A stretch of DNA of 64,000 nucleotides. Origin: Rugalucina vietnamica. Lineage: Eukaryota; Mollusca; Bivalvia; Lucinida; Lucinidae. Position numbers and translations under genes: made by a program. Shown here in pieces: positions 1 through 64,000 of this stretch (positions within the stretch are counted from its first letter, which is position 1; every line of letters starts with the position of its first letter). The stretch spans positions 52,376,760 through 52,440,759 of the forward strand of contig OZ024873.1 in NCBI GenBank assembly GCA_964017185.1, given 5' to 3'. The notes beneath the pieces were generated by a model. It did not search any database and was not told the DNA's origin. It worked only from the letters and a program-made list of their open reading frames with translations.

Positions 1-659
1 TTAACAAGATTTAACGCAATATGGGACGGCACCTAAGTATACAATGATCCTAATCTTTATTGCACATTATCAAGTCGACGTCACATAACCCACATGCAAA
101 GAATTTGTCATATACCCCTTCGCCTCGACGTTTACGTCACAATTTGGGTTTTTCATAGTTTTTGACGTTTTGTCGTTAATTTTGTCAATAAAATGACGTT
201 TTCTCATTGCATCACGTGCAAAAAGCAGTCAGTAGGTCTTTTCATAAAAAGGATTTTATCAAAACGTCAAATACATACATTAAAGTTGAAATTTAGTGTG
301 TTGCGTATTTTAATTCCTCAAGTATATTTTTTCGATATTTATTTTCAAAGGAGTAAGACGTACAACCTTAAAGTCTCAAAACAATTTTCAAGAGTGCTGA
401 AATATAGGCTCCTTCAGTCCCACATGATGAGATTCGAGAAACAGTTTAAAAATGAGAAGTCTTAGAAATGACTCTTTCAGATCATTATTTGCGTCGTAAT
501 TGCCATACATTTTAAACATCATGTCTTCTTTTTTTTCTAGCTATAGAAGAATCTTTTCCCATTTTAATTATTAATTGAATCTGTAACATTTAATATAAAG
601 TTCATAAGGCTTCCATCGTCTTCTGCGTATGAAATAGCGTATTTGTGAAAACTGCGAGG
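1..659. other. AT-rich DNA, no gene seen
   Basis: No coding signal, structured repeat or RNA gene was recognised. Open frames here are short, of low complexity and without a domain signature. Confidence 0.5.
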
Positions 660-890
660 ACTAGCTTAAGATAAGCAAAGTTAGACTAGACGTTACAGCT
701 TGTGAACACCAGACACATTTAAAAGTAGACATGCGAAACTTATTCCAATCTTTTACCTCGTTCTCTAGGAGGCGAAACGAATATCAATTATTGATAATGG
801 CTACGGAGAGCATTTAAGAATTGAAAGTTATGAGAAAAACCAGGGAATGGCAAAAACTAGAAGAAGCGCGCTAAGGAATGATCTTGAATA
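660..890 (+). repeat. Dispersed repeat segment (copy 1; inverted copy at 18.54-18.99 kb)
   Basis: This stretch is the reverse complement, with scattered changes, of about 18538-18990. Here it runs without interruption through ATATCAATTATTGATAATGG, whereas the other copy is split at that point by a fold-back MITE (18642-18877). It is therefore the empty-site form of that insertion. Confidence 0.8.
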
Positions 891-1229
891 TGAATCGCTT
901 TTTTCAACTAAAAAAAGTTACCATACAGCAAAAACAATCTACTTTGTAAAGTCACAAATTGCTCACATGCCCGTGAAATGTATACCTCACTGTTATACAG
1001 TAAAACTGGGGTTTTATTTTAATCTTTGTATATTTGAATGGTCACAAATTGCTCCATACAAAATTTACTCTCTCGATGAGCAAATTGTGTACCATGCTTT
1101 GGTTGAGTGTTACTGAGACAAAATTGTACTAATGCCCGAATTTCAAATACACAGTCATGTAAGGAACCCCGACAAAGGATAATGTAAAAGTAAGCAATGA
1201 TAAGGGCCTGGTGTAATCAGGTGTTCTCT

Positions 1230-1380
1230 TTTTAGTCCGGCATGTACCCAAGATGACCGTGCAATAGCGTCTATAGAAAATGTTTTTACAGAAATAAGTT
1301 GCTATGAGTATCCTGATTTGAAATCCGGATGATGCCAGATTGGCATCCTTGGGCAATTCAAGATGGCCGCCAAAATCCAA
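1230..1380 (-). repeat. Repeat segment, inverted copy at 11.47-11.61 kb
   Basis: Shares with 11475-11605 (inverted) the phrases TGCCCAAGGATGCCA, ACATTTTCTATAGACG, TATTGCACG and GCCGGACTA. It leads directly into the GATGGCC tandem block, as its partner does, so the two form one composite old repeat present twice in opposite orientations. Confidence 0.7.
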
Positions 1381-1960
1381 TATGGCCGACAAACGAAGGG
1401 TTTTTGATAGAATTCCGTACAGATATCTGATGAAATGCTAAATGCTTGCCTTAAAGTTAGAGAAATGATAAAGTTTAGTCTTTTTCATCAAAACGCAACA
1501 AAATAAAAATAACAAAATCAAGATGGCCATCAAAATCCAAGATGACCGACGAAATAAGGGCTTTTGGAAGAAGTTCTTACATGTATGTGATGAAATGTTA
1601 AAAGAGGTCATTTAAAGTGGAGAAAACTTCAAGTTAAGATATTAATTTCATTAATACATGCATGCAACAAAAGCAAAATTAATAAAGATGGCCACTAAAA
1701 TCCAAGATGGTCGACAAAATGTTAATTTAATAGAATTTCATCAATATATGTGGTGAAATGTTAAAAATATGACATTGAATGTGCAGAGGTCATAAAGCTA
1801 AGGTTGTTCATGAATATGTAACAAAAGCTAAAATAGAAATGGTTGCTAAAATTTAAGATGGTCACCGGGAAGTAGATAGAATGTGTTTGGGTATGAAGAA
1901 ATGAAATGAAAAATCCATTTCTGTGTTTTATTGAACAAAATTCAACAAAAACTGCCAAAA
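1355..1960 (-). repeat. Degenerate ~160-bp tandem repeat with AAGATGGCC core
   Basis: About four diverged units recur with a spacing of roughly 160 bases. Each holds a pair such as AAGATGGCC...AAGATGGCCGAC (near 1360, 1521, 1685 and 1840) followed by a TGAAATGTTAAA-like stretch. It is the same family as the block at 10965-11465, in the opposite orientation. There are no coding features. Confidence 0.7.
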
Positions 1961-2338
1961 CGCCAATATAATCTCCATAATTTGAATTTTAGAAAACTTA
2001 ATTTTAGAATAACCTGATCATGTACAAATAGTAGATTATACATTAGTAATCTACTGTCAAGCAATGCTGTCTACTGACATGATTAAAGCATTACAAATAA
2101 TTACAATGCTAGGAACAATTTTACTTTCGCCTGACTGTTTCAAAGGTATAGGTAGAATATGATGGAAGTCAGATATGGTAGAATATGGTGAGATGGATAG
2201 GATGGGGTTTAACGTATTATGACGACTTGTTAAAAAGCGGTTGGCTGTGTATGATATGTGTAGAGACTAAAATATGGGTTAAGTGGCCTCCACTGGGGTT
2301 GGATAGGGGTTACAATCGATAATGTGGGGATTTAAGTA
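1961..2338. other. AT-rich spacer, nothing recognised
   Basis: No gene, RNA or structured repeat was seen between the tandem block and the Penelope-like tail. Confidence 0.5.
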
Positions 2339-2727
2339 GGACCGAAGAACTAACTAAATGTTATGAACCACTGCAGAAGCTGAGGGTGAGGTTATGGCCA
2401 TGTAAAACCGGTTTAAGCTAGCCAGTAATTTTGTGTTACTGATCGTTCCAAGGCGATACTTCTGTGGTGGTTCTTTTTGTTTTATGTCTTGGTGTTTAAA
2501 AATATTTTTTGTGCTGTTGGCGCCTTATGTTTGTTTTCATATTTTTAGTTAAGTTTAGGTGACTGAGTGGCCACCTATTGGGAAATAGCTAGTCATTTGG
2601 CTTAAGATATGTTTTCATGGTGTAAGTACCTGATTGTTAATTTAGTTTTTTCCCCACCTCGGTTTTTGGAGTAGAAATCTTTTTCTGATTGCGCCTTTTC
2701 CTGATCTTTGCCTACTTGTACCTTTTT
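2339..2727 (+). mobile_element. Penelope-like retroelement, 3' tail (copy A)
   Basis: 5'-truncated copy consisting of 3' untranslated sequence only. It shares with the longer copy at 39.7-41.9 kb the blocks CACTGCAGAAGCTGAGG, TGTTACTGATCGTTCCAAG, CACCTCGGTTTTTGGAGT and the terminal CCTACTTGTACCTTTTT. The LTR retrotransposon lies within 5 bases of its 3' end. Confidence 0.8.
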
Positions 2728-2902
2728 AATCTGTTATGTATGACAGTTACTTGTTGAAAGATGTGCATTCAGTACTGGTAAACTTCCCAAGGGAGTATGC
2801 CCAGGAAAGTATGATGTTATACATATGATGTTTACTTGTTGTCCTTAGCAATTATTTACTTTTAGTGTCCCAGATATTGGACATAAACAGGTTGTTTACT
2901 TC

Positions 2903-3138
2903 AGAATTTTCTAGAAATTTCAAATTGTTCTTTGACGGAAAAGTCAGGAAAAATCTGGAAGAACCAAAGATGTAGAATCTTCTAGAAAAATCTTTTTTTT
3001 ATGTCAAAAGAATATTGTGGAATTTTCTGGAAGGATAATGGCCTCTCTAGAATATTCCAAAACATTAAATTTTGGTAAACAACTTGTTATTTTTAGTATA
3101 TGATATCATAGAATTTGCTGGAAGAATCCTGAATGTTC
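2903..3138 (+). promoter_or_regulatory. Array of heat-shock elements in the LTR (HSF sites)
   Basis: Five clusters of alternating GAA/TTC triplets at exact 5-bp spacing, the binding pattern of heat-shock factor trimers. 2904-2921 is GAAnnTTCnnGAAnnTTC (four perfect units). 2975-2987 is GAA/TTC/GAA (three perfect). 3010-3032 is five units with one imperfect. 3050-3057 is GAA/TTC. 3111-3138 is six positions in register, two imperfect, ending 8 bases before the TATA box. The arrangement resembles a heat-shock gene promoter. The same array sits in the 3' LTR at about 8985-9221. Heat induction itself is inference. Confidence 0.8.
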
Positions 3139-3146
3139 CTCAGTGC

Positions 3147-3154
3147 TATATAAG
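3147..3154 (+). promoter_or_regulatory. TATA box of the LTR promoter
   Basis: TATATAAG follows the last heat-shock cluster, so transcription would be expected to start about 25-35 bases downstream, near 3180. The copy in the 3' LTR lies at about 9230-9237. Confidence 0.7.
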
Positions 3155-3564
3155 GGCTACAAATTTTCATAAGGACAATCTTTGGGTACTGTTACTATTA
3201 AGAAGTCAAAATCTATCTTACTGGAATTTAAACTTATTCTTGGATTACTTTGTGATATTCGATTCTGGATTGGGACATAGTGCTATTTTGAAACAAACTT
3301 TAATTCTTGGGATCAGAAACTGATACAGACTTGTGTTAAAAAATTCTGAGGGACATTCAGACATTCTTTAAGGGAATTAACATCTTGAAAGGTATTGTAC
3401 ATTCATTTTTGTTTGATTGTATATATGCTTTTGATTGTTTCACATGTAATTACTGGTTAAATCACTTCTAAATAGATTTGTTAAATTTTAAACAAAGCTT
3501 GTTGCTGGCTAACCAACTTGTTGGTTTCCTTAATCTTCTAGTTACGCCTGGCACGTAACAGAAT

Positions 3565-3585
3565 TGGGGGCTCGAGTCCGGGATT
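3565..3585 (+). other. tRNA primer-binding site
   Basis: Starts four bases past the 5' LTR with TGGGGGCTCGAGTCCGGGAT, complementary to a tRNA 3' end including CCA. It resembles the tRNA-Pro-type site of many retroelements with a small internal difference. The exact primer tRNA was not established. Confidence 0.65.
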
Positions 3586-3673
3586 GAAATTTCTTGTGCA
3601 CCAAATTTATTTAAAATTCTAAAGTATCTTCACTGTTTGCTGTTTAAATAGCTAAAGCCAGCAAAAAGCAACC

Positions 3674-5110
3674 ATGTCATTCAAACTAAGTGACTTTATT
3701 GCTGCGCCTTCTCAGGAGCTGTTAGATAAGGCCAAAAAGAGTGACCTCTTAGACATAGCTGATCATTATGGGTTGTCAAATATCAAGACTTCCATGTTAA
3801 AACATGAAATTAAGAACATTTTGATTCAGTTTTTTGTTGACGAGGAAATTTTTGATTCCTCGGCTACTTCTCAGATTCTAGTCACTCAGACTGACTTGCA
3901 GTTGAGGGAACTAGAAATCAAAAGACAAATTGAGATGGAAAAACTAAAATTTGAGTATGAAGAAAGAATAAGGTTGGAAACTTTAGAACGGGATGAAAGA
4001 ATAAGGGCAGAAAAGGCCGAAAGGGAAGAAAGAATAAGATTGGAAACTTTAGAACGGGAAGAAAGAATGCATAAACAAAAGTTAGAAATGGATAAACAAA
4101 AGTTAGAAATGGAAGAACGAGAGAAGGAAAAACAAAGAGAATTAGAACGAGAAAAAATTGAGTTAGAAAAAGAAAAATTAGAAAGAGAAGAAAGGCTTGA
4201 AATTGAAAAAGAAAAATTTAAATTTTGAAATTGAAGAAAAAGAAAGAGAAAGGCAATTTCAGTTACGAATGAAGGAAATTGAACTTAATGACAAATCAAA
4301 ATCAAAATCTTTGCCTTTGGCTACTAGTACAGTATTTGATGTCACAAAACACATTCGTCTCGTTCCTCCATTTCAAGAAAAAGAGGTTGACAAATATTTC
4401 TTACATTTTGAGAAGGTGGCAGAAAACTTGAAATGGCCAAGAGAGCACTGGACCTTGCTTTTGCAAAGTGTTGTAATTGGTAAAGCTCGAGAAATTTACA
4501 CTCAGCTTTCTCTTGAGCAAAGCTCAGATTATGATACAGTAAAAGAATTTATTCTTAAGGCTTATGAGTTGGTCCCTGAGGCATACAGGCAGAAATTTAG
4601 AGAATGTAGAAAAGAACATGACCAGACTCATGTTGAGTTTGCTAGAACAAAAGAGCAACTATTTGATAGATGGTGTTCTTCAAAGAAAGTAGGTTCTGAT
4701 CATGCAAAGCTAAGGCAGCTCATGCTTGTTGAAGAATTCAAACGGTGCATAAATTCTGATGTTAAGGCTTTCTTGAACGAAAGAGAAGTTGAAAACTTGG
4801 AAACAGCAGCACGTTTAGCTGATGACTATGCTTTGACTCATAAGGCTTCATTTGTCAACAAGCCATATCCTAGGAAACCATATAACCCTCAATCAAAGCA
4901 AATTACCCCTCAGTCAAAACCATATTCCCCTCAGTCCGGTCCCAAAGCCAATCCCAGTAATCCAACTGACAATTCCAGTCCAAAACCCAAATTTTCTAGT
5001 GAAAACAAAGGACAAAATCCCTTATCCCAGCCAATTTGTAATTATTGTAAGAAAACTGGCCACATTATTTCTGAATGTTTGGCACTGAAACGAAAGAAAG
5101 AAAAAGAAAA
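3674..5110 (+). other. gag region: coiled coil, SCAN-like capsid, zinc knuckle
   Basis: Domain region of the LTR element. The first ~600 bases encode a very long charged helix rich in Glu, Lys and Arg (repeats of the LEREER type). About 4572-4845 encodes a capsid segment with the helical pattern of a SCAN domain (motifs FDRWC, LRQLMLVEEF and FLNEREVENL). About 5037-5078 encodes one CCHC knuckle, CNYCKKTGHIISEC. The published link between Gmr1 capsids and vertebrate SCAN domains supports the family call. It is part of a broken fossil element. Confidence 0.85.
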
Positions 5111-5299
5111 TCTAGATAGTGCTAAACCGACAGGTCTCACCCCCTTAAAGGCTAAACCACAGTCTTGTATCCAGGAAGAAAACCCTATACTGACCAGAAC
5201 CTGTAAAGAGTCAGTCTCTGAGGATTCTATTATGGAGATTTATGAACCATTCTTATCAGATGGTTTTGTGTCACTTAACAGTGACTCTGCCCAGTCTAC

Positions 5300-5570
5300 C
5301 CCTATCAAAATCTTACGAGATACCGGAGCTTCTCAATCCCTTATCTTGGCAGATACCTTGCCATTTTCCGAGAAGTCTTCTTCTGGGACAAGTGTCCTTA
5401 TCCAGGGCGTAGAGTGTGGATTTGTTAATGTACCGCTCCATAATATCTATTTGTCCTCAGACTTAGTTAAAGGTCCCGTGGCTGTAGGTATTAGACCTTC
5501 CTTACCCTTTAAAGGTATTCATTTGCTGTTAGGCAATGATTTGGCAGGAGATAAGGTTGTGGTAAACCCA
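5300..5570 (+). other. Aspartic protease domain
   Basis: Retroviral-type protease region with the active-site signature RDTGASQSLI and a downstream hydrophobic strand followed by LLLGNDLAGD, the usual gypsy protease layout. It sits between the zinc knuckle and the integrase. Confidence 0.85.
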
Positions 5571-6089
5571 CTTTTGACCAGCACACCATGTGTTGATCAA
5601 CCGCCTGATCCCATTGAGCAGGAAATTCCTGACCTTTACCCTTCTTGTGCTGTCACTAGGGCAATGGCAAAGAAAGCCAAATTATATGATGGGATGCAGG
5701 ACATAAATTTAACTGACACTTTGATAGGTCAGTCCTTTAATAAAGAGATTTCAACATCTCTTTCCCCTAGTCAGTCTGATATTCAGACTGACCCTAACAA
5801 TCCAAGGTCGGGGTCAGAAAATGACCTTTCACCCTCAACGTCAAATGATCAAGGTCATGACCAGATGTCAAGGTCACAGCTTTGTAAAGAACAACACAGT
5901 GATTCTGATATCTCGCCTTTATTTGAAAGGGCTTTTAATGAAAATGAAATATCCCAGGTTCCTGTTTGCTATTATATCAAAAATGGCATTTTGATGAGAA
6001 AATGGCGTCCTCCGGATGTCTCCGCAGAAGATGAGTGGACTGTTAACCACCAAATTGTGGTTCCTAGGGTTTATCGCCCTGAAATCTTA

Positions 6090-7120
6090 AACTTGGCTCA
6101 TGAAACACCCATGTCAGGCCATTTAGGTGTAAATAAGACCTATCACAAGATCCTTAATCATTTCTACTGGCCAGGAATAAAATCTGATGTATCTCAACAC
6201 TGCAAATCCTGCCACACTTGTCAGATGGTAGGAAAACCCAATCAGACTATTCCTAAAGCTCAGTTACAGCCCATTCCTGCCTTTGATGAACCTTTCAGCA
6301 GAGTGATTATTGATTGTGTAGGTCCCTTACCCAAAACAAAGAAAGGTTGTGAATATCTTCTGACCATAATGCGTGCTTCAACTCGCTTTCCTGAAGCTAT
6401 CCCACTCAGAAATATCAAGGCTAAAACAATAGTTAATGCACTTGTGAAGTTCTTCACATTTGTAGGCCTCCCAAAATCTATCCAGTCAGACCAGGGCTCA
6501 AATTTTATGTCAGGAATTTTTCAGCAAGTTATGTACGAACTTGGAATTAAGCAATACAAGTCATAGGCTTACCACCCTGAAAGCCAAGGTGCCTTAGAAA
6601 GATTCCATCAAACTTTGAAAAACATGATCAGATCTTACTGCTTTGACACTGAAAAAGATTGGGATGAAGGCATACACTTGCTTCTATTTGCTGTAAGAGA
6701 ATCTGTACAAGAGTCTCTGGGGTTCAGCCCATTTGAGCTTGTTTTTGGGCACACTGTACGTGGACCGTTAAAACTTCTAAAAGAGAAATTTCTCTCAGAT
6801 GATGACAGTTCTTTGAACTTACTTCAGTATGTGTCTGATTTCAAAAACAGACTATCAAAGGCCTGTGATGCAGCTCGGTCCAATCTCAAATCTGCTCAAA
6901 GCAAAATGAAGATTCGTTATGATGAAAATGCTAAAGACAGAAATTTTGAACCTGGAGACAAGGTACTTGCTCTCTTGCCCATTCCTGGCAGACCTTTACA
7001 AGCTAGATATTATGGCCCGTATACTGTTGATAAAAAGTTAAGTGACGTGAATTACATTGTTAACACTCCTGGGAGGCGCAAGCAAAAACAGATACGTCAC
7101 ATTAATATGCTCAAGAAGTA
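6090..7120 (+). other. Integrase region (HHCC, DDE core, GPY/F-like tail)
   Basis: Zinc-binding N-terminus with HLGVNKTYHKILNHFYWPGI and CKSCHTC. The catalytic core shows IIDCVGPLP and then SDQGSNF. The terminal module contains RYYGPYTVDKK, a chromointegrase/GPY-type motif. It lies upstream of the reverse transcriptase, the reverse of standard Ty3/gypsy order and diagnostic for Gmr1-like elements. Confidence 0.9.
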
Positions 7121-7309
7121 TATTGATAGGGATATTTCTGTTATTTCATCAGTAAATATAGTTAATTCTGTCCCTCATGAACAAAATCAAATGGACTCTG
7201 AGGACTTCAACTTGGAGAAATCTGATCCCTCGTCATCGAAACTCCAGAATTCTGACATACTACAGAATCTTGATCAGAAACTGTCTCACCTTGATTCAGA
7301 CAAAAGACT

Positions 7310-8663
7310 TGAACTGAAACAGTTAGTTCTCGAATATGAGCACTTATTTCCAGACATTCCATCCAGAACTGACAAAATCTATCATGATGTTGACATTATT
7401 GAAGGTTCAAAACCTGTAAAGCAACATCCTTACAGAATGAACCCTGTAAAACAGCAGTATCTCAGGGAAGAAGTTCAATATTTGCTGGACAATGATTTCA
7501 TTGAACCCAGCCAAAGTGAATGGAGTTCTCCTTGTATTCTTGTACCAAAGCCAGACGGGACATTTAGAATGTGCACAGACTATCGAAAAGTCAATTCTGT
7601 CACTAAAACAGACACTTTTCCCATCCCACGAATCGATGACTGCATTGATAATATTGGACATGCCAAGTATGTTACAAAGTTCGATCTGCTAAAGGGATTT
7701 TGGCAGATACCCCTCACGGACAGAGCAAAGGAGATCTCGGCATTTGTTACACCAGATGGACTGTACCAGTATAAAGTCATGCCATTTGGAATGAAGAACT
7801 CGCCTGCGACTTTTCAGCGGCTGGTCAACAGTTTGATTTCCAATCTGGATGGCTGTAAATCCTATATCGACGACGCTATTATCTTCAGTGAGGAGTGGCA
7901 ACAACACTTGCAGACAATCAGAACATTCTTTGACCGGCTAAGTGATGCTAAACTAACTGTGAACTTGGCAAAAAGTGAATTTTGCCATGCAAACTTGACA
8001 TTTCTTGGACACATTGTAGGTCAAGGTCAGGTAAAACCTGTAGAAGCTAAAGTTGAGGCTATCTCAGATTTTCCTGTACCTACTAGCAAAAGACAACTGA
8101 TGCGCTTTCTGGGTATGGCTGGATATTACAGGAAATTCTGCAACAACTTCTCGGCTATAGCTGAGCCTCTGACAAACTTGCTTGGTAAGAAGGCCAAGTA
8201 TGTTTGGACAGATGACTGCCAGAAGTCATTTGATAAGCTCAAGGCCATACTTAGAAGTGCTACGGTTCTCTTAGCACCAAGTTTTGACAAAGAGTTCAAG
8301 TTGGCTGTAGATGCCAGTGATGTTGGTGCAGGCAGTGTATTGTTGCAAGAAGATGACAATGGTGTTGACCATCCTGTTTGTTATTTTTCCAAAAAGTTTA
8401 ACAAGCATCAGAGAAATTACTCTACCATAGAGAAAGAATGCCTATCTCTAATCCTTGCACTTCAGCACTTTGAAGTTTACTTAGCTTCTTCACATGCACC
8501 AATTGTTGTCTTCAGTGACCACAATCCACTGACTTTCATACATAAAATGAAAAACAAGAACCAGCGTTTACTCAGGTGGAGTCTCATGTTGCAAGAGCAC
8601 AATCTTGACATCAGACATATCCGAGGAAGAGATAATATCATTCCAGACACCCTAAGCAGAGCT
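7310..8663 (+). other. Reverse transcriptase and RNase H region
   Basis: RT motifs in order: KPDGTFRMCTDYRKVN, KFDLLKGFWQIPL, FGMKNSPATFQR and the catalytic YIDD. A connection containing FLGHIVGQGQV follows, then RNase H (DASDVGAG, SKKFNKHQRNYSTIEKE, SDHNPLTF, DTLSRA). The motifs are Ty3/gypsy rather than copia or Bel type. Pol ends here, with no integrase downstream. Confidence 0.93.
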
Positions 8664-8666
8664 TAA

Positions 8667-8813
8667 GTGCCTCTACAATGCTGATGTCCAGCTTTGTGCT
8701 GTTGTATTTGATTAGTTTTGCACAAATTTTGCTAAACATATTGTATACAATTATCCAGTATTGCAAAAGAAAGCTTTATTTTATAAAACTTTCTTTTCTT
8801 TGAAGAGGGGAAG
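8667..8813 (+). other. Post-pol spacer and polypurine tract
   Basis: Short non-coding stretch after RNase H ending in the purine run GAAGAGGGGAAG directly against the 3' LTR, the plus-strand primer site. There is no envelope gene between pol and the LTR. Confidence 0.85.
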
Positions 8814-9643
8814 TGTTATGTATGACAGTTACTTGTTGAAAGATGTGCATTCAGTACTGGTAAACTTCCCAAGGGAGTATGCCCAGGAAAGTATGATGTT
8901 ATACATATGATGTTTACTTGTTGTCCTTAGCAATTATTTACTTTTAGTGTCCCAGATATTGGACATAAACAGGTTGTTTACTTCAGAATTTTCTAGAAAT
9001 TTCAAATTGTTCTTTGACGGAAAAGTCAGGAAAAATCTGGAAGAACCAAAGATGTAGAATCTTCTAGAAAAATCTTTTTTTTTATGTCAAAAGAATATTG
9101 TGGAATTTTCTGGAAGGATAATGGCCTCTCTAGAATATTCCAAAACATTAAATTTTGGTAAACAACTTGTTATTTTTAGTATATGATATCATAGAATTTG
9201 CTGGAAGAATCCTGAATGTTCCTCAGTGCTATATAAGGGCTACAAATTTTCATAAGGACAATCTTTGGGTACTGTTACTATTAAGAAGTCAAAATCTATC
9301 TTACTGGAATTTAAACTTATTCTTGGATTACTTTGTGATATTCGATTCTGGATTGGGACATAGTGCTATTTTGAAACAAACTTTAATTCTTGGGATCAGA
9401 AACTGATACAGACTTGTGTTAAAAAATTCTGAGGGACATTCAGACATTCTTTAAGGGAATTAACATCTTGAAAGGTATTGTACATTCATTTTTGTTTGAT
9501 TGTATATATGCTTTTGATTGTTTCACATGTAATTACTGGTTAAATCACTTCTAAATAGATTTGTTAAATTTTAAACAAAGCTTGTTGCTGGCTAACCAAC
9601 TTGTTGGTTTCCTTAATCTTCTAGTTACGCCTGGCACGTAACA
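8814..9643 (+). repeat. 3' LTR
   Basis: 830 bp, matching the 5' LTR except for one extra T in a T-run. It is followed by AATC, the target duplication. Confidence 0.96.
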
Positions 9644-10964
9644 AATCTGGTTTGGTTATGGATCCACTCCCTAGTCAACAAATATTCCGTCATATTGTGA
9701 CAAAGCAACTACTCTCTTGGTACTATTCTCAATAGAGTCATAAGAGGAAATGTTTTGTGCTCATGTAACAGCTGCGTATGAAGCTAACACTCGCTGTAGA
9801 AGCCGGTTTGATTCTCAAAGCAGTACAAATTCTATTACTGGTCTGTGGGGCCCAAGCCTCTTCAAGTGAGAACAGAAACTCTGAAACCAGAACTGTTATT
9901 TAAATAAAATAAAGCGACAATAACACATGTTGTATGTGTTATACCAATGCAATGAAGATTCCCAGTTATTTTGCAAGCATCAGTCCTTCAAAGAACTCAT
10001 TCCACAGAAAGTTCATTTCTAGTGATATGTTTTCGTATATGTTGTTCCTATAAATCTAGATCTAGCATCTGATTTCTGTTCCGGTATTCTATGTTGGAAC
10101 TTTGCAGGACGGTAGCACTGTTAGTTTGGACAGTTTCTCAGTTGTTGATGTGGTTGGTCATGTGTAGTTCCGCTACGGGCCTTACACAATGCCTGGTATG
10201 AATCTTATTCATTTTAAAGTGATGCTCTTTCACATACACTATTACAGAAAGGCATACATGAAGATAAAATAAGACTTGCATGAATTGGTAACTGATCACA
10301 ATGATAACATGTACGCATTGGCGTTCTTGCAACTGCATATCTAGAAATCGTTATCCGCCACCGAGTCATATATCATTCTCTCAAGCTTTGTCCGAAAGTG
10401 CATTCACAACCGAAAAAATAAATGAAAAGAATGGAACGAAACCGCAGTTGTTGGATAATTATACTTGGTGGTAATATCGCTCACTGGTTTTCTTTGTCTG
10501 GATAGGGAGGACTACGCATTGTTTGTGCTCTTGGTCAATCCTCAATTATCAGGGTTACTCTATGCTATATTAAGGCATATTTTTTCCCAGATACAATATG
10601 TTGAGATGACTATCCGAGATTATACATCCTTTTTCGGGATATGCATGTGAAACCACTACAACTAGACTGTGACAGCATAATTGAACATGTATCTGAAATG
10701 GTATATCTGTAGGTAACTCACGAATCGTGAACCATACTCCTGAGCAATCTCAGCATTGGCTTGTTTCAAAATATGCAAAAATGCAGTTACTATTAAAGAG
10801 ATAGCACAAATGTTCTATTACAATATTATTATGTCATTTAGGGATACATCAAATTGATATGTAGTAATGTTATGTTCAAGGCTGTATATGCTTTAATGTC
10901 CCATTTTTGTGGCATTGACCGCAATTCATCAACAACAAGAGTTTATTTTGGGTTACTGTCATTT
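9644..10964. other. No gene seen
   Basis: AT-rich sequence between the LTR element and the next tandem block. Short frames here lack domain signatures, and no RNA gene or inverted repeat was recognised. Confidence 0.5.
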
Positions 10965-11465
10965 AAATAAACTATATTGGCCGCCATCTAGGACGCCTTC
11001 TTGTGTCTAACAAACTATCCAATGATAAATGATTATGATGCATATCATTTATTTTCACAATTTATTGACCATAACAGAGCAATTCAGAAATAATACGAGT
11101 GTTATATGTGTCCATTTTATGTAAATAACACTTTTGGCCGCCATCTTGCACGCCATCTTGTATCTATCAAACTGCCCAATGATAAAATAATTAATATAAT
11201 TTAATTACACAATTTATTGACCATAAAAGAGCAATTTAGAAATAATATGAATGTTATATGGGTCCATTTCATGTAAATAACACTTTTGGCCGCCATCTTG
11301 GACGCCATCTTGTATCTATCAAACTCTCCAATGATGAAATGATTCATATAATTTAATTTCACAATTTATTGACCATAAAAGAGCAATTTAGAAATAATAC
11401 GAGTGTTATATGGGTCCATTTTATGTAAATGATATGTTTGGCTGCCATCTTGGACGCCATCTTGA
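10965..11465 (+). repeat. ~155-bp tandem repeat with GCCGCCATCTTGG core
   Basis: Four units marked by GGCCGCCATCT / GACGCC at about 10981, 11138, 11291 and 11441. Each contains TTATTGACCATAA and AGCAATTTAGAAATAATA. Neighbouring units look more alike than the block at 1355-1960, of which this is the inverted relative. Confidence 0.85.
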
Positions 11466-11469
11466 TTTC

Positions 11470-12130
11470 AGCGAGTTGCCCAAGGATGCCAAAGTGGCAT
11501 CACTTGGTTTTGTAATGTACTATGTATTCTCTTTCAAAAAATGCTAAAACATTTTCTATAGACGGTATTGCACGCTTTGGCTGATATTCTAGGTTTCTGT
11601 GCCGGACTATTTGTTCCCAGGGTGGGTAATTAACCGACTGTAGATTATGCTATATAATTCAGATTTTGTAAAATAATGAAGCTTCACACGACGATGTGTT
11701 TGTATGTCGTTAAACCTTTAATGCGCACTGTCCATAGTAAAATCTAATTTTGAATTTGAATGCATTGGAACTGTCAAAAACTAAAATGGATTCATTTAAT
11801 TAAGGATCTGTGTAATGATTTGGCTTTGTTATTGTTTTATTAAAGACGGTGCTATTACATTGTATTGTCAGCTTGATCTGCAATAATTCAATTCAGTCAC
11901 AAACGAACAGTTTTAATCATGTCCTTGTTGTCTCTTATTTGTTGAAACACTTCCTACAATTCATCTGTTCATAAAACGACCAAGGTAATTGAATTCTTGA
12001 AATGCCGCTGTACGCTTTAGCTCATATAAGCCGAAGGCTTAAAGGGGGAGTTTTTTTTAGAATGAGTAGGCCGTTACCCGGCGTTCGTTCAACCTTCCAT
12101 CCTGAGTCCGTTCGTCAAAATATTCAAACT
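11470..12130 (+). repeat. Inverted-duplication arm 1
   Basis: 11612-12130 is the reverse complement of about 17485-18238, sharing TGTTCCCAGGGTG, GACGGTGCTATTACATTG, CAGTCACAAACGAACAG and GCCGCTGTACGCTTTAG. Arm 1 lacks the 239-bp MITE found in arm 2 and is interrupted at its right side by a mariner-like element. 12030-12120 includes the hairpin end of an AGCTCACC-type cassette. Confidence 0.85.
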
Positions 12131-12131
12131 A

Positions 12132-13447
12132 CGAGGGGTGTTCTTTAATTCTTGTCATCGTCTTTTCTCCTAAACCAGCATCTGTACCAGTGAGAAGAAA
12201 ATTACTTGATAGTTATAGATAGATTCCTTGAGATATTGAAACTACCCAACCATTTTAAGATGACAGAATTGATCATTGCAAACAATCTATAAAGAGGGGC
12301 ACCTTTATGACACTGCATACACGTTCTTCACCCAGTCACAAAAGACAGTATAATGTTTGAATTCAAATGGTTAGAAGGACCATTTTATACCTGCGGAGTC
12401 TTCATTACCTTGCTAACACATAGGCGAAAAGTTATTTTCCTAAAACAGAAATTGCAATTTTTACGAGGACTGTAAAAATAGCATCACGCCTGTTTGTGTT
12501 ATGAATTCTTAAATGAAAGAACGTCAGTATAGAAGTTTCAGAGCCTCATAATTTCATTTCCAGTTATGACTAATCCAAACTGTTAAAGCTGGTATGTGTC
12601 AAATCTTTGCTAATTCCATTGATACAAGTTTTGGATTGTTTATCCTCTAAAACATTGATTTATAAGATGTAACATTTTGAAAAATAGCACAAAATTCTTT
12701 TGAAAGAGGCGTCCATACCATAATGTAATCATGTGCTAATACCATAACAACTTTCCAAAATCAATTTACTTGGTATTTTTAAGAAGCGCTTTGGTAGACG
12801 TTTTCAATCAGAAAATTTGACTGGGTTTCTATTATTATAGAGACGAACAGCTGTCCTAGAAAATGTGCGCCTGCTTCACTTTAAACCTGACGTAAATGTA
12901 AAATTGCCAGTTTAGCAATTTACAGCAAATATCCATTTAGACCATTTAAGACAAAATTAAGATAACCATATATTGATATATTCACAATACAATCCAATTT
13001 GAAAAATCTGAAAATATTGAAAGGCGTAGCCTGTGCATTGATTTCAAATGACGTATATTCAAAAGATTATGAGTCACTAAGCAGGGGCAATAATTCTATA
13101 AAGTAAAGGTGAATACATTCTGCAAAAGTGATTTCTGATGCTCATATGAATGGCAAGTCTATGTGTAAAATGGAAGCGAGTATGTATATAGTGTTGCGAA
13201 TGTTACAGCATTTTCTATACTTGTGATAGAAATTACATATTTCAAATTTACTGGAAAACAACGCAGTGTAATTACTGCACCCTGTTTCAGAATGCGATTA
13301 CTATGAGCTCTTGCGTTAAAGAGCAATAATTTTGACACTAATCTGATCAGAAAAAATTAAGCTCTTACCACATATAAACAACATTCTCATTGTTAGTCCA
13401 TGGGAAAAATAATCAAGCAAATGACAAGTATTAAAGAACACCCCTCG
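12132..13447. mobile_element. mariner/Tc1-superfamily element, no intact transposase seen
   Basis: 1316 bp between TA dinucleotides, with ~27-bp near-perfect inverted ends starting CGAGGGGTGTTCTTTAAT. The length is typical of a complete mariner, but no frame over 80 codons survives and I could not recognise transposase motifs. It splits a repeat segment whose continuation (13450-13565) has an inverted relative at 17345-17458. Confidence 0.8.
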
Positions 13448-13449
13448 TA

Positions 13450-13565
13450 AACTAGTATTATCTACAGGTGGCGGGAATGAATAATTGTGTTTTTGTTCAG
13501 GACCCGATGGTACATGTATCAATTCGTCATTAAACGTCATTAAGGGTAAATTTTGGAGAAAGATT
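13450..13565 (+). repeat. Continuation of arm 1 after the mariner-like insertion
   Basis: Matches 17345-17458 in inverted orientation (ATCTACAGGTGGCGGGA, GACCCGATGGTA, TTAAGGGTAAATTT). It extends the inverted-duplication relationship on the far side of the inserted transposon. Confidence 0.75.
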
Positions 13566-14039
13566 GATTAAACATCTTCTCAGAGACTGTTTGGCGGGTG
13601 AGGCTTGTCCTTGGTATACATGTTACTGACACTAACGTCTAAATAAACTGTGTTCATTATTAAAGTCAAATATGAACTCTGGTTGCTATGATAGCTTAAA
13701 TTTTCCATAGACTTACATTGATAAAAAGAGGAAGCTGGAAGTTTCTGCAGTCTTACTTACCATAGAGACTCACGCCAAGAGTTTGCAAAAGTGGGCGGGA
13801 TTTTCCCTATACTTCATGTTGTATTTTTACTAGATGCTAGTAACTGATAAGCCGTAAGTCCTATAGGTATACTGGGTATTTTGTTTTTGTTTGCGACGTT
13901 TCATCCAAATCGCTTGATTTGATAATCATTCTCTATAAATTTTACACTCAGCAATAGCAGTAAACTCAGCTGAGCTTCGTGACCCAATTGGCCTCTCGTT
14001 GTATGATATGATTGACAGTAAGCATTATGTTATATTGTA
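13566..14039. other. No gene seen
   Basis: AT-rich sequence without recognisable coding or repeat structure. Confidence 0.5.
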
Positions 14040-14532
14040 AATAACTACCCCGTGACCAAAAATAAACCGATTTATCACGCTAGGATTAGTAAATAGATGA
14101 ATTGACGAGCTTTCAGCGAGCCGTTTCATCTGTTTACGGTCCAAGCGTGATAAATCGGTTTATTATATACCTACCATAAATACCACCTTGATACAACCAT
14201 TTTCTAACGCAAAAATACCATCTCCGCATCACGCCACTAACCTGATACGATTCCATATCACCATCCTACACTTTTTACCCAACAACATAAAATCCAGCAC
14301 CTAAAGCCAGAAACTAAATCTGAATGACAACCATGGTTATTTTTTTATTTTGTAGAACAACAACTGTTTAAGAAGTGTCAGTGGTCCGCTATCCAGAAAC
14401 AAACTTGATAAAATTTAGCGACTTTTTCTAGTTCTGACGTAAAAATTGGCACAATGTTACGTCATCAAAATTTTGGCGCAACGTCATATAGTACGCCGTG
14501 ACAACGTCGCGATTTTACGAGGGGTAGTTATT
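14040..14532. mobile_element. Fold-back/MITE-like element, AATAACTACCCC ends
   Basis: 493 bp bounded by inverted AATAACTACCCC. Near the left end there is an internal 20-bp perfect inverted pair, ATAAACCGATTTATCACGCT at 14062-14081 and its complement at 14143-14162, which would form a 60-base-loop hairpin. There is no coding frame. Confidence 0.7.
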
Positions 14533-15576
14533 CACTTTATAATGCAACGGAAGTCGACAGATTTCGCATGACTCATCCGATGTGAGGAGATTTGCTTTCC
14601 GCCATTTTGTTTATTTAGTGAACAGCTACATGTAAGCAATCACTCGCAGAAGGACTCTTCAAAATTCGCCACCATAGCAGTACATTTTGTTGATAATTTA
14701 TATTTTTGTCCATTGTTTCACTTACGTAACGCTGCATAACAATGGCGGAGAACGACGTCACAAAACGTCACTTAAATTGACGCCACTATCACGCTTCTTT
14801 TTGGTGCGTTAAACAAACCCGCAACAGGGTCTTAATTTAATCAGTAGAGATGGCCTTTATTTAGTCAGTAGCTCAATAAAGCGATAATATATAAAACCCT
14901 GTATTAGGCCGATATTTAGAGTCGTTGCGTTATAAATTAAGAAATGTCATGATCAATCAGAAAAGTCTGATATTGCCATTGCTTTTGATTGCCTCGAGTG
15001 AGCATGTAATAAATTGGCTTTATTTTTAGATATTCAGATATCATCTTATATTTAAGAAACCATTGTTTGAATTCATCTAAATTTTGATACACAACATAAA
15101 ACACATGTCATGCATTTTAATAGCAAACAAAACGCGTGATGAAACTGTTAGTGTCTGTAATTTTTTATATTTGAATAAAATACTGGCTCGAAACATGTTG
15201 GAATAAATTTCAGCGCAACCTCAAATTCTTTTTCGTTTTTTAGATCGTTATAGTATGCAATGTCATGAACCTAGATGTAAAATCGGCAATACAAGAATGT
15301 CAGGCACGGAGTCTACGTTTCTTTATTTCACCGAATGTATTGTATACATGTAGTTTGGCACTACACTGGGTTTATTTTGCTTATTAATACCATACTTACG
15401 CTCGGCTTACCATTTATGGTGCATTAATTCATCAGGTCCTCTTGTGTCAAATTTGCATTGTTTGACTATGTTTTAGGAATTTTCTAGGACAAAACAAAGC
15501 TTGATGAAAGTCGGTCATGCTGTCTGTAACTTTTTGTGATTATTGAGTTTGTTATCACCTAGAAAATTTCGCATCC
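14533..15576. other. No gene seen
   Basis: AT-rich spacer with only short frames; nothing supportable. Confidence 0.5.
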
Positions 15577-15853
15577 CATTACGAAAACTTGTCCATGCAG
15601 TATACAGAGATTTTTTTTCAACAGAAAAAACTGAAAAATTCATCGAAAAAAAAAAAATAGTTTTTTTTTTTTTTTATATTTTTACTCAAAACATTGATTG
15701 TGGATACACGTTAGAACCGCCTCGCCGATGCGGTTCTAACGTGTACTCACAATCAATGTTTTGGATTAAAAATAAGAAAGAATAGGTATGTTCATTTATA
15801 CCCCAGTTTTACTATACATGGGGTATACATTTCACGGACACGTCATACTGATG
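15577..15853. mobile_element. Hairpin MITE, CAT...ATG family (copy 1)
   Basis: Starts CATTACGAAAACTTGTCCATG and ends with the imperfect complement of CATCAGGAAAACATGTCCG. The centre is a near-perfect palindrome of about 78 bases (AACATTGATTGTGG, ACGTTAGAACCGCCTCGCC and complement). A long A/T-run lies on the left flank inside the element. It belongs with the copies at 49.8-56.6 kb. Confidence 0.85.
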
Positions 15854-16040
15854 TTGTATGATATTATTGTCAGTAAGCAAATTATGTTATAAAAATATAA
15901 CCAGAGCCTCTGATTTTGAGTGTTTTACGCGAGTATGTAAAAAGAGTATTTTTTTTTTAATTTGTAGGGTAAGAAACCTGTTTTGAACCACCTTCGTTTT
16001 TAGTATACACTTGACAGTAATATGTTGAAAGAGGAAGAAG

Positions 16041-16072
<32 letters not shown>

Positions 16073-17344
16073 AATAAATAAATAGAAACGCAACAATTAT
16101 AGTCCACTCAATTTTGAGCAAACTATGATACAATCAGAAATCAATGCATTGTCGACTTCTTCTTTAGATATCCGACATCCAAATGTAAGAAACCGATTTC
16201 CATTTTAATGAGTTATTCGATGCCGACCACAGGCATGCTGCAAGTCGTAAAACATACAGTGCGTGGATTTTTTTTAATGAATTTTAGAGAGGGAGCAGCT
16301 GAGAGTGTTTCTTGATGATTTCTAGGTTAAAAAGTGTACGTATGCGCGTAGCGAATCTTTCCCGATTTGCATTATTTAAGACGACTAAAAATTCTCATTC
16401 AATTTTAATCGAAACGAAAATCATTTTTGCATGTTATACCCTAACATCCCATGAATGGGAATCATACAGAAACAAACATGAAATTATCATCGTTTTACCC
16501 TTAAACTCGTAAATCCTTTGTGACCTATTGTTGCGTTTCTTTTTTTGTTCAGTATAGAGACACGAACCACCTTGTGTGGTGTTTCTCAAACGTTTGCTTT
16601 ATTGTAGAAGCTAAAATGAGGTCAAACATCACTGACCTATCCATATCAGGTATAGTTACATCTGCTGGAACCATAAGTTTTTTTTCTTAATGGTGTACAA
16701 ATTCTAGTCATTAATACTATATACATGTACTTTAACTGTTTTCGTTCTAAATGTATCTGTATGATTTATACCTAGATGCACTTTACATAGTCTGTCGATA
16801 CATTATATCATACAGATATTTCAACGCAGATCAGATGGTCCATACTCGCAGATGTAGTAGATATCCGAAGTTCTATCATCGAAGCACTCAAGACGCCCTG
16901 AATGTCACGGATATTTTGAATTTCCGCTTTCAGAGTACTGAAACTGTCACAGAGTTTTAAATTGATAGCTTTAATATGAGAATCCTTAGAATCATATTAG
17001 CTCCATCAATCTTTATCGTGTTACTTTTGATGAAAAGTTCAGTGCCATTTTAAGTAGTCTCATTCCTTTCTGTATTGCATTGGAATATCATTAATCTAAA
17101 AGTACTGTACGTAGTTTTAAAGAGTGTCAAATAACATGGGGACTACAGTCCTAATGTCTACAGTTTTTGAACTTCATTAAATCTGACTGATTTTTCGAGA
17201 ATATAGATCACTGTATAGGCACCGAAGGCGAAGTATGTGTGAGCAATCATATCATGTCGCCTTCGATAGCTAGACCTTTACGTCAGTTGTTTCCATATGC
17301 TGATGCACAAATAACTCGAACGACAACGCAAGTATTTAAAAAAA
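15854..17344. other. No gene seen; poly-A run near 16041
   Basis: AT-rich. 16041-16083 is a poly-A tract passing into TAAA repeats, perhaps the tail of an old retroposon, but no body was recognised next to it. Confidence 0.45.
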
Positions 17345-18240
17345 TACCTTTCTCCCAAATTTACCCTTAATGACGTTTCATGACGAATTGATACCATCGG
17401 GTCCTGAACAAAAACTCAGTTACTCGTTCCCGCCACCTGTAGATGATATATGTCTTATAAATATGAAAGCAGTCGGCCTTACGGCCTCGGACGAGAAGTA
17501 GTTTGAAAAGGACGGACGGTCGAACGGACGCCGGGTACCTGCCTATTCTATAAGCTCACCTTTGAGCCTTCGGCTAAGGTGAGCTAAAGCGTACAGCGGC
17601 ATTTCAAGAATTCAATTAACTTGATTGCTTTATGAACAGACGAATTGTAAGAAGACCTGCGTTCATGATGATTCAACAAATAAGAGACAACAAGAACATG
17701 ATTAAAACTGTTCGTTTGTGACTGAATTGAATTATTGCAAATCAAGCTGACAATACAATGTAATAGCACCGTCTTTAATAAAAGAATAACAAAGCCAAAT
17801 CATTACACAGATCCTTAATTAAATGAATCCGTTTTAGTTTTTGACAGTTCCAGTGCATTCAAATTCAAAATTAGATTTTACTATGGACAATGCGCATTCA
17901 AGGTTTAACGACATACAAGCATATCGTCGTGTGAAGCTGCATCTTCTACCAAATCTGGGCCCAGTTGTTCAAAACTAACGACGTCGTTAGTTAACGTTTC
18001 GTTAAATTTTTTTGTAACATTAATATTACAAATACATGTACACTGTAATTTTTTGTTGAAAAAATGAAAGGATTCTCACATTTTTTTCAACAAAAAATAA
18101 CAGTGTATTTGTTACTTTTGCTGATATTTGCTTAACAAATTTATGTCTTAACGATATCGTTAAGCTAACGATGCTTTGAACAACTGGGTCCAGTATTATA
18201 TATCATAATCTACGGTCGGTACCTCACCCTGGGAACAAAA
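17345..18240 (-). repeat. Inverted-duplication arm 2
   Basis: Reverse-complement partner of 11612-12130 plus 13450-13565. It includes a cassette end (AGCTCACC...GGTGAGCTAAAGCG, about 17540-17586) and is split by a 239-bp MITE absent from arm 1. The lack of the mariner-like element here shows that element is younger than the duplication. Confidence 0.85.
17955..18193. mobile_element. MITE with CTGGGCCCAGTTGTTCAAA ends
   Basis: 239 bp, with inverted ends CTGGGCCCAGTTGTTCAAA / CTGGACCCAGTTGTTCAAA and second inverted blocks ACGTCGTTAG / ACGATATCGTTAAG. Arm 1 carries the corresponding empty site near 11660. Similar ends are common in animal MITEs; the superfamily was not decided. Confidence 0.85.
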
Positions 18241-18246
18241 AAAACC

Positions 18247-18400
18247 TCGTTAATTTTGTATTACTGACCGATCTAAGGTGGTATTTCTGTTTTGAATCTA
18301 CTAGTTTCATGTTTTGGTGTCGAATATCTCTGCTATTTGCACCTTTTATGTACGTATTCATAAACTTAGTTAAAAACAAGTAACTGATCATTCAGCTTAC
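18247..18400 (+). mobile_element. Penelope-like 3' tail fragment (copy B)
   Basis: Degenerate piece sharing ATTACTGACCGATC, TTCATGTTTTGGTGTCGAAT and CTTAGTTAA with the other tails. It has neither the coding end nor the 3' terminus. Confidence 0.65.
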
Positions 18401-18537
18401 TTTGCGTTCTCTTTGTATCAGTACTTGTGTATCGAGCAATATTATTTGTGACTCTGGCAAAGCAGATTGTTTCTGCTGTAGGGTGACTTTAATTTTTAGA
18501 TAAAACAAAAAAAAAAAAAAAAAACGCAATTCCTATT

Positions 18538-18990
18538 CCAGATCATTCCATAGTGCGCTTCTTCTAGATTTTGTCATTCCCTGTTTTTTTTTTCTGGTAG
18601 CTTTCTATTCTTAAATGCTCTCCGTAGCCATTATCAATAATTGAGCCGCCTCGTGGGAAAACCAACAATGTGGTTTCCGACCAGGTCAGACACAAACCGG
18701 CCTGTACAAGCACAGAAAAGAGGTAGAAGCTTGAAATTTCGGATTTAAGTAGAAGAGGAATTGTACTATCCGAGTAGCGAAAACAAAGGCGCTGATCAGC
18801 TTCGCGGTTACCGCGAAGCTGATCTGCGTCTTTGTTTTCGCCTATGCAGATTGTTGGTTTTTCCATGGGGCGGCTCAATTGATATTCGTTTCGCCTGCTA
18901 GAGAGCGAGTAAAAGATTGTAATAAGTTTTGCATGGGTCTGGTGTTCACAAGCTGTAACGTCTAGTCTAACGTTGCTTTAACTATACTTT
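18538..18990 (-). repeat. Dispersed repeat segment (copy 2), split by a MITE
   Basis: Inverted relative of 660-890 (CTTAAATGCTCTCCGTAGCC, TTCACAAGCTGTAACGTCTA). It contains the TGAGCCGCC fold-back MITE at 18642-18877. Confidence 0.85.
18642..18877. mobile_element. Fold-back MITE, TGAGCCGCC family (copy 1)
   Basis: 236 bp with ~29-bp imperfect inverted ends (TGAGCCGCCTCGTGGGAAAA / TGAGCCGCCCCATGGAAAAA). An internal hairpin is built on GCGAAAACAAAGGCGCTGAT and its complement around GCGGTTACCGC. The empty copy at 660-890 shows a 2-bp duplication (AT) if the ends are taken symmetrically; up to 6 bp is possible because the target resembles the ends. Confidence 0.9.
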
Positions 18991-19676
18991 TCAAGACGAC
19001 ATGGAGGTGAGATTTTGTTTACTTCCTATCTCAGTTCCCTTAAGGATGATACCGACCGTGAAGGTGATTTTAAACATCTTGATATTTTTTTCTTATTTTT
19101 ATTTAGAAGATACTTTAACATGTTTTCTTTGCATTGAGCAAATAAAAAGTGGGGGTTACCAGGCTTAATTTTGATTCATACCGGTTGAAAGAATACCCAT
19201 GGTGTGTGTCGATAAAATGCGTTTTTCGCCAGTTGCTACAACATTTTGCCAATGGAAATTTCGAAAAATACAAGCAGTATTATCCAAATATCAAAAACAT
19301 TTCAATAAGACTACATATAATCCTTATCAAGTGTGAGATTTGCCTACAGGTATTTGGCAAATTTGTGCTTCTTTGAGTATTTTGTTTTAATTATTAGAGC
19401 ACATCTAATAGTGACAAAAAGCAAGTCTTCATCTATATTGTAAAGTCGTATGTTCACAGTCGTATCGTCAGCATTTGTTGAAGATCACAACACTAATTAA
19501 AGGTGATAACAATACTCGCGTTGAAGACAAGCCTAAAGGGCTGAACATTATAACTCATTTTTGTAGCGCCAAAATGAATGTACTTTACCTCACCAGTGTG
19601 ATTCTTTTTTAAAACTCGGACCTGATAATGATTCTCAAATAAATACAGAAAAGTAAAAATCGAAAACAAATGTTGC

Positions 19677-19707
<31 letters not shown>

Positions 19708-20436
19708 GCACGGAAGCGGAATTTGTCAAACGTGTAGTGGAAAGGGAATATTAATTGAGCCGCTGCATAAGAAAACCAACAACGTGCTAAGGCCAAAACA
19801 AAGGCGCAGATCGGTTGTGCCTTTGTTTTCGCTACACGGAAAGTGCAATCTCTCTTCTTCTTAAATCCTAACACTAACTTTATTTCAGTCGGAGAATCAA
19901 ATTCATTTTTACGCGTTCGTGTTTAATTTATTGTCATTTTTATGACACTGGAATCATGTATCTTTTTTAATTAGATGTAAGTACAGGTAAGGTCATAAAT
20001 TGATTGAACGCCCAAGCCAACTGCCAGGGGTGCTTAATTAATGCCTTACCCTTCATATTGTACCCCCAAGAATGTTTCATTTCTTTGTAGTAGTAGTTAA
20101 ACATAATAACTAAGGATGCTGGCTATGGATATCATTATCTGAGCTTTGTCATAAAGTTGTTTTCAAAAAGCCGAACCCGCGGTATTGTTTATTTTCTAAG
20201 AAGAAGTTTATTCAAGATTTCAAAAGGCCATTATAATGGCTCATGAGGATACAATATGTACAAAACAATAGCAATGACAGTGCAGTACATTATAACATTA
20301 TGGCAAAACAACAATAATAATCAAAGTGAGAATACATAAAACTGACATGATTGTGACAAAAGTAAATCATGTTCTTAACACATCGTAAATCTGTTATTGG
20401 CAGGACTATGACACAATAAATCATATTTCCCGGCCA
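18991..20436. other. No gene seen; CT microsatellite and MITE remnant
   Basis: AT-rich spacer. 19679-19706 is a (CT)n run. 19754-19850 is a shortened, internally deleted TGAGCCGC-family MITE keeping AAAACCAACAACGTG and the GCCTTTGTTTTCGCTA hairpin arm. No host coding sequence was recognised. Confidence 0.55.
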
Positions 20437-21153
20437 CTACAAAAACCGAAGAAAAAAAACCCAACAAAATATTAACAACAAGGTACTTATACTAAGAATA
20501 GATATCGTTAGCCTAGTGAGAAGCTATTTTCCCAATAGGCGGTCACACAGTTACATATTAATCTTATCTAAAAATATGAAAACGTACATAAGTTGCAAAC
20601 AACACAAAAATTCAACACCAAAGAACCACCACAGAAATATCGCCGTGGAGCGATCAGTAATATGAAATTACTGGCGGGCTTAAAATAGTTACCCTCAGCT
20701 TCTGCAGCGGTTAGTTGTTCGGTCATCGTGGTAAATCTCAAACTCGGCAATGAGGCATCAAGGACAAACAATTTTAAAAATCATGATAACGTCCGTGGTG
20801 AAGCAAAACAGGAGACTCACAGATACAATAAGCTGCCCGGCGATGGAGAGCCCTTGGCGCCAAACAACATCACTGAAAATCTGGAGTAAAGGAAAAACAC
20901 CAGTTGAACCCCGGTGGGTAAAGCAACGGACAAGAAGCTCCGGCCGAAACCAACTAAAATGAACAACTCTTAAGGCAGGACCATCATAGAGTCTGACGCT
21001 CGACACACCGGCGTGCAATTAAAGAAGCATAGTTATCAACCATGATTGGGTTTAAAACTAATAAGCATGCAGACTGCCGCATCACATTTTAGTTATATGT
21101 TATACGTTTATTACGTTTATTGATTTTTCTTAACTGAAAAGACAATTCATTCC
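20437..21153 (-). mobile_element. Penelope-like retroelement 3' end (copy C)
   Basis: 5'-truncated copy on the minus strand. It retains the last coding part (counterpart of the NPI...NCTPVG end at 40.3-40.5 kb) and the full 3' untranslated tail (AGCTGCCCGGCGATGGAGAG, GTTTGAGATTTACCACG in sense). It is directly followed on its right by the LINE. Confidence 0.8.
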
Positions 21154-24063
21154 TTCCTAAACCTACCGAAATTATATACATATGTGTAATTGCTTGAAAT
21201 TGCTAGTCGATTTTGAAGTAGAGGATACCGACGCGTTACTAAGTGACGGTCATTCTTTATTGAAATGGTCTCTCTGTGCCAAACCCAATAATGACGCTGA
21301 TGATGTAACTCAAACAACACATAAACTCCATAAAAACTGGGATAACCGACGAATTGATGACTTCATATCAAATATACCCATTGGAAAACTCAACGATATA
21401 TGCACAAACTTACAACCCAACAAGGCATCTATTGACGACGCTGTAACAGAAGTATCAAATATATTCGCAACAGCTGCCAAAATGTCATTTCCGGTACATT
21501 CTAATAAAACAAAAACATCTAATCATAAGGCTTGGTTTGGTCCAAAATGCTACAATGCTCGCGCGACGTACCGCAAAGCTAAAAATAAATTAAGACGCTC
21601 TAGAAATGAATATAACGCCACAAAGCTCCAGGAATCAAGCAAACAATACAAGAAGGTGATGAACTTTTTTATAAACCAGCATAAACGGAAAAACGCTGAT
21701 AAACTGAGGCAAATGCACACGCGTCAACCGAAGGAATATTGGCGTTATCTAAAAAGTATTTCAAAAAACACCTCTCGTGAAAAATCCCCATCCTTGCAAC
21801 AATTTTTTGAACATTTCCAGAACACAAATGCTTCTGAAATAAACGAAGAGTTCGTATTTGAGCACTCAGAATATCAGTCTGAGAATTTTGATAATATTCT
21901 AAACTCTGCAATAGTAGAATCGGAAATTAATGAGGCTATTATGGGCCTAAAGTTGGGCAAGTCGCCTGGCTATGACGAAATAGTAAATGAGCATATTAAA
22001 TCAACCAAATCGTTGTTGATGCCACTGTATATAAAACTTTTTAATACTGTTTTTGAAACTGGTATTTTCCCACAAGCTTGGCTACAGGGAAAAATCAGAC
22101 CTATCTATAAAAATAAAGGCGACCGACTCAGTCCAGAAAATTATCGTCCAATAACAGTTCTTAGCTGTTTAAGCAAACTTTTCACCTCTATACTCAATAA
22201 TAGGCTCACTAAATTTCTTGAATTTCATACAGCACTCGACGAAAACCAGGCAGGATTCCGTCATGGATATGCAACAACAGATCACATATTTACTTTAAAT
22301 GCAATAATCGAATTACTGAAATCAAAAAAGAAAAAATTGTTTTGTACTTTTACAGATTTTTCCAAAGCATTCGATACTGTCTGGCGAATTGGATTATGGG
22401 GAAATTTATTGAAAGAATCAATAAATGGAAAAATATTTCGTATAATACATAACATGTATCAAGGAATCAAATCTAGCGTGTCTGTTAATAATGAACACTC
22501 AGCTTTCTTTGCCTGTGAATGTGGTGTTAGACAGGGAGAAAATCTCTCGCCAATCCTCTTTTCCTTGTATTTAAATGACCTTGAGCACTTTTTATTACAC
22601 AAAAATCTTAATGGATTAACAATTGATATTACAGATGACGAAATAATGATATACATGAGACTCTTTACCCTACTATATGCTGACGACGCGGTGTTAATGG
22701 CAGACAGCCCTGAAGATATGCAAAAGTGTCTGGATGCTTTTTCGGAATATTGTCAAACATGGAAATTACATATAAATATAGATAAAACAAAGATTATTAT
22801 TTTTGGAGGCAACAAACAGACGAACTCAAATTTTAGCTTTATCATTGATAATAAAGAAATCGAAATTGTTGATAAATATAAATATCTCGGCGTTTGGTTC
22901 TCGCAATCTGGCAGTTTCTCTAACACAAGGAAACATATAGCACAACAAGCTAAAAAAGCTATGAACCTACTCTTTATAAAAATAAATAATTTAGATATTC
23001 CTTTAGACTTGCAACTGAAATTATTTGACCACACAATTGTACCGATACTTACATACTCCTGCGAAGTATGGGGTTACGAAAATCTCGATCTAATTGAAAA
23101 AGTACAAAGTGACTTCCTTCGTAGAATCACACTAGCGAGAAAGAGTACTCCTCTTTACATGCTCTATGGTGAATTAGAGAGAACTCCAATAAATATAATA
23201 GTTAAGTCAAGAATGATAGGCTATTGGAATAAAATTATTAAAAGCAAGGGTATCAAAATTTCTTTTCTCATCTATCAATGTTTAATACACACGCAGACTT
23301 TTTCTTCCACATGGATTTCTCATATTAAATCAATATTAAATCAAATAGGCCGTCCCGACCTTTGGCAGCTACAACAAAATATTCAATCGAATTCCCTGTC
23401 TCACCTCACTAAACGCATCCTAGTATCTCAATTCATCCAAGAATGGCGCGCTAAAGAGTCACAGTCTCACAAAGCGTTGGTGTACTTTAGTTTCAAACAA
23501 AACCTCGAATTAGAAAAATATTTTACAATATTACCACGTAAATCGTATCTACTAATTTTTAAACTAAGAACTGCAAATCATAAATTACCGGTTGAAACAA
23601 GCCGTTGGGAAAGAAACGCTAGAAATGAACGTACCGCTAGAAACGAACGTAACGCTAGAAATGAACAACTATGCCCATTGTGCAATATCCGTGATGTTGG
23701 AGACGAGTTCCACTATATTTTTAAGTGCTCCTTCTTTGACCAGGAAAGAACGAAATTTCTAAAACCCTATTTCTTAACACGACCGAGCATGTACAAATTA
23801 GGACAACTAGTACAAACCTCAAATGAAGGAACGTTGAAGAAACTGTGTATGTTCTTAAAGATAATATTCGATAATTTTAGATAGCTACCAGCACGAACAA
23901 GAAACCTATGTACAACGTGTACATATTTCCAATCTAATACAGTATCAAATTTTTCTGTTTAACTAAACAAAACATACTTGCAGACAGAATCAACCGAGCT
24001 TTGTTTTAATATCATTCCTTCCATGTTTGCTCAATACTACATGTATCAGCTTGTAGGCATATA
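21154..24063 (+). mobile_element. LINE (APE-type, jockey/CR1-like), 5'-truncated
   Basis: Non-LTR retrotransposon body: the end of the endonuclease domain, the full reverse transcriptase and the C-terminal cysteine motif. About 180 bases of 3' flank or untranslated region precede the mariner-like element. The 3' end was not identified with certainty because no tail repeat or target duplication was found. Confidence 0.85.
21182..23884 (+). CDS. LINE reverse transcriptase ORF, 5'-truncated (900 codons)
   Basis: Encodes the RT protein of a non-LTR retrotransposon, which copies element RNA into DNA at a nicked chromosomal target. Residues 19-27 (LLSDGHSLL) look like the last active-site strand (SDH-type) of an AP endonuclease, so most of the endonuclease is missing and the start codon is only the first Met of the surviving frame. 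RT motifs: GKSPGYDEI near 259, RPIYKNKG near 306, YRPITVLSCLSKLF near 321, QAGFR at 356, FTDFSKAFDTVW near 390, GVRQGENLSPILFSLYLND near 448, and the catalytic YADD at 499-502. Residues 831-849 are CPLCNIRDVGDEFHYIFKC, the usual C-terminal zinc-like motif. Just before it is a short in-frame repeat of ARNERN/T (about 807-828). The frame is open throughout the RT, which suggests a young copy. Sub-family (jockey, CR1, Nimb or related) was not decided. Confidence 0.92.
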   Translation: MCNCLKLLVDFEVEDTDALLSDGHSLLKWSLCAKPNNDADDVTQTTHKLHKNWDNRRIDDFISNIPIGKLNDICTNLQPNKASIDDAVTEVSNIFATAAKMSFPVHSNKTKTSNHKAWFGPKCYNARATYRKAKNKLRRSRNEYNATKLQESSKQYKKVMNFFINQHKRKNADKLRQMHTRQPKEYWRYLKSISKNTSREKSPSLQQFFEHFQNTNASEINEEFVFEHSEYQSENFDNILNSAIVESEINEAIMGLKLGKSPGYDEIVNEHIKSTKSLLMPLYIKLFNTVFETGIFPQAWLQGKIRPIYKNKGDRLSPENYRPITVLSCLSKLFTSILNNRLTKFLEFHTALDENQAGFRHGYATTDHIFTLNAIIELLKSKKKKLFCTFTDFSKAFDTVWRIGLWGNLLKESINGKIFRIIHNMYQGIKSSVSVNNEHSAFFACECGVRQGENLSPILFSLYLNDLEHFLLHKNLNGLTIDITDDEIMIYMRLFTLLYADDAVLMADSPEDMQKCLDAFSEYCQTWKLHINIDKTKIIIFGGNKQTNSNFSFIIDNKEIEIVDKYKYLGVWFSQSGSFSNTRKHIAQQAKKAMNLLFIKINNLDIPLDLQLKLFDHTIVPILTYSCEVWGYENLDLIEKVQSDFLRRITLARKSTPLYMLYGELERTPINIIVKSRMIGYWNKIIKSKGIKISFLIYQCLIHTQTFSSTWISHIKSILNQIGRPDLWQLQQNIQSNSLSHLTKRILVSQFIQEWRAKESQSHKALVYFSFKQNLELEKYFTILPRKSYLLIFKLRTANHKLPVETSRWERNARNERTARNERNARNEQLCPLCNIRDVGDEFHYIFKCSFFDQERTKFLKPYFLTRPSMYKLGQLVQTSNEGTLKKLCMFLKIIFDNFR

Positions 24064-25086
24064 CGAGGTATGGCAGGAAAGTTCGTAGACACTTCAGCTA
24101 TCAGAAAAAGTAACGCGTTGTTGAAGAAGCGTTTTGCATAATTTCAAGCAGCAATATCTGATGGGTATATTTCAGAAATTTTGTGCAATTTGAAGTAATA
24201 ACACGCTTGGTATGGCTACTTTTCTGCTTGAGGGTAGGGTCGTGCGGGGCAGGTGTCAAAACGTGATAAAATGTGACGATTTTCACATTTTGTTTTTGTT
24301 TGTGAAACGGACGGAAGTATGCTGTAACGATAAAATATATTTTGATCCTGAAAGAATGTTCAATCAACAACGTTTTCTGAATGTTTGGGCCTTGGCGGCA
24401 GTACAGTTTGATATCTGTGAATAAAATTTCAGATGCAGTCCGAAAAAAATGTTTGAAAAAATGGCGTAATTTTGACGTCGGAGTACAGCCGATAACCATA
24501 AAATTGTGTGATTTCGTTATGGAAATGGCCAACAAACACGATGGAAATGATATAAACAACAACATAAAAGGCTATCAGCTTGTCTGTCACCTGTTTACAA
24601 GTGGCAGAGTTGGTTTTTGGATGCTCGATAGATCATCTAAGATGATAAACGGCGGCGGAAGGGCACTAGTCTTACATTCTCAGCGAATGTAAATGGTTTC
24701 ATATGTTCAACCGGTCATCAGAGAACCGGAGGACAGTTGGCACAGATCTGCATTTGACAGCTGGATACACATAATAAAATTGTACCGATATCCAAGGACC
24801 CTATGTGGAATATCTCCGAAACATGGTTAAAGTTGTTACAAATATATAAAGCATTGACAGCAATAAACTTCAAGTAACGTCACTGAGACGTTGACCCTTG
24901 CCCCGCTCCCGGTTAGGGAGGTGCACATAAAAGGCTGTAGAAGATGTCGTGTTGGCCAGATTTTCATAAAATTTCGTGTATTTGCTCATGAAATATTTTG
25001 GCAAACCCAGATGTATTCATTTTGACTGAATTTCTTTTCCTGTTGAAAATACTAATGGTGTCTACGAACTTTCCTGCCACACCTCG
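24064..25086. mobile_element. mariner/Tc1-superfamily element, non-autonomous
   Basis: 1023 bp with ~30-bp inverted ends (CGAGGTATGGCAGGAAAGTT / CGAGGTGTGGCAGGAAAGTT) flanked by TA on both sides. No transposase motif was seen in either strand; the 154-codon minus frame has no known domain. It has the same CGAGG start as the element at 12132-13447 but different subterminal sequence, so it is a separate family. Confidence 0.85.
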
Positions 25087-25088
25087 TA

Positions 25089-25373
25089 TGATCCGAATTT
25101 CCACCACTATCAAGATTCTGTCAAATATATATATTTAACAGTGGCGTCTTACTGCGTAGACGGGCTTCAAACGATTGTAAAACGAAACACATATATACGA
25201 AGTAGACGCATTGTTAAAATACATTGATGTGTTGCGATCCGCCGTGAATTTCTCCTCCTCCGTTTCGCTTTCGGTGGAAGAGGAGAGGTACAGACGGCTA
25301 ATCGCATCATCATGCGACTGTGCAAATTATTGCTGGACGTATAACCTTGTCAACTCGTGTAAATATCACACAC

Positions 25374-25425
<52 letters not shown>

Positions 25426-25600
25426 GAATTTCAAGCTGTATGTACAGTCTGCTGATGAAATTATTTTATGGCATATATTTAGAACGGTACCTGTACATTG
25501 AAACTCAAATGGTAAATGATGAGCCGTATAGTACAACTTAGTGACTGTCCTTCGTATTTCATGGTCACGTTTATCTTGAAAGAACACAAAAAGCTACAAA
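25089..25600. other. Spacer with (CA)n microsatellite
   Basis: 25367-25424 is a (CA)n run with one CG interruption. The rest shows no coding signature. The frames through the run are artefacts of the dinucleotide repeat. Confidence 0.6.
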
Positions 25601-25825
25601 TGAGCCTCCACATGGCAGAACCATCAATCTGCACCGGCGAAAACAAGGGCGCAGATCAGCTTCACAGTAACTGCGAAGCTGATAGGCGCCTTCGTTTTTC
25701 GCTACATGGATATTCTTTCTTAATCCAAAATTTCCAGCTTCTAGCCATCTTCTGCGCTTGTACAGCTCGGTTTGTGTCAGACCTATTCGGAGGCCACATT
25801 GTTGGTTCTAGCACGAGGCGGCTCA
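25601..25825. mobile_element. Fold-back MITE, TGAGCC family (copy 2)
   Basis: 225 bp with TGAGCC...GGCTCA ends and the GCGAAAACAAGGGCGCAGAT / complement internal hairpin. More diverged than copy 1 at the left end. Confidence 0.85.
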
Positions 25826-26279
25826 GATAATATTATAAAGTAAACATTATAATGGCATGCCATAATAGCATGCCCATAATATTAGAGTCCATTTGGAAAA
25901 AATGTCACTTACTGAACGTCTGTTCTGCAGCCTACCAAAATCTTTTTTATCTCTGTATATGTGTATGCCATCAAATTTTGATGTTAAATATGCACTTTCT
26001 TTTTACTCCGATCAAACTCATATCCCCATGAAAAACATAGAATGAAACAGTTGCCTGGCCCGTGAATTTCAGTTTTAACGAGCTGACCGGTTATACTTGC
26101 ACAAGTATCACGTGCTTAAAGCGCGAAGAAATCACTGCTGGGCCGTTGCATAACAAAAAAATAAGTATCAATTCCTAGAGTGGGAAATGAATACCAGTTG
26201 ACCATGCACCCACCTGTATCTCCTTCTAAAACAAGGCCAGATGTGCACAAACCTGTCACTTAGCCGTTTTCATAATTCT
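25826..26279. other. No gene seen
   Basis: AT-rich spacer; nothing recognised. Confidence 0.5.
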
Positions 26280-26812
26280 ATATGCACCTGTGCTGGACTT
26301 CGCCGTGTTCCGGCCAATATAACATGTAAAGGGAAGATATTCGTTTCAAATATTACTCAGTTAGTTCCCCTTGTATAATTGATAACCTATTTACGCTTAA
26401 ATAGAGTCACAAGATATATATTATGTTCACATTGTATTTTGTGCATATTATATTGTTAATAATAAAAGTGCGTATTTTGCAATATAGCATATAAAGCTTA
26501 CATATTACTTCAAAATTTGTGCCATTAAGTATTTATTTAGTTATCTTTATGCATTATATACTTTGTTAATTACTTTTTGTATAACTCGTGCCACACATCT
26601 AATACAGTCGTACCGAAATCAACAAGACATCACCCCCATCCTGAAATTGTACTTTTCAATATTTCAACCACTAAATTTTTCACAATTTGTATTTTGTTGC
26701 TGCTTCCACCATGTCATGTTAAATGTATTATTGTATCATATCCTCATGATGTTTGTATCCGCAGACCTTGAGTGAATAAAGTGTTTTGTTGTTGTTGTTG
26801 TTGTTGTTGTAA
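26280..26812 (+). mobile_element. LINE 3' tail fragment with (GTT)n end
   Basis: AT-rich sequence that ends GACCTTGAGTGAATAAAGTG followed by (TTG)n. A polyadenylation-like AATAAA with a short 3' microsatellite is typical of CR1/L2/RTE-type LINE tails. The left boundary is uncertain and no RT motif remains. Confidence 0.5.
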
Positions 26813-26819
26813 ATTAAAT

Positions 26820-27054
26820 ACATAAATAAACTTGCTGTTCCACATACATACATAAGGCTCCAACAGCACAAAAAAATTTAAACACCAATACATAAAACAA
26901 TAAGAATCACCACAGAAGTATCGCCTTGGAACGATAACTGGCGGGCTTAAATCGATTTTACAAGTACCGAACCTCACTCTCAGCTTCTGCAGTGGTTCAT
27001 AACATTAGTTAGTTGTTCGGTCCTCGTGGTGAATCTCTAGTTAGTCAATGGAGA
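26820..27054 (-). mobile_element. Penelope-like 3' tail (copy D, part 1)
   Basis: Reverse-strand tail with CTCAGCTTCTGCAGTGG and TAGTTAGTTGTTCGGTCCTC. It is interrupted at about 27055 and continues at 27496. Confidence 0.8.
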
Positions 27055-27495
27055 AGCTTGATGTGACGCTCCGGTGCCAGGTCTTGGTGAGTAAGTACCT
27101 GAAGGCTCACAGACTCGCTCCTTTAGGTCTACTGGTGTTTTCAATTTGCGGTGAACACTCATGATTATACTTTAGATTGCTTATACAATGATTATTAGAT
27201 TCATTATACAATGTACACTTTTCCTTTTTTAGTTTTTAACAGAACACTTTAAATGGATTAATTACTCTTTTTTTTAACGTGAATCTTGTACATTTGTGAT
27301 ATTTGATTTCGTGTATTTTAATTGATGTACATTTTGTATGTAAATCTGTGATACATGTATTCTTTTTCAATGCAAATTGAAAAATATAGTGTCTCGTAAG
27401 TCTGTATAGGCTGGATATCAAATATGTTTTAGCATGTTGGAAATCTGTATATATTGTATGTATTTGATATGCGACACTTAAATAAACTATTAAAA
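27055..27495 (+). mobile_element. Insertion in Penelope-like copy D, retroposed 3'-UTR-like
   Basis: About 440 bp separating two parts of one Penelope-like tail. It ends GACACTTAAATAAACTATTAAAAT, a polyadenylation-signal-like terminus, and is AT-rich without coding frames. ATG flanks both junctions (CAATG|GAG... and ...AAAT|ATGAATC), so a short target duplication is possible. Probably a 5'-truncated LINE or other retroposed tail. Confidence 0.5.
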
Positions 27496-27641
27496 TATGA
27501 ATCATCATGGACAAACAAATAAATCATGATCAATACCATGATTAATCAAAAACGAGGACTCACAGATTGAGTAAGCTGCCCGACGATGCAGATTCCTGGG
27601 CGCCAAGTAACTTACTAACTCCGGGGCAAAAGATAAACATC
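27496..27641 (-). mobile_element. Penelope-like 3' tail (copy D, part 2)
   Basis: Continues copy D with ATGAATCATCATGGAC, AAGCTGCCCGACGATGCAGA and ACTTACTAACTCCGGGGC. It is cut off at 27641 by the next element. Confidence 0.8.
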
Positions 27642-27903
27642 GATTAGATACGAACAGATTCGAATAATTGCCTTCAGTTACGCGGCATTACCTTCTAAAA
27701 CGGATTTTTCATCTGGGCCTGATTTTTTAACAATTATTCAAACTTGGCAGCGGATGAATAAAATACCTTGGATTAATATTTTTCGAAAATACGTACAGCT
27801 ACGGACATTACAGATAAGATACAAATCGTTACGGATAGGAAAACTTATCCGCAGCGTCCGCAGCATACCTGACTTTTTATTTAGTGCTAATGTGACCTAG
27901 GCA
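27642..27903 (-). mobile_element. Harbinger-like element, one-ended copy (TGCCTAGGTCACA family)
   Basis: The reverse complement of this stretch follows the first ~235 bases of the element at 42301-44532: the TIR TGCCTAGGTCACATTAGC, GCTGCGGACGCTGCGGATA and then TCATCCGCTGCCAAG. The other end is missing where it meets the Penelope-like copy. Confidence 0.8.
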
Positions 27904-28527
27904 TTTGACATAGTATTTGAATAGAAAGAAGTTGATCAGTAGGTTATTTTGTGATGCAAAACTTCTTAAGACGTAAGTTTGCATATTCTATGAGATTTTT
28001 AATAATCAAATTATTATTTTGCTTAAAATTGTTTCGTTACTGCGTTTCCTTAAGATTAAATAGCATGTCCTTAAAGAGAACCATGGAGATCCTAGTAAGT
28101 ACAATCCAACTTTTTCTGCATTATGTAAATAGATCACGGCTTAAGGTTTTGCAAAAATGATGTTTTTTCAATGGTTTACGTCAAAACGGAATAAACTGCT
28201 TGTCGAAATTTATTCCATAGAGAAGAAAGAAAACTCATATACGTCAGAGTGCTTTATTAAATCATCATAAATAGGAATATTTTAATATTTTGATAAAATT
28301 AAGAAACCATTGAAAACGGCAACCATAAGATTTTGTCTCTATGAAAAAATTGTACCAGCATGTAGAAGCGCGACAGAACTTAGTTTTTAGCTTTATCAGC
28401 TCTCCGTCTTCTTTATTATAAATCTATCGGTGGGCGAATCATCAAACAAGGAATATTCAGTCCTAACCAGTGAAAACTAAGCAATGGTCAGGATCCAAAT
28501 GGATTGCAATTGCAATCAGAAACAACG
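27904..28527. other. No gene seen
   Basis: AT-rich spacer with short frames only. Confidence 0.5.
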
Positions 28528-28665
28528 CATCAGGATAGCATGTCCATGTAATATTTGCCCCCTTATACCCCGCATTTATATAGTAAAACTGGGCTTTACA
28601 GGGGTATACATATTTTTGTTATTTTTGATCCAAAACATTGCTAAGGGGTACTCGTTAGAACCGCC
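28528..28665. mobile_element. Hairpin MITE, CAT...ATG family, half copy (copy 2)
   Basis: Has the CATCAGGATAGCATGTCC end, the TATATAGTAAAACTGG arm and half of the central palindrome (GGTACTCGTTAGAACCGCC). It stops where the next retroelement begins, near 28666. Confidence 0.8.
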
Positions 28666-28669
28666 TGTA

Positions 28670-30475
28670 TGCGACGCATTATCAAATCACCCGAGTGTAT
28701 AATATTTACATTAGATTCGGAACCAAATTATACACAGACAAATTGTTGGACTTCCGATGAGAACAAATTGCATCCCGCTCGTAGCAGATTTTATTTATAC
28801 AGCTACGAAAGAGATTTCATGGATTCACCTGAACTACAGTTGAATAAAGCAAACACCACAGATACTGAAGCCCCCTTTTTCTATTGCAAACGGAATTTGT
28901 TTTTCTAAAATTTACGATAAACGCGATTACTTTGATTTTGATATGGTAATTATTCCGTTTTTGGATGGTGACGTTCCTCGACGTGCTTCTTATGGTGTAT
29001 ACATCTCGCAGCCATGAACTTATTAGGTTTGCTAGAGTCTGCAATCATGCTGCGGACTTCAATGAGCGAAATAAATGTTTAACAGCCAAACTTCACCAGC
29101 AGGGCTATCGGTATCAAAAACGTCGAAAAGCATTTTCATCGCAGACACTATGTATTGATTTCCAACTTAAGGATGTTCGCTGCTAACATTTGACATTTCG
29201 GAACTTCCGGTTTTTCTTTTCTTGAATATCTCGTAAACGGTTGCAGATATTTTCCTAATAATTTATATTTGGATAATATTGATAATATGCATTGAATGAG
29301 CCATGAAAATTGTCAATCTAAGAAACTTCATTTTTTCACCCCATTTTCTGCAACTTTTCAGAAAATTTTAGTTGACAGTAAAATTTAGGGGGTAGGGTAG
29401 ATTAAACTTGAATATTACACATCTTCAAATTAACTGCGCTAGTTCGATGTTAATTTTAACAGCAGTATATGTGTACATGGTCTTCTAAGTCATTCGTTGT
29501 GTCTTAAGTGTGCTGGTTTTAAAATTTTAGGTGGTTTATTGAAATGGGCTTTTAGAAACAAAACAGCCGAAGAAAGGCTGAAAATGGCGATTTTCAAGTT
29601 GTTGGCTCTCTCTTATATGCTCACTACCCTATATATTTCTTTCTTTTATTCGAACAGCATTACCAAGTTCTAGGTTGTGTGAAAATATAAGAAAAAGTTT
29701 GAATCAACAAATATGGGTTTGGCACATTTCAAAATATTGATTTTTTACGACTTTACAAGTATGGGGGTAGGGTTGGAAAAGGAATAGTTAAAGTTTGTCA
29801 TCCACTTCAAGTTGCAAATTTGTCTATGCTTTTGGTCCAAAATAGTCTGCGTTACATAAATATTATGACTTTTGAAAGCATTCTAAGTGTATTTTTGTTC
29901 AAGACAGGTATGTTTCAAAGAATTAAAAATTAAATTAATTTTACCAAATTTAAAACATGGTGCTCAGAGGTCTCATTCAGACGCCTGTAGCTTGAAAAAA
30001 CGCACACTACCCTATATTAATTTTGTTTTCAAATGTCTTGTGTTGTATTTTGGAATCAAAAAAGAGTGGTTAGAAAAAAAGTTTGAATACTTTTTCATTG
30101 GCAGCGAACATCCTTAAACGTTGGGCTAAAGACGCTTGTACGTGAGGGCCTTTCGGAACCAGAATTTTATGTTGACTTGGTTTAAAATTTAAGAAACTTA
30201 TCTGTTGTGGTTCTATTTGTTTCATGTTTTGGAGTCGAATTTTTGTGCTCTTTGAACCTTATGTACGTTTTCAGTTTTTGTTAAGTTCGGGTAACTGAGT
30301 AGCCGTCCATTAGGAAATAGCTGCTCACTCGGTTAACGATATGTTTTCTAAGTAAAAGTATCTAATGGTCAATTTAGTTTTTCCCACCTCGGTTTTTGAA
30401 GTGGGGATTCCCGTTTCGGATTGCGTCTTTTCCTGATCAGTGCCTACTTGTACCTTTTTACAAATTTCGTCTGTT
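28670..30475 (+). mobile_element. Penelope-like retroelement, decayed copy (copy E) with nested transposon
   Basis: Frame-broken RT C-terminus. TCCGATGAGAACAAATTGC is the counterpart of the IPMGTNC motif, then comes ACGAAAGAGATTTCATGGATTC. An internal deletion joins this to CCTGAACTACAGTTGAATAAAGC, followed by DGDVPRRASYGVY-type sequence. The copy is interrupted at 29167 by a TTAA-flanked DNA transposon, resumes at 30114 (GTTGGGCTAAAGACGC), and ends with the standard 3' tail CCTACTTGTACCTTTTT near 30475. Confidence 0.8.
29171..30113. mobile_element. TTAA-targeted DNA transposon (piggyBac-like), non-autonomous copy 1
   Basis: 943 bp flanked by TTAA on both sides, with inverted ends GGATGTTCGCTGC. 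It sits inside a Penelope-like copy, and uninterrupted relatives at 40.6 and 53.98 kb show the target as a single TTTAATG-like site, confirming TTAA as the target duplication. No transposase was found, so piggyBac affiliation rests on the TTAA target only. A second copy lies at 36104-37048. Confidence 0.85.
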
Positions 30476-30497
30476 ACAGTAAATGACAGGCATATGG

Positions 30498-30893
30498 ATA
30501 TGGTCTAAAATTGCACCATTTTATGTGGCTGCTTATTTGATTGTTATACATTGATAATTCAATTGTAATTCGCTGAAAGCTGTAAACATGTCGTGGCAAA
30601 GGTCAAATTGGTTCCTTGTTCCGTTAACTTAACAATGCAAGGATTATAAATTGTGTTTCCTAAATAAAAATAACATACTATACCCGACAAAAAAGAAACG
30701 CAATAATGAGATTTTCCTCTTCAGTTTACCTTTTGTAGCATGTTTTAAAATGTCCGTAAGTTTGAAATTCTGGCCAAATCTTGTTGAAATTTTGACATTG
30801 CATAGAAGAATGTCCGTACCTTTGATAAGCATTAAAAATTTGCTTCCATGAAATTGGTGGACATGATTTCCATGCGTTCGTTTGTGGCTACTA
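30498..30893 (+). repeat. Tandem-duplication unit 1
   Basis: Starts ATGGTCTAAAATTGCACC and runs through the first 210 bases of a Tc1-like element (30683-30893), where it is joined to a second start of the same unit. Unit 2 is 30893-31014 plus 31923-32206, split by a 908-bp insertion. Confidence 0.85.
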
Positions 30894-31014
30894 TGGTCTA
30901 AAATTGCACCATTTTATGTGGCCGCTTATTTGATTAGTATACATTGATAATTCAATTGTAATTCGCTGAAAGCTTATAATCCCATTATGTAAACATGTCG
31001 TGGCAAAGGTCAAA

Positions 31015-31922
31015 GAAGATCTATGGCTTAGATGTAAGAAGTCCCTAAATGTCAGATTTGGGAGGACGAAATTTTCATGTTATGACTATTTGGGTGAATT
31101 TAACATTTATAGGCGAAGAAATATATACACTTTCGTTTACAAAACAGTTTGGCTGATTTAACAGAATCGAGACAATGCAACTAAATATTTTCACAACCCA
31201 CCCCATCTTTGGGACAAATGAACCATTAGACTTTGAACTGATTTGCATTTGTTTGTCAACAGCACTTTTTAAGCAAATAAAAATGGGCTCGTTTGTCATA
31301 TGAATACTGAACAATATCCACACATTGATTGTTTATTGTTTTGTAATTCTAAGTTTATTTTGAAAGAAATGTCACCATGGTGCATAAAATCTTTAATTTA
31401 CAATCTTATAGTTTAATTCTAGGTGTGTTCCCCCCGGGACCCAGCATGCCCTTTCGTCAGTTTATGTGTTTTTTACATTCACACAACATATCAAAGTGGC
31501 ATCCTGGGTCTAGGGGGGGAACACGGTCAGCGAAGCGAAAATGTACAATTTCCTGAAATTTTCCCTGAACTAAAATAAGCACAGTTGTTATGGACAATTT
31601 TAAAAACATCAACTGTAGAATTATAAACATTCATGGTCGTATTTCTTGTCAAACCGGTGTCAGGGTGAGCATATGTAGGTCATGTAGATGTATTTATAGA
31701 CATACAGTACAAGTTCAAAAGTAAATATGCTTTCAATGTATGCGTATTGCATTAATGCTTAGAAATGTGATTCCCTATTTTATGTTAAAATTGACGTAAA
31801 TTATGTCATTGAGAATTAAAATATGCAAAGAACACAATAATTTTATCAAACAAGGCATTTTCGTCTTTGAAAGAGACATATTTGTCATTTAGGGACTATC
31901 CCAATCTAAGGCATAGATGTCC
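31015..31922. mobile_element. TIR element without visible target duplication
   Basis: 908 bp with ~37-bp imperfect inverted ends (ATCTATGGCTTAGAT and AGTCCCTAAATG blocks). In duplication unit 1 the flanks are joined as GGTCAAATTGGTTCC. Here the left flank ends GGTCAAA and the right begins TTGGTTCC, so the insertion added the element and no duplicated target. No coding frame over 85 codons. The superfamily is unknown. Confidence 0.75.
31425..31524. mobile_element. Small palindromic MITE nested in the TIR element
   Basis: 100 bp with inverted ends GTGTTCCCCCCGGGACCCAG / GTGTTCCCCCCCTAGACCCAG, markedly GC-richer than its surroundings. It could fold into a single hairpin. Confidence 0.7.
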
Positions 31923-31997
31923 TTGGTTCCTTGTTCCGTTAACTTAACAATGCAAGGATTATAATCTGTGTTTCCTAAATAAAAATAATATACTATA

Positions 31998-32774
31998 CCC
32001 GACAAAAAAGAAACGCAATGGTGAGATTTTCCTCTTTAGTTTACCTTTTGTAGCATGTTTTAAAATGTCCGTAAGTTTGAAATTCTGGCCAAATCTTGTT
32101 GAAATTTTGACATTGCATAGAAGAATGTCCGTACCTTTGATAAGCATTAAAAATTGCTTCCATGAAATTGGTGGACATGGTTTCCATGCGTTCGTTTGTG
32201 GCTACTGTTATTTCTGCTACAGTTAATTGTCTGAGATTTTGTTTCCAACTGACAACAATGTGAATGTTGCGCATCGATCAGGACGTCCTAGAAATTTGTC
32301 GAATGCTGATGGTCGTTACATTAGTTTAGCATTGCTTTGTGATCGTTTCCAATCGGCAACGTCAATAGCCAGTGACAATACAATGTAACTGCCCAAATGG
32401 TTACATTCCAGAACATGTATTGGCGTCACGTAAGAAAACGCCATCACGTCGCTACACGGCAGCAAATGATGGCTGCATTACGCCAAGAAAGGAATATGAT
32501 CCTCCAGGATATCATGAGGATCATCATCAGGTCTATGCGGAGACGATGATCATGCGTGTAAACGGAAGACACACATCTTATTAAAAATGTGAAAGTGAAA
32601 ATTGACCCCTACTGCGTTCAAAGTCGCGTCATAATTTATTGAAATGACATATTGCAATGAAAATTCAGGAATGAATTGTCAAAAGGTCCTTCTTTCACAC
32701 GTTATTAACAATTTTTCTATATCATATGTAGTTGTCCAGAAAAATCGAATTAATGACGTTTCTTTTTTGTCGGG
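31998..32774 (+). mobile_element. Tc1-like transposon, internally deleted
   Basis: 777 bp between TA dinucleotides, with 18-bp perfect inverted ends CCCGACAAAAAAGAAACG. Two transposase pieces remain. 32272-32380 reads RSGRPRNLSNADGRYISLAL and then RFQSATSIASD, the second helix-turn-helix region of Tc1 transposases. 32508-32584 reads RIIIRSMRRR and, in another frame, NGRHTSY, the usual C-terminus. The DDE core between them is gone, so the copy is dead. Expected full length would be about 1.6 kb. Confidence 0.9.
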
Positions 32775-33068
32775 TATGTATACATCCTTTAAGGCTTAAA
32801 GAAACGAAGCGACCATGTACATTTTGACTTAACCGTACTTTGTAACAAAACGACCAATTGCTCTACATTAATGTTTATTTAGCTGATTTATGTAAAAAGA
32901 GGATAATATGTTTAGGTATATTTGTCTGAATAACATTCCCAAGAAGGAAATTAAAACTTATACGTTATCCTTTCGAGTATTTTGTTATTCAATAATCATT
33001 GACAGACAAGTTCATGTGATGAAATCAAGGATCATGAAAAGGGTATCGATAAGGTTTAACCTTCTTAA
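32775..33068. other. Spacer containing an empty site of the CAT...ATG MITE
   Basis: 32945-33010 (AAAACTTATACGTTATCC, TTTGTTATTCAATAATCATT) is related to 52770-52835 and to the flanks of the MITE at 55763. There are no genes. Confidence 0.65.
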
Positions 33069-33277
33069 TGAGCCGCGACGCAAGAAAACCCGTCTACGGG
33101 ATTTCCGACCAGGTCCGACAAAAACCGGCCTGTGCAGCCACGGAGGATGGCTAGGAGCTTTAAATTTCGGATTTAGAAAGTAGAGTAATTGTACTATCCG
33201 TGTAGCGAAAACAAAGAAGCTGATCTGCGCCTTTGTTTTCGCATTGGCAAAACTCCGGTTTTCTCATGATGCGGCTC
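33069..33277. mobile_element. Fold-back MITE, TGAGCCGC family (copy 3)
   Basis: 209 bp with the standard ends, the CCGACCAGGTCCGACA and CTATCCGTGTAGCGAAAACA blocks, and a shortened internal hairpin in which one arm is partly lost. Confidence 0.85.
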
Positions 33278-33353
33278 CTTTGACATAGCTGCACCAGCCA
33301 AACTGGTGCTTCAAGTTCAGCAGAAAGTCTGGTGTCTGAGTTGGGATTTTAAA

Positions 33354-33587
33354 TGAGCATGTGCGTAAGAAAACCAACAGTTTGTGTTCCGACCAGGTCC
33401 GACCGACACAAACCGGTCTGAACAGTCACAGAAGATGGTTAGAGGCTGGAAATTTTGGATTTAGAAAGTAAAGTAATTGTACTATCCATGTAGCGAAAAT
33501 AAACTGTTATTTACTGTTATTTCGAAGCTGATCCGCGCCTTTGTTTTCGCTACATGCAAATTGTTGGTTTTACCATGCGGCGGCTCA
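33354..33587. mobile_element. Fold-back MITE, TGAGC...GGCTCA family (copy 4)
   Basis: 234 bp, same organisation as copy 3 and only 76 bases from it in the same orientation. The left end is diverged (TGAGCATGTGCG). A GTTATTTACT duplication replaces part of the hairpin loop. Confidence 0.85.
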
Positions 33588-33633
33588 TATATAATTGCAG
33601 AATCTCTGTGCCTTCTAGCTTACTTCAGTGACT

Positions 33634-33885
33634 TTAACCAGGCTTCCATCTTTGTTCGAAAGAAACCTTTCTCACTCCGTGTTGTTTGGGTAACAGGACA
33701 GAATGAGATGAGAAATGTTTGCTAATGTTAATAAGCCCCATAGTGGCATCTGATGCCGCAAAAGTGTCCACACTTCCAACCACATTGTCTAATTTTGGTA
33801 AAAACGAGGTTAACAATGCATTAATGACACTTGGTCGTTGATCTTCATCTAAAATGTCATCGTTATTATCGTAAATATGTTACTT
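33634..33885 (-). other. Unrecognised open segment, possible exon relic
   Basis: A minus-strand frame of about 80 codons (reading DDILDEDQRPSVINALL, then GSVDTFAASDATMGLINIS) has a composition more like protein than the neighbouring DNA. Its second copy in the tandem duplication (34300-34460) is frame-broken, so no selection is evident there. No family was recognised. It may be an exon or retroelement fragment carried with the duplicated GPCR pseudo-exon. Confidence 0.3.
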
Positions 33886-33928
33886 AATTAATGTATAATA
33901 ATTGCCGATATTTTCCTGGTTCTTTCAT

Positions 33929-34073
33929 CTTAATGATACATGTATAAGCGTCTTCTTAGAACAGAAAAGGCAAGTGTTATTCCTTGAATATGCTTAATTT
34001 CAGCACAGGCCCAAGCATAGTAACACGCCACTGTAATTACGCTCGTATATATTATAAACACTATCTTTATGGT
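33929..34073 (-). pseudogene. GPCR TM6 pseudo-exon, copy 1
   Basis: Aligns on the minus strand with the functional-looking TM6 exon at 56861-56986, including the polypyrimidine/AG acceptor (TTTCAGACCATAAA against TTTCAGATCATAAA) and blocks such as ACAGTGGCGT, TTCAAG and TTTCTGTTC. The counterpart of the donor GT reads AT, an insertion of about 9 bases disrupts the TM6 helix, and the frame is lost (CTGCTGGGG became TATGCTTGGG). Similarity continues a little into the following intron, so this is a genomic duplicate and not a processed copy. Confidence 0.75.
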
Positions 34074-34298
34074 CTGAAATAAAGATTTTTTGTGCTGCTT
34101 GCACCTAATTTTTTTTTTATATTTTTGGATATCTGAGAGGCCGCCTATTGGGGAATAGCTGCTTAATCGGCTTACGATATATTTTCTTGGTATAAGTACC
34201 TAAGTGTCATTTTAGTTTTGTCCCACCCCTCGGTTTGTGGAGTGGGAGTTTCTTTCTAATTGCGCCATTTCCTGACCATTGCCTACTTGTACCTTTTT
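34074..34298 (+). mobile_element. Penelope-like 3' tail (copy F)
   Basis: Ends CCTACTTGTACCTTTTT. It begins within ~10 bases of the pseudo-exon acceptor, in opposite orientation to it. Confidence 0.8.
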
Positions 34299-34506
34299 GC
34301 TGATGTTAATAATCCTAGTGGCATTTGATGCCGCAAAAGTGTCCACACTTCCAAATTACGCACTTCTTAATTTTGGTAAAACAAGGTTATTAACAATGCA
34401 TTAATTGTACTTGGTCGTTGATCTTCATCTAAAATGTCATCGTTACAACCGTAAATGCGTTACTTAATGTATAATAATTACCGATATTTTTTCCTGGTTC
34501 TTTCAT

Positions 34507-34643
34507 CTTAATGATACATGTATAAGCGTCTTCTTAGAACAGAAAAGGCAAGTGTTATCCCTTGAATATGCTTAATTTCAGCACAGGCCCAAGCATAGTA
34601 AAACGCCACTGTAATCATACATTATAAACACTATCTTTATGGT
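34507..34643 (-). pseudogene. GPCR TM6 pseudo-exon, copy 2
   Basis: Second copy from the tandem duplication. It lacks most of the extra bases seen in copy 1 (GTTTATAATGTATGATTACAG) and so lies closer to the intact exon in that part, but the donor is again AT and the frame is broken. Confidence 0.75.
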
Positions 34644-34843
34644 CTGAAGTAAAGATTTTTGTGCTGTTTGCACCTTATGTGCGGTTTCATATTTTCTTTA
34701 GATATTTTTGGATACCTGAGAGGCCGCCTTTTGGGGAATAGCTGCTTAATCGGCTTACGATATGTTTTCTCAGTATAAATTTTGTTAATTCAGTTCCTTT
34801 CCCACTTCGGTTTTTGGAGTGGTAATTTATTCCTGATTGCGCC
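34644..34843 (+). mobile_element. Penelope-like 3' tail (copy G)
   Basis: Same tail as copy F, cut at GATTGCGCC where the (AAT)n microsatellite begins, so the last ~35 bases are missing. Confidence 0.8.

Positions 34844-34893
<50 letters not shown>
34844..34893. repeat. (AAT)n microsatellite
   Basis: About 16 ATA/AAT units with one ATG interruption, starting exactly where the Penelope-like tail is cut. Confidence 0.95.
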
Positions 34894-34895
<2 letters not shown>

Positions 34896-34899
34896 TAAT

Positions 34900-36099
34900 A
34901 ACCCGGCCTATTAGAGCAGTATGCACTTTTAATGTATACATTAGTCAGCATTGGTTCGTGAAAACAAAAAAATTCTAACAGACGTTATGCCACAAGTTGT
35001 CAAAACATACAATTTTGACGTCGTAACGTCATGTTTTGCTTTTGATTTATTGAATTTCTACAACTTTTGTGGTTAAGTATCCTGATGCCATATGTTCTCG
35101 ATAGCCTAAGAGAATCATTGACCCATGGTCTTAATGTACATGTACTCCTCAAACGAAGTTTTGCACCACTTAGATTTTTTCATATTTTATGTGACATTTT
35201 GACTAACAAATTTTAAACCTACCTTTTGTATTTGCACAGTCTGAAAGACTTTAATAATGTGTGTGGTGAGACCACAAAACGTTGCGGAAACGATTGAATA
35301 TTCCCATTTTCTGTAAATACTGAAAATTTGAAAATCGAAAAATTCCACCACAAATGTCACAGTGTTAAGAACATATTTTTGTTTCCAAATTAACACACAA
35401 GAGCTCCAAAGCAAATGATTAAGCCGAAAAACAATTTAAAGAATTCAAAATTTGGGTAAAAATGCATTTTTGAGAAAGAATCATAAATATTGGAGAAAAT
35501 GAGTAAAATAAAAATTCATTTCACAGAATTTTTGATCACTGTGAGATGTTTAGACACCAAAACCTACCGCCATGTTTCTTTCTGTTAAAAGCGATCTAAT
35601 GTCAAAGAAATTGCATTAGATGTTTTTGATATGCAGCCTTTTAAAAAGTCGGAATTCGGATGGGTTAAAAAGCAGTACCCCCAGTTAAACATTACGAGAC
35701 GCTGCATGCTGTATTTGATGGAAAATCAACACGTTATTTTGTTCAAAAATGATATTTTTGCCCCAAAAATTCATTTTTTTTGGCCTTAGATGATTTCTTT
35801 TAGTATCTCGAGTGAGGATGTGAAACGAATTCAGGTTTGTAAGCCCAGAAATAAAGATGTGGGCTTTTTGCTGCATCCCAAATTTTGGTGTTTTCAAAAA
35901 CATGCATTTTTGCACATTTTTACATGATCTGTTCAAGACAAATTATTGCTCTATTATTTACAAGGTTTAGCCTATTAAGATGGTATTAATTTTAGAAGTT
36001 TATTTGAAAAAGATCTATACTAAACATTACTTTAAAATGGGGAAAATATTAACTGGTTCAAAACTTTAATTGATGAGTGTTTATGCATTGTGAACTAAC
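34900..36099. other. No gene seen
   Basis: AT-rich spacer. Frames up to 83 codons occur on the minus strand without domain signatures. Confidence 0.5.
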
Positions 36100-36103
36100 T
36101 TAA

Positions 36104-37048
36104 GGATGTTCGCTGCTAACATTTGACATTTCGGAACTTCCGGTTTTTCTTTTCTTGAATATCTCGTAAACGGTTGCAGATATTTTCCTAATATTTTATA
36201 TTTGGATACATATTGATGACATGCATTGAATGAGCCATGAAAATTGTCAATCTAAGAAACTTCATTTTTTTCACCCCATTTACTGCAATTTTTCATAAAA
36301 TTTTAGTTGGCAGTAAAATTTAGGGGGTAGGGTAGATTAAACTTGAATATTACACATCTTCAAATTAATTACACTAGTTCGACGTTAATTTTAGCAGCAG
36401 TGTATGTGTACATGGTCTTCTAAGTCATTCGTTGTGTCTTTGGTGTGCTGGTTTTAAAATTTTAGGTGGTTTTATGAAATGGGCTTTTAGAAACAAAACA
36501 GCCGAAGAAAGGCTGAAAATGGCGATTTTCAAGTTGTCGGCTCTCTCTTATATGCTCACTACCCTATATATTTCTTTCTTTTATTCGAACAACATTACCA
36601 AGTTCTATGTTGTGTGAAAATATAAGAAAAAGTTTGAATCAACAAATATGGGTTTGGCACATTTCAAATTATTGATATTTTCTGACTTTTCAAATATGGG
36701 GGTAGGGTTGGAAAAGGAATCGTAAAATTTTTTCATCCACTTCAAATTGCAAATTTTTCTATGCTTTTGGTCCAAAATAGTCTGCGTTACATAAATATTA
36801 TGATTTTTGAAAGCATTCTTAGTGTATTTTTGTTCCAGACATGTATGTTTCAAAGAATTGAAAATTAAATTAATTTTACCAAATTTAAAACATGGTGCTC
36901 AGAGGTCTCATTCAGAGGCCTGTAGCTTGAAAAAATGCACACTACCCTATATTTATTTTGTTTTCAAATGTCTTGTGTTGTATTTTGGAATAAAAAAAGA
37001 GTGGTTAGAAAAAAAGTTTGAATACTTTTTCATTGGCAGCGAACATCC
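36104..37048. mobile_element. TTAA-targeted DNA transposon (piggyBac-like), copy 2
   Basis: 945 bp with TTAA flanks and GGATGTTCGCTGC inverted ends. Direct relative of 29171-30113, differing by scattered substitutions and small indels (a few per cent by eye). A short frame near the right end is open in both copies but ends inside the TIR and is unlikely to be coding. Confidence 0.88.
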
Positions 37049-37052
37049 TTAA

Positions 37053-39204
37053 ATCATTCTCTGTGTGCCGACAGATACTCTTTCTCTAAATATTTGTAAA
37101 AGTGGCGATTCCATGTCGATCTTCATGCCGCGTGTTTACAAATATGACTTGACCTTGACCTAAGGATGTTGATACTGTTTAACTATTTTGAGAGTTTTTC
37201 TATCAACTGTAACGTAAGAACCCATTACATGTTATGTTTAAAATGCAAGGAAGGCATGCGCAATTTTTATCTAATTATATTCTTATTCGCAAGAGAAACA
37301 CGAAAAATCAAAACCCCATTTTCTTGAAAAGGATCATTTAAATGGAATATCCAGCGATATACATGTATCTAATGAGTACTGACAGTAAGTAACAACCAAT
37401 CAAAATTAGACTTTTGTAGTAGGTTACATTATGACGTTGCAATGACGTAATTGTACGAGCAAGTGTATAACAAAACTAAACCTAAAACATTCATAATTGG
37501 TGCGATTGGAAAAACGTTGGCAAGAAGTAATGGCTGGATGGCTAAATTAAAGACGTCGTTCAAAGAGATTTGTTAACGCTCCTATTGGTTGCGTTTTCTG
37601 TTGACGTCAGCCTATTTGTTCAGCAGTCATTATTGTTCACTACAGACACATGCTTTTTTTCATATCGTGATTCTGTAGGTGTCTGTTCATTGTGTCAACA
37701 GCTATCTTATGGCACTAAAAGATTTCGAGTTCGTCTATTCACTTGATAAAAACAGCAATTTACATAAAAATAATTGACGTCACGTTCAAGAAATAAGAAT
37801 CGAAGGGGGAATAAAATTTTCTGATTCAATTTTGTCTCCCCAATGACTTTCGAATGTCGGTATCAGTTTTGATGCTTCTACAAGCAAATTAAAGGTATCA
37901 TAAACCCCCTAGCTATGACCCGGAAATGGGGAATACCTTTTTTCGCGGCAGCGCCATAATTTTCAAATTGTATCATGGAAGATAATTAACGCCAATTTAA
38001 CGGGGCTATCGATATTCATATCCTTAAAGTAATTGTTGGTATTTAGACAGAAAAACGAGCACATTAATTCTTTTCGCGTTTCTTTTGCAAATAGATATAG
38101 AATAATGGCATAAGTAGAACAGACGAATAATGGATAGGTGTTAAAGGGCTCCTTTATCTTGATTTTCGAGTTCAAATGCACAAGAAATTTGGAAATAGCG
38201 GGGAAAGGCTAAATTAAATTGCATGTTGTAAAGTCACACGAATATCCGTTTACTTTGAGCATTCTGATCGTTTGATTATGACAAATCTACATGGACTTTC
38301 ATTGTCCCGGAAATCAAGGGGCCAGGGCAATATATGACGTCAATCAAAGGTAAATCTTACCGGCAGAATGAAAGCTATCGAGAACATGGATATCGAAAAC
38401 GTATTACGCGACGATATATGTTTTCATAGATAATCCGTTTTGGCGATACTGACCAATCAGGACATTTTTCACGTTCTAGTACGACAGAAGTTAACTCATA
38501 TAAGCCTGGCGTCCTTTTTGTGGGACATAGGCAACAGCATAGCCTCAGATGTAACGCCGTAAAACGCGGCGTCCCATCTGGGGCTATTCTGTTTGCTTAT
38601 AGAATTTTCATCGAAAAATGAGATACAAATAAAAATCACTCCTAACACCCTAAAAATGAAGGTGGACTTTTGATAATGATGGGAGAATCCATTCGTCAAA
38701 TATGGGTTAAGATCAAAATATTGACAACAAAACATTCCTGGATCAAGCACACAAATATTCTCTTCGAACAACCAGTATCAGACGTATAAAATCCTCCTGA
38801 CAGCGAATTAAGGACTGCAGGCTTTTCTTAACCTGTCTCATAAACATGTATAATAAACTTTTGGTATTAATCAAGAATTTTCTCTGAGCTATTAGCCACC
38901 GGAGTGCAATAATGTCGCGAAGATTTTCACATGGCTGAGGGCATCATATTCGATGACAATTGTATAGTCTTTGTTAAATAACACATGTTTCTACCGTATG
39001 TAAAGCCTAATGATAATTAATGACCGTCATTAAAGCACCAACAAAAAATCCAAAGACAGCAAGGAGTGATTATTTCGCTTTATAATTAGACACTTACATG
39101 CCCCTACAGAGCAGTAGTGATTAAAACGATGGACAGCCTGTGCCTCCAGGCAACCTGAGGATTGTTTACAACAAAGCAGCAGTTTGAGCGTTCCTGATGG
39201 AAAC
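37053..39204. other. No gene seen
   Basis: 2.1 kb without recognisable coding or repeat structure. Frames of 70-90 codons lack domains. Base composition is somewhat less AT-rich than the surroundings in 38.2-39.2 kb. Confidence 0.45.
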
Positions 39205-39450
39205 TGAGCCGACGGCTCATGGGGAGCTTATAGGATGGTACTCAAGCCGGCGCCCGTCCCGTGCGTTCACATTTTCAAATATCTTCTTCTCTGAAACCGC
39301 TCGGTCAATCAAAGCCAAAATATGAAGCATCTATAGGAATGGGAACAAATGTGTATATAAGAAATCCAGGTCACATCATCAAGAGGGCCGCCATGCCCTC
39401 AACTACATTTTTTGTTCCGTGACTGTAACGTTTTGACTCTCAGGTGAGCG
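39205..39450. mobile_element. AGCTCACCTGAG-type cassette, single-unit form
   Basis: Begins with the hairpin TGAGCCGACGGCTCA, then GAGCTTATAGGAT, one unit of the mollusc repeat (ATCTTCTTCTCTGAAACC) and ends CTCTCAGGTGAGCG. It is the short relative of the cassette at 44763-46736, where the unit is tandemly amplified. Confidence 0.75.
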
Positions 39451-39689
39451 ATCGTTGTCATTGGGCTACTTGTTACGTAGCCAGAACAGCGATTATAGCC
39501 CAACCCCTTTCTCATAAGTATTTTCATGGCTTTCATTTTTGTTTTTACTGGAAAAGAGCCCGCGCAAAGCGCGGAATTTTCATTTTACATAGGTGCAACG
39601 TGTATGTTTTGATGTTTCATGGGCATTCTGTGTTTCTATAAAACAAAACAGTAACCTTGTTTCATAAAAGTAAACAATTGTCACACTTC
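39451..39689. other. No gene seen
   Basis: Short spacer with no recognised feature. Confidence 0.5.
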
Positions 39690-41880
39690 TGCAATCAGAA
39701 GGTACAAGTAGGCAAAGATCAGGAAAAGGTGCAATCAGAAAAAGATTCCCACTCCAAAAACCGAGGTGGGAAAAAACCAAACTAACAATCAGGTACTTAT
39801 AACATGAAAACATTTCGTAAGCCGAATAAGCAGCTATTTTCCAAATAGGTGGTCACTCAGTTACCTTAACTTAACTAAAAATATGAAAACATACATAAGG
39901 CGCCAATAGCACAAAAATATTTTAGACACCAAGACATAAAACAAAAAGAACCACAACAGAAGTATCGACTTAGAACGATCAGTATCGACTTGGAACGATC
40001 AGTAACACAAAGTTACTGGCGGGTTTAAATCGATTTTACATGGCCTTAACCTCACCCTCAGCTTCTGCAGTGGTTCATAACATTTAGTTAGTTCTTCGGT
40101 CCTCGTGGTGAATCTCTAACTAGTCAATGAATCATCAAGAACATGATAAAAATCCTGATGAATCAAAAACCAGGACTCACAGATTCGGTAAGCTGCCCGA
40201 CGATGGAGATCCCTGGGCGCCGAATAACTTACTAACTCCGGAGCAAAAGAAAAACATCAGTTGGACCCCGGTGGGCCAAGCAACAGACAAGAAGCTCCGG
40301 CCCCAACCATCTAAAATGAATAGCTTTAAGTCGGGGTTATCATAGAGTCTGACGCCCGACCCACCGGCGTGCAATTAAAGAAGGCAGCATAGTTATCAAC
40401 CATGATTGGGTTAAAAATTAAGCATGCAGACTGTCGCATAACATTCAAGTTATAACCTATACGTTTGTAACGTGTAATGATTTTTCTAAACTGAAAAGAA
40501 AAATCATTACTTCATATAAGTTTCTTAAATTTGTAAACCAAGTCACCATAAAATTCTGGTTCCGAAAGGCCCTCACTTAAAAGCGTCTTTAACCCAACAT
40601 TATATTTGGAAATCAATTTATAGTGTCTAAGATAAAATTAAGAAAAGGTTTTTCGAAGTTTATGATACCGATAGCCTGTTGGAGAAGTTTGGCCGTTAAA
40701 CATTTATTTCGAGCGTTGAAGTCTGTAACATGATTGCAGACTCTAGCAAACCTAATAAGTTGCGAAATGTATACACCATAAGAAGCACGACGAGGAACGT
40801 CACCATCCAAAAACGGAAAATTTACTATATCAAAATCAAAGTCATCGCGCTTATCATAAATTTTAGAAGAAACAAATCCATTTGCAACAGAAAGATGTAG
40901 ATCTAAAAAGGGGGCTTCGGTATCCGAGATATTGGCTTTGTTCAACTGTAGTTCAGATGGATAAATTTGATTGACCATACCTTCAAAATAAGGGTTGTCA
41001 ATTTTCAAAAGGTCATCGAGCCTCGATAACATCAGCTTGATTATCATGGTTAAGAGAATCCATGAAATCTCTTTCGTAGCAGTATAAAAATAAATCAGCT
41101 ACGAGAGGTGCGCAATTTGTACCCATCGGAATTCCAACAATTTGTCTGTATAACCTGGTCCCAAATATTATATAAATATTATCCAGGAGATAGGATAAGG
41201 CGTCGCACGCATTCTGACATGACCAAAGTGTATACCGACTTTGGTCAGAGGAAGTGAAAAAGCCTTTCTGTCATTACATGCCAAATAAAGTGAACCGTAG
41301 TTTTTAATGCCCTTTTGAAGGTCGACTCTATCAATCCAGAAGTTTTTCTTTAATTAGATTATGTGGTAAAGTTGTATACAGAGTAGAAAAATCATATGTG
41401 GACAAGCTCTACACTTCAATTTATTGAGCACCTCACCAGAATTTTTTATTGACCAAAACCAATTTTTATTTGAAGTTTCATACACTGTCTCACAGTATCT
41501 TATAACATGAGATTTGATAGCAGTAAGACAGGAAGTTAATGATTTAGAAAGTTCAGTAGTAGTACAAGAGGTGGAATTTGCAATAAAGCTAGCTTTGTAT
41601 GGTCTTTTGTGAAGCCTAGGTAACCAATACATCGTAGGAAGTTTGTCTTGGCCTTCATTGACACAAACAGAAAACTTAACAGGTAAATCGTTTAAGTGGG
41701 CATTAACTACAGACATTTCATCAGTATCTGTCTCCAGATAAGCCCTGGTACCATCACGCTCCTGTTTTAAGGTGTTAACGTAGTGAAGCCTACAAACAAC
41801 AACATCAGAACAAACAGAACCTAACCCACGAGCAGTCTGTACAACCTTTCACAAATCTGTGGCATGTATAGATCTAGTAT
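39690..41880 (-). mobile_element. Penelope-like retroelement, longest copy (copy H)
   Basis: Minus-strand RT-bearing retroelement, 5'-truncated, about 2.2 kb. In sense order: RLHYVNTLKQERDGTRAY (41.8 kb); LPTMYWLPRLHKRPYK (near 41.6 kb); frame-broken palm segment; IPMGTNCAPLVADLF and YERDFMDS (41.05-41.13 kb); a deletion removing the residues before LDD of the catalytic box; YDKRDDFDFDIVNFPF, GVYISQLIRFARVCNH; EPEFYGDLVYKFKK (40.53 kb); NPI...NCTPVGRASDSM (40.35 kb); then ~650 bp of 3' untranslated sequence. The LPKLHK and short RT layout fit Penelope-like elements, but no GIY-YIG domain was seen, so family placement is tentative. At least eight other 3' fragments lie in the window. Confidence 0.75.
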
Positions 41881-42300
41881 GACATAATATAGTACAATCT
41901 AAAAGACTGGATCGCCATCAACGTAAATGACAGTCACGAATTATTAACTTTTCCGTCATAAATGTTACCAATTATCTGAAGAAATAAAATCTATTCTATT
42001 TGGTAGTGACATCAAACTCATAGTTATTATTTACACAAAGTCAAGTCGCAGATTATTTTTATTATAATATTATATCGTTGCAAAAAACTTCTGCGTTTAA
42101 TACTCTTTCTTCAATAAGCTGTGTAACCTTCTTTTCCTTTGTAGCTGCGTTTTCCTATATAAACATTAGTACTGCGTTATATACCCACCCCGCATTTAAC
42201 CAATCACATTATAACCCGAGCATTTTGATTTACTGTCAAAATGTACATGATGTTTTGGAGAATATAGAGTAGCAAATTTCATTCGTATCTAACTATCTAA
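41881..42300. other. No gene seen
   Basis: AT-rich spacer between the retroelement and the Harbinger-like element; its last bases TAA are the target duplication. Confidence 0.5.
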
Positions 42301-44532
42301 TGCCTAGGTCACACTAGCACTTACGGTCGCTGCGGACGCTGCGGATAGGGCTTCCGTATTTGTCCGTCCTGCCGTAACGATTCGTATCATATCCGTAAAC
42401 GTCCGTATCTGTACGTGCCTTATTTACAGGGCACGGAGGATCCGCAGCCAAGCTTTGATAATAGTCAAAAATCAGGCACGGATGAAAACCCCGTAATTGT
42501 CCGTATCTAATCGGTATCAAAAACCGTATCTACGAGGGTGGGTCAGGAAGTTCTGTCAGAGGTGTTATATTACGATTAATAGACACGGTAGCTTGCTGAA
42601 TTATATATTGTTAGCTAGAGCAACATTTCTCCTTTATAATGATACCAAACCCATGCCCAAAAGAAATAAAAAGTTTAAATTATCCGTCTTGAAAGACAGG
42701 TGGGGTAAAACCACTGGCATGTTTTCTTGAAATTGTGAACCTTGTGTTGTGTCTTTCAAGTGTTGTATATTTATAACTACTGATCATATTTTCTTCAAAT
42801 TTTAAGTGATAAATTCTGTTATATTCAGAAAAGCAATCCAGCAGAAATGACCGTCACAAGTGCGCTACAAGTGTGATAATGAAGCGATAAAAATGGCGTC
42901 ATTAGAAAATGTACCCATGTAACTTTTCAATACCGCTGTGTAATTATAATTGCTGGCATTATTATGCTTTCACTTCAGAGCAGACTAAGATGATACAGTT
43001 AAATGGTTAAATGAATTTAAAGCTTCGAAGTTCATGCTTAGATGTCATTTTTTCTTTGAATTGGAACTGCAGTATTAAAAAAATCCAGAACAGGCCGATT
43101 TCAACATTTCGTTGTGCTATAAAACAATTAAATTAAGTTGAAGAAGTTTGAGTTTTGCAGGATATAATCACTCATATTCAAAGAATATATAGCACTTATG
43201 ACTTTTTTTCGAAATCATTTTACTGTATATTTTTGCATTGTTTTCTTCAAAACATGCCAGTGTCAGAGAGTCACCGCTTTAAAAGTGATTTATTACATTT
43301 CATTCATGAAGAGCCACAAACAATTTTTATCACAGGTAGTAGCTAGAGAAATGGTCTTCAAGATGTTGATATTTTAAAATAGTTTGCAATGACAGATACC
43401 GAGAAATATATGGAGTGACAGAACTTTTTGACCGATCCTCGTATTCCGTAACTAAACGTATCTTGTCGTATTAAGCATTTGTTGCGGATCGATACTGTTT
43501 CATATGCGCTATTTTGTTCGGTTACGGTCTTTGTCGGCGTATAGTTATACTGCTTCCGTGCGTCCAATGCTCACAAATATGCACGTGCTTTCAATGCATT
43601 CCTTTAGCCAGTATGAAAAAATAGATTCCTCAGAAGGAGACTTTGCATTGCTTTTACTAGCTGGGAAAATTGGAGAACCAACAAACGAACAAGCAAACAC
43701 ACAAATGCTACTCAAATTATAGTATAATGAGAAGTTATTTCCGTTGTTTTACGACTATCACTCGATTGATCAATCACTCGATCGATCCGTCAAGATTCAA
43801 TCAATCAATCACTCGATAGATCGATCGAAAGAACAATCTCAATTGATCCTTCACCCGATCGGTCTTGATCGATCACTCGAACTTTCGATCAGTTAATCAC
43901 TCGATCAATCAATTGATCGATCATCGATCAATCAGTCTATCGATCGACCGAGACGTCGATCGCGATCGAACAATCAATCGACCGATCAATCGATCAAGCA
44001 ATCAGTCAATCAAAGCATATTGTGTTCTATAATTTCTTCACGTGCAGAAATTTTGACTTTTTTCAAAATTTGGGCGCGGATTCTACGGACCCTGCGGATA
44101 CAACACGTACAGCTACGGTCATATACGCATACGATGCGAATTGTTACGGATATAACGGATAGATACGTATGACTTGTCCGTAGCGTCCGTCGCACCAGTA
44201 TGTGATAGTGTGACTGTACTTTGATAATAAACAGCGGTTACTTACATCACATTGCAGCGTTTTATACGCAAGAGAGCGTAACAAATGCGTATCTGAAGGT
44301 GCATGTCCGTGTCTAAACGTAACAGATGGTATCGAAAGGTATGTAGACAAGTTACTTTCCGTATTTATCCGAATATATCCGTAACTATACCGTATGAATC
44401 CGTATTTAAAGGTAATTAAAATTACGTAAATTCATTAAGAACAATTAGCCCCGCCCACTAATTCCTGCGGATTGCTACGTTTAGTATCCGCAACTATCCG
44501 CAGCGTACGTAATTGCTAGTGTGACCTAGGCA
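42301..44532. mobile_element. Harbinger-like TIR element, 2.2 kb, no transposase seen
   Basis: Inverted ends TGCCTAGGTCACACTAGC (about 25 bp with one mismatch) flanked by TAA on both sides, matching the 3-bp TWA target duplication of PIF/Harbinger elements. Subterminal ~230 bases on the left and ~450 on the right are packed with the pentamers CCGTA/TACGG and CGGAT/ATCCG, probably transposase-binding repeats. The interior holds no recognisable transposase and a 250-bp GATC/AATC simple repeat. A one-ended copy lies at 27642-27903. Confidence 0.85.
43762..44013. repeat. Imperfect GATCAATC/CGATCGAT simple repeat
   Basis: About 250 bases built almost only from ATCGATC, AATCAATC and CACTCGATC words. 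It is strongly self-complementary because GATC is palindromic. It lies inside the Harbinger-like element. Confidence 0.9.
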
Positions 44533-44762
44533 TAAACGCTTGAAAATAACCAAAAGAAGTTAAAACCGAAATTATCAACGAGGGCAATATATCCACACTT
44601 CCATATCCAAAACACACTGGTCAAATGGAATAATGGACAATTCGGACCTTGGCTAATTCGGCCGTAGTCAATTCGGACCCTAAAAGATTCGGCCCTAGTC
44701 AATTCGGAACTCGACCACTGGTCAATTCGGACCCCGACCACTGGTCAATTCGGACCCTTTTT

Positions 44763-46736
44763 AGCTCACCTGAGCCGAAGGCTCACAGGTGAGCTTATAG
44801 GATAGGCAGGCATCCGTCGTCCGTCGTCGTCGTCGTCCGTCGTCGTCCGTCCACAATTTCAAAGAAGAATATTTCTGAAGCTAGTAGGCCGATCTTGATC
44901 AAATTTAATGTGAACCATAATTGGGTTGGGGGATTGATGGCATTAGGTTTCGGAGCAGATTGTATCAAAATTGTGGTTTCCATGGCAACAGATAGGTCCC
45001 ATAGACTTACAATGGGAAAAACTAAAAAAATCTTCTTCTCTGAAACCACTAGGCCCACAGCTTTGATAGTTGGATTTAGCAATGGCTAATGGTCCTCTAC
45101 ATAAATTGTGCCATTCATGCCCCTGGGGTCAAATTTGGCCACGCCCCGGGGGTCGATAGTCTCCATAGACTTACTATGGGAAAAAAATTCAAAAATCTTC
45201 TTCTCTGAAACCACAGGGCCCACAGCTTTGATATTTGGTATGTGGCAATGGCTAATGGTCCTCTACATAAATTGTGCCAGCTATGCCCCTGGGGTCAAAT
45301 TTGGCCACGCCCCGGGGGTCGATAGTCTCCATAGACTTACAATTGGAAAAACTAAAAAAATCTTCTTCTCTGAAACCACTAGGCCCACAGCTTTGATATT
45401 TGGTATGTAGCAATGGCTAATGGTCCTCTACATAAATTGTGCCATTCATGCCCCTGGGGTCAAATTTGGCCACGCCCCGGGGGTTGATAGTCTCCATAGA
45501 CTTACTATGGGAAAAAATTACAAAATCTTCTTCTCTGAAACCACAGGGCCCACAGCTTTGATATTCTGTAGGTGGCAATGGCTAATGGTCCTCTACATAA
45601 ATTGTGCCAATCATGCCCCTGGGGTCAAATTTGGCCACGCCCCGGGGGTCGATAGTCTCCATAGACCTACAATAGGAAAAAAACTAAAAAAATCTTCTTC
45701 TCTGAAACCACTAGGCCAACAGCTTTGATATTTGGTATGTAGCAATGGCTGATGGTCCTCTACATAAATTGTGCCATTCCATTCATGCCCCTGGGGTCAA
45801 ATTTGGCCAAGCCCCGGGGGTTGATAGTCTCCATAGACTTACTATGGGAAAAAACATCTTCTTCTCTGAAACCACAGGGCCCACAGCTTTGATATTTTGT
45901 ATGTGGCAATGGCTAATGGTCCTCTACATAAATTGTGCCAATCATGTCCCCGGGGTCAAATTTGGCCACGCCCCGGGGGTCGATAGTCTCCATAGACCTA
46001 CAATAGGAAAAACTAAAAAAAATCTTCTTCTCTGAAACCACTTGGCCCACAGCTTTGATATTTGGTATGTAGCAATGGCTAATGGTCCTCTACATAAATT
46101 GTGCCATTCATGCCCCTGGGGTCAAATTTGGCCACGCCCCGGGGGTTGATAGTCTCCATACACTTACTATGGGAAAAAATAAAAAAAAAATCTTCTTCTC
46201 TGAAACCACTAGGCCCACAGCTTTGATATTTGGTATGTAGCAATGGCTAATGGTCCTCTACATAAATTGTGCTATTCATGCCCCTGGGGTCAAATTTGGC
46301 CACGCCCCGGAGGTTGATAGTCTCAATAGACTTGCTATGGGAAAAAAATTAAAAAAATCTTCTTCTCTGAAACCACAGGGCACACAGCTTTGATATTTTG
46401 TATATGGCAATGGCTAATGGTCCTCTACATATATTGTGCCAGCCATGCCTCTGGTGTCAAATTTGGCCACGACCCGGGGGTAGATAGTCTCCATAGACTT
46501 ACAATGGGAAAAACTAACAAAAATCTTCTTCTCTGAAACCAAAAGGCCCAGAGCTTCTATATTTTGTATGTAGCAATGTTTGGTAGTCCCCATTATAAAT
46601 TGTGCCAGTCATGCCCATGGGTCAAATTTGGCCATGCCCCGGGGGTCAATAGTGTCCATGCATAGACTTTCATTGGTCGATTCTCAATTAATTTAAATCT
46701 CATGAGCTTACAATGTGATAATCTCTCAGGTGAGCT
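44763..46736. mobile_element. AGCTCACCTGAG cassette with amplified internal unit
   Basis: Starts AGCTCACCTGAG with a hairpin (GCCGAAGGCTCACAGGTGAG) and a CGTCGTCCGT-rich stretch, and ends CTCAGGTGAGCT. Between them lies the ~165-bp tandem array. It sits inside the left arm of the fold-back element. Confidence 0.8.
44860..46630. repeat. ~165-bp tandem array, about 11 units
   Basis: Units start CTTCTTCTCTGAAACCAC at about 45032, 45198, 45361, 45528, 45691, 45850, 46022, 46193, 46360 and 46525, plus a degenerate first unit. Each contains CCCACAGCTTTGATATT, GGTCCTCTACATAAATTGTG and CCCCTGGGGTCAAATTTGGC. End units are most diverged and middle units nearly identical, as expected of unequal exchange. 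The sequence type is widespread in bivalve genomes as I recall them. Confidence 0.92.
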
Positions 46737-46909
46737 ACAGGATCAATGGTCCTCTAGTTTATTGTTCAATTCGGACCTCAAAAAGTAAAATTCTTTGGTC
46801 AATTCGGACCTTTTCTCTTGGTCAATTCGGGCCTTTTCCATTGGTCAATTCGGACCTTTTCCTTTGGTGAATTCGGACCTTTTCCATTGCTTAGTTCGGA
46901 CCTTTGAAT

Positions 46910-47334
46910 TATGTATTTTCCTTCTAGAAAACTGTGGTCAGATTAAAAACGAGCCTACAGGCAAAGCTTACTCACTACTGACCGACCGTCTGATTACTGG
47001 TTAACCTAGGAAAATTGGTTAAAGGCAAACCATCCATACATGTACATACACGCCCTAGTGTTAACTTGCGTGGTTATATTTTCAAGCGCATTTTGGGTGT
47101 CATGACATCGTCATGGTGGTTACAAGTCCTACAAAATGGAGTCAACATCCCGACATTACCGTAGCTGTTGACTGGGATACTAAGCCACAAATCAATTAAC
47201 CAGTCAATCAATCAACATAAAGTATTTAACTCGCGAATAATGCATGAAATAATGGCATGATCGAGTAAGTATAATGAATTTCTATTTTAATGATTGAACA
47301 AAAAGGCAATCCTTCCATCTTAAATCATTCCAGC
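46910..47334. other. Interior of the fold-back element, nothing recognised
   Basis: AT-rich filler between the tandem-unit blocks; no coding frame. Confidence 0.5.
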
Positions 47335-47667
47335 ATTGGCTAATTCGGACCGTATTTTTGTTTCACAGTGGTCAATTCGGACCCTAAACAGATTCTGACA
47401 TTGGCTAATTCGGACCCTAATCCGATTCGGACCTTGGCTAATTCGGACCCTATTTCCGAAAAATCATTGGTTAATTCGGACCTCAATTTTGCGGGGTCCG
47501 AATTGACCAGTGGTCGAGGTCCGAATTAGCCAGGGTCCGAATTAGCCAAGGTCCGAATTGTCCACAGCCGAGGTCCGAATCAGGTCCGAATTAGCCAAGG
47601 TCCGAATTGTCCACGAAACGTCAAATGTTTACGCGTCTAATTCGCTCCTTTAGAAGTAATCTGACTG

Positions 47668-47668
<1 letters not shown>

Positions 47669-47700
<32 letters not shown>
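47669..47700. repeat. Poly-A tract
   Basis: 32 A residues, not directly joined to a recognised retroposon body. Confidence 0.9.
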
Positions 47701-47703
<3 letters not shown>

Positions 47704-47747
47704 ATGAGGCACACAGTACCTTTCCATTGTATTTATGTTTTAAATGG

Positions 47748-47909
47748 TGGTTGGTTGATTTGAGGTTTAACGTCCTACCAACAGAAAAAGTCATAGGAGA
47801 CGGGACCTCGGTTTATAGTCTCATCCGACCGACTAGAGAAGTCAGGGATCGAACCTGCGAGTCCTGGTTTACAAGGCGAGTGACTTATTCACTGCACCAC
47901 AGAGGCGTC
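47748..47909 (-). mobile_element. tRNA-derived SINE
   Basis: On the minus strand the head reads GACGCCTCTGTGGTGCAGTG (A-box region), then CGCAGGTTCGATCCCTGAC (B box). The non-tRNA body ATGAGACTATAAACCGAGG and GACGTTAAACC follow, as in mollusc SINEs. The body has no tRNA folding past the B box, so it is not a tRNA gene. Confidence 0.8.
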
Positions 47910-49029
47910 TATATGTTTTAAATGCTGTTAGTAAAAGTGTCAGCATATATAAACTAATGTCTTTGATAAACGGAATCATAAACTCTTATCGGCTCGATCC
48001 ACCTTTTTTATATGGCATTAAAAGACGGACAACGTTTTTTATTTCTTTTCGTACAATTTGGCGCTACCGAGAGAAATTGTTCAGGAGTACCGATAAGTTC
48101 AACAGTGAAGAGAAGCCGAAATCGAATAGTTAGAATGCTTGTTTGCTGTGCTGCATATTTCAAATCTCACTTGGTTCAAAGCTCCCAACAGTGCATGGTG
48201 GCCATTTTTAAGGTAGAAGGCGACTAAAAGCGAGGATAGGTCATTTTGTGAAATTCGATTCTTATTACTTTGAAAGATAAATGATTGCATGTTTTGAATC
48301 CATTCTTGGTATATAAACTGCTTTCAAAGATATAATTAGTCTATATATATTTCCTGTTTCTACACTAGTCAAAAGATCCAACCGGGCACCAAGTTTTTCA
48401 TCGACTTTCTTCAAACCCTAGAGCACTATACAAATCCTCTTTGCTTCATCGAATATTCCAACATATCCGTAAGAATTGCTACAAAACAGTTTAGCATAAT
48501 TCAGGAACATGCATCAAAGAAGCCTTGTAAAACACAAGTACAATAATTTACAAGGATTTGCATTAGGTGGTGGGGCAATGTTTCACATTTTAATCAACAG
48601 CGACGAAAGTAATGTCCGGTAAATACATGTTTTTCATAAATATCTTCAATATTAGTGAAACCGTAAAAATGAAAAGGTTTGGAGGATAAAAATGGGAGTT
48701 TCAAAAAGTCGCATCTCACAAAATGATGAAATTGTCGTATTTCAAATTCGGATTGAATCTGTTTTGAAAAAAAAATCGATATAATGAAAGAGGCCGGTTA
48801 GAACTTTTTGCTAGTATATGTCTATTTGTTAGTGATTAACAAGTTCAATTAACTCGCGTAATACCTATGTAACAACTGTTTAAATTGATTTTCGTCTGTC
48901 ACGTTTTCGGTACCATAACAAGTAGCCCAAAGGTCACCGATCACACACGTGGGAACCAACAATTTCTACAACTACAGTAGTATGGTCAAAAAATCTTCCC
49001 ATTCTAACTCTATGGGGTCCAAAATGTCC
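47910..49029. other. No gene seen
   Basis: AT-rich spacer; frames of 60-70 codons without domains. Confidence 0.5.
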
Positions 49030-49860
49030 AAAATTCGAACTATTTCGATAGTATGTTATTCTTGTTACTGCAAAGAATGAAGGAGCTCAGATAAAAAATG
49101 AAGCCGCCAGAGCTGCCACAACACTAAATATTACTTTCTTCAAAATACTAAAGGGCAGCTAACTCTGCAGTCAGTAGTTCAATCTGGTCCCGAGGTTATA
49201 AAACTTTTTCATGCTCAACTCAGCTGAGACTAAAATTTATCCTGCTCATAGATGCTAAAAATGCCAAGAGTCGTTGGCATTTTAACGTTTACGAGCAGAA
49301 AAAATTACTAGATATTGAGTTTTGAGCCCAAAAATTCCATTAGTTTTGACTATTTCAGCATTTATGCGCAGTTAAATTTTCATGCTCACCTGAGCTGAGC
49401 TTAAAAAAGTTTTATAGCCTCGAGCCCTTGTCGAATTTCAAACGCATCCGAGTTAAATGATTGTCCATGTTTCCAGGAAAAATGGAGATACAATGAAAAC
49501 TAATGGCACAAACGTTGTTAATTTTCCCTATTAAAAGTTTTAGGGGATTTCATTTCAAACGCTCAATGGCAGCTTACTCCCTACTCTCGCCGAAATTCGA
49601 ACTCAACTGAGATATCATGGTTGTCCTTGTTACTACGAATGAAGAAGATCAGATAAAAATGTAGCCGCTGCTAATATCGGTTTTCATACAATAAAGGGCA
49701 ACTAACTCCACAGTCAGTGGTACTACCTGTGCGAATATCAACTCATCTTAAGGTTATCCATGTTACCTGCAAGAATGAAGATCCACTAAAAATAAAGGCG
49801 CTAGAGATGCCACAACAATTTTCCCATTAGACATGTAAGTACATGAGGATCTTTTTTAAT
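49030..49860. repeat. Degenerate repeats with AAAGGGCAGCTAACTC / GCCACAACA words
   Basis: Diverged units recur near 49060-49200, 49560-49720, 49720-49840 and on to 50140-50470. They share TTGTTACT.CAAAGAATGAAG, GATAAAAATG.AGCCGC, GCTGCCACAACA and GGCAGCTAACTCTGCAGTCA. The period is about 170-200 bases but irregular. It is a decayed satellite or dispersed repeat and is non-coding. Confidence 0.6.
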
Positions 49861-49863
49861 GCT

Positions 49864-50141
49864 CATCAGGAAAACATGTCCGTGTAATGTTTACCCCCTT
49901 ATACCCCACTTTTATATAGAAAAACTGGGGTTTGCATGGGCATACCTATTTTTCTTAATTTTGCTCCAAAACATAGATTGTGGGTACTCGTTAGAACCGC
50001 CTCGGCGAGGCGGTTCTAACGTGTACCCACAATCTATGTTTTGAACAAAAATAAGAAAAATATCAATTTTTTTCCTGTGAAAATTTTCATTTTTAAAACC
50101 AAAAAAAAATCTGTATATCACATCGGCGTGTTTTCGTAATG
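49864..50141. mobile_element. Hairpin MITE, CAT...ATG family (copy 3, full)
   Basis: 278 bp from CATCAGGAAAACATGTCCGT to TTTTCGTAATG. The centre is a near-perfect palindrome of about 78 bases with apex CGCCTCGGCGAGGCG. Imperfect ~25-bp inverted ends. It includes AT-rich filler only on one side. Confidence 0.9.
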
Positions 50142-50202
50142 TCAAGGACAGTTAACTCAGCAGTCTTACGAAATCCAATATCACTACAAAGAATGAAGAC
50201 CA

Positions 50203-50438
50203 TGAGCCGCCTCGTGGGAAAACCAACAATGTGGTTTCCGAACAGGTCTGACACAAACCGGCCTAAACAGTCACAGAAAAGAGCTAGAAGCATGAAATTT
50301 CGTATTCAGGAAGTATAGGGAGTGTACTATCCGTGTAGCGAAAACGAAGGCGCTGATCAGTTTCGCGGTTACCGCGAAGCTGATCTGCGCCTTTGTTTTC
50401 GCCTATGCAGATTGTTGGTTTTCCCATGGGGCGGCTCA
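50203..50438. mobile_element. Fold-back MITE, TGAGCCGCC family (copy 5)
   Basis: 236 bp and closely similar to copy 1, with the hairpin GCGCTGATCAGTTTCGCGG / complement. It is inserted into the degenerate GCCACAACA repeat. Confidence 0.9.
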
Positions 50439-50493
50439 TATAATGAAGCCACTAAAGATGCCACAACACCTTATAGGAGCCATCTGTTGCTAT

Positions 50494-50781
50494 CATTACG
50501 AAAACATGCCCATGCAATATATAGGATTTTTTTCTGAAGCTGTAAAAACTGAAAATTTTCAGTAGAAAAATTTTGATATTCATATTTTTTCTTATATTTG
50601 CTCAAAACATAGATTGTGGGTACACGTTAGAACCGCTCGCCGAGGCGGTTCTAACGAGTACCCACAATCTATGTTTTGGAGCAAAAATAAGAAAAATAGG
50701 TATACCCCTACATACCCCAGTTTTGCTATATAAAAGTGGGGTATAAGGGGGTACATATTACACGGACATGTTTTCCTGATG
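50494..50781. mobile_element. Hairpin MITE, CAT...ATG family (copy 4, opposite orientation)
   Basis: 288 bp from CATTACGAAAACATGCCCAT to TTTTCCTGATG, reverse orientation to copy 3. The central palindrome apex is GCTCGCCGAGGC. Confidence 0.9.
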
Positions 50782-50883
50782 AAAAACCAAAGTTCTCATT
50801 TGATCTGCATCAAAACATAATGCTACCATATCATATGCTTTTTCTCTGAACTAAGTTATGCATCTTAGATTTGTTAGACGCTA

Positions 50884-50898
50884 AATCAATCAATCAAT

Positions 50899-50972
<74 letters not shown>

Positions 50973-50982
50973 GTCAATCAGT
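50884..50982. repeat. (CAAT)n microsatellite
   Basis: About 24 tetranucleotide units with a few single-base changes. Confidence 0.95.
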
Positions 50983-51055
50983 CAAATCCCCTGACCCAAT
51001 CATGCTTCGTGTGAAATTTTTCAACTGGCCTAAAAGTCTTGGAATTATTCGTATT

Positions 51056-51291
51056 TGAGCCGCCTCATTGGAAACCCAGCAATCTGCATAGGCGAAAACA
51101 AAGGCGCAGATCAGCTTTGTGGTAACCGCGAAGCTGATCAGCGCCTTTGTTTTCGCTACTCGGATAGTACAATTCCTCCTCTACTTAACTCCAAAATTTC
51201 AAGCTTCTAGCATGCTTCTGTGACTGTACAGGCCGGTTTGTGTCGGACCTGCTCAAAAACCACATTGTTGGTTTTCCCACGAGGCGGCTCA
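51056..51291. mobile_element. Fold-back MITE, TGAGCCGCC family (copy 6, opposite orientation)
   Basis: 236 bp with the hairpin GCGCAGATCAGCTTTGTGGT / complement and the CGGTTTGTGTCGGACCTG block on the right. Confidence 0.9.
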
Positions 51292-51644
51292 AATTTTGAT
51301 AGTGCGGACAGATGGAAGCATGCACGCATGGTCAACGGCTCGAGTCCCATCCTATAAGCCTTCGGCTCAAATGACATAAAGATAAAAGGATTAATGCCGT
51401 CTCTACGATGTTAAAGCTGAGTGTCAGTTTACGCCGGAACGAGAATGAAATGGGGATTTTATACAATATGTATACAAAGAAATAGGACTTGATTGATTTT
51501 CTAATGGGCTAGAAATTTTAAGCACTTATTTGAATGAAGATTGAACTTAAATTTGATCTAGCAGTCTACATTCTAAATCACGAGTGCCTGAATAACTTTG
51601 CTGATTCCTTTTACTTGCATGTTCTTGTACCTATATAAGGCACC
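51292..51644. other. Spacer with a cassette-end fragment
   Basis: 51330-51365 (CCCATCCTATAAGCCTTCGG) is a remnant of an AGCTCACC-type cassette end. Nothing else was recognised. Confidence 0.5.
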
Positions 51645-51798
51645 AAGACTACGTGAGACAAATCATCACACCAACGATTTATATTGGTTGGCCGGACAGT
51701 GTATGTCATGCTTGAATGACTTTTGTTCAACTGTTTGTATTCTTTAAATTTTCAGTGCTGTAGTTGTCGATCTATGGTTTTTCAGACGTCACTGCACG
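51645..51798 (+). repeat. Duplicated segment adjoining a MITE (partner at 53.25-53.42 kb)
   Basis: ACTACGTGAGACAAA, GTATGTCATGCTTGAATGAC and GTTCAACTGTTTGTATT recur at 53250-53420. In both places they run into CATTACGAAAAC of a CAT...ATG MITE, so the MITE was inserted before the duplication. Confidence 0.75.
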
Positions 51799-52061
51799 CA
51801 TTACGAAAACATGAGTTTTAAAGTTGTGAAAAACGAAAATTTTCAGAATATTCTTTTAATATTTTTTTCTTATTTTTGCTCAAAACATCGATTGTGGGTA
51901 CACGTTAGAACCGCCTCGCGGAGGCGTTTCTAACGAGTACCCACAATCTGTGTTTTGAAGCAAAATTAGAAAAATATATGCATACCCCTGTATACTCCAG
52001 TTTTTCTATATAAAATTGGGGTTTAAGGGGGTATTTATTTCACGGGCCAGTTTTCCTGATG
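51799..52061. mobile_element. Hairpin MITE, CAT...ATG family (copy 5)
   Basis: 263 bp with central palindrome GAACCGCCTCGCGGAGGCG and ends CATTACGAAAACATG / TTTTCCTGATG. Confidence 0.88.
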
Positions 52062-52297
52062 GGCGTATCCGTCAAATCCCAGTGTCATCATACGGGCGGG
52101 GAAACTAGCATAGTACTGAGGCACTGTAGAACCCGAAACGATAAGATAAGCCTGTTGACATTAGTTACCATAATAAAATGGGATGTAATAAATTGGTTTG
52201 GTTTAGACTTTGGTTCTGATCATACCAGGTACAGTTAGGCCTTTGATTTATCATGTACCTTTTAAAGAACAGCTTTAAGGAGGCAATCAAAGCATTG
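52062..52297 (+). repeat. Segment related to 54290-54420
   Basis: Shares TTGGTTTGGTTTAGACTTTGG, TAGGCCTTTG and AGAACAGCT with the later segment. The two are diverged direct repeats and non-coding. Confidence 0.6.
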
Positions 52298-52485
52298 CAT
52301 CACGCAAACATGCCCGGTATTGAATATCCCCTTTAATCCCACTTTTATATAGAAAAATGAGGTTTACAGGGGTATACAATGTAACAATTTTTCTTATTTT
52401 TGATCCAAAACATAGATTGTTAGTACTCTAGTACTCGTTAGAACCGCCTCGGCGACGGTACCCACCCACGATCTGTGTTATGAAG
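52298..52485. mobile_element. Hairpin MITE, CAT...ATG family (copy 6, right-truncated)
   Basis: Left half complete (CATCACGCAAACATGCCCGG, AAACATAGATTGTTAGTACT); the second palindrome arm is short and diverged. Confidence 0.8.
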
Positions 52486-52664
52486 CCATATGCATTTGCG
52501 TATAATATGACATACTGATAATCAAATTGTTGTATTTGCTAAAATGTCGTTAAGTATATACGTAAATCTGTGTTTCCAAAAAAAAAAAAAAAAAAAAAAA
52601 ACGTTTATGTGTCCTTGAAGAGTGCAATGTAGCGCCTAAGTACTATCTAACTGGTTCGTACTTT

Positions 52665-52702
<38 letters not shown>

Positions 52703-52840
52703 TCCACCTTGTTATTCAGATGATTTATGTCAACGGGATAAAAGTTAGTAAAGACAAATCCATTGAGAGAAAATAAAACTTATACGTTATCCTTCTGTGT
52801 GCTTTGTTATTAAATAATCATTGATAGAAAGGTTTTGCTG
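52486..52840 (+). repeat. Segment related to 55.41-55.76 kb, empty site of MITE copy 8
   Basis: Shares GAAGCCATATGCATTTG, GTATATACGTAAATC, GTGCAATGTAGCGCCTAAGT and AAAACTTATACGTTATCC with 55410-55760 plus 55980-56020. Two poly-A runs (near 52577 and 52666) interrupt this copy. At 52785 it is uninterrupted where the other carries a MITE. Confidence 0.8.
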
Positions 52841-52956
52841 AAATCGGACGACAACCATTCAGTTAAAATACGTTGACAGAACGTCACAGCAAAATAAGTT
52901 CTATATATTGAGTAGAAAGTCTCTCTTTGGTTTATCAGGTTTCTAATCCTCTCACA

Positions 52957-53249
52957 AACCAGGGTTAACCGTGGCCAAATGTTTAAAGCCGGTTTTCCCC
53001 GGTGGCGTTCCGGTTCACCCCGGTGAAGTCCCGGTTCACCCCGGTGCCGTCCCGGTTCACACGCTTGCTAACATTTTCAATACCTGCAAACACCAGGGCA
53101 CAGCCGTGGCGGGACCGGCAGTCACCGGAGTAACACCGTAACTGCGAGAACACGATCAATTTGGTAGGAACATTTCCCCGGTTTATCACGGTATACCGGC
53201 TTGTCTTCACCGGGGCTAACCGGTGTTGAACCGGAACAGTGCGAACGGG
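52957..53249. repeat. GC-rich island with CCGGTTCACCCCGGTG repeats
   Basis: About 290 bases of CCGG-rich sequence in AT-rich surroundings. The phrase CCGGTTCACCCCGGTG recurs near 53010-53060, and inverted relatives (CACCGGGGCTAACCGGTGTT) appear near 53210. The ends are not clear. Probably a MITE or internal minisatellite and not a CpG-island promoter, since no gene starts here. Confidence 0.55.
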
Positions 53250-53378
53250 GACTACGTGAGACAAAGTATCACACTAATGATTCATATTGGTTGTCCGGGC
53301 ATTGTATGTCTTGCTTGAATGACTAACGTTCAACTGTTTGTATTGTTTATATTTTTAGTGCTGTACTTGTCGATCGAT

Positions 53379-53418
<40 letters not shown>

Positions 53419-53420
53419 CA
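53250..53420 (+). repeat. Duplicated segment (partner of 51.65-51.80 kb) with poly-T
   Basis: Same sequence as the partner, with a ~40-base poly-T (53378-53418) immediately before CATTACGAAAAC. Confidence 0.75.
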
Positions 53421-53935
53421 TTACGAAAACCACGGGCGCTCGATGACAGGACCATTTTTGTGCATTTTCACGCGTTTGGAGACTCTAACGGTACGTCCAT
53501 GCAATTACTTTACCCGTTTGGAGATAACTTACTTTACCCATAAAACCTTTTCTATCAATCCTCAATCAACCCTCGTCTATGTGCTTCTATATAGACAAGG
53601 CCGGAAACGCGGTGTCCTAGTTTAATTGGGCTCATGGGTTTCCCCGCATCTCAAACTCATACTTACATGTAACTTTACCATTATTTCATACTGGGTGTCT
53701 GCACATGAGTGTCTTTGTAAAATGTCTCACTCATTGCCCTCATCCAATGGAAGAAATTTGATATTTTCAATATATTTGCTCAAAACATCGATTGTGGGGA
53801 CATGTTCGAACCGCCTCGCGGAGGCGGTTTTAACGACTACCCACAATCTATGTTTTGGAGCAAAGATAAGAAAAAAATAGGCATACTCCTGAAAACTCCA
53901 GCTTTTCTGTGTGAAAGTGGGGTATAAGGGGTAAA
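53419..53935. mobile_element. Hairpin MITE, CAT...ATG family (copy 7, internally expanded)
   Basis: The left end CATTACGAAAAC lies at 53419, ~320 bases of unrelated sequence follow, and the usual central palindrome (GAACCGCCTCGCGGAGGCGG) and right arm occupy 53755-53935. The right terminus is replaced by a Penelope-like fragment. Confidence 0.7.
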
Positions 53936-54285
53936 GAAGGCAAAGATCAGGAAAAGGCGCAATCAGAAAGAGCGTCTTTAGCCCAACATTAAATTTGGAA
54001 ATCAACTCATAGTGTCTGCGATAAAATTTAGAAAATGTTTTTCGAAGTTTATGAAACCGATAGTTCTGCTGGAGAGGTTTGGCTGTAAATCCAAAAATGG
54101 GGGCTTCGGTATCTGTGGTGTTGGCTTTATTCAACTGTATTTCAGGTGGATAACTTTGATTGACCATGCCTTCAAAATAAGGATTGTCAATGTTCAAAAG
54201 GTCATCCGGTACCTAGAAATCGAATTGAAGGCCTCGATAACATCAGCTTGATTGTCATGATTAAGAGAATCCATGAAATCATTTG
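53936..54285 (-). mobile_element. Penelope-like fragment (copy I)
   Basis: Minus strand: a few bases of tail joined to part of the RT C-terminal region (NIDNPYFEGMVNQSYP, TDTEAP; then KLRKTFSKFYRRHYE), with an internal deletion between them. The region upstream reads EAFNSISRY, preserving sequence that copy H has lost before the LDD box. It is frame-broken and also gives an empty site for the TTAA transposon of copy E. Confidence 0.8.
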
Positions 54286-54692
54286 GCTTGGTTTAGAGTT
54301 TGGTTCTGAACATAACCGGGACAGGTAGGCCTTTGCTTTATCTTCTACTTTTTCACAACTATGCAGTAGTTTTCTTTAGAGAACAGCTAAGACGGCAATA
54401 AAAACAATGAGTTATATAAGTTTCAATTGAAAACAGCGATTGCATAATGGTATTACAAAACATTCCGGTTATTCTTGGACTTCACTGCATAGTCATAGAA
54501 TGAAAGCATGTTTAGTTATTTAGTTATTCTTTCTTGATTCTGCTCTAGCGCAACGTTTAATTGCTTGTTAGAGAATATTGTATTAATTGGATTATTACAG
54601 ACAAAATCACAAACATTTTTTAAAAATTTTATACGAGATTTAGTAACAATCAACAAAATCAAACAAATAAATACTTCACAATTTAACACACG

Positions 54693-54742
<50 letters not shown>

Positions 54743-55010
54743 AATACAAAATCATAATATATATAAGGCACCATGTATGACAATCAATAACATTAACACT
54801 CTTTTTGTCATGTAATTTTAGCACATCACATATTATACACAGTGTAATTTTAATGGTCACCGTCATTCAGAAACGTAACGATTCTAACGAATAAGCTGTC
54901 AATAAACGCTCATATTAGAAATGATCGACGATTCAAACAAGCTCACACTACCAAAGTATGGTTCGTTGAGTCTTAATGACTTAATGTGTTTTTAGTATGA
55001 CAGTTCATAA
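54286..55010. other. 3' flank of the GPCR gene, with (CA)n microsatellite
   Basis: 54686-54740 is a (CA)n run. The rest is AT-rich and would lie in or beyond the 3' untranslated region of the minus-strand GPCR. 54290-54420 is the diverged relative of 52062-52297. Confidence 0.55.
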
Positions 55011-55268
55011 TTATGACTGAAATTCAGGATCAGCCGAAGCTCTGTACACAAGCTGAAAATACTGAGCCCGTGTCCGGTTTCTCCGTGCGTCTGACGATGA
55101 GGTACATGTCTGAAACTCCGCAACATCCCCTGTATCAGGACGAGAACCAGTGTCACGTGACTTACGGGTAAACAATACCCGGATGCTCCGCCGGAAATTA
55201 CGTGACATGAAACAGTAGATAATAGGATTTATACAAGACTGTATAAAGGGCAGACAATCCACGATGAT
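55011..55268 (-). CDS. Class A GPCR, terminal coding exon (TM7 and C-tail)
   Basis: Last coding exon of a rhodopsin-family receptor at the cell membrane, 85 codons plus stop. It begins right after a good acceptor (TTTCAG on the minus strand, 55269-55274). The peptide opens IIVDCLPFIQSCINPIIYCF: TM7 with the conserved NPxxY-type NPIIY. MSRNFRRSIRVLF follows, the helix-8 segment with the usual hydrophobic/basic pattern. The remaining ~50 residues are a Ser/Thr/Arg-rich cytoplasmic tail (TCTSSSDARRNRTR) suited to kinase and arrestin contact. The preceding exon is 56861-56986; both introns are phase 0, so the frames join. CFMSRNFRRS is commonest in peptide-type receptors (allatostatin/galanin- or CCK-like), but the ligand cannot be told. 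Confidence 0.88.
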   Translation of the reverse strand: MIVDCLPFIQSCINPIIYCFMSRNFRRSIRVLFTRKSRDTGSRPDTGDVAEFQTCTSSSDARRNRTRAQYFQLVYRASADPEFQS

Positions 55269-55762
55269 CTGAAATGTAAAAGTAGATGATTAGACATGTT
55301 TCTATTATATTATAGACATGCGCATATATTTACGATATTCCTTTCAACGTCACGATCTAAGGTCAGACAAACCTTCATTAAAGGTAAAATATGGTATGGC
55401 TATAGTTTACATTATGAAGCCATATACATTTGAGTATGATATGACATATTGATAATCAAATTGTTATATTTGCTGAAAGGTCGTTAATATATGCGTGAAT
55501 CTATGTTCATAATCAAATTGTTACATTTGCTAAAAGGTCTCGTTAAGTATATACGTAAATCATTATCTGTGTTTCCGAAAATATGCTCATGTGTCCTTAA
55601 AGAGTACAATGTAGCGCCTAAGTACATTCCAACTAGTGCATCTTTTATATAAAAAAAGATCACGATTTATTGTTTTTCATAACGTTGTTTTTCAGCTGAA
55701 TTATGGCAACTCGATAAAAGCATGTCTAAGACAAATCCATTGAGAGGAAATAAAACTTATAC

Positions 55763-55975
55763 CATTACGAAAACTTGCCCATGCAATATACAAACATTTA
55801 AAAAAATATGTCATTCACTTAAAATGTTTGATATTTCTAATGTTTTTGCTCAAATCTTTGATTGTGGGTACACATTAGAACCGCCATGCCGAGGTAACGT
55901 GTACCCACAATCTATATTTTGGTGTAAAACGAAGAAAAATGGGCCTACCCAAGTATACCACAGTTATCATGATGC
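55763..55975. mobile_element. Hairpin MITE, CAT...ATG family (copy 8)
   Basis: Starts CATTACGAAAACTTGCCCAT and ends ATCATGATG. Shortened central palindrome. Two related loci (32959 and 52785) show the uninterrupted target ACTTATACGTTATC, so insertion added the element with at most a 1-bp duplication. Confidence 0.88.
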
Positions 55976-56376
55976 GTTATCATTTTGTGTGCTTTGTTAT
56001 TCAATAACCATCGATGAGCTTTAAAGGCTTAGCTTCTGAAAGAGCTAAATTGGTACCACTGTTTAGCCGATTTATGACCCCTGCTGGTGCAATATGGTAT
56101 AGAGATCAAAGGAATGTCATAATAGGAAATTATATCAACGCATCAGGGGGTAATAAAGAGGCCCCTAAAGGATAATACATGTACCTGTAGTACTATATGG
56201 TCCCTGCATAACATGTGCAATAATTTTTTCCCCTCTGCAATGCATATTATTTTTTCTTGTTCTGCCCCCTTGTAACTGATTCATTGTCAGGCCATTAAGT
56301 TTTCTAGTGTCCTTTCCCTTTACATTGATCAGCTAATGATCCTCAATAGACAGGAATATAGGTCTTTAACAAATAA

Positions 56377-56626
56377 CATCAGGAAAACGTGTCCGTGTAA
56401 TGAATACCCTCTCAAACCTCATTTTTATATAGTAAAACAGGGGTATACCATTTTTCTTATTTTTGATTCAAAACATAGATTGCGGGTACTTGTTAGAACC
56501 GTTTCGTGTACGCATAATCAATGTTTTGAACAACAATGTTAAAATATTTTTTTTTTCCGAATGAAATATTCAATTTTTAAAAGTGAAAATTTCTCTGTAT
56601 ATTGCATGGACACGTTTAGTAATACG
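56377..56626. mobile_element. Hairpin MITE, CAT...ATG family (copy 9)
   Basis: Starts CATCAGGAAAACGTGTCCGT; the right end is GCATGGACACGTTTAGTAAT. One arm of the central palindrome is largely lost (GAACCGTTTCGTGTACG). Confidence 0.85.
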
Positions 56627-56860
56627 TGGAGCAGAAAGTTTCTCTTTGTTTTATCTTTTCTTTTAATAAACCAACCGCACTCTACTCTGAATGGTAAACT
56701 TGAGGTTTTTAGGGAATTAATGAGCGAACTGTTAGCACTGGGTATTATTTTTTATCTGAAAAATGTCGTTTTTATTACTGCAAAATTGTTGTTTATTGCA
56801 TATAATGATGGGAGACTGTAATCATTATGTTTTCCGATTTTACTTGTTTCCGGCTCTCAC

Positions 56861-56986
56861 CTTGACAATATAAGCTTCTTCTGAGAACAGAAACGGCAGC
56901 TGTAATTTCTTGAATATCCTTAATGTCAGCTTAGGCCCCCAGCAGAGTAAGAACGCCACTATAATCATGAGCAATAGTTTTATGAT
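56861..56986 (-). CDS. Class A GPCR, penultimate exon (TM6)
   Basis: 126-bp exon, exactly 42 codons, bounded by TTTCAG acceptor and AAG/GTGAGA donor on the minus strand. The peptide starts IIKLLLMIIVAFLLCWGPKL: TM6 with the toggle motif CWxP, here CWGP. An extracellular loop RIFKKLQLPFLFSEEAYIVK follows, leading straight into TM7 in the next exon. It was too short and non-ATG to appear as an ordinary reading frame. Two decayed copies of this exon lie at 33.9-34.6 kb. Exons for TM1-TM5 should lie to the right on the minus strand; none was confidently found before the window ends, so the gene is partial here. Confidence 0.85.
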
Positions 56987-56999
56987 CTGAAATAATGAT

Positions 57000-58770
57000 T
57001 GAACAATAAGTGAGCACCGTCAGTAAAATATTTGCCTCTGGCATTTTCAACTACAGAACGCTCGGACTGCTTCGGTTCTTATAAAATGATAAAAATAAGA
57101 ACAACTATACATATCTATTGTCGAGTAACACTACTCCAAAATTAATCAAAATATTTGGCTGCATGGGCTCATGGGACCATTTAATTTCCTTTACGTCATA
57201 AAACTGATGTCTCCTCAAAATCAATTATGAAATAACCACGACAGATGTTTTATGTGCCAAATCGGATAACGAAACTCTCAGCATGGCACTTTTTTAACCA
57301 TTAGCGGTACGAATAAGTATTTATATGTCAGCTGCACCTGAGTACAGACTAGCAGCGATTATTCTAAGACAAGAACTCTAGGTCTACGTTAAAGGTATCA
57401 AAATGCAGGACACGAAAACATAATAATTATAATCAAACGTTTTCATTATAATCTACAATCGTTAACACTTCTATATCCATCGCCAGTTTCCAGAGTTTTT
57501 GCTTTTTTTTCTTAATCACTTAGCTTGTCACAATAAATTCTTATAAAGAAGATAATTGCTTTTGCAGCAATAAGATAAAAAAGATAAACTTCTTGACTGT
57601 GGCCACCTGTTTGTTTCAATAATAAGATGAAACCATTTGCCTCTGATTTCGACTTTGTTTCAAAATTAAACAGTGGATGCAGTGCCTGATTAGACTAAAT
57701 GAAACGCTGATCTGAGTCTATAAAGATTTTAAGGTGGCTTTTTTTCAACATTGAGAATTTCAATACATATGCATGTGCATACGTGCTGCATTTTTATCAA
57801 AATATTTAGGTACCCACGTGTTGAGTACCCACCCAGTGTGAAATTCCACAATTTACGAATACATGTATATACATACAAATAAACACGAACTTATGAGTAC
57901 CCCAACAAGACCTCAACGATTTCGTACTAACGGTTTCAAGTCTTGACTAGAAATTTCATGAACCAGCTTAATCCGAATACCCACAATTTTATGCGATTTT
58001 TAATTTTGTGAGCACTCTTATAGTAAAGACAAACATAATTTGTCCATGCTATGTGTAACAACAAGATTAGTTTCCAACGTTTCAATATATGCACTTTAGA
58101 ATACCAACTTATTTCGAATACACTCAAACTTGAAGACTCATTGAATATTTCAAGTACCTAAACTTTGTGTAGTAACATCTCTAAAATATCTATATCTTAT
58201 TATTTGCCACCAATTCTGTGTGCCTACAAAATTTGATATTTCATTATACCCACACTTTTGAGTACCCACGTGTTTTGGGTACCAACAAATTTGAAGACTA
58301 CAAATTTCATCTGCCCAAAATTTGAGAAAATAAAAAGGATAGTTTCAAAAATTTTAAAAGTGCTACCAAATTTTGAATACCCCAATTTTGAGTATTCATA
58401 TATATAAGTACCCACTAGCTTCTTACACAAAATGGACCGAGAGAAAACTGAACAAAAATGAAACCTGATATAGGACATCTGGAGACTGTTAATTGCTCTT
58501 TTCACAGTCTACTGATAATGATGATAAAAACTGAAAGCTACAATATATTTTTCTGAGATTTATTACCGGCTCATTCAGCTCCATTGGAGCTATTTTTTGG
58601 CGATGGATATAGGAGTGTTAAGTATGTTTAGAGAGTAAACTAATTCAGCATGTTCGTCATTCATTGATTTTGTCAACATTTATTGACAGCAAGTTATCAC
58701 CTACAGTCAGTGTTCTTGTTCTTATTATTTTTTTTTATAATCAGTTTTACGTCCCTTTCAAGATTATTTC
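57000..58770. other. Probable GPCR intron or flank; degenerate GAGTACCCAC words
   Basis: No exon was recognised. From about 57790 to 58430 the phrase (T)GAGTACCCAC, and variants such as GAATACCC and GGTACCAAC, recurs irregularly together with CAATTTTG. It looks like a decayed tandem repeat. Confidence 0.45.
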
Positions 58771-58774
58771 AGCT

Positions 58775-58974
58775 CATTTGAGACGTGCCAATCAGAAGGT
58801 GGGCGAAAACGGGAGAACCCCGAGAAAAACCATCTGGCACACCCGCAAGAAGAACATGGCTTGTCTCACATGTGGCCAGTGCGGGGCTCGAACCCACACC
58901 AGTCACAGCGGTGAGATGGTCGAGTGATTTTAAAAGAAACAGCGCTCTTAACCGCTCGGCCACGGGGGCCGCTA
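58775..58974 (-). mobile_element. tRNA-Ser/Leu-like SINE
   Basis: Minus-strand head GCGGCCCCCGTGGCCGAGCG with A box GTGGCCGAGCGGTTAAGAGC and B box GGGTTCGAGCCCCGCA, and a long variable-arm-like stretch between them. The tRNA part is followed by an unrelated ~90-bp body (GAGACAAGCCATGTTC, GCCCACCTTCTGATTGGCAC). The 22-base anticodon-side insertion and lack of acceptor pairing exclude a working tRNA. Confidence 0.8.
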
Positions 58975-58984
58975 TTCAATGTTC

Positions 58985-59349
58985 TTAAAGTGTATCCTAT
59001 TTGTACGTATATTTGAATTACAGGTGCCACAAACACATGTTCTGAAATAAACTAAAAGTAAGAACATAAAAAAAGAAAGAAAAAGAAATGTAATAGCGAT
59101 CCACGATGACTGAAAAAAGATAAGCGCATTAATGCGTGTTCGGGGAGACTTTTTAGGGCCGCCTAAAACCTTAAGTTAAAACTTTGGAATTCTAGATAAA
59201 CAAATCAGTGTTTAACGGAAACCGATATTCAGTTTCTGAAGTGTATGCTATAATAAGTGCTTCCTATTCCTGTTTTTCAACTTTGTCCAAGTTGACATGT
59301 CCTCCTTAGTTTGTCAGACAGATCTGAATATGATTTTATTACTATCATA
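58985..59349. other. No gene seen
   Basis: AT-rich spacer. A short stretch near 59100 resembles the TM7 exon start (ATCCACGATGA.CTGAAA) over only ~16 bases and is not called. Confidence 0.45.
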
Positions 59350-59585
59350 CGAGCCTTTGCGTGAGAAAACTAACCAGTTGGGTTCCGACCAGGTCCGACA
59401 GAAACCGATCTGTACAAGCACAGAAGATGGACAGAGGCTGGAAATTTTGGATTTAGAAAGTAGAGGAATTGCACTATCCATGTAGCGAATACAAAGGCGC
59501 TGATCAGCTTCGCGGTTACTGCGAAGCTGATCTTCGCCTTTGTTTTCGCCTATGCAGATTGTTTGTTTTCCCATGCGGCGGCTCA
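59350..59585. mobile_element. Fold-back MITE, TGAGCC family (copy 7)
   Basis: 236 bp, with ends ACGAGCCTTTGCGTGAGAAA / CCATGCGGCGGCTCA and the GCGCTGATCAGCTTCGCGGT hairpin well preserved. Confidence 0.88.
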
Positions 59586-62113
59586 CATTATTAGATTTTC
59601 TATATGTATGTGACATTTAAAACAGGCAATGAATAAAAGAATCTAAGAACCATATGAGGGCAACACAAAACTACTCACAACAAAACATAAAACGAGTCGT
59701 TTAACGTGTAAACGCGAAAAACAGCTGCATGGGAAATGTAGCTAATTGCCGGTTTTATGCTACATTGTACAGGCAGAGTGCAATCCACCAGGTTTCTTAA
59801 TCAGCAAGTTTACAGCTAGGTCTCTGTTGGACCTGGTCGTAAACTCTGAAGACAGGTTCTCTCGAGCGCCGCAAGTCAAAAAACTCTCCTTTTTAAGTCG
59901 AGATTTTGCAATAAAACCAAGGGAGCAGCTGCTTAATGTTACAAAATGATATAATGCATGACACCGTGCTGCTTATTGCACTATTCCAGAAACGTTATCC
60001 ACTTGTCAGGGTCACAAAACAGGAGATCATAAAACCAGAAAAAGAATGATATCGACATAAAGGAGTGTGCGGTATGTCTAGATAGCGAAAAGAGGCTCTT
60101 TTTGAAAACAACGCGAAGAAGAGGCAAAAAGAGGCATTTTATCATCAAAATAGAGACGAAATGGTGTAAATTCAATTAATTTGAGGTACAAAATTGATTT
60201 TGCTACTTTGAAAATGTTGACGATAGTCTATCACTATCACGATGTTAGTCCGATAGTAGTGGTTAAACAAATTTTCCTTGTTAAAAGGAACGCTTGGCTA
60301 GTCTGTGTAAAACATTATTTCGTCTATACTGCAAAACTGGTCCCGGATGGGTTCCCATATGGGGTCCCATATTTTGATCAAAATTTTCAAATATTCGAAT
60401 TCTTTGAATAAACGATGATTTACATCATTGAAATGACCTTATAAACTACACACGCATATGATAGTGCCATTTTGATGACCGTAAAAAATGGTCCCGGAAT
60501 TTGGTCTCGAGTTTCACTCCTTCCCCAGCAGAAGACTTCCTAGACCATTCCATATCACAAACCAATGTTGAACTTTGCTTAACCTACCTGCTCTGGATTT
60601 TTACTGGCTCATTCTTGTGGTAAATACAACGTCATATCTGAGCGTCTGCAAGTTTCCTGTTCTGTTTATAGAGCTGCTGAAAACTCACTCTGATAACGAA
60701 AATTCAAATACTTCAAGTCCCAAGTATTAAATGCACAGAGAAGCCCACAAAATACCATTTATCCCATGTGCAAGCGTGGACCAAAATATGACTAATGAGA
60801 ACATTTGCTTTTGCTATGCTTCATGCAGACAACTTAGGCACTGTTTAAATGTGGCTGTTAAATAGTAAACAATGTAAACATTTATTTCTTTTGGTACTGC
60901 AGTGCGTTGGCTCAATAGATTTATTACTAAGTGCAGCTATTAACAATGTTATAAAGTTCAGAAGCTACTATAGGTAACAACAATATGTTAATTTTAGATC
61001 CTCTAGCAGACGCTTCTCCGGGAAAATGCCCACGCTGGAGCTGACCCACTTTAAGGTTTTCCGCAAGTAAAATTTCTTTAGTTACCGCTGTTGTCTTATG
61101 ACAATGCAGTGGAGCAGCAGTTGTCTTATGACAATGCAGTGGAGCAGCTAAAAGACTTCCTCGGAGGATACCATTCGTACTTCGTCGGACCTTGGACTAG
61201 TTCCGGGTTTTAGCATTATCCGTCCAGAACGCCAGCTATATGTAGTGCCAAGCACGTCATTCTTCCCACAAGTCAATTGACAACAAGGTCTGGTTACCGT
61301 TTTTAATTGCTTTATAATGCGACAAGAGTAGCAAAAAATTGCGACTGGAACCAGGCCCCTGGCTGTCAAAGGGAAACCCCACGGATTGAAGGAAAAGACC
61401 CCGCAGATTGAAGAGAAATCCTCGTTCCGTCTCAATTGCTTGGCGCTTGCAACAAACAAATGTGTCATCCATAAGGCAATATACGCGCGCGTCACTCAAC
61501 ACCTACCGTGATATTCACAACTACCAATTAAAGATGCTCAGTTACAAGGTCATCGCATTTTTTCTCGATATAAAATATTTCGAAAGTCTTACACATGCAC
61601 TCTTAGCATACTGATACTATCGCGCTATCTTAAATAAATAATTTGTGTTGCAACATAAGCATCATTAACACCTCTTTTCGTAATCAAAAACCTCTTTTCG
61701 CAAAAGTAGCCCTACCGTGGCATCTCCGTAAAGAAAATAAAATTGCTATAAGAAAAGCACGTGAGAATATCAAGTGTTAATTGAATGGTTTTTGTAAATA
61801 CTCCATAAGCTATCTATTCGTTTTGCGCAGGAAACTAGCAGATGTGTCAACAAAATCTATACATGTTGTAAAAAGGTCATATCAAGAACAGAAGTATAAC
61901 GATTATATCCTTTGGAAGCAGTAAAACATTCAAAGGGTGAAGGTGGACCATATTGTACATGTACAATTTCGGGTGATGAATCCTTATCAGTGACCCTTTA
62001 CAAAGGCTGGCAACAAAACCCAGAGACTTGTGTTGAAATTCCAAGAATTTACATCAGGTGTGTCTACATCACATTTAATTCGCAATGGGACCCAAACAGT
62101 TAAAACATGATTA
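59586..62113. other. No gene seen; one 30-bp tandem duplication
   Basis: 61091-61148 is two copies of TTGTCTTATGACAATGCAGT plus GGAGCAGC. No other structure. A minus-strand frame at 61.15-61.5 kb contains VPVAIFCYSCRIIKQLK, faintly TM5-like but without the proper Pro-Tyr spacing. Confidence 0.45.
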
Positions 62114-64000
62114 TCTTGTAACGGTGTGCTATAAATAGATAGGAAAATTTCCAACTCGGTTGTTGGTGAAGTTAGTAAGTGTCGCATATAAGCACGGTTA
62201 ACCACCCTGTATACCGTTGATGCAACCGAATTTGTTACGGCACAGACTGATGCAACATTTCACGAAGGTAGGATGAAATGGAATACGATAAGTTGACGAT
62301 TATTTCAGTTTTACAGGCATTAATGTGAGGATGTCTGGATCGTGAGTTTTAGGGAAAACCAATCAAGTATGCATTCAGATTTTGCCATAAGTAGTTTGTT
62401 TAAAAACCTTACCTTTTGACAGAAATTATAAATTTTATTGAGGGAATATACCCCCAGAAACACGAAAAACGATTATGTTTGCTAATTTCTCAAATCCTTC
62501 ATCATTGTTTGTTATAATCAAAGGTTTGATATATACCGGAATCATTCCTTGTTTCATATCACCAAACAACAATAATGTATTCAAGCCGACTTTTGCACAA
62601 TATGGTATTAACACAACTAGTAGAGCAGAGCTGGAGTGTGTATTAGTGATTATTTGTGGGGAGTTGCAGAGCAAGCAATTATTAGGTGGGGTGGGGGGAG
62701 TGTTGAGAATGTGCAAAATACTTTTTAGGGAGATTGGGAAAGCAATGGCCGGAGGAGTAAATCCATTACTTTAAGGGAGCAGGGAGTCCACTTGGAGGGA
62801 CCTTCTATAGCCTTAATACCGCTCTCACATATACCGAATTTTCCTTGCGAATGCCCTTCCGAATGCAATTTTGCGCAAATTCGCATTAAGAAATTCGGTA
62901 GCATTCGGTAGTATTTGTAAGCATTGGTAAGCATTCGGTGAAAATATCAAGTTGTTGCGAAAATTAGGAGCATGCTCCTAAAATTCGGAAGGAAATCAGA
63001 TTCGGAACTTATTCGTAAAATAATCGTAAGCAATTAGGATTGATTGCAAGACATTTGTAACGATGGCAAGGCATTCGTAAGGATTCGGTAGCATTGAAAT
63101 CTATTGAGTTTCGATGTCCGTAAAGAATCGCTAGAGAATCGCAACATTTTCACATTCAAGACTCAGTTTTAAGCATAGTTTATTTATTCTGGAACATTAC
63201 TTCAAGTAAAAGCCATTATTTATGGTGTTAAGCATTAAGCTATCCATAAATGTATGGCAGGCAAATTAAAGCCCCGTGAAATTTTTGTTTGTCCAGTAAA
63301 ATTGCCTTTTTTATTATGCAAATCGCAGTTTGAGAGAAACAACAAAGTGGTGTGTGTTTCAAGAGAAGACTGGGATCAGTAACGATTCCGAAATATACCT
63401 AAACTTTGATAATGACAAACGATGATGAAAGATTCGAATAATTAGAAAACGTATTCAATTTTCGTGTTTCTGGTGGCATATTCCTTCAATAAAATATATC
63501 ATTTCTGACACAAGGTAAGGGTTTTTAACAAACTACTTATGGCAAAAATTGAAGGCATCCTTACATTGTTTTCCCACAAACTTACGACCATGACACCCTC
63601 GCATTAACGCCTATAAACTTGACTGACATAATCGTCAGCTTACCGTTCTTCATTTCCCCCTACCTTCGTGAAATGTTGCACCAATCTGTGCCGTAACAAA
63701 TTTGGTTGCATCAACGGTATACAGGGTGTTAACCACTCTTGGTGGATGAGCATGCTTTTCCGCCAATGAGGTTTGCCTAGGCTTGGTTCGGCTCAAGTTA
63801 CATTTGGTGGAAGTGGTGGGATAATGACAACTGCCAGAACGGAGTTGCCTGACCCATGTAGTCCCCAGGCCAAGACTCGGGACCAGTCTTTTCGGAGGGG
63901 AAGATAGTGTAACGGTGTGCTATAAATAAATATGCAAATTTCCAACTGGCAGTTGGTAATGTTAGTAGGTGTCGCATTTATAGCACAGCAAACCACCCTT
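62114..64000. mobile_element. Element with ~285-bp inverted repeats and a flanking direct repeat
   Basis: 62198-62480 is the inverted counterpart of about 63455-63748, sharing CCCTGTATACCGTTGATGCA, TGTTACGGCACAGA, GCAACATTTCACGAAGGTAG and TGCCATAAGTAGTTTGTT. Left of it, 62114-62213 (GTAACGGTGTGCTATAAATA, GTGTCGCAT) recurs in direct orientation at 63908-64000, where it again runs into AACCACCCT at the window edge. So a further copy probably begins there. The interior (62481-63454) has no domain-bearing frame. Between 62850 and 63110 words like GCATTCGGTA recur. Confidence 0.75.

Follow-up and report, generated by a model that had tools for sequence, protein, structure and literature searches.

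The best-known LTR retrotransposons driven by heat are those of plants. In the Brassicaceae, ONSEN/COPIA78 and further COPIA elements that respond to heat carry HSF-type sites in their LTRs, ONSEN having one 4-unit and one gap-type site (as described in the cited parts of PMC3907296 and PMC5059998), and among the Brassicaceae COPIA elements strong predicted HREs are reported to go with heat induction (same part of PMC5059998). HSF1 has also been reported to act on a retroviral LTR, that of HIV-1, by way of a heat-shock element (HSE) (PMC9367301, in part), and the LTR elements TCN3 and TCN12 of Cryptococcus are described as moving at 37 C and as having putative HSEs in their LTRs (PMC12810828, in part).

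The locus described here lies in a 64,000-nucleotide stretch of DNA from the lucinid bivalve Rugalucina vietnamica, the whole of which we call the window. An earlier note on this DNA, made from its letters alone, drew a parallel to ONSEN, and as a parallel, that of HSF-type sites in an LTR, it holds. We consider it likely that the array of GAA/TTC triplets in the window is an enhancer of HSEs in the U3 promoter of a young, multi-copy Gmr1-like Ty3/gypsy retrotransposon that is driven by heat or HSF. This reading sets out from direct observations: how the array is built, how it compares with shuffled sequence, where it sits, that the family members examined have it, and that four of seven host hsp70 upstream stretches resemble it.

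The retrotransposon and the array in its U3

The whole retrotransposon occupies 2732-9643 in the window (Table 1). Its two LTRs (2732-3560 and 8814-9643) align with zero substitutions and one length difference, in a T-run. Among the copies compared, GAATTGGGGG stands 3' of the LTR in most 5' or shared LTRs, and AGAGGGGAAG stands 5' of the 3' or shared LTRs. The primer-binding site (PBS, 3565-3586), which like the polypurine tract lies at the expected place, is what we take to be a tRNA-Pro-complement-like sequence with two extra bases in its middle. Pfam matches follow the order SCAN (in gag, E 3.6e-11), integrase zinc domain, integrase core, integrase C-terminal part, reverse transcriptase and RNase H, with integrase 5' of reverse transcriptase (H2C2 and rve in 4182-6563, then p58_C, RVT_1 and RNase H in 6567-8663). 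The window copy has a gag frame change between 4182 and 4228 and an integrase frame broken by TAG at 6564-6566.

A gag capsid related to the SCAN domain is a Gmr1-like trait. The Gmr1 clade of Ty3/gypsy is marked by a gypsy-type pol in which integrase comes before reverse transcriptase, according to the cited part of PMC6238403. Because integrase precedes reverse transcriptase and gag is SCAN-like, we classify the element, on these sequence features and on its LTR pair, PBS, polypurine tract (PPT) and short target duplication, as a Gmr1-like Ty3/gypsy retrotransposon. Membership of the ONSEN/COPIA78 family (Ty1/copia) was also considered and is ruled out by the Ty3/gypsy-type matches to the integrase zinc domain, p58_C, RVT_1 and RNase H. 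Among the matches listed, the closest named relative of the pol protein, at 83%, is filed under a bin of Candidatus Thiodiazotropha endolucinida, a lucinid symbiont, and further relatives at 64-72% are from another lucinid-symbiont bin, a coral, a hemichordate, a brittle star and a sea cucumber; many of the close relatives listed carry integrase and reverse-transcriptase domains together. The pol proteins filed under symbiont bins appear to be bivalve host DNA, and these protein matches by themselves would point to a bivalve as the probable host of the window.

Table 1. Features of the retrotransposon and of the array in its 5' LTR (window positions; a dot marks features given no strand)
Feature	Position	Strand	Description
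Target-site duplication AATC, left	2728..2731	.	directly before 5' LTR
5' LTR	2732..3560	+	829 b, TGTTAT...GTAACA; aligned to 8814-9643
HSE cluster 1	2904..2921	+	four perfect units GAA-TTC-GAA-TTC
HSE cluster 2	2938..2960	+	step-type: GAA at 10-bp steps, GTC and ATC between; from mismatch-tolerant scan
HSE cluster 3	2975..2987	+	three perfect units
HSE cluster 4	3010..3032	+	GAA-TTG-GAA-TTC-GAA: three perfect units (3020-3032) and one gapped
HSE cluster 5	3050..3057	+	two units, 40 bp from cluster 4 and in phase; weak alone
HSE cluster 6	3111..3138	+	GAA-TGC-GAA-ATC-GAA-TTC, adjoins TATA; perfect pair at 3131-3138
TATA box	3147..3154	+	TATATAAG; read in sequence
Primer-binding site (PBS)	3565..3586	+	from sequence; GAATTGGGGG
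gag start, first open piece	3656..4228	+	assigned by position; no Pfam match; frame shifts in overlap with next piece
gag remainder with SCAN-like match, protease region, integrase H2C2 and core	4182..6566	+	Pfam SCAN, Integrase_H2C2, rve; protease by position; ends at in-frame TAG
Integrase C-terminal part, reverse transcriptase, RNase H	6567..8666	+	Pfam Integrase_p58_C, RVT_1, RT_RNaseH
Polypurine tract (PPT)	8802..8813	+	before 3' LTR; AGAGGGGAAG
3' LTR	8814..9643	+	830 b; same HSE array at 8986-9221
Target-site duplication AATC, right	9644..9647	.	directly after 3' LTR

The earlier note had described five clusters of GAA/TTC triplets in 5-bp register next to the TATA box, a description that our scans confirm and find slightly understated. 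Runs in which GAA and TTC alternate perfectly at 5-bp spacing are found at 2904-2921 (four units), 2975-2987 and 3020-3032 (three each), and 3050-3057 and 3131-3138 (two each), the last ending 8 bases before TATATAAG; a mismatch-tolerant scan gives six segments, adding the step-type cluster at 2938-2960 and extending runs to 3010-3032 and 3111-3138. Mismatched units mostly retain their G or C, the exception being TTG at 3015-3017. Three of the U3 runs have at least three alternating nGAAn/nTTCn units at 5-bp spacing, which is the definition of an HSE, and strong HSEs are present in the LTR upstream of the TATA box. All nine 5-bp pairs of the LTR fall within 2903-3146, with zero in 2732-2902 or 3147-3560. 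The step-type class of HSE is defined in PMC4552642, the cited part of which attributes low-level activation to such sites and repression to one atypical step-type site.

The density of the array had been claimed to lie far above chance, and this is borne out by the extreme enrichment that a motif scan with shuffled controls returned. In the main control, consisting of 1,727,388 dinucleotide shuffles of 2903-3146, the observed 9 pairs were reached by 0 of 1,727,388 (maximum 7). Neither the pair count nor the count of runs of at least three units was reached by any of 5,000 shuffles of the LTR or any of 10,000 shuffles of 2903-3154. In the same two controls, respectively, the count of runs of at least two units was reached by 1/5,000 and 3/10,000, a run of four by 2/5,000 and 5/10,000, and the plain triplet count by 46/5,000 and 88/10,000. 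Because the triplet count was matched in some of these shuffles and the pair count in none, the striking part is the order of the triplets rather than their content. Alternating pairs number 9 at spacing 5 and 0, 1 and 0 at spacings 3, 4 and 6, the excess lying mainly at spacing 5 and its multiples. In the remaining 62,340 bases of the window there are two runs of three and no run of four. The LTR has a lattice sum of 59; 3,000 shuffles reach at most 33 and 536 other windows at most 18.

Several other features of the window were recorded. A 152-b unit is present in three tandem copies of 84-100% identity at 11035-11490, an array adjoined by an inverted repeat pair (11665-11949 / 17669-17953), and a LINE-like 907-aa open reverse-transcriptase frame (RVT_1) at 21161-23884 is matched in the protein collection, over 80% of its length, by a 98% relative. 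The observed/expected ratio of CpG is 0.20 in the 5' LTR (0.10 in U3), 0.34 in the element interior, 0.92 in 9644-64000 and 1.08 in the LINE-like frame; the low values in the element could be methylation scars or reflect escape from methylation.

Family members, recent activity and variation of the array

The array was followed through two sets of LTR stretches. The first comprises 40 stretches, namely 39 of the 40 best LTR places (all but the window's own 3' LTR) and one (L041) whose place was guessed from spacing; its members are non-independent, as they include the window's own 5' LTR (L002), its local duplicate (L003) and several LTRs of one element or multimer. The second was drawn from 40 of 63 pol places, picked by pol similarity to a foreign relative. 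All 40 members of the first set are 99.4-100% identical to the window LTR; in the second set, where some alignments are partial, the main alignment gives 94.2-99.5%. Clusters were scored in 79 anchored LTR stretches, the window's own among them; one stretch without anchors (L101) was left out.

The very recent insertion claimed in the earlier note stands, the LTR pair being without substitutions. Copies elsewhere in the genome have open frames of up to 1,673 aa, so intact-looking copies exist. Judged from the substitution-free LTR pair, the 40 LTR stretches at 99.4-100% and these long open frames, the family is recently active.

The 1.09-Gb genome (47 contigs) contains 1,386 exact copies of the cluster 1 18-mer and 0 of its reversed control. 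The 18-mer makes up 87.8% of the sites of the GAA-first four-unit pattern GAANNTTCNNGAANNTTC, which has 1,578 occurrences (reversed-pattern control, 114). The TTC-first four-unit pattern has 964 occurrences (control, 88), and the places listed for it are other, often palindromic sequences, not the LTR of the retrotransposon. Over both orientations the 18-mer accounts for 1,386 of 2,542 sites (54.5%, an approximate figure because a five-unit array counts in both patterns). The first 100 exact 18-mer places include 41 same-strand neighbour pairs 5.5-10.4 kb apart and 20 unpaired places, and 27 of the 41 pairs are at 5.97-6.10 kb, the period of the element. The 1,386 18-mers appear to lie in LTRs of the family, and the intact site was seen directly in 40 first-set and 38 second-set stretches. 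It is possible, though we hold it to be doubtful, that this one retrotransposon family is the largest single source of strong HSEs in the host genome, its 1,386 exact four-unit sites presumably standing for the most part in LTRs that have further clusters. Other sequences, many of TTCATGAA type, match the TTC-first four-unit lattice in the genome; because such other repeats do so, a lattice match alone is no proof of an HSE in the host genome.

Some copies are arranged in tandem. A head-to-tail multimer at G000:C3:33172743-33210088 (L005, L016-L019, L025, L041) has seven LTRs ~6.07-6.09 kb apart, its inner LTRs flanked as PPT-LTR-PBS and with CTTT at both outer ends, and a PPT-LTR-PBS junction is also present on C11 (L022). 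The local duplicate of the window LTR, L003 (G000:C5:52370534-52374367), belongs to a 99.87% copy of window 1233-5065, including the AATC flank, that lies 7,457 b upstream and is either a local tandem duplication or an assembly duplicate. A search of the viral contig collection returned no relatives, and the genome contig collection yielded one, a 5.5-kb contig in an archaeal bin (L001) with pol 60% identical, which we take as contamination; this contig, which may not hold a whole LTR, lacks any run of three perfect units. Queries with proteins 78% and 67% identical to the window reached, in the 63 places scored of ~5,100 candidates each, what is apparently the window's own family, and as no diverged sister family was reached, the array is undated.

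Loss of the register in other family members had been put forward in the earlier note as a test of its reading, and the outcome is mixed but mostly favourable: the strong clusters are kept, whereas weaker ones vary, largely in 10-bp steps. Clusters 1 and 3 are each intact in 78/79 LTR stretches, and the tested part of cluster 6 (3111 to 3136) is unchanged in 75/79. Cluster 2 is missing one 10-bp unit pair in 9/79, cluster 4 is shortened in 11/79 and cluster 5 is changed in several copies; a TGG insertion in 15/79 joins clusters 2 and 3 into one 11-unit lattice, and ~40 b are missing in 3/80 arrays. Since array variants recur, there have been active subfamilies that differ in their arrays. Most change in the array seems to come about as 10-bp unit pairs are gained or lost, by which the register is kept, and changes in 10-bp steps are seen directly among copies.

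Distinct substitutions in the second set number 26 in the 75 core bases, 8 in the 38 lattice spacers, 47 in the 125 neighbouring non-lattice bases and 84 in the 591 other LTR bases; without one edited copy (L093) the counts are 19, 8, 25 and 83. With or without that copy, these counts give no depletion of substitutions on core triplets relative to neighbours, the sign of base-level constraint that was looked for, so it may be youth, and not selection, that accounts for the intact strong clusters. The first set has 3 core changes among 22 within 2903-3140, where ~7 would be expected, a shortfall that the second set did not bear out. Again without L093, the 39 core bases of clusters 1, 3 and 6 carry 5 changes and the 36 of clusters 2, 4 and 5 carry 14, a difference that is a post hoc hint. 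Copy L093 itself has 31 A-to-G changes confined to ~100 bases (3001-3103, window numbering) among its 35 LTR substitutions, a patch that looks like ADAR-type editing fixed in DNA.

This pattern of variation bears on an alternative that we regard as unlikely, in which the array is mainly a decayed 10-bp minisatellite (GAANNTTCNN) driven by slippage, its HSE likeness is a by-product and the role of HSF is small. The 10-bp deletions among copies, the TGG insertion that makes an 11-unit lattice from clusters 2 and 3, the undepleted core triplets, an array region more variable than the rest of the LTR, and period-10 arrays of ~2 units that TRF gives in three clusters would all be expected of it, but the clusters are separated by unrelated sequence, their spacer dinucleotides differ, and slippage predicts neither a placement just upstream of the TATA box nor a likeness to hsp70 upstream regions. 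An origin by slippage and use by HSF can both hold, and duplication of a proto-HRE has been described in ONSEN (PMC5059998, in part).

Host hsp70 upstream stretches and the proposed use of the array by HSF

Host hsp70 genes served as a positive control for the HSF-driven reading. The PF00012 profile found eight near-full hsp70 frames in the genome, and upstream stretches of 1,061 b were scanned for seven of them, leaving out the frame on C11, which has no first-exon match listed; the stretches begin at the Pfam match, which need not be the start codon. Lattice sums of 47, 51, 57 and 42 were obtained for L103, L104, L105 and L106, in 5 to 7 segments each, which lie mostly within ~450 b of the coding match and upstream of a TATA box and include 3- or 4-unit sites. 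L107 scores 21, with one 3-unit and two 2-unit runs just upstream of TATA, and L108 and L102 score 18 each. Background windows of the same length have a maximum of 18, reached by 31/533. Four of the seven host hsp70 upstream stretches have a layout and score like those of the LTR, and three are at or near background; the proposal that the promoter mimics those of heat-shock genes is upheld by the former group and not by the latter.

Two finer properties of the array were also compared. T[A/G] junctions (6/8 in the LTR array, against 5/30 in background) and purine flanks (18/20) are biases not common to host hsp70 sites, which have 5/18 and 27/55 in the seven upstream stretches. The junction-dinucleotide and purine-flank tests, supportive against the window background, were dropped as HSE support since the host hsp70 sites are without the bias; spacer and flank letters are not part of the HSE definition.

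Reasoning from the sequence together with the hsp70 control, we propose that heat or proteotoxic stress would bring trimers of host HSF onto the 4-unit and 3-unit sites, with step- and gap-type sites assisting. HSF would then drive transcription from the TATA box at 3147-3154, with a predicted start downstream of TATATAAG, and the stress-raised genomic RNA would feed a new round of retrotransposition, for which ONSEN is the precedent (PMC3907296 and PMC5059998, in part). The promoter most likely responds to HSF, and heat stress probably turns the element on; heat-induced transcription may in this way have helped the family to spread.

It is also conceivable, but in our view quite improbable, that the sites bind HSF and serve basal or developmental transcription, for example through HSF active in the germline or in larvae, and not a heat response. 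The sequence offers no means of telling stress-related from developmental use of HSF, and Drosophila copia is described as transcribed without heat (PMC3907296, in part). Against this, 4-unit and 3-unit sites are the type found upstream of four of the seven host hsp70 genes, which may be heat-inducible. STAT, ETS and TEAD have GAA/TTC or GGAA half-site motifs and several GGAA are present in the array, but it is scarcely credible that such a factor reads the region, the excess being one of alternating 5-bp register, with zero pairs at spacing 6, which rules out STAT.

Comparison with other known elements

If the HSF-driven reading is correct, the family combines high copy number, recent activity in an animal and an hsp70-like promoter, and would make it possible to test directly whether retrotransposition in a (probably marine) animal rises during heat waves. 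A second question that could be tested is whether a retrotransposon can supply most of the strong HSF sites of a genome and so reshape the stress response.

Among the papers listed by searches of the open-licence PMC literature, no title or abstract opening describes an animal Ty3/gypsy element with an HSE array, and the main text of PMC6238403, on the Gmr1 clade, has no word beginning 'heat'. The general kind is already known from ONSEN, Drosophila copia, HSF1 at the HIV-1 LTR and Cryptococcus TCN3/TCN12; unusual here are the density of the array, the clade of the element and the genome-wide share. Drosophila copia belongs to the copia superfamily and is said to fall short of high affinity by at least three nGAAn copies (as cited in PMC3907296, in part). 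HIV-1 is a retrovirus, and the cited part of PMC9367301 does not describe a dense array for it, whereas the Cryptococcus elements are fungal and have one or two sites (PMC12810828, in part). The Caenorhabditis Helitrons are DNA transposons, not LTR elements (PMC6927752, in part). With the Gmr1 clade the present element shares a gypsy-type pol that has integrase placed before reverse transcriptase (PMC6238403, in part). As for ONSEN, two of its LTRs are described as without CG sites in the cited part of PMC3907296, and here CG sites are few. Unlike the Brassicaceae COPIA elements, which are plant Ty1/copia elements with one or two HREs per LTR in the sources cited, the element described here is an animal Ty3/gypsy element of Gmr1-like type with six predicted clusters and >1,000 site copies.
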